A stretch of DNA of 33,965 nt from a virus, in IMG/VR virus record IMGVR_UViG_3300047550_001118, positions 1 through 33,965 of that record; one strand, 5' to 3'. The notes beneath the pieces were generated by a model, which did not search any database, was not told the DNA's origin, and saw only the letters and a list, made by a program, of their open reading frames with translations. Positions 1-33,965 of this stretch are shown piece after piece. The position numbers and the translations under genes are program-made. Numbering within the stretch: position 1 is the stretch's first letter; every line of letters starts with the position of its first letter.

Positions 1-67
1 CGGGGTGGATAGCCGTTCGCGTGTATGAGGATTTTAGGCGTACGGGAAGATGCCACGGGGGGGTGTT
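1..67. other. Candidate packaging (cos) region, left part
   Basis: Non-coding stretch downstream of the HNH gene. It contains a run of seven G at 57-63 flanked by CCAC and TGTTC. If the window ends are joined, it continues into the 63 non-coding bases 33903-33965 before the small terminase gene. HNH endonucleases beside terminase genes are known to take part in cos cleavage in HK97-like phages, and cos lies beside terS in that group. The G-run is unlike the surrounding AT-richer DNA. No terminal repeat between the two window ends is visible, so the exact site cannot be read from the sequence. Confidence 0.3.
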
Positions 68-373
68 CTATCTATCGCCTTTTTCGCTATTGCATTTTCT
101 GCACAACACTTGCAAGTTCGAGATTTCATAACGCAACGATGGGTCAAGGTCAACCAATGGAATGATGTGGTCAACTGTTAAATCTTTTGTTGCTCCACAT
201 TGTTTGCACCAAGGATGAATGGCACGCAATTGTTTAGATAACTTGCGCCACTTGTAATCGTAACCTCGGTCTAGCCTAGAGGGTCTGCCCCTCTCTTTGA
301 TTCGTTTGCATTGCAAACATCTAACATCACGAACAATAGTTCCGCAATCAACGCAAGGTCTAGGAAGCATCAT
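68..373 (-). CDS. HNH endonuclease, terminase-associated type
   Basis: Protein of 101 aa. It has four CxxC-type pairs: Cys7/Cys10, Cys20/Cys22, Cys56/Cys59 and Cys91/Cys94. The HNH core is VDHIIPL (Asp68-His69), Asn86 and CxxCN (Asn95). HNH proteins of this size next to terS/terL nick or cut DNA during packaging in HK97-like phages. Here the gene would lie directly upstream of terS once the ends are joined. The ATG at 373 is chosen over a TTG at 406; a second ATG follows at 370. The start overlaps the end of the endonuclease VII-like gene by 14 bases, and no clear ribosome-binding site is visible. The family call is firm, the packaging role is inferred from position. Confidence 0.85.
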   Translation of the reverse strand: MMLPRPCVDCGTIVRDVRCLQCKRIKERGRPSRLDRGYDYKWRKLSKQLRAIHPWCKQCGATKDLTVDHIIPLVDLDPSLRYEISNLQVLCRKCNSEKGDR

Positions 374-758
374 CGTGTTTAACAAGATATTCAATCGCCA
401 TTGCAAGATGTGATTGGCTATCCTTAAAGAATCCTAAACCTGAATTACATCTCCAACATAACAATCCACGAATTTTTAATGTTTCGTGATTATGGTCAAT
501 GATTAACTTCTTACCAATCTCTTGAGCAGTGATGCCACATATTGCGCACGCATTGTTCTGTTCATCGAGCAATGTTTCATAATCTTCACGATTGCCATTG
601 CGAACAACCTTCCGATGAATCTGCCGACACGTTCTGCATATGTTGTGTCTTTTGTTTTCAATTACATTAACAAATCTGAAATTATCTAATGATAGAACTC
701 TAAGACATTTACGGCATTGCTTAGCGTCCTCATTCGATGTCCTCATCTTCTTCATCAT
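360..758 (-). CDS. Recombination endonuclease VII-like nuclease
   Basis: Protein of 132 aa resembling the T4 gp49 endonuclease VII family, which cuts Holliday junctions and branched DNA before packaging. The zinc-binding pairs CAIC (71-74) and CWRC (101-104) flank a conserved IIDHNHET segment (86-93), followed by IRGLLCWRCNSGLGFFKD. Two further CxxC pairs (15/18 and 41/44) make an N-terminal zinc module. The start is uncertain: Met1, Met2 (755) and Met5 (746) are all possible, all inside the end of the upstream acidic gene, and none has a strong ribosome-binding site. A second branch-cutting enzyme (Hjc-like, 7416-7766) lies in the same operon. Confidence 0.85.
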   Translation of the reverse strand: MMKKMRTSNEDAKQCRKCLRVLSLDNFRFVNVIENKRHNICRTCRQIHRKVVRNGNREDYETLLDEQNNACAICGITAQEIGKKLIIDHNHETLKIRGLLCWRCNSGLGFFKDSQSHLAMAIEYLVKHDDAS

Positions 759-930
759 CCATTTCTAAACCGAGTGAAGCCATTCGGTCACTGATAGGTA
801 ATGACATATACATCGTCAATGTGGATTGCACTGCCCTTGTGAGCAGAGTTTCGATTGCATCAAAAGGCAATGATTCGTCTGTTGATAATTCTGTCTCAAC
901 TTCCCCGATACTAATTTGAATGTTTAGCAT
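730..930 (-). CDS. Small acidic hypothetical protein
   Basis: Protein of 66 aa, family not recognised. The N-terminal half looks folded (an alternating hydrophobic LNIQISIGEVE strand, then a helix). The last 12 residues are almost all Asp/Glu. The ATG overlaps the TAA of the upstream gene in an ATGCTAA arrangement, and its 3' end overlaps the endonuclease VII-like gene, so it is embedded in a translationally coupled string. Acidic tails in small phage proteins can act as DNA mimics or protein-binding tails, but nothing here shows the role. Confidence 0.6.
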   Translation of the reverse strand: MLNIQISIGEVETELSTDESLPFDAIETLLTRAVQSTLTMYMSLPISDRMASLGLEMDDEEDEDIE

Positions 931-1118
931 CCTTTGATTTCCAATCGTGTGTCTAGTAGTTCGTCAATGAACTGTTCAACAATCTCACGTTGTTCGCTGG
1001 AGAAGTCTGACTTGTTGCGAGTAACCGCTGCGTGGAACAGGGCCTCATCTATCTCTTCAATTTGACTAGAGATAGCAGAATCTGATAACGATAGTGTACC
1101 AGGTTCTTTTGACAACAT
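924..1118 (-). CDS. Small hypothetical helical protein
   Basis: Protein of 64 aa, not recognised. It is predicted mostly helical, with an SSEQREIVEQFIDELLDTRLE segment near the C terminus. ATG at 1118 is preferred over the TTG at 1124 because AAGAAG stands about 9 bases upstream. The upstream HTH gene ends at 1121, so the spacing is 2 bases. It belongs to the leftward early operon. Confidence 0.6.
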   Translation of the reverse strand: MLSKEPGTLSLSDSAISSQIEEIDEALFHAAVTRNKSDFSSEQREIVEQFIDELLDTRLEIKGC

Positions 1119-1120
1119 TG

Positions 1121-1861
1121 TCAAATCTTCTTAGCATCAATGATGGCCGAAAGGTCATACATCTTGCCACGTCGTTCGATGTTGAATTTCTTAATGATTC
1201 GATAGATTTCTCTTTGGGTCATCTGTAACCAAAGGGCAATTGCTTCTACATCTAGGAAGAACTTCCTATTTGGGTTACTCATTGCCAGCGCCACCAATCT
1301 CAAGACAGTCCAACTTTGTTTGCATCCAAAGCAAGTTACATCAGTGTTTAAGTTCTCCACATCAATGACTACAAACTTTTTGCAATCATCAGTCGGACAA
1401 GGTATTCGCCTGACTTGTTCTTTGAATTGTTTTGCGGCTGCTCGACCCTTTGCGTGCAACCCCAAAACCTCTCCTACGAATTCTAAGGCCCAAACCTGCG
1501 ACATTGACCATTCCAGGTGGGTCAGATGAAAGTCACAGGTTGCCTGGACTTCAGCCTCAATAGTTGGCTCGCGTGGCACCAGCGCGGGCGGGGTCAACTG
1601 TCTATCCTCACGGATGACCTTCTCCCAGGAATGAAGGATGCTTAGTAAGTCATTTGCCATCACAAAGTCCAAGGCATTGACATTTATCCCAATCGAGCGT
1701 TCGGCGCTGACAATGCCACTGCCCGTGCGACCTGGTTGCAGGAAGAAGCCTGCCTGCCAGTGAAGGTCAGGCAACTCTGCTAGTGCAGCCCTAACCCGCG
1801 CCAGACATCTGATGCAGGCTGTCTTATCCTTAGAGTGACGATTACAGATGACGCATTGCAT
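1121..1861 (-). CDS. Zinc-ribbon and helix-turn-helix DNA-binding protein
   Basis: Protein of 246 aa. It starts with a CxxC...CxxC zinc ribbon (CVIC and CIRC, residues 3-22). A second zinc ribbon near the C terminus carries paired cysteines (CPTDDC and CFGC). The last 45 residues look like a short winged helix or excisionase-type HTH (VEAIALWLQMTQREIYRIIKK...GKMYDLSAI). The ATG at 1861 shares its A with the upstream TAA (TAATG), and GAAGGAG lies 10 bases upstream. A longer TTG start at 1912 is less likely. Role is inferred: a DNA-binding accessory of the replication module. It sits two genes downstream of the prim-pol/helicase, next to the iteron array. Confidence 0.65.
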   Translation of the reverse strand: MQCVICNRHSKDKTACIRCLARVRAALAELPDLHWQAGFFLQPGRTGSGIVSAERSIGINVNALDFVMANDLLSILHSWEKVIREDRQLTPPALVPREPTIEAEVQATCDFHLTHLEWSMSQVWALEFVGEVLGLHAKGRAAAKQFKEQVRRIPCPTDDCKKFVVIDVENLNTDVTCFGCKQSWTVLRLVALAMSNPNRKFFLDVEAIALWLQMTQREIYRIIKKFNIERRGKMYDLSAIIDAKKI

Positions 1862-2217
1862 TAGAACGGAACTCCTTCTGATTCGCTTTTGGCTTTGACT
1901 GGTGCTGCCCAATAATTCGGGGCGCTCTCTATCGTTTCAAACAAACTCATATTGGAACAATGATGCTCTGCCAGAATCACACGGTCCTTACTTGGGGCAG
2001 CCCATCTGATTCTATTGACCGACCTTTCAACCGCCTCAAATGAGACCCTGGTTCTATGTGCCTCAAATGTCTGTAACCCTGAAATCTTCTTGATGATTTC
2101 TTCCTCAATGGTCAACCGCTCTTTACCCAAGACTTTGGCAAAGCCTGCCCAAGAGATACCTGACCAAACGACGGCGGCGCAACGATTACATATGATGGGT
2201 TTGAAATCTCCAGTCAT
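1861..2217 (-). CDS. Hypothetical protein with CxxC motif
   Basis: Protein of 118 aa, family not recognised. A CNRC pair lies at residues 10-13 and a HHC cluster near residue 86, which together could bind one zinc. The start is supported by AAAAGG 8 bases upstream. It is the first gene after the iteron and cruciform region and is coupled by TAATG to the zinc-ribbon/HTH gene. It may act with that protein at the origin-like array, but this rests on position only. Confidence 0.6.
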   Translation of the reverse strand: MTGDFKPIICNRCAAVVWSGISWAGFAKVLGKERLTIEEEIIKKISGLQTFEAHRTRVSFEAVERSVNRIRWAAPSKDRVILAEHHCSNMSLFETIESAPNYWAAPVKAKSESEGVPF

Positions 2218-2238
2218 ATTACGAACCTTTTCGCCGCT

Positions 2239-2296
2239 GAACCGAACCGAACCTGAACCCCTCTAAAGAGGGGGTTCAGAGGTTCGGTTATTCGGT
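2239..2296. repeat. Imperfect cruciform with GAACC repeats
   Basis: A central hairpin (2254-2279) pairs CTGAACCCCTCT with AGAGGGGGTTCAG (one bulged G) around a TAAA loop. The arms continue outward as inverted copies of the repeat unit: AACCGAACCT at 2245-2254 and AGGTTCGGTT at 2280-2289, then GAACC on the left and TTCGGT on the right. There is no T-run after the stem on either strand, so it is a poor intrinsic terminator. With the direct repeats at 2315-2344 it forms the densest repeat cluster in the early half of the window. Confidence 0.75.
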
Positions 2297-2314
2297 GCTT
2301 TTGCCAGTTTTTAC

Positions 2315-2344
2315 AGGTTCGGTTAGGTTCGGTTAGGTTCGGTT
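2315..2344. repeat. Three tandem 10-bp iterons AGGTTCGGTT
   Basis: Three exact contiguous copies of AGGTTCGGTT lie at 2315-2324, 2325-2334 and 2335-2344, ending three bases from the stop codon of the prim-pol/helicase gene. A fourth direct copy is at 2280-2289 and an inverted copy at 2245-2254. The period of 10 bp puts each copy on the same face of the helix. Iterons beside a replication-initiation gene are the usual form of plasmid and phage origins. Operator or recombination-site roles remain possible. Confidence 0.8.
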
Positions 2345-2346
2345 GG

Positions 2347-4416
2347 TTATTCATCAGGACTCCAAGCATTTACATCATTTGCAAGAAAAACAGATTTATG
2401 ACAAAACAGATTCTTTTGTCCAACCTGACGAATACCAACACTTCCTTTGGCAACAAGATAATCAAGAGCGGTCTTTACCATATCGCTACCCATCCCATTA
2501 CCTTCCTCACGAAGTTTGCGTTTGATGTCATTGAAGTTCATCTCATATCCGTGGCGTTCTAAGAACTGACTGACCTGCTCCATCCTCTGTTCGTTACTTG
2601 ATAACACAACAGTCCCACCTGAAATGGAAACTGTAATGCCACCGTCGGCGACAGAGCGCAGATTTACAATGCCAAGGGTCTTGGCGTCGGGGCAGATGGC
2701 ACGGACAAAGCCAGGTCTATCTTTAGTGACGGTCAGAGACAGGGCGCCGTCAATGCCACGGCCAAATGGCTGCTCAACCGCCACACTGACAGCGACCCCA
2801 TCAATATCTGCTCTCTTGGCTTGCGCTCCGATGGCGTAATTGCCGCGAGTATCTTTGCTCTTAGTAACGTGGTCAATGGTCAAGATGCCAGAGCCAAAGG
2901 TTCTAAGTGGTCTAAGGATTGTCTGACTGAAATGAGTTGCATCCTTATTCTTCTCTAAATCCAGTCCCATTAGATTCATCGCTGCATTGACTCCATCAAC
3001 TACGACTAGAGATGGCTTAAATTCAGCCAAAGATGCCATTAGCGCTTCTGATACCGCTGGTGTGTGGGGAGAATCTGGGTTTGCATAAAGGAATGCCTTA
3101 AATCGCTCCATAGGCGTTTTCAGGGTCTTTAATCGGTTGAGGATGCCGCGAGCGCTATCTTCAAAGTCAATATAAAAGACAGTGTTGCCAGCAATTAGTT
3201 CTTGGCGCACTGCTTCAAGTGCAACCCAAGTCTTTCCCGATTCTGATTCACCAAAGATGGCGTTGATTTTGCCAGGATATAAAATGAAGTTGCCATCTTC
3301 TCTTTTGAGCATCGTTGGCTGGACATCGGCTTCAAGTTCATAATCACCGATTTCTTTCGGTATCCAAGATGAATCGGCTATTACATTGCCTTCTTCATCG
3401 TGCATCTGCACACCTGATGGGTTGTAATCAGGCAGATTCAAGGCTTGCAATTCTCTGGATTCACCATAACCCAATTGACGAAGGGCTTTGGCTGCTACTT
3501 TGAAATCACCTTGATGTTCAATCAAAGCGTAGGCAGCGAACTTTGAATATGAAGTCTCTGATTCAAAGACTGATGAAGTGGTGAAGCAATAGAACTTATC
3601 GGTGCCAGCGTGATTGGTGGTGGCGCTGACCCCTTCGCTCTTTCCTGGTCTGCGCCAAGCCGTGACACCATCGCGGGTGGTATAAACCTTTGTCCAACCT
3701 AGTGGTTCCAAGATTTGTGGCCAAGAGACTTTGCGATTGTAGTCATCACCTGGCGTCAATGGTCCTTCTGGCTTTGTCTTGATTTCCTCTGCGATGTATT
3801 CGGCTTTTGGAATCTCATCAAACATTGAGAACAGGTGGTGCAGTGCGTCGCGTTCTTCTCTGGTGATGGTGGGGATGGACGCAGGCCCGCCGATAAGCAT
3901 TGTCCACGCTCCGCCTGACGGATGGCAGGAGCCATTGGTCGGTGCCACAATCACAAAGCCGCCTTCGCCTCTGGTTTCGGCTAAGACATCTATGTTGCCA
4001 TTTTCTCCAGGGCGCCTGGCAAGTTTGGTATTGCCTGGAACTTCGCCATCAATGCGATAGAGCCAGTGGATGCCTCCAGATGGTGTTGTCTCCACATAGC
4101 CTGAATTTAGTTTCTGCCATAAAGGTTCAAGACCAGAGTTCTTCGCAATCTCTGCGATGTCTAAATGCATCTTGGCTGCTACTGCTCTGCCTTCAAGTTC
4201 TAGCATCTCTAAGTTGCCAGAGACTTTTCCGCAAATGACACCGACACCTTGAGCATCTGAAAACCAACGCATCAACTCATCGGTTGTTGGTCTGCGTTCT
4301 TGATATTGCTTCCAGGTATCAAGTCCTGGCCTCTTGCTTCCATCCGTTGCAACTGGCACTACTGAAATGCCAGTGTTGGCAAGTTGTAGCGCTCTAAGCA
4401 AGATGTCAGATTTCAT
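2347..4416 (-). CDS. Bifunctional primase-polymerase / RepA-type helicase fusion
   Basis: Protein of 689 aa and the replication hub. The N-terminal part (about 5-200) is a prim-pol domain: GVGVICG, a metal-binding motif that reads LELE rather than the usual DxD, then SGGIHW and NIDV...GGFVIVAP. A linker domain follows. Next comes a RecA/DnaB-type ATPase with Walker A GESESGKT (389-396), Walker B LVVVDG and the downstream TIDHVTKS motif, then a C-terminal winged helix. Such proteins prime and unwind phage or plasmid origins. The ATG at 4416 overlaps the upstream TGA (ATGA); ATG at 4428 is an alternative. The iterons directly after its stop fit a cis-acting initiator. The ExE motif should be checked, though related actinobacterial enzymes may share it. 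Confidence 0.85.
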   Translation of the reverse strand: MKSDILLRALQLANTGISVVPVATDGSKRPGLDTWKQYQERRPTTDELMRWFSDAQGVGVICGKVSGNLEMLELEGRAVAAKMHLDIAEIAKNSGLEPLWQKLNSGYVETTPSGGIHWLYRIDGEVPGNTKLARRPGENGNIDVLAETRGEGGFVIVAPTNGSCHPSGGAWTMLIGGPASIPTITREERDALHHLFSMFDEIPKAEYIAEEIKTKPEGPLTPGDDYNRKVSWPQILEPLGWTKVYTTRDGVTAWRRPGKSEGVSATTNHAGTDKFYCFTTSSVFESETSYSKFAAYALIEHQGDFKVAAKALRQLGYGESRELQALNLPDYNPSGVQMHDEEGNVIADSSWIPKEIGDYELEADVQPTMLKREDGNFILYPGKINAIFGESESGKTWVALEAVRQELIAGNTVFYIDFEDSARGILNRLKTLKTPMERFKAFLYANPDSPHTPAVSEALMASLAEFKPSLVVVDGVNAAMNLMGLDLEKNKDATHFSQTILRPLRTFGSGILTIDHVTKSKDTRGNYAIGAQAKRADIDGVAVSVAVEQPFGRGIDGALSLTVTKDRPGFVRAICPDAKTLGIVNLRSVADGGITVSISGGTVVLSSNEQRMEQVSQFLERHGYEMNFNDIKRKLREEGNGMGSDMVKTALDYLVAKGSVGIRQVGQKNLFCHKSVFLANDVNAWSPDE

Positions 4417-4595
4417 ATTGACCACCATCCCCGAATCGTTCCCCCTAGTGGGCAGATATTCCAATCTGCCTTTCCGTCTCTAATCCATTGCTGATGTAAT
4501 TCTCTTTGAAACTCAAAATCCGTTTCGTGGGTATCTCTCCCGCAATCAGGACATATTGGAACTCCAATCACTTCAAAGATGTGACGACAACTCAT
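4413..4595 (-). CDS. Small zinc-finger-like protein
   Basis: Protein of 60 aa with CxH (Cys3, His5) and CPDCG (Cys15, Cys18), enough for one zinc site, and a Trp-rich C terminus. AAGGAG lies 6 bases before the ATG. Its TGA overlaps the prim-pol/helicase start, so the two are probably co-translated. Family not recognised. It could be an initiator accessory or simply set the translation level of the helicase. Confidence 0.7.
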   Translation of the reverse strand: MSCRHIFEVIGVPICPDCGRDTHETDFEFQRELHQQWIRDGKADWNICPLGGTIRGWWSI

Positions 4596-4620
4596 CTCAT
4601 CTCCTTAAATTAGTTCTTGT

Positions 4621-4683
4621 GGAACTGGTGGAATCGAACCACCACACATCTTTGACCCCGATGACGTGTCCCCCAGGCGTTCC
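4621..4683 (-). other. tRNA-like fold with canonical T-arm
   Basis: On the minus strand, a T-arm with stem GGTGG/CCACC and the 7-base loop TTCGATT (the invariant TTCRA pattern) is closed by a 5-bp helix GGAAC/GTTCC. Between them lies a 33-base segment with a possible ATC/GAT hairpin around TCAAA. A full D-arm and a normal 7-bp acceptor stem cannot be drawn, and no CCA follows. It is therefore not a standard tRNA. It lies in the gap between the 152-aa protein gene and the zinc-finger gene, within the leftward transcript. It could be a decayed phage tRNA, a fragment taken from a host tRNA gene, or a structural mimic. Confidence 0.4.
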
Positions 4684-4684
4684 G

Positions 4685-4718
4685 TCTTGGTTGGAAACGG
4701 AAGGGAAACCAACCAAGA
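4685..4718 (-). other. Strong hairpin downstream of the 152-aa protein gene
   Basis: A perfect 10-bp inverted repeat (TCTTGGTTGG and CCAACCAAGA) surrounds a 14-base purine-rich loop, 6 bases after the stop of the upstream gene in the leftward transcript. No T-run follows on the minus strand, so it is more likely an RNA-stabilising or processing hairpin than an intrinsic terminator. It directly abuts the tRNA-like fold, which could provide a processing site. Confidence 0.5.
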
Positions 4719-4724
4719 TTCTAT

Positions 4725-5183
4725 TTATACTGGCTTTGCTCCTAGTTGGCCAAGCAGTGCCAGAACTTCTGGCGATAGATTGTTTGGGTCAACAGGCGCA
4801 GGCGCAGGCGTTGCCTCTGGCTTTGCTCCCGCACTGCCAAGATAGGCATTTGCCTTTGCTAGTGCTGCTGCGTCCCCTGTGGCATCAATGAGAATCCACG
4901 GTGCCGATTTACCAGGCTTTGCAGTCCCCTGTCCGATACGGGCAAGAACCTTCTGACCTGTTTTGCTCTTTAGAGCATTGCGTAGAGCGACATTGAACCA
5001 AAGAAGCGATGAATGCTCCTTGTTGGTATCAAGGTCAATGACGTTCACTTCGATTGCTTCTGCTTCTCCGTGAACGGTTGGAATACCTATCTTGTATTCG
5101 ATAGGTGAGATGATGAGCAAGTGATTCGCTAGGTCAGCGACTTTCACTGTCTCGCTTGCATTACTTGGTGCGACGAAGGCCAT
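4725..5183 (-). CDS. Putative ssDNA-binding or replication accessory protein
   Basis: Protein of 152 aa. Residues 1-120 look like a compact beta-rich domain (NHLLIISPIEYKIGI, IEVNVIDLDT, SLLWFNVALR, GKSAPWILIDAT). This is followed by a flexible Pro/Ala linker and a short C-terminal helix (LSPEVLALLGQLG). A beta-barrel core plus disordered tail and terminal tip is the layout of phage single-strand-binding proteins, and the gene stands between the Cas4-like nuclease and the primase-helicase. No diagnostic motif was recognised, so the function is inferred from layout and position. GGAG lies 9 bases before the ATG. Confidence 0.5.
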   Translation of the reverse strand: MAFVAPSNASETVKVADLANHLLIISPIEYKIGIPTVHGEAEAIEVNVIDLDTNKEHSSLLWFNVALRNALKSKTGQKVLARIGQGTAKPGKSAPWILIDATGDAAALAKANAYLGSAGAKPEATPAPAPVDPNNLSPEVLALLGQLGAKPV

Positions 5184-5202
5184 TCCCCCGACTCCATTTC
5201 TG

Positions 5203-5436
5203 TTAGTTGTTTTCTCTAACTCTATTCATTGCATCTTCGTCATTGTTTTTAGCAATGTCGTTGATTGTAGGTTCATTATCAAATACTGCGATGTAATCTT
5301 CTGGCAATTCATCTTCTGTCACTAATAGACAGATGTAAGCATCACCGCGAATGCCAAGGCATCTGGCAACTAGGCGCAAAACTAAGGCTTGAAATCTATT
5401 CATCGAAGAGATTATCAATTTAGGCCTGGGTGTCAC
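5203..5436 (-). CDS. Small hypothetical protein
   Basis: Protein of 77 aa, not recognised. It starts at GTG 5436, with AAAGGA 8 bases upstream, inside the last codons of the Cas4-like gene; an ATG at 5403 has no visible ribosome-binding site. The N-terminal half is basic and hydrophobic (NRFQALVLRLVARCLGI), the second half acidic. It is transcribed leftward with the replication genes. Confidence 0.55.
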   Translation of the reverse strand: MTPRPKLIISSMNRFQALVLRLVARCLGIRGDAYICLLVTEDELPEDYIAVFDNEPTINDIAKNNDEDAMNRVRENN

Positions 5437-6157
5437 CGTTGCATCCTTTCGCTAAATCATTACTAAATGGGATGAAATATGGACACCAATTACAGTTCCG
5501 CGATGGCGCTGCTGGTATCACATTGAGCATTGTTGGATTGGCTTCTACATCTACTGTTGAAAGTAGCGTGTAAAGGTCATCAATGCGTGACAGGGCTTTA
5601 AGTGCAACGCTCTCATCGTAGTCAAAGAGTTCGCAGTGCATATCTTCTAAAGCCCCTGATGTTGGCAGATAGACAAGACCAACCTTGTTCACAGTGGCGC
5701 CTGATTGGGCTTTACCGTAACCATAAAGTTGAATCTGGACCTGCTGTTGAATCGTCGCACCTTCACTGCGACGTTCTTTCAACTGATTGAATCCGACAGT
5801 TTTCCAATCCAGGACAATGCCACGGATGCTGTCAAACAGGTCAACGGTTCCCGATAGGTTCGCACGAATCACAACGCGCTGCTCAACTTCATAGCCTTCG
5901 ATTTTGCCAAAGACTTCAGCCAAGTATGCGTGAATTGCAATGCCAACCTGGGCTGCCCAAGAGGAAGAGCCGCTTTCATTTGGCTTCTCCCAATCAAGCA
6001 GTTTGTAAGCCAACCTGCGTGAACATTCGTGTCCAATCTCTGAAGGACCGATAGCAATTTGCTTGCTTCTCGGCGACCAAGTGCCAGCCTGCACAATCAA
6101 TTCTTTTAATTGTTGCGCAACTTGTTGACCTGGCGAAGATATTGATGCAAAGGTCAT
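5420..6157 (-). CDS. Cas4/RecB-like PD-(D/E)XK exonuclease with Fe-S cysteines
   Basis: Protein of 245 aa. Nuclease motifs are visible: His76 (GIAIHAYLAE), Asp106 (GTVDLF), Asp117-Trp-Lys119 (VLDWKT) and QIQLYGYG (Gln143, Tyr145). Cys45 (HECSRR), Cys222/Cys225 (CNWC) and Cys239 match the split four-cysteine Fe-S cluster of Cas4 and AddB-type nucleases. Such enzymes resect DNA ends for recombination. No CRISPR array or other Cas gene is present, so a recombination role is the natural reading. GAGG stands 7 bases before the ATG, and the upstream 28-aa gene ends within that start (ATGA). Confidence 0.85.
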   Translation of the reverse strand: MTFASISSPGQQVAQQLKELIVQAGTWSPRSKQIAIGPSEIGHECSRRLAYKLLDWEKPNESGSSSWAAQVGIAIHAYLAEVFGKIEGYEVEQRVVIRANLSGTVDLFDSIRGIVLDWKTVGFNQLKERRSEGATIQQQVQIQLYGYGKAQSGATVNKVGLVYLPTSGALEDMHCELFDYDESVALKALSRIDDLYTLLSTVDVEANPTMLNVIPAAPSRNCNWCPYFIPFSNDLAKGCNGDTQA

Positions 6158-6240
6158 TCGTCATCCTCATCTTCTTCCCAGATTTCTTCATCTGGGATTG
6201 ACGGTGTGATTGGAGTTATCCAAGGATTGTTAATACTCAT
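6154..6240 (-). CDS. Tiny acidic protein (28 aa)
   Basis: ORF of 28 codons plus stop joined at both ends by 4-base ATGA overlaps: its ATG lies in the TGA of the 104-aa gene, and its TGA lies in the ATG of the Cas4-like gene. The product has a Pro-rich first half (NPWITPITPSIPDEE) and an almost wholly acidic end. The exact overlaps on both sides argue that it is translated, if only as a coupling peptide. Function unknown; binding to the adjacent nuclease is one possibility. Confidence 0.6.
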   Translation of the reverse strand: MSINNPWITPITPSIPDEEIWEEDEDDE

Positions 6241-6551
6241 TGATTATCAACCAAGGAGAATCTTCGAGTCTGCTGAATTACTTCAAGCATCTCGATTACT
6301 TGTGGTGGCAAGATTTCTCTAGCGCGTTTGGTATCAAAGCGCTTAGATTGAATCTGGGTCCATCGGATGACGGTTTGCCCATTATGAACCGCTTCCTCGC
6401 AATCGCCCAGAGCAGTCTCCAGGCGAGAGCGAGCAATGTCGGCAACTTCTTGCCATTCTTTAATCTTGGCCAAGGCTTCTCGGTATTGCTTTAGCCATTG
6501 AGCAGTGTTGTCATCTAAAACAACAACACCTTTTTCTATTTGCATTGACAT
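6237..6551 (-). CDS. Coiled-coil partner of the nuclease, YqaJ-tail-like
   Basis: Protein of 104 aa: a long helix (residues 18-52), then the pattern LG..EEAVHNGQTVIRWTQIQSKRFDTKRAREILPPQ and a final QQTRRFSLVD. This resembles the C-terminal extension of YqaJ/lambda-exonuclease-type phage nucleases, where helix, small beta-hairpin (VxWK), 'D-K' helix and 'RRF' strand follow the catalytic core. Here it is a separate gene immediately before the Cas4-like nuclease. AGGGGGT lies 5 bases before the ATG. The resemblance is from memory of the family pattern and needs a profile search. Confidence 0.55.
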   Translation of the reverse strand: MSMQIEKGVVVLDDNTAQWLKQYREALAKIKEWQEVADIARSRLETALGDCEEAVHNGQTVIRWTQIQSKRFDTKRAREILPPQVIEMLEVIQQTRRFSLVDNQ

Positions 6552-6571
6552 AGTTACCCCCTAGTCATTTT

Positions 6572-6949
6572 TTAGTACCAAAGATTGCGTTTGAAGTGGG
6601 TCCAGGCAGCGCAGGGGCCGCCAGAACCATATTTTCTACCGATATATGCAAGCGTTGCTACTGTTTGAGCGACACCAGAATCAGAATGTTTCATTCCTAG
6701 ATTCTTGTATGTTCCATCAAGCAACTGCCCAATTCCTTTGGCGCTGCTCTTAGGATTCTTGGCCTTTGGATTCCAAGCGGATTCCTTACCGACCAATTTT
6801 GTGAAGCAGGCGAACTGCTTCTTTGTTAGCAATTCCCGCGCTATCTGCTTTGGATTGACCTGCATTAGTGCTGGTCTTTCCTTGTAGATGACGGTGGCAG
6901 GTATTGCTGGCTGTGGTGCAAAGGCAGCGTTGACTAATAATGATGTCAT
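6572..6949 (-). CDS. Secreted lytic transglycosylase (SLT domain)
   Basis: From ATG 6949 the product is 125 aa with the SLT core: FTKLVGKESAWNPKA (catalytic Glu56), SSAKGIGQLLDGTYKNLG, then TLAYIGRKYGSGGPCAAWTHFKRNLWY, the usual actinobacterial ending. It cleaves glycan strands of peptidoglycan outside the membrane. The first 11 residues look like the tail of a signal peptide (AAFA before PQP). The missing basic and hydrophobic parts are encoded in frame upstream to an ATC at 7007-7009, with GGAAGGAG 7 bases before it (see findings). The ATG itself overlaps the WhiB stop (ATGA). The enzyme lies in the early operon, far from the lysis genes, so it may act in wall remodelling or exclusion rather than lysis. 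Confidence 0.85.
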   Translation of the reverse strand: MTSLLVNAAFAPQPAIPATVIYKERPALMQVNPKQIARELLTKKQFACFTKLVGKESAWNPKAKNPKSSAKGIGQLLDGTYKNLGMKHSDSGVAQTVATLAYIGRKYGSGGPCAAWTHFKRNLWY

Positions 6950-7419
6950 TGCTGAAACCCCGATGATAATGGCGATTCCCCGCCACGTTTTTCGTCTGTT
7001 AGTTGTGATTGGATTTCTCCTTCCAATTTCACACCAGCACGCTTGAGAACAGTCGTTACATACGAATGCTCAAGATGAAGTGCTGCTGCGATTTCTTTTG
7101 GTGTGCAACCCGACCCGAACATCACGCGGACCTTTTCCGCATAGTTGGCGCGTGGAGCATTCGCATAACGTGCATTAAGCATTCGTTTGCGTTGCTCTGG
7201 CGTGAAACCCGCCCATATTCCATAGGGGATTTCGTTGTCGAGTGCATAGTCCAAGCACTCCTTTCGTTCGATACAGCCATCACACATCTTGCGGATGGCA
7301 GGGAGCGACGTTCGCTCTTGTGCGCGTGATTCTGGAAAGAAGATATTTGCATCTTCAATCTCTTTGCATTTGGCTCTTGGCAGGTTGGGGATGATGGGAA
7401 TGAATTCAAAAAAATTCAC
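6946..7419 (-). CDS. WhiB-family Fe-S regulator fused to a C-terminal HTH
   Basis: Protein of 157 aa. The four cluster cysteines are Cys18, Cys46, Cys49 and Cys55 (CDGC...KEC), followed by the G-[IVL]-W-[GA]-G turn as GIWAGF (67-72) and a basic stretch. WhiB proteins bind [4Fe-4S] and sigma factor to redirect transcription. Phage copies are usually around 80-110 aa; this one continues into an HTH-like segment (CTPKEIAAALHLEHSYVTTVLKRAG, about 105-130). The last 30 residues overlap the signal-peptide region of the transglycosylase in another frame. GTG start, AAGGAG 6 bases upstream, GTGA overlap with the resolvase gene. Confidence 0.88.
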   Translation of the reverse strand: MNFFEFIPIIPNLPRAKCKEIEDANIFFPESRAQERTSLPAIRKMCDGCIERKECLDYALDNEIPYGIWAGFTPEQRKRMLNARYANAPRANYAEKVRVMFGSGCTPKEIAAALHLEHSYVTTVLKRAGVKLEGEIQSQLTDEKRGGESPLSSGFQQ

Positions 7420-7766
7420 AACCTCTCCTTCAGCCAGGAATCCAAATCCTGAACCACGAAAGCCTTCTCGATGGAAGAATTCCTGCGCTTGATGATTACA
7501 AACGCAGGTGGCGTCTCATCTAAACCACGCGCTTTGGCGTAGTTCTTAGATTCAACAACCGCTTCTTCCCAGAAGGCAGGTAAAGAAATGGATTTGCGGT
7601 TCTTCAACTCAAGGATATGAGTCTTGCCCGCGATGATGGCAACGATGTCGCCTTCATCCTTCTGACCCGAAAGTCGCAAACGTTCTGCTGATATTCCGTG
7701 AGAACGCAACCACTTGAGAACTCCCAGTTCAAAAGCAGCACCTTTGCGACCATTCGGGTTGGCCAT
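7416..7766 (-). CDS. Hjc-like Holliday junction resolvase (PD-(D/E)XK)
   Basis: Protein of 116 aa, a typical single-domain Hjc length. It has Glu13 in RKGAAFELGVLKWL, Ser33-Gly, Asp40 (EGDIVAI) and Glu53-x-Lys55 (HILELKN), the ordered active-site set of Hjc-like resolvases. The role is resolving branched replication or recombination intermediates. The start overlaps the upstream stop (TAATG). The same operon carries an endonuclease VII-like protein, which would be functionally redundant unless the two act at different times. Confidence 0.8.
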   Translation of the reverse strand: MANPNGRKGAAFELGVLKWLRSHGISAERLRLSGQKDEGDIVAIIAGKTHILELKNRKSISLPAFWEEAVVESKNYAKARGLDETPPAFVIIKRRNSSIEKAFVVQDLDSWLKERL

Positions 7767-8113
7767 TACTTTACCAACTCTAGTTTTGCAGGCTTCTTAT
7801 TCATTGCCCGATATTCTTTCACAATCATAATCAACTGCTCCGCCAGGGTCAGCGCCTCTGCCTCTGTCAATTTTGCAATCTTGCAAATGACATCGGGCAT
7901 TCCAGCACGGACTTTATCTAGGCGACTTGCAGCATCTAAATGCTTGAGAGCATCAACACTTGCAAATTCTTTAAGTCCTGCAAGGTCAATCAGATTTACC
8001 TGGTCGGTGACATCTTCTAGCAGGTCTAGGTTGGCATCACGTTCTTCAAGGTAAATGGCAAATTCCCCATCGCCTGTGGCGTGGACGCTAAAGAGCGGCT
8101 CTCTGTGTCTCAT
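7766..8113 (-). CDS. Hypothetical early protein
   Basis: Protein of 115 aa, not recognised. A short beta-rich N-terminal part (PLFSVHATGDGEFAIYLEER) is followed by mostly helical acidic sequence (LIDLAGLKEFASVDALKHLD, LTEAEALTLAEQLIMIVKEYR). GGAG lies 6 bases before the ATG, which overlaps the stop of the 52-aa membrane protein gene (ATGA). It is the second gene of the leftward early operon. Confidence 0.65.
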   Translation of the reverse strand: MRHREPLFSVHATGDGEFAIYLEERDANLDLLEDVTDQVNLIDLAGLKEFASVDALKHLDAASRLDKVRAGMPDVICKIAKLTEAEALTLAEQLIMIVKEYRAMNKKPAKLELVK

Positions 8114-8268
8114 TTGCGCTCCAATGCCTGTTGCATCTTCTTCTGGCTAGAATCCCATTCCTGGGCCTGCCTGATGGCCTCATCGAGCGGGCTGGCGTCG
8201 TAGCGCAGAACGGCCACGATGACCCCTAGAATCCCCGCTAAAGCCCCAATAATGACTATCTGGTCCAT
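8110..8268 (-). CDS. Small membrane protein (52 aa)
   Basis: The first leftward gene after the control region. The product has one N-terminal membrane segment (IVIIGALAGILGVIVAVL, residues 4-21), then a charged amphipathic helix (about 25-52). AAGGGGGT stands 6 bases before the ATG, and its TGA overlaps the next ATG, so it is convincingly coding despite its size. The layout (one membrane pass, cytoplasmic helix) fits early membrane proteins involved in host takeover or exclusion, but no family is recognised. Confidence 0.7.
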   Translation of the reverse strand: MDQIVIIGALAGILGVIVAVLRYDASPLDEAIRQAQEWDSSQKKMQQALERK

Positions 8269-8313
8269 ATGGACCCCCTTTCGTTTGGCGTAAGTATGGC
8301 CTACACCCCTGAC

Positions 8314-8343
8314 AGCCTATGGGCGACACGCCGAAAGGGTCAA
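8314..8343 (-). promoter_or_regulatory. Possible leftward early promoter
   Basis: On the minus strand, TTGACC (8338-8343) is followed 18 bases later by TAGGCT (8314-8319), which keeps the TAnnnT core important for actinobacterial -10 elements. It would drive the 8268-to-68 operon. The match is weak; it is listed because the operon needs a promoter in this gap and none better was found. Confidence 0.35.
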
Positions 8344-8351
8344 TCTTGGGT

Positions 8352-8372
8352 TGTATTGACACTGTATGGACA
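8352..8372 (+). promoter_or_regulatory. Direct-repeat operator over the rightward promoter
   Basis: TGTATTGACA (8352-8361) and TGTATGGACA (8363-8372) differ at one position and are spaced 11 bp apart, one helical turn. The first copy contains the -35 element of the rightward promoter. Tandem sites of this kind are typical of ribbon-helix-helix or small HTH repressors. The last gene of the rightward operon encodes a ribbon-helix-helix protein, an obvious candidate for autoregulation. Confidence 0.55.
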
Positions 8373-8384
8373 AACTGTTTTAAT
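8356..8384 (+). promoter_or_regulatory. Rightward early promoter
   Basis: A perfect TTGACA (-35, 8356-8361), a 17-base spacer and TTTAAT (-10, 8379-8384). Transcription would begin near 8391, about 40 bases before the first rightward ATG. It is the best sigma-70-like promoter found in the window. Confidence 0.7.
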
Positions 8385-8431
8385 TGTCTTATTGGGCGAA
8401 GCGCAGTAGCCCAGAGAAACGGAAGAAGAAA

Positions 8432-8692
8432 ATGGTCAGCACAACACGAATCACAAGCAATGTAAAAATTTCAGAGTTTCCTGAAATGGCAGATGCTTTA
8501 CTTGATGCTTACAACAACAACAGTCAAAATCGTTGGGCAATTCTTGAGTTACTTGCAAAGCAAACAGAAGCAAAGCAAAACAAATTTTGGAAGTTTTACG
8601 ATGCGTTTGTAGCCGAAAAAAACAGTGAAGTTATTGCTCAAGACAGCCGCATTGGTCTTATCAACCGATTCTCTGCAAAGGCAGGTGCATAA
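8432..8692 (+). CDS. Small hypothetical protein, first of the rightward operon
   Basis: Protein of 86 aa, not recognised. Ser/Thr-rich start, then mostly helical (EMADALLDAYNNN, RWAILELLAKQTEAKQNKFWKFYDAFVAEK). ATG 8432 with GGAAGAAG upstream is preferred; a TTG at 8384 would lie inside the promoter. The next gene begins two bases after its stop. Confidence 0.65.
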   Translation: MVSTTRITSNVKISEFPEMADALLDAYNNNSQNRWAILELLAKQTEAKQNKFWKFYDAFVAEKNSEVIAQDSRIGLINRFSAKAGA

Positions 8693-8694
8693 CA

Positions 8695-8958
8695 ATGACA
8701 ACACAACAAGATTGCGGTTTGTTTGACCACACGCAACGCGCACACGATTTCAAAGTAAGCAAACAACAGGCTGGCATTTATATCACTTGCTGTGGCGATG
8801 AGATTAAGTTCTACACATCAACAGAATTCGGATTGTCAGATTCGGTTGGTTGGTATATTACGCAAGCCAATGGCAGTTTTAACGGTGACCGCTTTCATAC
8901 TCTTGCAGAAGCAAAAACATTTCTTATCCGCTATCACACTGTAAAGGTAGGTGCATAA
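8695..8958 (+). CDS. Small hypothetical protein
   Basis: Protein of 87 aa, likely alpha/beta (AGIYITCCGDEIKFYTS, GWYITQANGSFNGDRFHTLAEAKTFLIRYH). A CC pair lies at about residues 32-33. No family recognised. It ends in VGA, and the previous protein ends in AGA. The stop TAA shares its last A with the ATG of the following membrane-protein gene (TAATG). Confidence 0.65.
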   Translation: MTTQQDCGLFDHTQRAHDFKVSKQQAGIYITCCGDEIKFYTSTEFGLSDSVGWYITQANGSFNGDRFHTLAEAKTFLIRYHTVKVGA

Positions 8959-9077
8959 TGCTAGAGATACTCTTTGGAATGCACCTTGGCGGTTGGAAGG
9001 CATATGTCCAGTTTTGGTTCTGGACAGGTCTTGCTTTGATTATCGTTCTACGCTGGATGAAAAGGAATATGCGATGA
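8958..9077 (+). CDS. Very small membrane protein (39 aa)
   Basis: The product carries one aromatic-rich membrane segment (YVQFWFWTGLALIIVLRW, about 16-33) and a basic end (MKRNMR), which places the C terminus in the cytoplasm. It is supported by the TAATG overlap with the previous gene and ATGA overlap with the next one. A longer frame starting with GTG at 8951 reads through here in another frame but is not needed. Function unknown; holin-like, inhibitor and exclusion roles are all possible. Confidence 0.6.
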   Translation: MLEILFGMHLGGWKAYVQFWFWTGLALIIVLRWMKRNMR

Positions 9078-9271
9078 GCGCGATGGGCAATTACTACTTA
9101 ACACTGCAAACCGATGCAATTGATTATCTTGCCGAGCAAGGCATTGATAAAGAATCACTTTGGGATGTTTCAGAAGATAGTTATCACTTTGTTGTGGCTC
9201 TTGCTGAGATGCACCGCAATGATGTCAGCATTGACACCATCAAGCGCATTATGAGCGAGGCGCATCTATGA
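9074..9271 (+). CDS. Small hypothetical protein
   Basis: Protein of 65 aa, acidic and helical (DAIDYLAEQGIDKESLWDVSEDSYHFVVALAEMH). ATG 9074 overlaps the preceding TGA, and AAAAGGA lies 8 bases upstream. Its first codons (ATGAGCGCGATGGGCAA) nearly repeat the first codons of the next gene, which suggests a local duplication of the translation-start region. Confidence 0.65.
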   Translation: MSAMGNYYLTLQTDAIDYLAEQGIDKESLWDVSEDSYHFVVALAEMHRNDVSIDTIKRIMSEAHL

Positions 9272-9459
9272 GCGCGATGAGCAACTTGCACCTGCAACTG
9301 ACAATCGCAATGGAACACACCGCTGACAAACTGCGCGAAGCCACCAAGGATGGCAGTGGCGAAATTATGGAAGCCACCTGCCATACTGCAATTGAACTTC
9401 TTCAAATCTGCGCTAATGCTTTTGCCGAGGTTCGCGAAGGGTCCAGCAATGGAAATTAG
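9268..9459 (+). CDS. Small helical hypothetical protein
   Basis: Protein of 63 aa, predicted all-helical (LHLQLTIAMEHTADKLREAT, IELLQICANAFAEVRE). It starts in an ATGA overlap with the previous gene. The first 17 bases match the start of that gene except for one. Not recognised. Confidence 0.62.
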   Translation: MSAMSNLHLQLTIAMEHTADKLREATKDGSGEIMEATCHTAIELLQICANAFAEVREGSSNGN

Positions 9460-9541
9460 ACGATGCCCTAAATGCCATCAGATTGATTGGCAGCAAGGTT
9501 TTCATATCCCGTGCAACTGTAATCGAAAGGAGAAGAAATGA
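9449..9541 (+). CDS. Tiny zinc-ribbon protein (30 aa)
   Basis: The product has CPKC at residues 6-9 and CNC at 22-24, close enough to form a single zinc knuckle, with a basic C terminus. GAAGGG precedes the ATG by 7-8 bases. It overlaps the previous gene by 11 bases and the ribbon-helix-helix gene by the ATGA rule. Likely to bind nucleic acid or a host protein. Confidence 0.55.
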   Translation: MEIRRCPKCHQIDWQQGFHIPCNCNRKEKK

Positions 9542-9666
9542 AGAAGATTCGCTCCGTCCGTGTTAGTGATTTGCTCTGGCAGAAGGTAAAAGCCAAGGCC
9601 AAGGCAGAGGATAAAACTGTCAGCGAAGTAATTACTAACGCGCTGCGTGATTATGTAAAACCTTAG
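9538..9666 (+). CDS. Ribbon-helix-helix DNA-binding protein (42 aa)
   Basis: A complete Arc/CopG-type fold in minimal length: a basic beta strand (KKIRSVRVS), helix A (LLWQKVKAKAKAED), turn (KTVS) and helix B (EVITNALRDYV). Such proteins dimerise and bind tandem operators as repressors. AAAGGAG lies 6 bases before the ATG. As the last gene of the rightward operon it may repress the promoter at 8356-8384 through the repeats at 8352-8372; this is inference. Confidence 0.75.
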   Translation: MKKIRSVRVSDLLWQKVKAKAKAEDKTVSEVITNALRDYVKP

Positions 9667-9680
9667 AAATAAAAGAAAAT

Positions 9681-9716
9681 CCCCTACACAGGAAAGGTGT
9701 CTGTGTAGGGGTTTTT
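9681..9716. terminator. Bidirectional intrinsic terminator
   Basis: An 11-bp perfect stem (CCCCTACACAG and CTGTGTAGGGG) with a 9-base loop. TTTTT follows on the plus strand, and an A-rich tract (9671-9679) lies on the left, giving a U-rich tail in the leftward direction. It lies between the rightward operon (ends 9666) and the leftward late operon (ends 9737) and can stop both. Confidence 0.92.
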
Positions 9717-9736
9717 CCTATCGCTAGGGGTAAAGA

Positions 9737-10027
9737 TTATTGTTTATCTTGATTGCGTTTTATTTCAGACAGTTCGGCGGCAATACTTGCATATGCTGCC
9801 AAGTCCACAAAAGTGTCATCTTTTGAGTATTCGAAGTTTTGTTGCAGTCTGGCAATCTTCACCAGTGCCATACAGATTGCAACCTGCATCGGCGATACTT
9901 CTGTCCCAAGGTATGCAGACCACAAGACTGCAATTCTTCTATGGTTCTCATAAGGTGCGCCGTAATCTTCTTGGCGGTCACCATACAACAGCCTTTCGGC
10001 TTCTTTAAGAACTTCCCCCCGTTTCAT
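9737..10027 (-). CDS. DUF6378-like phage protein
   Basis: Protein of 96 aa, last gene of the late operon. The pattern YGDRQEDYG, NHRRIAVLWSAYLG, VSPMQVAICMALVKIARLQ and DTFVDLAAYASIAAEL is that of a widespread phage family (DUF6378) found beside nucleotide or packaging genes; its biochemical function is not established. ATG 10027 is preferred over TTG 10072, which lies within the holin gene. The start is 4 bases after the holin stop. Confidence 0.7.
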   Translation of the reverse strand: MKRGEVLKEAERLLYGDRQEDYGAPYENHRRIAVLWSAYLGTEVSPMQVAICMALVKIARLQQNFEYSKDDTFVDLAAYASIAAELSEIKRNQDKQ

Positions 10028-10031
10028 AGAA

Positions 10032-10229
10032 CTACTTTCCCTTGCGTCCGAATTCAGTTGCCTTTGGGTCAATCGCCTTTAATATAGGACCGATAACTGC
10101 TGCTAAAAAGCAGGCTGCATAATCTTTCAAAGGGCGTGACGGGTCGGCGAGATAAAGGGCTGCAACTGCTGCTGCTCCTGCTCTTGCATAGGTACTGGCG
10201 ATTGCAATGATTTTTGTTTGGTCAAACAT
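10032..10229 (-). CDS. Putative holin
   Basis: Protein of 65 aa with two hydrophobic segments (IIAIASTYARAGAAAVAALYL and YAACFLAAVIGPILKAI) around a short polar loop, and a basic end (FGRKGK). Holins let the endolysin cross the membrane. AAGGAG lies 6 bases before ATG 10229. The first half of the gene overlaps the end of the endolysin frame by 103 bases. The class cannot be fixed without a family match. Confidence 0.65.
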   Translation of the reverse strand: MFDQTKIIAIASTYARAGAAAVAALYLADPSRPLKDYAACFLAAVIGPILKAIDPKATEFGRKGK

Positions 10230-10732
10230 TTGCACTCCTTGAACTTAGGTCTGCCAAATCCTACAATAAAAACTGGCAGAGATGGTTTGAGTTTCCCCCG
10301 ATTTTTTACCTTGTAAGCACGAACCTTACGACATACTTGGCCACCATTGCGTTGGTCGCCTTTATTATCTGGTGCCGTGTTGCCTTCAATTGTAATGACA
10401 GTTCCATTATCTTTGACGCTTTCAACGATTCCAATATGTGAGATGCGGTCAAGCGAATCGTTTGGGAAATCAAAGAAAGCCAAATCCCCTGGCATTGGCT
10501 CGGCGGTGGCGACATCTTGCCAGCGCTTTGCCTCGGCAAATGCCTTCGCCCCTGCTGGCGTGTAGGTACAGTCAGGTATTTTGACACCTGCCTGCTTTGC
10601 GCACCAATTGACGAATGCGCCACACCACGGCTGATTTGTCTTTTGATATTTCGTTTCATTATCGGCAGGGCCTTCAATGTAGTCAACTTCACCTGCTGCA
10701 ACTTCTAAAAATCTATTTAATTGACCGCACAT
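10127..10732 (-). CDS. CHAP-domain endolysin
   Basis: Protein of 201 aa. The CHAP amidase/endopeptidase core is clear: catalytic Cys37 in PWCGAFVNWC, His99 in ISHIGIVES, Glu116 and Asn118 in TIEGNT. It cuts peptidoglycan peptides or the amide link at lysis. No separate wall-binding domain is present. The core ends around residue 160 (GFGRPKFKE). The last 30 or so residues, Gln-rich and low in complexity, are read from the overlapping holin gene in another frame. No signal peptide, so a holin is needed. AAAGGGG stands about 9 bases upstream. Confidence 0.88.
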   Translation of the reverse strand: MCGQLNRFLEVAAGEVDYIEGPADNETKYQKTNQPWCGAFVNWCAKQAGVKIPDCTYTPAGAKAFAEAKRWQDVATAEPMPGDLAFFDFPNDSLDRISHIGIVESVKDNGTVITIEGNTAPDNKGDQRNGGQVCRKVRAYKVKNRGKLKPSLPVFIVGFGRPKFKECKCLTKQKSLQSPVPMQEQEQQQLQPFISPTRHAL

Positions 10733-10946
10733 TTTTTGAGCCCCTTTTTGTTTTATTACTTACCAACAAACTATAAATTTCATCAACGCGTTCTTCTAGC
10801 CGATTAACTTGGTCCTTTAGGCTGGTGCCAGAGTTCGGCTTTAGTTCTGCTAGGTAATGTTGAACTAACCATTTAACACCAATGGCAAATGAGCCAATAA
10901 GTGTGCTAACGGCAACGGCGATAGTTGCTATGTCTGCTGGTGTCAT
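10713..10946 (-). CDS. Holin-like membrane protein with coiled coil
   Basis: Protein of 77 aa. One membrane segment (IATIAVAVSTLIGSFAIGVKWLV, about 6-28), then a polar heptad-like stretch (LKDQVNRLEERVDEIYSLL, about 42-62) and a basic tail. This layout is common for second lysis proteins in actinophages. Its stop lies 20 bases inside the endolysin gene. AAGGAG is 10 bases before the ATG. Confidence 0.6.
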   Translation of the reverse strand: MTPADIATIAVAVSTLIGSFAIGVKWLVQHYLAELKPNSGTSLKDQVNRLEERVDEIYSLLVSNKTKRGSKNVRSIK

Positions 10947-10999
10947 CGGTGCTTTTCTCCTTCAGCAAGACCTGCATTTCAAACAAGTCTATATGGTCA

Positions 11000-11152
11000 T
11001 CAATTGTTCGGTGTATCGGAAAGATTTGCGTTACTAAGTCCATTTTCTAACTTCTTTATTCTGGCCGCCAAGATTGCATTCTCTTGCGCCATTACCCCGA
11101 TTTGTTGCCTCATTGCTGCCAATATCTCATTGACATCTATTTCTTCATTCAT
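11000..11152 (-). CDS. Small coiled-coil protein after the S74 fibre (50 aa)
   Basis: ORF of 50 codons starting directly after the fibre stop (GAATAAATG), with AAGGGGG 5 bases upstream. The product is helical with a heptad-like core (ILAAMRQQIGVMAQENAILAARIKKLEN). Small coiled-coil proteins downstream of fibre genes can be fibre chaperones or trimerisation helpers. It could also pair with the membrane protein gene that follows. Not recognised by family. Confidence 0.6.
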   Translation of the reverse strand: MNEEIDVNEILAAMRQQIGVMAQENAILAARIKKLENGLSNANLSDTPNN

Positions 11153-12937
11153 TTATTCCCCCTTGAGTAGTGTGATTTCTTTGTGCAATTTCTGTATTGC
11201 ACCAACAAGATAGGGAATCATATTCCCATACCCCAATTTTTGATACACAGGCTGACCATTTTCATCAACAGCATCTTTTTGACCAGATACGAAATTTGGG
11301 AAAACTTCAGCAAATTCGTGTGCAACAAAGCCAACAATGTCATTCTTGGTTTCATCTTCTATTTCATTGAATACGCGAACTCTGGCGCTAAGAACTTTAT
11401 TGAGCGCATCATCATAGTCGCGGATATTTTCTTTCAATCTGTAGTCTGATGAACCTACAAGAACTGGAGCAACAGTATTTCCATAGACTTCTAATGTGCC
11501 TCTTGCTGTAGCATTTCTATAAAATTGCATAATAGGCACACTGGTGCCAGTTGTGGCAGTAACACCGTAAATATGTAAAATTAATGGTGTATCATTATTG
11601 CGACGTCCAATGATTGTGCCGCCCTGTGTCAACGCAGTGCCTTCTGTTGAATTTGTCGGACTGCTCGTTGCGGTTCCAGTGTAAATCGGCGCACCAGTTA
11701 CTGTGACACCATTTTGAGCAGTAACAACACCGCTAGCAGTCATTGCACCAGTAGTCGTAATCAGGCCAGTAGCAGAAATGCTTGCTACTGCTGTTATTGC
11801 ACCAGATGAATTGACCGTGAAACTTCCATCAACTGTTGCAATACTACCTGTTGCAGTAATAGTTCCACCGACATCAAGACCACTGCCATCAACGATTGCA
11901 TATCTACTAGCACTTTGAGCAATAGTTACTGCGCTTGCACCAACATAAAATTGAGGATATGAATTTCCAACAGGGTCAGCAGTAGCGCCATAGTGAATCA
12001 TTACCGAACCAGAAATTGCAGGCAAGATATGCCCATAGACAGTGCCAAGGTATTTGAAATACATTGAAGTTGTAGAACCATCTAAAGTTACGGCGGTGGT
12101 GCCAGATGAAGTTTGAATCTTTCCACCTGTGATTGCGCCACTACCTACACCTGTCAATCCTGTTGCACTGATGCTGAAGCCATTTGAAGCGCTGCCAAAA
12201 TATCCAGCAGTAGCATTTATAGTGCCTGTGATAGTTGCATCAGTTGCTGTCATTACACCTGTTGTGCCATTGACAATAAATTTTCCAGCGATATTCAATG
12301 CCGAACCAGTAATTGTTGCACCAGTAACATCACCAGAAAATACTGCTGCGCCAGTTGATGCAGTCAATGAGAAAGTTGCAATGTTGCTTGAATTAAATGC
12401 TGCAAGACCAGCAGAGTTGAGAACAACACGCGCACCGCTAGTTGCTGATGCGCCTGAATAAACGGTGATGCCATTACCATTGATTGCAGTTATTTGATTG
12501 CTTGCATTAACAATAGTGTTTGCGCTTGGCTGAAGCGATGCAATAGCAGCATTGTATGCAACCAGTGCATCAGCCAAAGCCTCTGTTGCATCGGCTTGTG
12601 CGGTGGCAGCGGCAGCAGCGGCAGCATTAGCAGTTGATTGAGCAGTTCCAATTGCAGCATCTTGAGCAGATACCCAAGCGCCTGATGTCCTTACATAAAG
12701 TTTGTTGCCATTAGCAATATCAATCCATAAGTCGCCGTCATTGATACCAGCACCAGTCGGCTCTGTTGCAGAGCGATAAACCTTGGTCTTGCCATCTGCC
12801 AAGATTTCAATTGATTCAAAATTACTTGCCAAACCATCAGATGAATCAGCAATCAATGGCACAACAGAGGTCACAGTAAAATCAGCGGTCTGTGTCACCG
12901 TGATTGGCGTGTTAGTAATCTGTGGACATAATGGCAT
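11153..12937 (-). CDS. Tail fibre with S74 self-cleaving chaperone domain
   Basis: Protein of 594 aa. Residues about 50-95 contain the GDLWIDIANGNKLYVRTSGAWV motif seen in phage fibres. An Ala-rich helical segment follows (about 95-130), then repetitive beta structure rich in Ala, Thr and Gly. From residue 496 comes the peptidase S74 intramolecular chaperone (SSDYRLKENIRD). The Ser497/Lys502 dyad cleaves the chaperone off after trimer folding. The gene lies after the baseplate-like protein, at the usual place for a receptor-binding fibre. AGGGG lies 6 bases before the ATG. Confidence 0.85.
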   Translation of the reverse strand: MPLCPQITNTPITVTQTADFTVTSVVPLIADSSDGLASNFESIEILADGKTKVYRSATEPTGAGINDGDLWIDIANGNKLYVRTSGAWVSAQDAAIGTAQSTANAAAAAAATAQADATEALADALVAYNAAIASLQPSANTIVNASNQITAINGNGITVYSGASATSGARVVLNSAGLAAFNSSNIATFSLTASTGAAVFSGDVTGATITGSALNIAGKFIVNGTTGVMTATDATITGTINATAGYFGSASNGFSISATGLTGVGSGAITGGKIQTSSGTTAVTLDGSTTSMYFKYLGTVYGHILPAISGSVMIHYGATADPVGNSYPQFYVGASAVTIAQSASRYAIVDGSGLDVGGTITATGSIATVDGSFTVNSSGAITAVASISATGLITTTGAMTASGVVTAQNGVTVTGAPIYTGTATSSPTNSTEGTALTQGGTIIGRRNNDTPLILHIYGVTATTGTSVPIMQFYRNATARGTLEVYGNTVAPVLVGSSDYRLKENIRDYDDALNKVLSARVRVFNEIEDETKNDIVGFVAHEFAEVFPNFVSGQKDAVDENGQPVYQKLGYGNMIPYLVGAIQKLHKEITLLKGE

Positions 12938-12946
12938 TGCCTACCC

Positions 12947-14062
12947 CTAAATTGTTATTGAGTAAGGATTGATGGGCGAAGTGTGGAATGAAACCTTCCA
13001 ATCATCATTGGTAATTTTGTGGTTCATTCCTTCAATCACAAGATTATATTGCAGGCTTCGTGAATCAACAGTCAAACGCTTAACACTTACCTGGTCGCCA
13101 ATTTCGCAGGCTAGAAAATCAGGATATAAGGTATTGAGATTCAAAGCACTGAAATCAACTTGCTTAGCAAAAGTAGTAGGCGTTGCTTGCTGGCGTGATT
13201 GATATAAAGCCAAATTAGTGCCACTAGTTTCGCTCAAGATAGGCGCATCAAATACTTTAGATGTTAAGCCATATGAATTTTTGCTTGGATTATAGGTTGA
13301 TGTCACCTTTGCGCTGGCGCCACGGTCCACAATTGCTTGATTGACAACATAATAAGTGCCTGGGTCAACAACTAATCCTTGATAGAGAACCGAGTTGGCA
13401 TCGCCTTGGTCTGAGAAAAGCAATTGAGTCGGACGTGAGAACTTGTCAGATAATGGCACCAGCGTGGCGACGCCGCTGCGAGAGATATAAAAACGACCCG
13501 CAATGGCATTCACAGCCTGGTTAATCATAGTCAGGCAAGATTTACCTTGGATTGTACTTTGCATCGTCACAGTGCCTGTTAGAGAGCGAGAAGCGCCACC
13601 TGGCCAACCAGCATAATCAAGCATTCGTCCTACGCGAGTTGCCGCTGTCTCTGAGTTTGCAAGTGCAGCCAAGACAGGGGCTTCGACTTCAGCAATGAAG
13701 GCAAGACCATCGTGGAAGGTCATCGTTACAGTTGGATAATGACCTTGGTTGACAATGCTTGATTCTAAATAGCCTTGATAGATTGTGTAAGCGGTAGATG
13801 CCCAAGTTGCCTGTATGCGCATCTGCAAGCCAGCCTTTAGATTTGGCGAGTAGGTGCCTGATGTATTATCTGGGTCATAATTGCCTGAATAATTATTGAA
13901 CACAATGCTGGCAATTCCTGATTGATTCAAAACATCATATTGTTTCAATCCACGGCGGATATTAGTTTCAAGAACATCTGTTGCAGTAACTGATGTCCAA
14001 GTAGAACTGATATAAAATTGAACTGCGATTGACGGCGCAGTTACCCCATCATAATTTGCCAC
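12947..14062 (-). CDS. Minor tail / baseplate hub-like protein
   Basis: Protein of 371 aa directly after the tape measure gene, the position of distal tail and hub proteins in siphoviruses. The sequence is beta-rich (ETNIRRGLKQYDVLNQSGIASIVFNNYSGNYDP, YQGYLESSIVNQGHYPTVTMTFHDGLAFIAEVEAP), consistent with actinophage minor tail proteins that bind fibres. GTG start shares a base with the tape-measure stop (TAGTG), and AGGA lies 7 bases upstream. No catalytic domain seen. Confidence 0.7.
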   Translation of the reverse strand: MANYDGVTAPSIAVQFYISSTWTSVTATDVLETNIRRGLKQYDVLNQSGIASIVFNNYSGNYDPDNTSGTYSPNLKAGLQMRIQATWASTAYTIYQGYLESSIVNQGHYPTVTMTFHDGLAFIAEVEAPVLAALANSETAATRVGRMLDYAGWPGGASRSLTGTVTMQSTIQGKSCLTMINQAVNAIAGRFYISRSGVATLVPLSDKFSRPTQLLFSDQGDANSVLYQGLVVDPGTYYVVNQAIVDRGASAKVTSTYNPSKNSYGLTSKVFDAPILSETSGTNLALYQSRQQATPTTFAKQVDFSALNLNTLYPDFLACEIGDQVSVKRLTVDSRSLQYNLVIEGMNHKITNDDWKVSFHTSPINPYSITI

Positions 14063-15705
14063 TATCTTGTCCTATGTAAAATGTTTAATGCGCCTGCGCG
14101 TTTAGCAAGTTGATTTTGTCTATTCGTAATGTCCACAACATAATCATCGGCAGTTCCGTGTGGCGTGGTTATGTTGACCGATACTTGTGGTGCATTTTTG
14201 TCAAACATTATATTGCCACCAGCAGAGCCATCGCCTTGGGCTGCAAGTGAGACGGTTGGTGATTTTGCAATTGTAGCCTGACGGTCAAGATTTGCTTTGA
14301 TTGAAGCAGCAGTTGCCTTGGCTTCAATTTCGGAAGTCATCAAACCTAAATTATATTTTTTAAGCATTGCATTGATAATTTTCTGCTCAATGCTAAGTTC
14401 TTTTTTCTTTGAACCATTGAGTTTATCTTGCGCATCTTTAAGTTTCTTTAAGATTGCTGCAAGACCCCCATCGGCTGCTGCATCTTCGGGCGTTTTAAGA
14501 ATGGTTCCCGTTGACATCTGAAAATTACCCAATGGCTTTTCAGCAGCCTTCATCAATTTATTTTTCTTGGCATTTTGAGCGCCTACGGTGCCTGCTGGAT
14601 AACCACCTTCACCTGTGGCAGAACTGCCTGACAAACTTAGAACCGCCAAAACGCCGACGGCAAGTTTTGCAAATTTCAGCAAACCGCCTGCAACCTTATA
14701 GAAGCGAGCAGTTGCAGTGGCTGCGCCATTGGCTCCAATAGTGATTAGACCAAAGGCAACAGCAACTCCTTGCAGTCCTATTATGAATGCTGCTATTTTA
14801 GAAGTTATGAACAAGGCAGCAATGGCAATTGCTAATACCTTAATTAGTCCAAGATTTTCACTTATCCATTGAGAGAATGACAATAAGATGCCTATGAATT
14901 TGATTGCTATTTCAGCGGCTTTTTGTAAACCTTTGACGAGGCCTTCCTTGTTTTCTTTGATAAATTTCTCAATTTGTGGCAATACTTTTTTCTGAATAGT
15001 ATCTGCAAACTTTTCAATGACAGGCAAAAGGGCATAGCCCAAAGTCTCAAGGATTTCACCAAAGCGAATGCGCATTATTTGCAAACGATATTCTAATGTT
15101 CCAGCCCTAGAAGCAGCAGAACCTTGCGTTGCTTTTGCTACTTCAGCAAGGATTGCTCCAAAATCCTTAGATTTAATTGTTGCAGCATCAAGGCTTGGAA
15201 CAAGTTTCTGCAAACTCTTAAAGTTGCCTTGCATTGCGCGAGTGATTGCATTTGTTGCAGTGCCTAAGTCAACGCCTGCAAACGCTGATACATCAAGGGC
15301 AGTTCCAAGTAATTCTTGAGCAGCACTGACTGAGCCAGTTACCGCCGCAAGTTTCGCCAAACTTGGCCTTAATTCATCATCGGCAACCCCAACTTGTAAT
15401 TGTAGTTTTGAAATATAATCTTCAACAGTAGAAATTGCTGCATTAGTTGCGCCTGTAGTATTGCGAAGGCTATTAGCAAGAAGGACTTGGCTCTTTTGGT
15501 CTGCCATTGCAGCCTGCACTGCATCTTTACCAATTTTGATAGCAAAAGCAGCCGCAGCAGCGCCAGCAATGGCAAATGCTTTTCCAACCTTTTTAGCAAA
15601 GGCATCAAAGTTCTTGCCCATCTTGGCAATATCTTTTTGAGCGGCTTTAGAACCTTTGTCAGAATACTGCGTCAGGATTCGCGCTACTACTGCGCCAACT
15701 GCCAT
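14062..15705 (-). CDS. Tape measure protein
   Basis: Protein of 547 aa, the largest helical tail gene. It opens with a basic amphipathic segment (KAAQKDIAKMGKNFDAFAKKVGKAFA) and an Ala-rich helix, and carries a hydrophobic block (about 275-360) before a polar C-terminal part. It sets tail length and helps DNA ejection. At about 1.5 angstrom per residue this predicts a tail of roughly 80 nm, short for a siphovirus. It follows the chaperone genes as expected. No peptidase or muramidase domain recognised. Confidence 0.88.
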   Translation of the reverse strand: MAVGAVVARILTQYSDKGSKAAQKDIAKMGKNFDAFAKKVGKAFAIAGAAAAAFAIKIGKDAVQAAMADQKSQVLLANSLRNTTGATNAAISTVEDYISKLQLQVGVADDELRPSLAKLAAVTGSVSAAQELLGTALDVSAFAGVDLGTATNAITRAMQGNFKSLQKLVPSLDAATIKSKDFGAILAEVAKATQGSAASRAGTLEYRLQIMRIRFGEILETLGYALLPVIEKFADTIQKKVLPQIEKFIKENKEGLVKGLQKAAEIAIKFIGILLSFSQWISENLGLIKVLAIAIAALFITSKIAAFIIGLQGVAVAFGLITIGANGAATATARFYKVAGGLLKFAKLAVGVLAVLSLSGSSATGEGGYPAGTVGAQNAKKNKLMKAAEKPLGNFQMSTGTILKTPEDAAADGGLAAILKKLKDAQDKLNGSKKKELSIEQKIINAMLKKYNLGLMTSEIEAKATAASIKANLDRQATIAKSPTVSLAAQGDGSAGGNIMFDKNAPQVSVNITTPHGTADDYVVDITNRQNQLAKRAGALNILHRTR

Positions 15706-15706
15706 C

Positions 15707-16288
15707 TTATGCCTGCTCTCTGTTCAAATGTTTCTGTAATTCTGCTTTGGCTTCATCAAGAGCCTTTTTCACATTGGCTTCAATTTTAGCGCGGTCTTTA
15801 TCAACAACACGCCATATCAAACGCGAAGCAGGTTTGAATCTGGCTGACAATGTGCGCATAAATTGTTCGCCTTGGCTGCGACCTGTTGCCTCTTTACCAC
15901 TAAGCCGACCAGCAATTTCAAAGATAGCACCAGCGGCTGATTTATTTATCAAAGCACCAGCACTGGTTGTGTAATCGCGTCTGACTTTGCCTTGTGCCTT
16001 GGTTTTGCGAATGCCTGCAACAACTGTTCCAGTATTCCAGGCAGGCCAGCCAGCGCCACCACGCGAACTCCTTTGCGGGTTGGCGGCATCATACGTCCGC
16101 CAACCGCTCATTGGAGTATCTGTTTTGCCATTGCTAATGTTGCGCACAATGCCGTGAGCATCGCGTTCGGCGTTGGCAAGTTCGGTGTTAATTACTTTAT
16201 TGAATCTACGAACAGCAGATTTATCAAATTCTTTTAAGGCATCAACAGTTTCTTTGATACCTGTTAGAACTATGACTTCATCCGCCAT
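15707..16288 (-). CDS. HK97-gp10-like tail protein
   Basis: Protein of 193 aa. The N-terminal part (TGIKETVDALKEFDKSAVRRFNKVINTELANAERDAH) and the central basic region resemble HK97 gp10-like neck or tail-completion proteins. In most phages that gene stands before the major tail protein; here it is between the chaperones and the tape measure. The start lies within the last codons of the frameshifted chaperone frame, so it may be translated by coupling. The function is uncertain. Confidence 0.45.
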   Translation of the reverse strand: MADEVIVLTGIKETVDALKEFDKSAVRRFNKVINTELANAERDAHGIVRNISNGKTDTPMSGWRTYDAANPQRSSRGGAGWPAWNTGTVVAGIRKTKAQGKVRRDYTTSAGALINKSAAGAIFEIAGRLSGKEATGRSQGEQFMRTLSARFKPASRLIWRVVDKDRAKIEANVKKALDEAKAELQKHLNREQA

Positions 16289-16684
16289 TTTTCTTTGCCC
16301 GCTCTTTCAAATAGATTCCAATTGCTTCAATGATACCTTCAGGGGCATCAAGTAAATCAATCGGTGAAATGCCTGTCTCCACCGCAATTGCCGCAACTGT
16401 GTAAGTTAGGCTTTCGCGGTGGATTCGAAATTTGGGTCTGCATCCAATTCGGCGCTCAAAATTGTATCCAGATATTCAGGACCAAAAGGTTTGACCACTA
16501 CTCCATTAACCTGTTGCGCTTTCCAACATAACCAATAGATGTGTTCAATTCTTTGTTCCTCCCCTATCAACTTAGGCAGTCCTTTGCCAAAGTTCTGTTC
16601 AAAAGCGACGATGATGCGTGGAGTCAGTTTATAGACCGACTCATTGCCATCAACGGTTTTTACTTTTATTGCTAATCCATCCAT
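16278..16684 (-). CDS. Tail assembly chaperone, -1 frameshift (GT-like) product
   Basis: A second frame in the -1 register opens upstream of the slippery site and continues past the stop of the 92-aa protein to TGA at 16278-16280. It encodes a clean helical domain (SLTYTVAAIAVETGISPIDL, then APEGIIEAIGIYLKERAKK). Joined at the slippery site, the fusion is 135 aa. This is the lambda G/GT arrangement: both products bind the tape measure protein during tail assembly, and the fusion is made in a small share of rounds. Conserved in position among long-tailed phages; here the slip site is explicit. Confidence 0.8.
16406..16684 (-). CDS. Tail assembly chaperone, zero-frame (G-like) product
   Basis: Protein of 92 aa: a beta-rich N-terminal domain (GLAIKVKTVDGNESVYKLTPRIIVAFEQNF) followed by helix-forming sequence with Trp51 and Trp54 (IYWLCWKAQQ) and a Pro-rich turn. 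It lies between the major tail proteins and the tape measure, as chaperones do. AGGGGG lies 7 bases before the ATG. It ends at TAA 16406-16408 after the slip site. Confidence 0.82.
   Translation of the reverse strand: MDGLAIKVKTVDGNESVYKLTPRIIVAFEQNFGKGLPKLIGEEQRIEHIYWLCWKAQQVNGVVVKPFGPEYLDTILSAELDADPNFESTAKA
16427..16436 (-). promoter_or_regulatory. Slippery site for -1 programmed frameshift
   Basis: On the minus strand CCCAAATTTC is read in the zero frame as C-CCA-AAT-TTC. It holds two overlapping X-XXY-YYZ heptamers, CCCAAAT and AAATTTC, both in the right phase. A slip moves CCA-AAT to CCC-AAA and enters the -1 chaperone frame 19 bases before the zero-frame stop. Confidence 0.8.
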
Positions 16685-16704
16685 CTTAGTTCCCCCTTAT
16701 ATTA

Positions 16705-17127
16705 TTAGGATGTTGCTTTTGTAATTGCACCTGAGATTGGCCAGGATACCGAGACAGTGGCTAGTTCGCCAACGCTGCCTGATACTGATTGCCATTCTGT
16801 AATCAACGCGCTGAAACTGTATTTTGGATTTGTTGCGGACGCTGCTGCGCTGGTCGGACGAACCTCCATCGCAACTGCTGTACCAATTTTGGTAGTTGCA
16901 TCGCTTGGATAAATCAAAGTCTCAAGAGCGCCAGAAGCAAAGTCCTGGTTGAATTCAAGAACCACTTGATTATCACGGAGGCCAGCCACACGCGTTCTGC
17001 TGGTGCTGCCCATACTTGTGGTTTCCACCACATCTAGTGTTGAAGATAATGTCACTGACGTGACATATTGTGAGATGTCGGTGCTTGCAAGCACGACATA
17101 TGCATCAGTTAAAACAAGGCGGGCCAT
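16705..17127 (-). CDS. Major tail protein, copy 2
   Basis: Protein of 140 aa, beta-rich and Thr/Ser/Val-rich like tail-tube proteins (SVTLSSTLDVVETTSMGSTSRTRVAGLRDNQVVLEFNQDF, ending SGSVGELATVSVSWPISGAITK). It is clearly paralogous to the gene just upstream (17131-17544) over its full length, with conserved start (MAR-VLTD), centre (TRVAGL-DN) and end. AAAGGAG lies 8 bases before the ATG. It stands immediately before the chaperone gene, the normal place for a major tail protein. Confidence 0.78.
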   Translation of the reverse strand: MARLVLTDAYVVLASTDISQYVTSVTLSSTLDVVETTSMGSTSRTRVAGLRDNQVVLEFNQDFASGALETLIYPSDATTKIGTAVAMEVRPTSAAASATNPKYSFSALITEWQSVSGSVGELATVSVSWPISGAITKATS

Positions 17128-17130
17128 TAG

Positions 17131-17544
17131 TTATACTCCTTTTGTAATTGCGCCTGAAATTGGCCAGGTCACGGATGCCGTGGCTAATTCTCCCACACTG
17201 CCTGATAACTCTTGCCATTCTGAGACAAGCGCTGAAAAAGTCAGAGAGGGATTTGTTGCAGATACTGCATCACTTGTTGGCTTCACAACCACTGTGGTTA
17301 GTGTGCCAAGTAGTGGGTAAATTGTTTGCTCAACCGAGGATGTTGCAAAGTCCTGGTGGAACTCTAGTGTCACCGAATTATCGGCAAGGCCCGCAACGCG
17401 GGTACGGCCAGCAGCAATTGTTGAACTAAATGCACTGGTGTCAATCACATCTTCAGACGTCGAAATTGTGACGCTCGCAATATGGTCAGATAAATTTACT
17501 GAATTTATCACGACTGACACATCTGTTAAGACTATGCGTGCCAT
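17131..17544 (-). CDS. Major tail protein, copy 1
   Basis: Protein of 137 aa, paralogue of the next gene (shared SATNP, FSAL-SEWQ, SGSVGELAT-SV-WPISGAITK). The central loop (STIAAGRTRVAGLADNS) differs in length. Either both form the tube, or one is a minor or decoration subunit. ATG 17544 overlaps the stop of the 57-aa gene (TAATG); GGAG is 10 bases upstream. A longer TTG start at 17634 is not needed. Confidence 0.76.
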   Translation of the reverse strand: MARIVLTDVSVVINSVNLSDHIASVTISTSEDVIDTSAFSSTIAAGRTRVAGLADNSVTLEFHQDFATSSVEQTIYPLLGTLTTVVVKPTSDAVSATNPSLTFSALVSEWQELSGSVGELATASVTWPISGAITKGV

Positions 17545-17717
17545 TATTTGGTTTCTCCTTCTTGTGTCGGTACTGCTTTTGCGGTTTGTGCTGACACAAG
17601 ATGACCACCTGCGACTAACGCCGCAACATTGCATCCTGCTTCAAGCAGTTCTTTTTCTGTCATTGCTTCGCCTTTTTTCTTCAAAGCAAAACTGTCAGAA
17701 TTTACTATGTATCCCAT
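17544..17717 (-). CDS. Small hypothetical protein (57 aa) of the tail module
   Basis: ORF of 57 codons between the tail terminator and the first major tail protein. AAGGAG lies 6 bases before the ATG, and the stop shares a base with the next ATG. The product has a short beta start (MGYIVNSDSFALKKKGE), an Ala/Val-rich centre and a polar tail. Not recognised. The overlaps and the ribosome-binding site support coding. Confidence 0.62.
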   Translation of the reverse strand: MGYIVNSDSFALKKKGEAMTEKELLEAGCNVAALVAGGHLVSAQTAKAVPTQEGETK

Positions 17718-18125
17718 TTATTCTCCTTGGCCCCATACGGTGATTCGATAGCGATAAGATATGAATTCCACATCTCCAGCCATAAATGTTCCAGATTCGG
17801 CTGAAGTAACACGCAAGGTGTTGCAGGCGCCACCAAGAGTCAAATCTGACTCAATGGCTGCCTTAATGGAATAGTCTCCAGAGCCTTGCAGGTATTTATC
17901 TAGGTTATCCTGCGCCGAACGCTCTGAGTGGCGTTGAACAATGACATAAACATCAACATTGGCTTGGTCTAGCCCGCGTGAGTTGTTCAAGTCGAAGGTA
18001 AAATCTAATTGGCCAACAACTGCTGCTGGCGGTTGTGGCAGGTCTGGAATCAGGTCATAACAACGCAGACCTTTGATGGTTTGAAGATTCTTTTTAAGAC
18101 CATCACGGACGGAACTGGGTTTCAT
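17718..18125 (-). CDS. Tail terminator-like protein
   Basis: Protein of 135 aa between the connector and the tail-tube genes, the place of gpU/gp10-type tail terminators. The sequence fits: a short N-terminal helix (RDGLKKNLQTIKGLRCYDLIPDLPQPPAAVVG) and then strands with a conserved-looking end (VEFISYRYRITVWGQGE). It would cap the tail tube and join it to the head. Starts in an ATGA overlap with the connector gene. Confidence 0.62.
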   Translation of the reverse strand: MKPSSVRDGLKKNLQTIKGLRCYDLIPDLPQPPAAVVGQLDFTFDLNNSRGLDQANVDVYVIVQRHSERSAQDNLDKYLQGSGDYSIKAAIESDLTLGGACNTLRVTSAESGTFMAGDVEFISYRYRITVWGQGE

Positions 18126-18730
18126 TTTGCCATCCAGGAAACTTTACGGAATGGACGAAGCAGAACTTCAACATCTGGGTCTAGTCGAGAACCTAGACGA
18201 ACAGTTCCAATCTCTGGACTGCCAGCAATACCAAAAGGTGATTGACGGCGCACAAAGAGTCTTGATGCTTGAATCTTGGTTGCCATTTGAACTTCATTTG
18301 GAATTGCAGACCAACCCCAAACTGCTTTGACTCTTACTGATTGTGGCAAGTTGTAAGGAAAGATGTATGAGCCGATGGCAAGCAATCTAGTCCAAGGCCA
18401 TCCACGGCGAGGGTTATTCACAGGCTCAACCATATAATCAGAAGTTGCCCACACGGTTGTGTATAACTGGTCAAAGTTATCATCTGTGGCAATTTCACTG
18501 ATGTAATAGGTGTCATCAATGTTAGTTGTCCACCAATCTTGGGCAGTGTAATAACGTGTTACTGGAGCAGCGGTAGTTCCGTCTTTGTAAAAGAATCTGC
18601 CTGTGTAGTCATCAACCATTCTGCTTGCAGCCATAATTGCTGCTTCCAGTGAAGTATCATCTTGGATGTCATCAATCCCTAGAGATGTTTTCAGGTCTGA
18701 CAATGTGCAGTAGGCGTTTGTTAGTGCCAC
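18122..18730 (-). CDS. Head-tail connector (gp6-like adaptor)
   Basis: Protein of 202 aa. The N-terminal half is helical and fits the gp6-type adaptor fold (YCTLSDLKTSLGIDDIQDDTSLEAAIMAASRMVDDYTGRFF). The end has the typical KIQASRLFVRRQSPFG and DPDVEVLLRPFRK. It binds the portal ring. GTG 18730, with GAGG 8 bases upstream, is preferred over TTG 18760. Gene order capsid, (glycosyltransferase), connector, tail terminator is normal except for the inserted enzyme. Confidence 0.72.
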   Translation of the reverse strand: MALTNAYCTLSDLKTSLGIDDIQDDTSLEAAIMAASRMVDDYTGRFFYKDGTTAAPVTRYYTAQDWWTTNIDDTYYISEIATDDNFDQLYTTVWATSDYMVEPVNNPRRGWPWTRLLAIGSYIFPYNLPQSVRVKAVWGWSAIPNEVQMATKIQASRLFVRRQSPFGIAGSPEIGTVRLGSRLDPDVEVLLRPFRKVSWMAK

Positions 18731-18824
18731 GCTTTTTCCTCTTCTCTGCCTTTGGTGCAATTGCCCGTTCTAAATCGGGCGTTGCGGTTGCGGTTTCTTT
18801 CCGCCAAAACTTTATTCTTTCCAC
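18672..18824 (-). CDS. Possible small basic protein (50 aa)
   Basis: A GTG-started frame of 50 codons fills the 81-base gap between the glycosyltransferase and the connector and overlaps both (13 and 59 bases). The product is strongly basic (KAEKRKKRGTNKRLLH). No good ribosome-binding site is visible. It may be chance; listed because the gap is otherwise empty. Confidence 0.25.
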   Translation of the reverse strand: MERIKFWRKETATATPDLERAIAPKAEKRKKRGTNKRLLHIVRPENISRD

Positions 18825-19495
18825 GATAAGTGGTGTCTTTCATCCAGCCAATACGATTTCTGATGTGGCAAAATGGCTCCTGTGTGAACGTGTATCGGGA
18901 AGCCTAATTGTCTTACACGGCGTGAAAACAGCAAATCTTCGCTAATCCAGTTACCATCAATCGGGCCATCCCAGAACCAACACCAATCTTTGCCTTGATT
19001 TGGGTCGGCTTCTTCACGCATCTTTTCAAGCACACTTCGGTGAATCAAGAGGCATCCAGTTCCGCAAGCATCAATTTGAAATACTGAATTGCGGTCATAT
19101 TTGAACAAAGGCAAAAAGCCTTCTGGCACATCTTGAAAAATTGCTGGCACTGGCTTTGGGTATAAATGTTTGTGTGCATCAAATGCTGCAAAGACTAGCG
19201 CCGAAACAACTGGTCGCTCTTTATCGTGAGCGGTTTGGATAAGTAAATCAAATACTTCTGTGGAAAGTTGTTCATCCACATCAATCATCAAAAGCCAATC
19301 AGAATCGGTATTCTCTAAGAATGCCTTCACTATGCGATTGCGCATTTTAGAAAGTAATCCAGAGCCTTTGATTCTGACAAATGGCCCTAATTTGTCACGG
19401 CGGTCTTGGCAGAGTTGAAACATTCTATATGCCCACGCCGCGTTGACAGTGCCTGGGTCACAGGCGCCAATTGAAACTTTGTGTCCTGTTTTCAT
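18812..19495 (-). CDS. GT-A type glycosyltransferase
   Basis: Protein of 227 aa. A nucleotide-sugar-binding DxD sits in LLMIDVDEQ (Asp72, Asp74) after a Rossmann-like start; further motifs are DACGTGCLLIHRSVLEKM and WISEDLLFSRRVRQLGFPIHVHTG, which fit the acceptor side and the ED motif of family-2-like enzymes. It would transfer a sugar, possibly to capsid or adhesin proteins. It is inserted between the capsid and connector genes. ATG 19495 with CGGGGGA upstream; that site is complementary to the loop of the preceding hairpin. A longer TTG start (19564) would read through the hairpin. Confidence 0.78.
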   Translation of the reverse strand: MKTGHKVSIGACDPGTVNAAWAYRMFQLCQDRRDKLGPFVRIKGSGLLSKMRNRIVKAFLENTDSDWLLMIDVDEQLSTEVFDLLIQTAHDKERPVVSALVFAAFDAHKHLYPKPVPAIFQDVPEGFLPLFKYDRNSVFQIDACGTGCLLIHRSVLEKMREEADPNQGKDWCWFWDGPIDGNWISEDLLFSRRVRQLGFPIHVHTGAILPHQKSYWLDERHHLSWKE

Positions 19496-19499
19496 TGAT

Positions 19500-19560
19500 T
19501 CCCCCGAATCATTATGAAGCGTAGGAGCAGGCAAGTCGGGGGATTCCCACCTGCTCCTAC
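19500..19560 (-). promoter_or_regulatory. Hairpin with loop complementary to the next ribosome-binding site
   Basis: GTAGGAGCAGG (19521-19531) pairs perfectly with CCTGCTCCTAC (19550-19560), with an 18-base loop. In the leftward RNA the loop carries UCCCCCGA (19536-19543), the exact complement of UCGGGGGA (19500-19507) which holds the ribosome-binding site of the glycosyltransferase gene. No T-run follows the stem. It could be a capsid mRNA 3' end, an attenuator, or a pseudoknot limiting glycosyltransferase translation. Confidence 0.55.
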
Positions 19561-19585
19561 ACAACTATTTAGTTATTCCTTCAGA

Positions 19586-20926
19586 TTAGAAGGATGGTGC
19601 AACTAGACCAGTTCCTGAAATGATGGAAGCGGCTGCTGCATATCTCTGAGCAGTGAAGGCAGAGAAGCCATAAACAACAGTCTTGATGGTTAGGCTACCT
19701 GGGGTAGTTGCATCAAAACGTAGTGAGAATGGTGAACCTGGTTGCTCCCATAGGTGCATTTCGCGAGCATCAACAAGATAGATTTCATCTTGGTTGGTTG
19801 CTGCGCCGTAAGTTGTTCCTACGTTTGCATCTGTGATGATTGGCAAACCAAGTAGTTGATAACCTGAGTTTGCATACTGAGCAACGCCTGCGCCAGTTGA
19901 TACTGCATTCTGTGGAACTCCAGCGGCTGGAACAACCAATGGACGACCAGCAGTATCAGTGGATGCTAGCAAAAATGCTAGGCGGCGTGGGTGCATAATC
20001 CAGTGAGTTGGTGTTGTGAACACATTGCTCTGAATTTTTTGCAGTGCATCTGCCAACTTTGGATAAAGTAACGCAGTCGTTGGAGCAGTTGAAGTGAAAG
20101 TAACTGAATTTCCACCAGCATTGCGAATACCTGTGAACTGACCATTGCTACCAGAGCCATTTAGGACCTGATTATCAAGAGTTGTGTGCCAAGAACGGAT
20201 AAGGTCAGCAACAACGAATGTGTCAATGCCTGTTCCGCGCTCAATTGCTTGGCGTGATAGGTCTTGCTGTCCAGCGATTGTGCGTACTGGAACTGAGAGC
20301 AGAGTGTCATCAGCATCAGTTTCGGAAACAGCAGTGTTCTGTGTCTCCTGAATTGCTGTTGATGTACCTGTGGTCATACGGCTGATTTCTAGCGACATAC
20401 CAGCGGCAGGAAGTGCCATCTTGTTTGTTGCGAAGTCAGCAGTTGGGCGACCTGCGCGAGCAAGAGGTGCTGCAAGGTCAACTAGATATTGTGGAACAAC
20501 AAGTCCAGCGAAGTTTGATGTATCAACATCGCGACGCTCAACTGATTCTTCCTTCATATGACGTGCTAGGCGCTCTTGTGCGCTGTAATCGCCACGGACC
20601 TGTGCATTGAATGCATCACGGACGAATGAAGTTCCGTTGTCTGGGCGGTAGGTACGCTCTTCGCGTACGATTGAAGTTGTTGCCTTTGGTAGTGCTTCTG
20701 CAACAACAGAACGTGCCTCTGCTGCCTTTGCATCTGCAACTGCCTGAGCAGTTAACTTCTCAATTTTTGCATCGAGCGAGCGTGATTCTTCAACGAGGGC
20801 ATCAACCTTTTCGGTTTCCTCTGCTGTGAGGTCGGTGCGGTTCTCGGCGGCTACTGCCTCAAGAACTGCATCCATTTCAGCCTTCACTGCATCACGGCGC
20901 TCAATTACTTTGTCAACATATGACAT
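19586..20926 (-). CDS. HK97-type major capsid protein
   Basis: Protein of 446 aa. Residues 1-95 or so form a coiled-coil delta domain (VIERRDAVKAEMDAVLEAVAAE, LVEESRSLDAKIEKLTAQA), which guides assembly and is removed by the protease. The HK97 core then runs from about 150 to the end (FAGLVVPQYLVDLAAPLARAGRPTADF, WHTTLDNQVLNG, GFSAFTAQRYAAAASI). ATG 20926 with AAGGAG 10 bases upstream is preferred over a longer start at 20986. Protease and portal genes precede it in the leftward order. Confidence 0.9.
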   Translation of the reverse strand: MSYVDKVIERRDAVKAEMDAVLEAVAAENRTDLTAEETEKVDALVEESRSLDAKIEKLTAQAVADAKAAEARSVVAEALPKATTSIVREERTYRPDNGTSFVRDAFNAQVRGDYSAQERLARHMKEESVERRDVDTSNFAGLVVPQYLVDLAAPLARAGRPTADFATNKMALPAAGMSLEISRMTTGTSTAIQETQNTAVSETDADDTLLSVPVRTIAGQQDLSRQAIERGTGIDTFVVADLIRSWHTTLDNQVLNGSGSNGQFTGIRNAGGNSVTFTSTAPTTALLYPKLADALQKIQSNVFTTPTHWIMHPRRLAFLLASTDTAGRPLVVPAAGVPQNAVSTGAGVAQYANSGYQLLGLPIITDANVGTTYGAATNQDEIYLVDAREMHLWEQPGSPFSLRFDATTPGSLTIKTVVYGFSAFTAQRYAAAASIISGTGLVAPSF

Positions 20927-21044
20927 TGTTTGAGTTCTCCTTGTGAGTGTTTGTAAGGTTCCGAGGTGGTGGCGATGATAATTCACGGCGCTTGCGGGTG
21001 TGAGTCTCGCTCCGACTTCGTAATCTGCTCGAATGAGCAGAAAT

Positions 21045-22544
21045 CTATTTTGTGTTTTGGATTATTGCTTTTGCCAAACGAAGTGAGATTTTACGGCTCT
21101 GTTCTTCAGTTGGCGCTGGTAGTGGGTCAATGGCACGAAGTTCTGATGACTTGTGACCAACCAATGTTTCAGTAGCGACCCATCCATCACGAAGTTCGCG
21201 ATACACGCGGATGAGGATTGCAGGGTCTCCTTCTTCGGCAGTGATAGAGAAGTCAGAATCAGGAATCCCAAGGACTCCTTCACGCATAACGTGTTCGATG
21301 CGACCACGGGCAGTTCCGCCAGATGAATCCCATTCTACGAAATCTCCAACAACATCAACGGCGCGAACAGATTCAGTTTCAATCTCTTCTTCTTCATCTT
21401 CCATATCGTCATCATCTTCATCTTGCATATCTAATAATTCAGATAGATAGTCACGAAGGGCTTTGATGGAATCCTCATCCAACTTGCGACCTTCCTTAAT
21501 TGCGTCCAAAGCGTGAGCAATCTTCTGTCTGGCTTCAACTGTGGTAGTTGGATAGGCAGGATAGGTGACAACTGAGACATCGCCATCGGCGAGCGATACT
21601 TCAGTCAATGTGCGCTCGCTCTTATCTTTGTTCCAATTTTGACGGATGACGCGGAAAGCAAAACTCATCTGGTCAACATCGCCGCGCTCAACAAGGGTAT
21701 AAATGTCACGGGCTTCTTGGGTATCTGCAAGTTCTGCATCAAAGCGAAGGCCACGGTCATCTTCAATTAAATTCAATGTGCCATTCTTAGTGCGAGCCAA
21801 AGGCAAACCTTCGTGATTGATAAGAAGTCTGACATCAGGCATTTCAGTTAAAGTCTTACGAAACGCGCCTGGTGCGATTCTCTCTTTGAATGGTAGTGGC
21901 ACGCTAGCGTCATTGAACACTGCTGCATACCCCGACAAACGCATCACGCCATCTTCTGTTTGACGTGCTTCGACATCTTGCACCACATATGTGCGGCGTT
22001 CTATCTTTTTCATTTTGCTCCTTGAATCGGCTTCAGCATCGAGTGCATCAATTTTGCGTTGCGCCCAATTTTGCGCTCTATCACTGAAGTTGGAATCGCC
22101 GCCCCATAAAAGCCAGGCAACTAATCCTGCTCCTGGATATTCAGCGTGCGAAGGGTCACTGTTTTTTGGTGCTTGCCCATCAACTTTATGGCGGGCAAAC
22201 CAAGGTGCCATTTTGCGAACCTTGTTTTCTGTAATTCTTCCTGATGCCATCTCGCGTGCTTCACGCTTTGTGCCATCAGTTAAACCATCTCCCCCAAAGC
22301 CTTCTTCTAAATACTTCAAACCACGCGCAGCATTCTCGCGAATAAATGAAGGAGCAGATAAATCAACTGCTCTTATTTCTCCACCTGGTTCCATATCTTC
22401 TGAAATCGAAATTGCAACCATCTGGTCAATTGCATCTTGCTTTGTGCTATGACAACCAATGGTTGTATATGAACCATCTGCTTCTTGTTTTACTGCTGCC
22501 CATCCATCACAATCACTTTGATTCTCTGAGATGTAATAAGGCAT
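21045..22544 (-). CDS. Three-part prohead protease (S78 core with N- and C-terminal domains)
   Basis: Protein of 499 aa. The N-terminal part (1-175) has a short start domain and a conserved-looking block (GRITENKVRKMAPWFARH, DPSHAEYPGAGLVAWLLWGGD). The HK97-type S78 serine protease follows (about 180-340), with His244 (LINHEG), Ser294 (DQMSFAF) and a Glu/Asp near 315. An acidic linker (375-390) leads to a tudor-like domain (GDFVEWDSSGGTARGRIEHV ... LVGHKSSEL, 399-470). It matures the capsid. Usual S78 proteases are about 200-250 aa. An internal ATG at 22013 with AAGGAG 4 bases upstream would give a product lacking the N-terminal part. It starts in a TAATG overlap with the portal gene. Confidence 0.88.
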   Translation of the reverse strand: MPYYISENQSDCDGWAAVKQEADGSYTTIGCHSTKQDAIDQMVAISISEDMEPGGEIRAVDLSAPSFIRENAARGLKYLEEGFGGDGLTDGTKREAREMASGRITENKVRKMAPWFARHKVDGQAPKNSDPSHAEYPGAGLVAWLLWGGDSNFSDRAQNWAQRKIDALDAEADSRSKMKKIERRTYVVQDVEARQTEDGVMRLSGYAAVFNDASVPLPFKERIAPGAFRKTLTEMPDVRLLINHEGLPLARTKNGTLNLIEDDRGLRFDAELADTQEARDIYTLVERGDVDQMSFAFRVIRQNWNKDKSERTLTEVSLADGDVSVVTYPAYPTTTVEARQKIAHALDAIKEGRKLDEDSIKALRDYLSELLDMQDEDDDDMEDEEEEIETESVRAVDVVGDFVEWDSSGGTARGRIEHVMREGVLGIPDSDFSITAEEGDPAILIRVYRELRDGWVATETLVGHKSSELRAIDPLPAPTEEQSRKISLRLAKAIIQNTK

Positions 22545-23932
22545 TACTCAACCTCATAAACTGCTTCAGGAGATGCAGGGTCAATTGTTGAAACTGCTTG
22601 CAATTGAGTTGATGGAACACCAGTGTGTTTGATTGATGGCATATCAAGTGCCTTTAGAACCGCTTGTGGGTCAAAGCCAACTTGAACAAGTTGAGCAATG
22701 ATTTCAGAGCGGAGTTTCATACCAACTTCAGGAGCATCAGCAGCATCAATGTTCTGCAATGGCACACGGTGTTGGTCGCCTGCTTCGCCTAGTGGTGATA
22801 AATCTTCAACAGCGCGAACATCATTTAGTGAAAGGAAACCTTCACGAAGGCCCTTTGTGTAGGCATCGTAGCGCTCAATTGTTGTGCCACGAAGTAGCGC
22901 ATCAAGATTAAACTTGATGAAACCATCTGATTCTGGAAGTAATGGTGAGAGTGCTTGTTCAATGCGCTCCAAGAGTGGGCGAAGTGAATGTTGCACGAAA
23001 GATAAGTTCTGCGCTTCAACTGATGCAAATGACATCGCACCAGCAACAGGATGGCCCAGTAGCGAGACAGGCACGCGGAAAAGGCGGGCTATTTCCTCAA
23101 CCCCGAAGCGTCTGACTTCAAGCAACTGGGCATCGGCGGCGTTTAGTGTGAGCGGCTTGAAAGACGCTCCACCAGTTAACACGCCGATTTTGCCCGCTCT
23201 ATATGGGCCAGTGTGCGTGATATTCCAATCGCGAGCAAGGTCTGAAACCTGCTCTTCTGTCATATCACCTGGCGCTTCAATAACGCCACCAGGATTGGCA
23301 GCGTTGCCGAAATATGAAGCAGCATAAACTTCAGCAGCCATTGCAGAACCAAGAGTTACGCGGGCTGCACCGATTGGGCCAAGACCTAGAAGTTGTCCAG
23401 GAAGTCTAAAGAGCGGGATGTGAACAATTTGGTTTGCATCAAGATTAAATGAGAAGTTGCCTACAGCATCGCGAACACGATAACGAACAGGCTCCCCTGG
23501 TATTGGGCGTTCAACTAGAACATCGCGTGGATTCAAACAATACAGTTCAACAACATCGCCCAATTCATCCATAACTTTAAGGATAAAGGCGTTGCCTTCT
23601 AAATTAAGTGAAGCAATGATTTGCTCATAGAACTCAAGGCGTGTTGTCTCTGGGTTTGGATTATTTACCCAAGTTGGAACTTCGCCATAAACAGCAGCAT
23701 ATGAAATACGGTTGCGACCACGACGAACATAAGCGCCTAGCGGTAATGAAGAGATTGTATCGCCAAGCAAACGAACGCAGGCATATACGGTTGACATACG
23801 AATTGCAGTTTCAGAATTAACATCAACGCCTGCTGGCGATGCGTATGCTGGTCTGCCTGGAATCAGCGGTTCAACAAACTGATTCTGCGCACGCTTTTCA
23901 CCTGCTGCGCGAAGTCTTTTAGATAGACTCAT
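22544..23932 (-). CDS. HK97-type portal protein
   Basis: Protein of 462 aa, normal length for the family. Signature segments are RMSTVYACVRLLGDTISSLPLG, EFYEQIIASLNLEGNAFI, EVRRFGVEEIARLFRVP and SVEAQNLSFVQHSLRPLLERIE. It forms the dodecameric DNA gate at the capsid vertex. AAAAGG lies 8 bases before the ATG, and the start overlaps the end of the GT-B glycosyltransferase gene by 14 bases. In this genome the portal is 8 kb away from TerL. Confidence 0.92.
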   Translation of the reverse strand: MSLSKRLRAAGEKRAQNQFVEPLIPGRPAYASPAGVDVNSETAIRMSTVYACVRLLGDTISSLPLGAYVRRGRNRISYAAVYGEVPTWVNNPNPETTRLEFYEQIIASLNLEGNAFILKVMDELGDVVELYCLNPRDVLVERPIPGEPVRYRVRDAVGNFSFNLDANQIVHIPLFRLPGQLLGLGPIGAARVTLGSAMAAEVYAASYFGNAANPGGVIEAPGDMTEEQVSDLARDWNITHTGPYRAGKIGVLTGGASFKPLTLNAADAQLLEVRRFGVEEIARLFRVPVSLLGHPVAGAMSFASVEAQNLSFVQHSLRPLLERIEQALSPLLPESDGFIKFNLDALLRGTTIERYDAYTKGLREGFLSLNDVRAVEDLSPLGEAGDQHRVPLQNIDAADAPEVGMKLRSEIIAQLVQVGFDPQAVLKALDMPSIKHTGVPSTQLQAVSTIDPASPEAVYEVE

Positions 23933-25001
23933 TGCCTGCCTTTTCTGTTCTTAATTGATACCAACCGCCATCCCAAAGGGTTAGCAGTTTGCGGAAGTAA
24001 TCTTCGTACTCTTTGGCGATAACATCTAGCGCATATCGGCCAACAGAATGTTCTCTGATTTTCTTTCGGTCTAGTGTTTTAACGTTTTCGGCTGCATCTA
24101 TAAACTCTTGCAGCGTTCTGCAACGGTAGCCTGTCAGACCGTTGATGTTGTTTTCTGTAAATGCGCCCCAGTCGGTTGTGATAGTAGGCGTGCCACAGGC
24201 TTGGGCTTCAATAACTACATTTCCAAATGGTTCGATGTAGAGCGTTGGAGCAAAGGTTGCGATGGCATTTCCCATCAACTCTGCTCTTTGCTCTGGACCT
24301 ACTGAGCCTACAAACTCGCCATAGCCAGTGGCCTGCCCTGGACCTGCCAAGATAAGTCTCTTGCCAAGGCGCTGGCAGACTTCTTGCGCTATTTGATAGC
24401 CCTTGCGTTCAATCAGGCGGCCAATGAAGAGGTAGTAATCGCCTTTGCCTTCACCAAGTGGAAACATCTCTGGTTCTAAATAACCTGGAATCACAGTATC
24501 AAAGAATTGACCATCAACTGTTGTCGGGTTCTTGTGACCTGCATAGATTGAGTGCATCCAGGCATATGATTCAAAAACTCTAAACTTACTAAATACTCCG
24601 CCATAACCAACGCCAAATTCAACGCTAGTGTGATTCGGGTAGGCATCGGCAATTGGCTTATGTGCGTATCCACCGATGAGGCAGATGAAATCTTGCGGTT
24701 GCAAATGGCTCTGCATCAGCCTAATCACATTGGCATTGAAGATTTGCCAGTGCAGAGCGCTGGTGTCGAAACTTGCCTGCGTGTAGTGGCTGTTGCCAAC
24801 TGCCTCGGCGCGGCGCTCTTCTGAGATGCAGGTGATGAGTTTGGTAACTGGCGCTTCTACCTGCTCGCCAGCGTATAAATAAACTTCGTGACCAAGACCT
24901 GTCATCATTATGCAAAAGCGCCTGACCTTTTCGGTGAAGGCGCATCCTGCGAATTCTTTAGTTACTTGTGTATGTGGCAATGCCACAACGTGAAATCTCA
25001 T
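23919..25001 (-). CDS. GT-B type (GT4-like) glycosyltransferase
   Basis: Protein of 360 aa with a two-Rossmann layout. The C-terminal nucleotide-sugar half begins at FIGRLIERKGYQIAQEVCQRL (192-212) and contains the EX7E motif EPFGNVVIE (Glu257, Glu265), followed by AQACGTPTITTDWGAFTE. It transfers a sugar from an activated donor. Its place between the adhesin genes and portal suggests modification of virion proteins, or of host surface sugars; neither is proven. GGGGGA lies 6 bases before the ATG. Confidence 0.82.
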   Translation of the reverse strand: MRFHVVALPHTQVTKEFAGCAFTEKVRRFCIMMTGLGHEVYLYAGEQVEAPVTKLITCISEERRAEAVGNSHYTQASFDTSALHWQIFNANVIRLMQSHLQPQDFICLIGGYAHKPIADAYPNHTSVEFGVGYGGVFSKFRVFESYAWMHSIYAGHKNPTTVDGQFFDTVIPGYLEPEMFPLGEGKGDYYLFIGRLIERKGYQIAQEVCQRLGKRLILAGPGQATGYGEFVGSVGPEQRAELMGNAIATFAPTLYIEPFGNVVIEAQACGTPTITTDWGAFTENNINGLTGYRCRTLQEFIDAAENVKTLDRKKIREHSVGRYALDVIAKEYEDYFRKLLTLWDGGWYQLRTEKAGNESI

Positions 25002-25020
25002 TACATCCCCCGATGTTAGA

Positions 25021-25245
25021 TTACTTATTTAGTGCTGCGATTTCTTCTGCGGTCAATCCGAGTGCTGCAAGTTTAGCCTCGGCACTAGCCTTAGCCTCTG
25101 CCTTAGCCTGTGCCTCTGCTTCCTCTGCTGCCTTGATTGCAGCAAAGGCAACTGCATCTGCCTCGCGCTGAGCGATTTCTTCAGCCGTTAGTTCTACCTC
25201 TGCGACTACTCCTGTTGAGCAGTCCACTACGAGTTTGTGTGTCAT
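25021..25245 (-). CDS. Ala/Glu-rich coiled-coil protein of the adhesin block
   Basis: Protein of 74 aa. A short beta start (MTHKLVVDCSTGVVAEVELTAEEIAQRE) is followed by a long Ala/Glu/Lys helix; the motif LTAEEIA occurs twice, near residues 19 and 64. This is the form of small fibre-associated or fibre-assembly proteins in many phages. AAAGGA lies 6 bases before the ATG. Function inferred from position. Confidence 0.62.
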   Translation of the reverse strand: MTHKLVVDCSTGVVAEVELTAEEIAQREADAVAFAAIKAAEEAEAQAKAEAKASAEAKLAALGLTAEEIAALNK

Positions 25246-25257
25246 TGTTTTCCTTTC

Positions 25258-25764
25258 TTAGGAGTTTTTAATGCCGTATAAGGTGGCGGTTGAGTATTGG
25301 GATAATGTGCCTGAACTTGGCGTAATTGTAATAGAAGTAATTGCACTTGTAAGGGTTGCTAGACCTGCAATTAAATCTAAACTGTTACTTGATGATGCGT
25401 TGTGTTCAACTGCTACATCGGAAGAAATACTTTTATTATTACTACTTGTATAATTTGGAATATACATTTCACAATTACTAAAAGTATTACTTGTAGAAAT
25501 ACTGGTATTTCCATATAGCCAATTTGTCGTTGCAGTTGTGCTGCCTACAGTGCTGCCATCTGCATAAAGTATGCGCCCAGAATAAGTAGGGCTACCATTA
25601 AAAGTAACATCTAAAGAACCATATTGATTACTTGTTCGGGAATCTCTTGTTGATACTTTTACAACTAAATCAGTATAAGTAGCAGGTATAGAACTAAAAG
25701 TAATATTAGCCGCCCCACCGCTACCAACAGTCACAGTTGCTATTGCTTTATATGTTGTAGGCAT
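25258..25764 (-). CDS. Adhesin paralogue A
   Basis: Protein of 168 aa, one of three tandem paralogues. They share a start block (IATVTVGSGGAANITFSSIPATYTDLVVKVSTR) and a C-terminal LYGIK. The middle is Ser/Thr/Asn-rich and variable. The predicted all-beta fold fits a trimeric receptor-binding or decoration head. The ATG shares a base with the stop of the next paralogue (TAATG). Candidate receptor-binding protein; no named family. Confidence 0.6.
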   Translation of the reverse strand: MPTTYKAIATVTVGSGGAANITFSSIPATYTDLVVKVSTRDSRTSNQYGSLDVTFNGSPTYSGRILYADGSTVGSTTATTNWLYGNTSISTSNTFSNCEMYIPNYTSSNNKSISSDVAVEHNASSSNSLDLIAGLATLTSAITSITITPSSGTLSQYSTATLYGIKNS

Positions 25765-26249
25765 TATGCCGCCTTAATTCCGTAGAGGGTGAAGGTTGAG
25801 CCTGAAGTAAAAGTGTTAGGGCTTTTTACATCTACCTGAGTAATTGCGGCTGTGCTACGCCATAAACCAACTGTTGCAGTTGCTGATATAGCAGCAGCAG
25901 ATGAACGACCAATAGCAGTTTTATATGTAGTGCTGTTAGAATAATTCATAATGTGAATTATATTTGGGTAAAAGTCTGCGGTGCTTTGATTGTAAAATCT
26001 CATCTCGCTTACGCTAGAAAACCTGCCTGATGCGGCGGCTGACCCATCGCCTTGTAGATAAGTTGCTGAGTAGTTTGTTCCAGTATCGCCATTAAATTGT
26101 AGGAAAAGTCTGTCAGTATTACTAGAAGTTAATTTGACTGTTGCTACTAAAACAAGGTCAGTATAGGAACCGCTAATTGAAGTAAAGGAAACTGTCGCTT
26201 GTGCGCTGCCTAGCGTTGTCGTTGCTATCGGCTCATAAGTAATTGCCAT
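25764..26249 (-). CDS. Adhesin paralogue B
   Basis: Protein of 161 aa, second of the three paralogues. It has the block YEPIATTTLGSAQATVSFTSISGSYTDLVLVATV and shares GLWRSTAAIT and FTLYGIK with paralogue C. The centre differs from A and C. AGGGGG lies about 9 bases upstream of the ATG. The divergence of the centre with conserved ends fits selection on receptor contact. Confidence 0.6.
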   Translation of the reverse strand: MAITYEPIATTTLGSAQATVSFTSISGSYTDLVLVATVKLTSSNTDRLFLQFNGDTGTNYSATYLQGDGSAAASGRFSSVSEMRFYNQSTADFYPNIIHIMNYSNSTTYKTAIGRSSAAAISATATVGLWRSTAAITQVDVKSPNTFTSGSTFTLYGIKAA

Positions 26250-26252
26250 TGG

Positions 26253-26861
26253 CTATGCCCCCTTTATGCCGTATAGGGCGAAGTGTGAGTATTGTGCAAA
26301 GTCATTTGCGGATGGGTCAAATGAAACTGAAGTTATGGCAGATGTGCTACGCCATAAACCTGAAGCCAAAACAATAGTTCCAGAATATGGACTACCTCCG
26401 CCGTTCAAGTCATTACCACTAAGAACTCTAAAAGTCTTAAATTTATTAGTATTGGCATAATCTAAAATGTCTATAACTACACCGCCAAAAGCGCTTGTAA
26501 CTGAAGATGTAGAAGCAGTAGCAAACCAACCTAAGTTCATACTTGTCGCGCTAGTTCCAGCATCAGTATTGGCGCTTGTTCCATTTCCATAAAGCCAATG
26601 CCAAGCATAATTAGAACCAGTATCACTATTAACTCTTGTATAAAGTTGGTCAATAGAAAAATCTGTTCTAGTTCCGCGAGCAATACCTCTAATTTGTAAA
26701 TGTGTATAGGTAGCAGGAATAGAAGTAAACTCTACAGTAGCAGCACCGCCACTACCAACAGATACAGTAGCGATGGATTCAAAGTCAGTAGGAATATACG
26801 GGTCATTACCTACCAACAGATTACCTCTGCGTAGTTTATTCTTTATGCTGACTACAGCCAT
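26253..26861 (-). CDS. Adhesin paralogue C with N-terminal docking module
   Basis: Protein of 202 aa. Residues 1-28 (ending RGNLLVGNDPYIPT) match the start of the two glycine-rich proteins (SLLVGNxxYxP). From residue 28 the paralogue block follows (FESIATVSVGSGGAATVEFTSIPATYTHL) and ends in GLWRSTSAITSVSF...FALYGIK. It thus joins the two adhesin types: a shared short N-terminal module, likely a docking peptide, with a different head. ATG shares a base with the preceding stop. Confidence 0.62.
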   Translation of the reverse strand: MAVVSIKNKLRRGNLLVGNDPYIPTDFESIATVSVGSGGAATVEFTSIPATYTHLQIRGIARGTRTDFSIDQLYTRVNSDTGSNYAWHWLYGNGTSANTDAGTSATSMNLGWFATASTSSVTSAFGGVVIDILDYANTNKFKTFRVLSGNDLNGGGSPYSGTIVLASGLWRSTSAITSVSFDPSANDFAQYSHFALYGIKGA

Positions 26862-27223
26862 TAAATTACTACCTCATCCCAAGACAGGGTTGCTTCATTC
26901 CAGGTGTACATCTTGTCATCAGTCGGATAGGCGACAGGAGGCTGCCATCTAGCATCAGCATCTAGTGTCCAAGAAGGATATGGCTGAGGGGCATAGAAGT
27001 AATCATTAGCAGCATCATAAGTATAACCAATGCCTGCATAGTTTTTACGGAAGTTGCCGTTGTATGAAGTCTGCTTCCACTTGGTATCTTCACCAAAGAG
27101 TGACTTGCAGAATAAAATACCCTTGACTTCGCTTTCAACTCCGTCAAGTAGTAGTTCATCGTTGGCTACAACGATTACCTGTGTGACTATGTTGTTGTCA
27201 TCTAGTTGTGCAAAGTGTGCCAT
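26861..27223 (-). CDS. Phage structural protein of aquatic-phage type
   Basis: Protein of 120 aa. The sequence (MAHFAQLDDNNIVTQVIVVAND, TKWKQTSYNGNFRKNYAGIGYTYD, PQPYPSWTLD) follows a pattern common in cyanophage and other aquatic phage genomes next to fibre genes; its function is not established there. AAGGGA precedes the ATG by about 7 bases. Likely a fibre-associated or virion protein. Confidence 0.65.
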   Translation of the reverse strand: MAHFAQLDDNNIVTQVIVVANDELLLDGVESEVKGILFCKSLFGEDTKWKQTSYNGNFRKNYAGIGYTYDAANDYFYAPQPYPSWTLDADARWQPPVAYPTDDKMYTWNEATLSWDEVVI

Positions 27224-27232
27224 TGTATTCCC

Positions 27233-28138
27233 TTAATAAGTAATTGACCCTGAAGCATTAAACTGATAAATATGATATGAACCTGAAGTAGTATATGTAG
27301 GCGAACCTGTTGTAGATGCTGCTGCTTGGAGTGCGCGAACAATAACTACGCCTGAACCGCCAGCACCGCCATCTCGACTTCCGCCTCCTGTTTGACGACC
27401 AGCGGCACCACCACCGCCACCTGTATTAGCAGTACCAGCAGAACCATTTCCATTTGTTCCATTAAAAGCATTACCGCCACCACCAGAGCCACCAGTTCCA
27501 CCAGTTGTTCCAGTGAAATTGTGACCACCGCCACCACCACCTGCGTAAGTAACTGACGAACCTGTAATAGAAACTGCTACTCCATTACCGCCATTACCGC
27601 CTGCTCCAGAATTACCTGCTCCACCTTGTGAACCTGCTGCACCAGCACCTCCGCCACCACCTGCTGCGCCATTTCCAGAATTACCAGCACCACCAGCATA
27701 ACCTTGATTAGCGGTGCCTGCGCCACCAGCAGAAGATGATTCACCACCAGTACCACCACCAGAGCCACCAGTTCCACCAGCACCTTGTCCTGCTAATCCA
27801 CCACCAGTTGAAGTGATAGTAGAAAATACAGAATTGTTTCCAGCAGAACTATTAGCATCACCAATACCACCAGCGCCTCCAGCGCCAATGGTTACAGTAT
27901 AAGAAGTTCCAACAAGCAAACTTAATGAAGATTCAACGGAGCCTCCGCCACCCGTAGCGGTAACAGTTGAGCGCAAACCACCTGCGCCGCCACCACCTGC
28001 AGAGTTTGAAGCAGAACCACCGCCTCCGCCCCCGCCTGCAACAACAAGATAATCAACAGTTACGGGAGGAATATAGTAAGCATTACCAACAAGCAGGCTA
28101 CGGCTAAAGGTTCCGTTCTTAAGACTTCTGATTGCCAT
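27233..28138 (-). CDS. Glycine-rich adhesin 1
   Basis: Protein of 301 aa. N-terminal module (SRSLLVGNAYYIPP), a strand (VDYLVVAGGGGGGG), then long Gly-rich runs (GGxGG, GGAG) with short beta insertions (SLLVGTSYTVTIGAGG, VSITGSSVTYAGGGGGG), and a C-terminal cap (GVVIVRALQAA...YHIYQFNASGSITY). Gly-rich repeats can form a polyglycine-II lattice that presents variable loops, as in T-even Gp38-type adhesins. ATG 28138 shares its A with the upstream stop; a longer TTG-type start at 28168 is not needed. Confidence 0.72.
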   Translation of the reverse strand: MAIRSLKNGTFSRSLLVGNAYYIPPVTVDYLVVAGGGGGGGSASNSAGGGGAGGLRSTVTATGGGGSVESSLSLLVGTSYTVTIGAGGAGGIGDANSSAGNNSVFSTITSTGGGLAGQGAGGTGGSGGGTGGESSSAGGAGTANQGYAGGAGNSGNGAAGGGGGAGAAGSQGGAGNSGAGGNGGNGVAVSITGSSVTYAGGGGGGHNFTGTTGGTGGSGGGGNAFNGTNGNGSAGTANTGGGGGAAGRQTGGGSRDGGAGGSGVVIVRALQAAASTTGSPTYTTSGSYHIYQFNASGSITY

Positions 28139-29022
28139 TAGAAGGTTATGCTCCCGCTTCCGTTCCATTGATAAATTGTGTATCCACCTGATTCAGTTCT
28201 AGTCGGAGAACCAGTTGTTGAGGCTGCAGTAATAGAACCAGGAATTCTGATAATTACTATACCGCTTCCGCCAGCGCCACCATTGCCGCCATTTTGTTCA
28301 GAAGCACCGCCGCCTCCGCCTGTGTTTGCTGTCCCAGCGTTACCAGTATTACCACCAGCACCACCACCACCAGTTCCGCCTGCGCCATTCGTTCCACTCG
28401 TTCCAGCACCACCACCTCCACCACCGCCTCTGGTTACTGATGAACCAGTAATAGATGAAGCAACGCCATTACCACCAGCCATACCGTTATTTGAATTTCC
28501 TGAGTTAGTTGCACCGACAGCACCAGCACCGCCACCTCCGCCGCCGCCACTAGATGAATTAACATTAAAATTACCGCCATTTCCACCAGCGTAACCTTGA
28601 TTAGCAGTTCCAGCGCCACCAGTTTGTCCACTTAATGCAGCCGAACCACCGCCACCTGAACCACCGCTTGCACCATTACCAAATAGACGACCGCCTAAAC
28701 CACCGCCAGTTGAAGTGATAGTAGAAAATACAGAATTAGAACCATTTGCGGAAAATGTGCCACCTGCGCCAACTGTTACTGTATAGGAAACTCCATAAGA
28801 TAAAGATAATCTTGACTCAGCAGATGCTCCCCCGCCAGATGTTTCACCTACAACAGAACAACGATAACCTCCTGCACCTCCGCCACCGCCTCTATTGTCA
28901 CCACCGCTTCCACCACCTGCAACAACTAAATATTCAACAGTAGATAATGGACTATAGGCAGCATTACCAACAAGCAAACTAGACGGTGATGTGTTACCTG
29001 TCTTGTAACTTGTGATTGACAT
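28138..29022 (-). CDS. Glycine-rich adhesin 2
   Basis: Protein of 294 aa, paralogue of the next gene: SSLLVGNAAYSPL module, VEYLVVAGGGSGG, Gly-rich body with SSITGSSVTRGGGGGGG, and a cap ending in YTIYQWNGSGSITF. The two copies share both ends and differ in the repeat body, as expected of tandem duplication followed by repeat turnover. TAATG overlap with the upstream gene. Confidence 0.72.
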   Translation of the reverse strand: MSITSYKTGNTSPSSLLVGNAAYSPLSTVEYLVVAGGGSGGDNRGGGGGAGGYRCSVVGETSGGGASAESRLSLSYGVSYTVTVGAGGTFSANGSNSVFSTITSTGGGLGGRLFGNGASGGSGGGGSAALSGQTGGAGTANQGYAGGNGGNFNVNSSSGGGGGGGAGAVGATNSGNSNNGMAGGNGVASSITGSSVTRGGGGGGGAGTSGTNGAGGTGGGGAGGNTGNAGTANTGGGGGASEQNGGNGGAGGSGIVIIRIPGSITAASTTGSPTRTESGGYTIYQWNGSGSITF

Positions 29023-29348
29023 TAGACCGAAGCCTCATCTCCAAACGCCTGGAATACTAGGTTTGCCGTTGAAGCGTATACTGAAATCACATCCGTTGCT
29101 GCAAGAGTTAAGCCAACGGTAATCAGTGTTGAGTCAGATGCACCTACTGTAATGTCATAGCCAATGTAGTGAGCATTGGTAATTGACGCACCAGCAGGAC
29201 GTACTGCAAGACGAAATGTTGCAGCAGTAGCAGTTAGGTTAGCAACAGAGATTGTTGATACTACTGCTTCCTTTGCTGAAGGTACTGTGTACAGGGTTGT
29301 TAGTGTTGTCGCAGATGGGTTTGATTGCCCAAGAACTTTTTTTGCCAT
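29022..29348 (-). CDS. Small beta-rich virion protein of aquatic-phage type
   Basis: Protein of 108 aa (KVLGQSNPSATTLTTLYTVPSAKEAVVSTISVANLTATAATFRLAVRPAGA ... HYIGYDITVGASDSTLITVGLTL). This pattern is frequent in marine and freshwater phages beside fibre genes; a small trimeric or capping beta protein is likely. AAAGGAG lies about 10 bases before the ATG. Function not established. Confidence 0.65.
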   Translation of the reverse strand: MAKKVLGQSNPSATTLTTLYTVPSAKEAVVSTISVANLTATAATFRLAVRPAGASITNAHYIGYDITVGASDSTLITVGLTLAATDVISVYASTANLVFQAFGDEASV

Positions 29349-29367
29349 TATTTATTTCTCCTTTGGG

Positions 29368-31443
29368 TTATGCGCCCATCAACATAAAACTTGCTGGATA
29401 AACATTGAGTTCTGAACCAGATGGACCTGTTGCACCTGTTGGCCCAGTAGAACCTGTTGAACCAACTGGACCTGTTGCGCCTGTTGCACCTACTGGACCA
29501 GTTGCACCAACGGGACCAGTTGCACCAACAGGACCAGTTGCACCAACGGGTCCTGTAGCACCTACTGGACCAGTTGCACCAACGGGACCAGTTGCACCAG
29601 TATCACCTTGAACGCCTTGTGGTCCAGTCGCGCCAACTGGACCTGTTGCCCCAACTGCTCCAGTTGCACCAACTGCGCCAGTTGCACCTACTGGTCCTGT
29701 TGCACCTGTTGGTCCAACAAGATTGACACCAGCAGGCCATACACCAGCGGCCTTTGGTCCAAAAATTTGATTACTTGAAGTGTTGATATAGAAGTCGCCA
29801 TTAACGCCTTCAGTAGTAGGGTCAACAGTGCCATTAAGAACTGAAAATCCTTGTGGTCCTGTTACACCTGTTGGACCTGTTGCACCGACTGGTCCTGTGG
29901 CACCTATTGGTCCTGTAGCACCAACTGGTCCTGTTGCACCGACATCACCTTGAATTCCTTGAACACCTTGTGGTCCTGTTGCACCAGTTGCGCCAACTGC
30001 GCCTTGTGGTCCTGTTGGTCCTGTTGGTCCTTCAGCGCCAGCAGGTCCTGTTACACCTGTTGGTCCTGTTGCTCCAACATCACCTTGAATTCCTTGTGGT
30101 CCTGTGGCACCTACTGGTCCTGTTGCACCTACTGGTCCTGTTGCGCCAACTGGTCCTGTCGCTCCGACTGGTCCTGTTGCTCCAACATCGCCCTGAACGC
30201 CTTGTGGTCCAGTTGCGCCAATAGGTCCTGTTGGACCTGTGGCGCCTGTCGCACCTGTCGCACCAACTGGTCCTGTAGCACCAACTGGTCCTGTTGCACC
30301 TGTCGGACCAACTACGCCTGCTGAAACAATTGCAACAATCAACTGATGATTGCTTGCAAAGTTTGTTGTGCCTGTACCACCTGATGCTGTAAGAGTTACT
30401 GGGACTTCAACATAGCCTGTTTGAAGTGTTGGTGTTGCCGATACTGTCCATTTTTGGTAGTTATCGGATAAAGATTTATCTTGAACAATAATTACATCGT
30501 TTGTTTTGATAAGCGCTAAAAATATGTCAATGTCAACGCCATCATCATTTATGTGACTGATATTGATTTGAGTAGCAGAAATTTGTGTAGCATTATTCCA
30601 AAGAATGTCACCAGTGCTAGGGTCGCCCGTTGTGCTAGTTGTATTTGCTCTGTAGTCATAATAGTTAGCAGAACCACCGTCAGCACCAGTTGCTCCCGTT
30701 GCGCCTGTTGCACCTGTAGCACCTGTCGGTCCTGTAGCGCCTGTGGCTCCAATAGGTCCAGTAGGACCTGTTGAGCCTGTTGGTCCTTGAATGTTTCCTA
30801 CATTTTCCCATTGACTATTGCCAACGCTCCATACATAAAGGTCACCAGCGCCGACAATGTAAGCATCGCCCTGGTTGCCAGTTGGATGTGCTGCTTGCAG
30901 CGCTGCAAGAGTTGCATAAGAACCAAGAATTTGAATTCCAGCACCAGTAGCGCCAGTTGCACCTGTCGGTCCAGTCGCACCAGTAATACCTGTAGGACCA
31001 GTAGCACCTGTTGCACCTACTGGGCCAGTTGAACCTTGAGGACCTGTTGCGCCAATTGAACCTGTAGCACCTGTTGCACCTACTGGACCAGTTGAACCAG
31101 TATCGCCTTGAGGACCTGTTGCACCGACATTACCTTGAATTCCAGTTGCACCAGTTGCGCCAACATTTCCTTGAATGCCTTGAATTCCTTGAATACCTTG
31201 TGGGCCTGTTGCACCTGTTGGTCCAATATCGCCAGTTGCACCGACAGGACCTGTGACACCTGTTGGTCCTGTTAAACCTTGAACACCAGTTGGACCTGTT
31301 ACACCTGTAGCACCAGTAGCACCTACTGGACCAGTTGCACCAGCAGGACCTGTTGCACCTGTTGGACCGACGGGGCCTGCAACGCCAACATCGCTTACAA
31401 CAACGGTGTTTGTATCTTCAATTATCTCGACTGTATTAGACAC
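29368..31443 (-). CDS. Collagen-like tail fibre
   Basis: Protein of 691 aa made mainly of Gly-X-Y triplets ([13 protein letters not shown] and variants), which form triple helices. Three non-collagen inserts interrupt it: [22 protein letters not shown]... (a [14 protein letters not shown] module near residue 170), a larger beta domain (about 245-360) and [22 protein letters not shown] (about 540). GTG start at 31443 with GAGG 6 bases upstream, inside the end of the previous gene. Thr-rich triplets are potential glycosylation sites, notable given two glycosyltransferases in the same transcript. Likely a long flexible host-binding fibre. Confidence 0.85.
29415..31390. repeat. Collagen-coding low-complexity repeats
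   Basis: Several tracts of 9- and 18-base units (forms of GGTCCTGTTGCACC on the plus strand) encode the Gly-X-Y triplets. Tracts are broken at about 29730-29850, 30310-30660 and 30785-30950 by the non-collagen inserts. Near-identical units invite recombination and length change. They also produce long but meaningless Cys/Trp-rich frames on the plus strand. Confidence 0.8.
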
Positions 31444-31786
31444 GCGTTACCTCGCCTGCAACTGTGATTTGACCTTGGATAAGTCTTGTGACAACTCCCC
31501 CTGATGAAATCTCTAAATCATAAACATAAAAACCTGCATCAAGAGCAGCAGTCTGCACTGCTGTCGCTGACAAAACTAATTTACCTTGTGCGCCAGTGAT
31601 AACGATGCCACCGTTAGATGTGTTCAATGTTAAGGCAGCAGTATCAGAATTATAGTTCTGACGCAATTGCATCGCTGCTGTGTAGCCAGTTAGGTTTATG
31701 ACGGTTCCAGCGGAATCTTTATAGATAACATTTAGATTCCAATTAGAACCTTGGTCCATTGTAAAATTGTAAATACCAGCAGTCAT
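31436..31786 (-). CDS. Beta-rich virion protein, fibre-anchor-like
   Basis: Protein of 116 aa ([40 protein letters not shown] ... [26 protein letters not shown]). This fold pattern, an Ig-like beta sandwich, occurs next to collagen-like fibre genes in many phages and resembles the N-terminal part of baseplate upper proteins. It could anchor the collagen fibre. Start in TAATG overlap with the 44-aa membrane gene. Confidence 0.6.
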
Positions 31787-31920
31787 TACTTCTCCGTTGC
31801 CCAGACTAGGAATCCGCCAATTGCCATTAACGCCAGCGGAAGTGAAATCATTGCAACCCCGATTGTAAAGAGCGCAACACCAAAAACTTCAGCGGCAATT
31901 GCCCAATCTATTTTCTTCAT
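31786..31920 (-). CDS. Small membrane protein after TerL (44 aa)
   Basis: ORF of 44 codons between TerL and the fibre genes. The product is almost wholly hydrophobic from residue 7 to 41 (AIAAEVFGVALFTIGVAMISLPLALMAIGGFLVWA), enough for one long or two short membrane passes, with charged ends. AAGGAG lies 6 bases before the ATG. It could be a third holin-like or an exclusion protein; it is far from the lysis genes. Confidence 0.65.
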   Translation of the reverse strand: MKKIDWAIAAEVFGVALFTIGVAMISLPLALMAIGGFLVWATEK

Positions 31921-31929
31921 TGTTACTCC

Positions 31930-33450
31930 TTACAGGTTTAGTGAAAAGAATTTTGGAACTGGCGCCTTTGCTTCAGGGGCGCTAGTGGCGCGGTCATAGC
32001 CAAAGATGCTGGCAACGGCTGCGTCAATCTTACGTTTGCTATTTGATTTGCTAACCATCACACCGCGTGAAGATTGCTTTGTCACACAGTTATTCATATG
32101 ACGTGCTAAGCGTTCATCGCCATCGTGCGTGAAAGAACCATTAACAACTGCTTCATAAAACTTCTGCGTTGCTGGCACCATACGCTCGGCGCTGTTTGGA
32201 TATGAGACTACTGGCAGTCCTTCTTCGTCGAGGACCATAAATGTTCGCTGCCATCTGGCAGGGTCGAAAACAATCTCTCGCACACTAAAGCGACTATCGC
32301 GTGCAGTGTTGATAATGGTTTGTTCGACTTCTGCGACTGGAACGTGCCAAGTGTTGTCTGCATCGTTTGGCCTTTCCCATAATCCAACAACCATCAAGTG
32401 TGGTTTTTCTCCACCAAGTAACCAAGCAACCAAAGCAGTTGAGTCATTAGAGAACGCACCATCAAATGCCAAGATAACTTCTTCGCCTACTTCTGGTTCA
32501 CGTTCTTTATCAATCAATGCTTCCCAAGTTCCAGAAGGAAGCCAGGCAGTCTGAGTAGATGTCCAGATGTTCAATCGTTTAGTTTTGAATTCTGCTTCTG
32601 GCGTCCTCAACACTGCGCTGGCAAAATCATCAGCGGCGCAAATATCTCCATAACCTGGGTTTGCAATCAGCCAGGCTTCTTCAGTTCTGTAATCAATCAA
32701 ATCATTGCCTTCATACCAAGCAAAGAAAAATGATGGGTCATTTACTTCACCGCTTACAATTCGTTTTCCGTAATTGTAAAGGTCATAGCAAAGTGAATCT
32801 TTACCGCTTGAATCTACTTTAACACCAGCAGTTGTAATCGCTACCAACATCGGGTCTTGTCTTGCGCCCATCGCCAGCGACATTACATCGAAGAGTTCAC
32901 GATTTGGTTGTGCGTGTAATTCGTCAAAGGCTACAAAGGTTGGCGATAGACCTTCTTTGGTAAATGCTTCAGCCGATAGCGCTCGATAACTTGTGCCATT
33001 CTTTGGATTGTAAATGGCATCGCGATAAACCTGCAAGAATTGCAATTCAGGTTCTAATCGAATCATCTCTTTGACAGTTCCAAAAACAATTCTGGCTTGG
33101 TCACGGTCAGCAGCACAAGAATAAATCTCGCCACCTTGTGGTCCAAGAACTAGATGCTCCAATGCCACAGATGATAGCCACGCTGATTTACCTTGCTTGC
33201 GGGGAAGGCCAATCAAGGCAATCTTATGTTTTAACTTACCATTGTCTTTGACAGCAAATAGATTGCGAGTTAATTCCTTTTGCCAATCGCGGAATATCAA
33301 TGGTTCGCCAGAACTACCTGCAACTGAATCTTTAGTTATCTTGCAAAGCGCCTCGGCGAAGTCAATGACATCATCACCGCGAGAGCGTTGATATTCGTCG
33401 GGTGACACTGCCGAGATGTATTTCGGTGGCCATCCCCCAATGGCTGTCAT
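31930..33450 (-). CDS. terL: Terminase large subunit
   Basis: Protein of 506 aa. ATPase half: Walker A GLPRKQGKS (81-89), Walker B TFVAFDE (171-177), then SLAMGARQDPMLVAITTAG (coupling motif). Nuclease half: three acidic residues at Asp330 (AFDGAFSND), Asp396 (VFDPARW) and Asp476 (RKIDAAVAS). It pumps DNA into the capsid and cuts it. HK97/P27-type phage terminases have this length. The start overlaps the terS stop (TAATG). Confidence 0.95.
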   Translation of the reverse strand: MTAIGGWPPKYISAVSPDEYQRSRGDDVIDFAEALCKITKDSVAGSSGEPLIFRDWQKELTRNLFAVKDNGKLKHKIALIGLPRKQGKSAWLSSVALEHLVLGPQGGEIYSCAADRDQARIVFGTVKEMIRLEPELQFLQVYRDAIYNPKNGTSYRALSAEAFTKEGLSPTFVAFDELHAQPNRELFDVMSLAMGARQDPMLVAITTAGVKVDSSGKDSLCYDLYNYGKRIVSGEVNDPSFFFAWYEGNDLIDYRTEEAWLIANPGYGDICAADDFASAVLRTPEAEFKTKRLNIWTSTQTAWLPSGTWEALIDKEREPEVGEEVILAFDGAFSNDSTALVAWLLGGEKPHLMVVGLWERPNDADNTWHVPVAEVEQTIINTARDSRFSVREIVFDPARWQRTFMVLDEEGLPVVSYPNSAERMVPATQKFYEAVVNGSFTHDGDERLARHMNNCVTKQSSRGVMVSKSNSKRKIDAAVASIFGYDRATSAPEAKAPVPKFFSLNL

Positions 33451-33902
33451 TAGTTATCCCGTTTATTTCTTCGCGCTAGCAATTCATCTAAGGCTGATGC
33501 CTTTTGAACTTCAGCAACACCAAGGCGTGAACGTGATGTTGGGTCAAAACCTAAAGCCGCTAATGATTCACGAAAGGCTTTATTGACTGCTGTGAATGCG
33601 CGTGCATCTGCTGCTTCAAGTGTTGCCATAAATTTATTTTGCGCAGCGACGTTTGCATCAGCCAATCTGCACGCAGTTTCCACCGCTTGCATATCTGAAT
33701 CAGGAGAGAGCCAAGTGATTGCAGTTGCCCAAGCGCGTTCCCATAATCTTGCGCCTTCTGCTTGAAGGTACGCAGGTGTTTGTGGGATTTCGCGTGCCAT
33801 CGCAAGTGGCGTCACACTGGCCAACGCAGGCAAAGGCCGTTGGCCTGGATTGCCTGTTGCCCTTTTTACTTCGATTGGTTTTGGTGGTCTGCCCGCTGTC
33901 AT
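33450..33902 (-). CDS. terS: Terminase small subunit, P27 family
   Basis: Protein of 150 aa. The N terminus GRPPKPIEVKRATGNPGQRPLP is the P27-family signature, followed by a helical DNA-binding and oligomerisation part (WERAWATAITWLSP, VETACRLADANVAAQNKF) and a basic C terminus that may bind TerL. It recognises the packaging site. AAAAGG lies 5-6 bases before the ATG. The upstream 63 bases plus positions 1-67 would hold its promoter and the cos site if the ends join. Confidence 0.9.
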   Translation of the reverse strand: MTAGRPPKPIEVKRATGNPGQRPLPALASVTPLAMAREIPQTPAYLQAEGARLWERAWATAITWLSPDSDMQAVETACRLADANVAAQNKFMATLEAADARAFTAVNKAFRESLAALGFDPTSRSRLGVAEVQKASALDELLARRNKRDN

Positions 33903-33965
33903 TTTTTCCTTTTCAAATAAAAAACAAAATAAAACTGAGTTTCATAATTTCGCAGAGATGTACGA
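33903..33965. other. AT-rich non-coding right edge
   Basis: 63 non-coding bases upstream of terS, rich in A and T runs, with the terS ribosome-binding site at its inner end. On the minus strand the segment holds AAATTATGAAACTC, a loose -10-like sequence, without a good -35. It probably forms the second half of the packaging region with positions 1-67. Confidence 0.3.

Follow-up and report, generated by a model that had tools for sequence, protein, structure and literature searches.

The question raised by this locus was where translation of a small transglycosylase gene begins within the window, meaning the whole 33,965-nt stretch of phage DNA that was analysed. An ATG-only annotation starts the gene at ATG 6949-6947 on the minus strand and gives a 125-residue ORF (6949-6572). 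The same frame is open upstream to 7069 on the minus strand, the window sequence has no ATG, GTG, or TTG in this upstream extension, and ATC 7009-7007 lies there, in frame and 20 codons before the annotated ATG. The preliminary description had pointed to this ATC, with a Shine-Dalgarno (SD) sequence 7 bases upstream and no ATG, GTG, or TTG in its place, as either a genuine start codon or an ATG with one changed base. Its coordinates were confirmed, and the codon does lie inside the whiB gene in a different frame, since whiB (7419-6946) spans the region. The step from the whiB frame to the transglycosylase frame is -1, and the whiB stop codon TGA (6948-6946) overlaps ATG 6949. The features of the locus are collected in Table 1.

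Table 1. Coordinates of the predicted features at the whiB-transglycosylase junction (window positions)
Feature	Position	Strand	Remarks
SLT transglycosylase gene from the AUC start	6572..7009	-	145 aa including the putative signal peptide; open frame
Non-canonical start codon ATC (ATT in other clades)	7007..7009	-	From comparison of whiB-linked loci
Shine-Dalgarno sequence GGAAGGAG	7017..7024	-	7-nt spacer (7016-7010) before ATC
Putative signal peptide ITTNRRKTWRGIAIIIGVSAMTSLLVNAAFA	6917..7009	-	Basic n-region, hydrophobic core, AFA; pattern kept in all clades
WhiB-like regulator gene, GTG start	6946..7419	-	Match to Pfam Whib PF02467, E 3.5e-14; 64-nt overlap with the transglycosylase gene at its 3' end
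ATG 6949, choice of ATG-only annotation	6947..6949	-	Internal Met, possibly a minor secondary start

The arrangement AGGAG-N7-ATY occurs twice in the window, among 39 AGGAG sequences, and in a single sequence this motif alone is not above chance; the evidence is comparative. Six protein-based scans of viral contigs yielded some 330 loci, 174 of them distinct as judged from the sequence between 120 nt before the conserved domain and the stop codon. The start was placed by the conserved SD sequence, or by the conserved CCAATC in about a dozen loci of the IKPE clade, which have a weaker SD sequence (GCGAG). The start codon was ATC in 78 distinct loci, ATT in 71, ATG in 23, and GTG in 2. None of the 149 ATC/ATT loci had ATG, GTG, TTG, or ATA at the start position, and their spacing between the SD sequence and the start was 7 nt, as against 5 or 6 nt in the ATG loci and 6 nt in the GTG loci. 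All 25 loci without a whiB match had ATG or GTG, a spacing of 5-6 nt, and an SD sequence of the same type. The A and T of the ATC/ATT start were invariant and the third base was only C or T (145/145), and the GAG of the SD sequence at -10 to -8 was likewise invariant (145/145). Two unbiased pattern scans, in which the start codon was given as NNN, returned only ATC or ATT (48/48 and 66/66).

Many of the metagenomic loci are closely related to each other, and the loci were also grouped at 80% domain identity, which gave 26 clusters, 20 of them with ATC/ATT; domain identity among the ATC/ATT loci went down to 45%. On the tree, ATC and ATT were interchanged at least seven times and never gave way to another codon. 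The tree of this short domain is poorly resolved, and the number of transitions between ATY and NTG (at least 3) is uncertain. ATA accounts for 27 of the 123 isoleucine codons elsewhere in these genes and for none of the starts in the 20 clusters, an outcome with a probability of about 0.007. A canonical start upstream in the open frame was absent from 144 of the 149 loci, and the first one downstream lay 8-20 codons into the gene. Judged by this comparison, AUC or AUU is fixed across about 20 clusters (80% identity) of a phage gene family. A sequencing error or single-strain mutation was ruled out by the 149 distinct loci from many metagenomes, all of them ATC or ATT and none ATG, and with it fell the earlier alternative of one base changed from ATG.

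Inferred within-clade substitutions, on a tree built from the downstream domain only, located the point at which the coding constraint changes. In the transglycosylase frame, synonymous and nonsynonymous changes numbered 87/445 before the start and 126/104 in codons 2-14 (Fisher p 4e-26), while in the whiB frame they went from 223/288 before the enzyme start to 54/177 after it. The shift in both frames indicates that the constraint passes from whiB to the enzyme frame at ATY. One inferred within-clade change fell on the start codon, compared with about 18 per codon in the region that follows (Poisson p 4e-7). The preliminary description would have been refuted by homologues that begin at 6949 with no conservation upstream; instead, the extension is conserved and begins with ATC/ATT, not ATG, in the whiB-linked relatives, and it is ATG 6949 that is not conserved, varying in place and being another codon in several clades (e.g., TTG in L043; also L115 and L116).

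Genes starting at AUU or AUC are expected to have a conserved frame from that codon together with an SD sequence at an initiating distance, and to lack a usable canonical start for the conserved product; both hold here at the sequence level. With a conserved 7-nt spacing in 149 distinct relatives and a switch of constraint at this very codon, the proposal that AUC 7009-7007 is the real start of the transglycosylase is upheld with high confidence, initiation in vivo being inferred in the absence of ribosome profiling, proteomics, or reporter data.

The enzyme matched the Pfam SLT family PF01464 at residues 69-109 (E 5e-6; 26.4 bits against a curated cut-off of 21.3) and the PHROG transglycosylase families (E 2.7e-20), and a catalytic-type Glu76 in an ES motif as well as Cys68 and Cys133 were invariant in 18 relatives. 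No sequence match was found in the PDB, and the structure model was too weak (pLDDT 64) to confirm a lysozyme-like fold, with no significant structure match in the PDB. The form starting at AUC has a basic region with a charge of +4 followed by a hydrophobic core with a 12-residue hydropathy of 2.19. Translation from ATG 6949 would retain only the last part of a signal peptide, as had been noticed before, with a hydropathy of 1.27 and no charge, the basic region and most of the core being absent. In composition, the AUC form meets the criteria for a Sec signal, namely a basic n-region, a hydrophobic core, and a small-x-small motif, and its cleavage is inferred. The relatives starting with ATG or GTG and the homologues in the Streptomyces phages Evy and Navo have comparable signal-like N-terminal segments. 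The window also contains a second wall enzyme, a CHAP-domain endolysin (10127-10732), so the transglycosylase may serve an entry or lysis step other than that of the main endolysin. No nucleotide similarity to cultured phages was found, and no relative in bacterial genomes was confirmed. These phages are uncultured, and water-dwelling Actinobacteria are put forward as the host group only by inference from whiB, a G+C content of 46%, and the homologues in actinobacterial phages.

The same region might be translated without initiation at ATC/ATT, through programmed -1 frameshifting in whiB that yields a WhiB-transglycosylase fusion. The frame relation is the required -1 step, and an SD-like sequence, which can stimulate frameshifting, would then act as the stimulator. 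No conserved slippery heptamer was visible near the SD sequence, however, the enzyme-frame constraint begins at ATY, and where whiB is absent, relatives begin the same signal peptide at an ATG or GTG that follows an SD sequence. Furthermore, six loci (L115, L254, L301, L304, L307, and L313) carry an in-frame TAA one codon before the ATT, ruling out a start or a frameshift farther upstream, and we give frameshifting practically no credence. Only marginally more can be said for ATG 6949 as the real start, coupled to the whiB stop through ATGA with the upstream peptide left untranslated. ATGA overlaps are a usual coupling signal, and several clades do have ATG-A at the whiB stop, but an ATG followed by A yields TGA in the whiB frame automatically. 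This reading also leaves unexplained the protein-level constraint on the upstream codons in the enzyme frame, sits poorly with an ATG that is missing in several clades and varies in position, and would produce the short form with its incomplete signal.

Both codons could be used: AUC would yield the enzyme for export, and reinitiation at an NTG farther downstream, at the whiB stop, would yield a short form that stays in the cytoplasm, the two making up a regulatory pair that recalls the dual starts of phage holins. The ATG overlaps or adjoins the whiB stop in the WIN-, ITQR-, and ITTQ-type clades; since the second start is conserved in neither position nor codon and the overlap is partly automatic, such a pair appears improbable, although it is not to be set aside as firmly as the two readings above.

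The AUC/AUU start is tied to the whiB overlap. Where enough upstream sequence was available, whiB ran 43-64 nt past the ATC/ATT start, in a single phase, and none of the ATG/GTG loci had a whiB match upstream. In the twelve ATG/GTG loci checked, a nuclease-like gene ended 20-24 nt before the start; in three of the whiB-less relatives (L036, L040, and L129), such a gene stands directly before the enzyme with no overlap. In the overlap phase, an NTG start places TGN in the whiB frame, a stop codon if the next base is A, and ATA followed by A gives TAA. Compared with simulated synonymous recoding (simulated medians 25-55), whiB-frame stops before +43 were avoided; the combined product over 27 representatives was 6e-13, a value that overstates independence because the representatives are related. 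In all clades, on this evidence, the whiB frame stays open as it passes the start of the enzyme gene, for no known reason.

One explanation is that the weak start is a mere by-product of the overlap, in that whiB needs its extended tail and NTG is excluded, with weak initiation having no regulatory value. The avoidance of stops before +43 and the TGA or TAA that ATG or ATA followed by A would create in whiB speak for it. Against it, the whiB tail beyond the enzyme start is conserved in neither sequence nor length, and the overlap explains the weak start incompletely: ATG would be tolerated if the second codon began with a base other than A, an escape that was not seen. One locus, L070 (ATC TCT), could take ATG without a stop in whiB and has not done so. 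We regard the by-product explanation as possible without favouring it.

Building on the observed start position, its conservation, the frame constraint, the overlap, and the avoidance of whiB-frame stops, a mechanism can be proposed in which initiation would occur at AUC 7009-7007 with insertion of fMet, guided by the strong SD sequence 7 nt upstream, while ribosomes on whiB would read the same RNA in the other frame; use in vivo and the fMet are inferred. The product, with its signal peptide, would be exported. In this proposal AUC/AUU is not only fixed in the gene family but also selected. The cultured 'Ca. Planktophila' phages F5 and E7, whose isolation has been described (PMC10202952), suggest an origin. 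They carry whiB and then an SLT-like gene in the same phase, sharing ATGA (L382:2468 and L449:1087), and the corresponding four bases are ATCA or ATTA in all ATC/ATT loci but one. Unlike in the ATC/ATT loci, the start in F5/E7 is AUG and whiB stops at the junction, and the F5 protein shares only about 32% identity with the transglycosylase. By analogy, and not from a reconstructed ancestor, the ATGA junction is inferred to be the likely ancestral state. A single change of its G to C or T would account for both the weak start and the longer whiB, weakening the enzyme start and extending whiB in one step.

Two reasons for keeping the start, both less certain than AUC as the start itself, may be considered: (a) whiB would be terminated at this point by ATG or ATA if the next base were A, and (b) a weak start discriminated by IF3 would keep a wall-cutting enzyme low or delayed. 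The dependence on IF3, the low output, its value, and the timing are inferred, and of the traits of IF3-regulated starts (infC/sigR type) the identity of the codon alone fits. We put forward only tentatively a virus-specific control in which AUC/AUU was selected as a deliberately weak, IF3-gated start within whiB. How much enzyme is made, or when, would then depend on how faithfully the host initiates translation and on the translation of the regulator gene that overlaps the start; the device would have arisen by one base change in the ATGA junction and then become fixed across a large phage group.

AUU and AUC starts are known from few cellular genes. The infC gene, encoding IF3, starts with ATT in E. 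coli and ATC in Streptomyces, IF3 discriminates against start codons of the AUU/AUC type, and Streptomyces sigR has a GTC start that is repressed by IF3 (PMC5472188). Like the phage gene, infC has a conserved AUU/AUC start missed by annotation (PMC5472188), but it is cellular, autoregulated by its own product, and not embedded in an overlapping whiB. The sigR gene is likewise actinobacterial with a conserved non-canonical start, whereas its codon is GUC, its product is a sigma factor, it is cellular, its start was demonstrated experimentally, and the repression by IF3 belongs to sigR (PMC5472188). AUU starts were also demonstrated, by mutation or protein structure, for Yersinia rcsD-HPt (PMC10191623) and for Borrelia bbe22, whose annotation was truncated (PMC13398362); in contrast to the phage gene, these genes are cellular and without a fixed overlap with a regulator gene. 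The free-standing SLT transglycosylases of Streptomyces phages (e.g., Evy gp40) share the homologous domain, the N-terminal hydrophobic signal-like segment, and the conserved Cys and Glu, but start with ATG after a normal SD sequence, and there is no whiB overlap in Evy or Navo. A literature search limited to open-licence papers found no conserved AUU/AUC start in a phage.

Here, such a start is fixed across a large environmental phage group, in an overlap whose phase imposes a cost on canonical starts. With gene callers that accept only ATG, GTG, and TTG, the enzyme of every member would be truncated and its export signal hidden, so that it would be filed as cytoplasmic. The family, with its natural set of about 150 sequences, lends itself to asking what maintains a weak start, and the junction provides a clear model for the resetting of two genes together by a single substitution within ATGA.

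Three further candidates were considered and rejected. A special phage initiator tRNA found no support, as the window has no tRNA gene; the idea that the phage uses AUY starts generally was discarded because no other gene in the window has a strong SD sequence leading only to a non-NTG start; and a conserved RNA structure at the start was dismissed since single-sequence folds were near shuffled values (z -1.85 to 0.35) and were not the same from clade to clade. Elsewhere in the window, the gene preceding whiB (7416-7766) is resolvase-like (PHROG 244), and a structural region (29368-31443 and 27233-29022) encodes a collagen-like Gly-X-Y protein and two glycine-rich repeat proteins.
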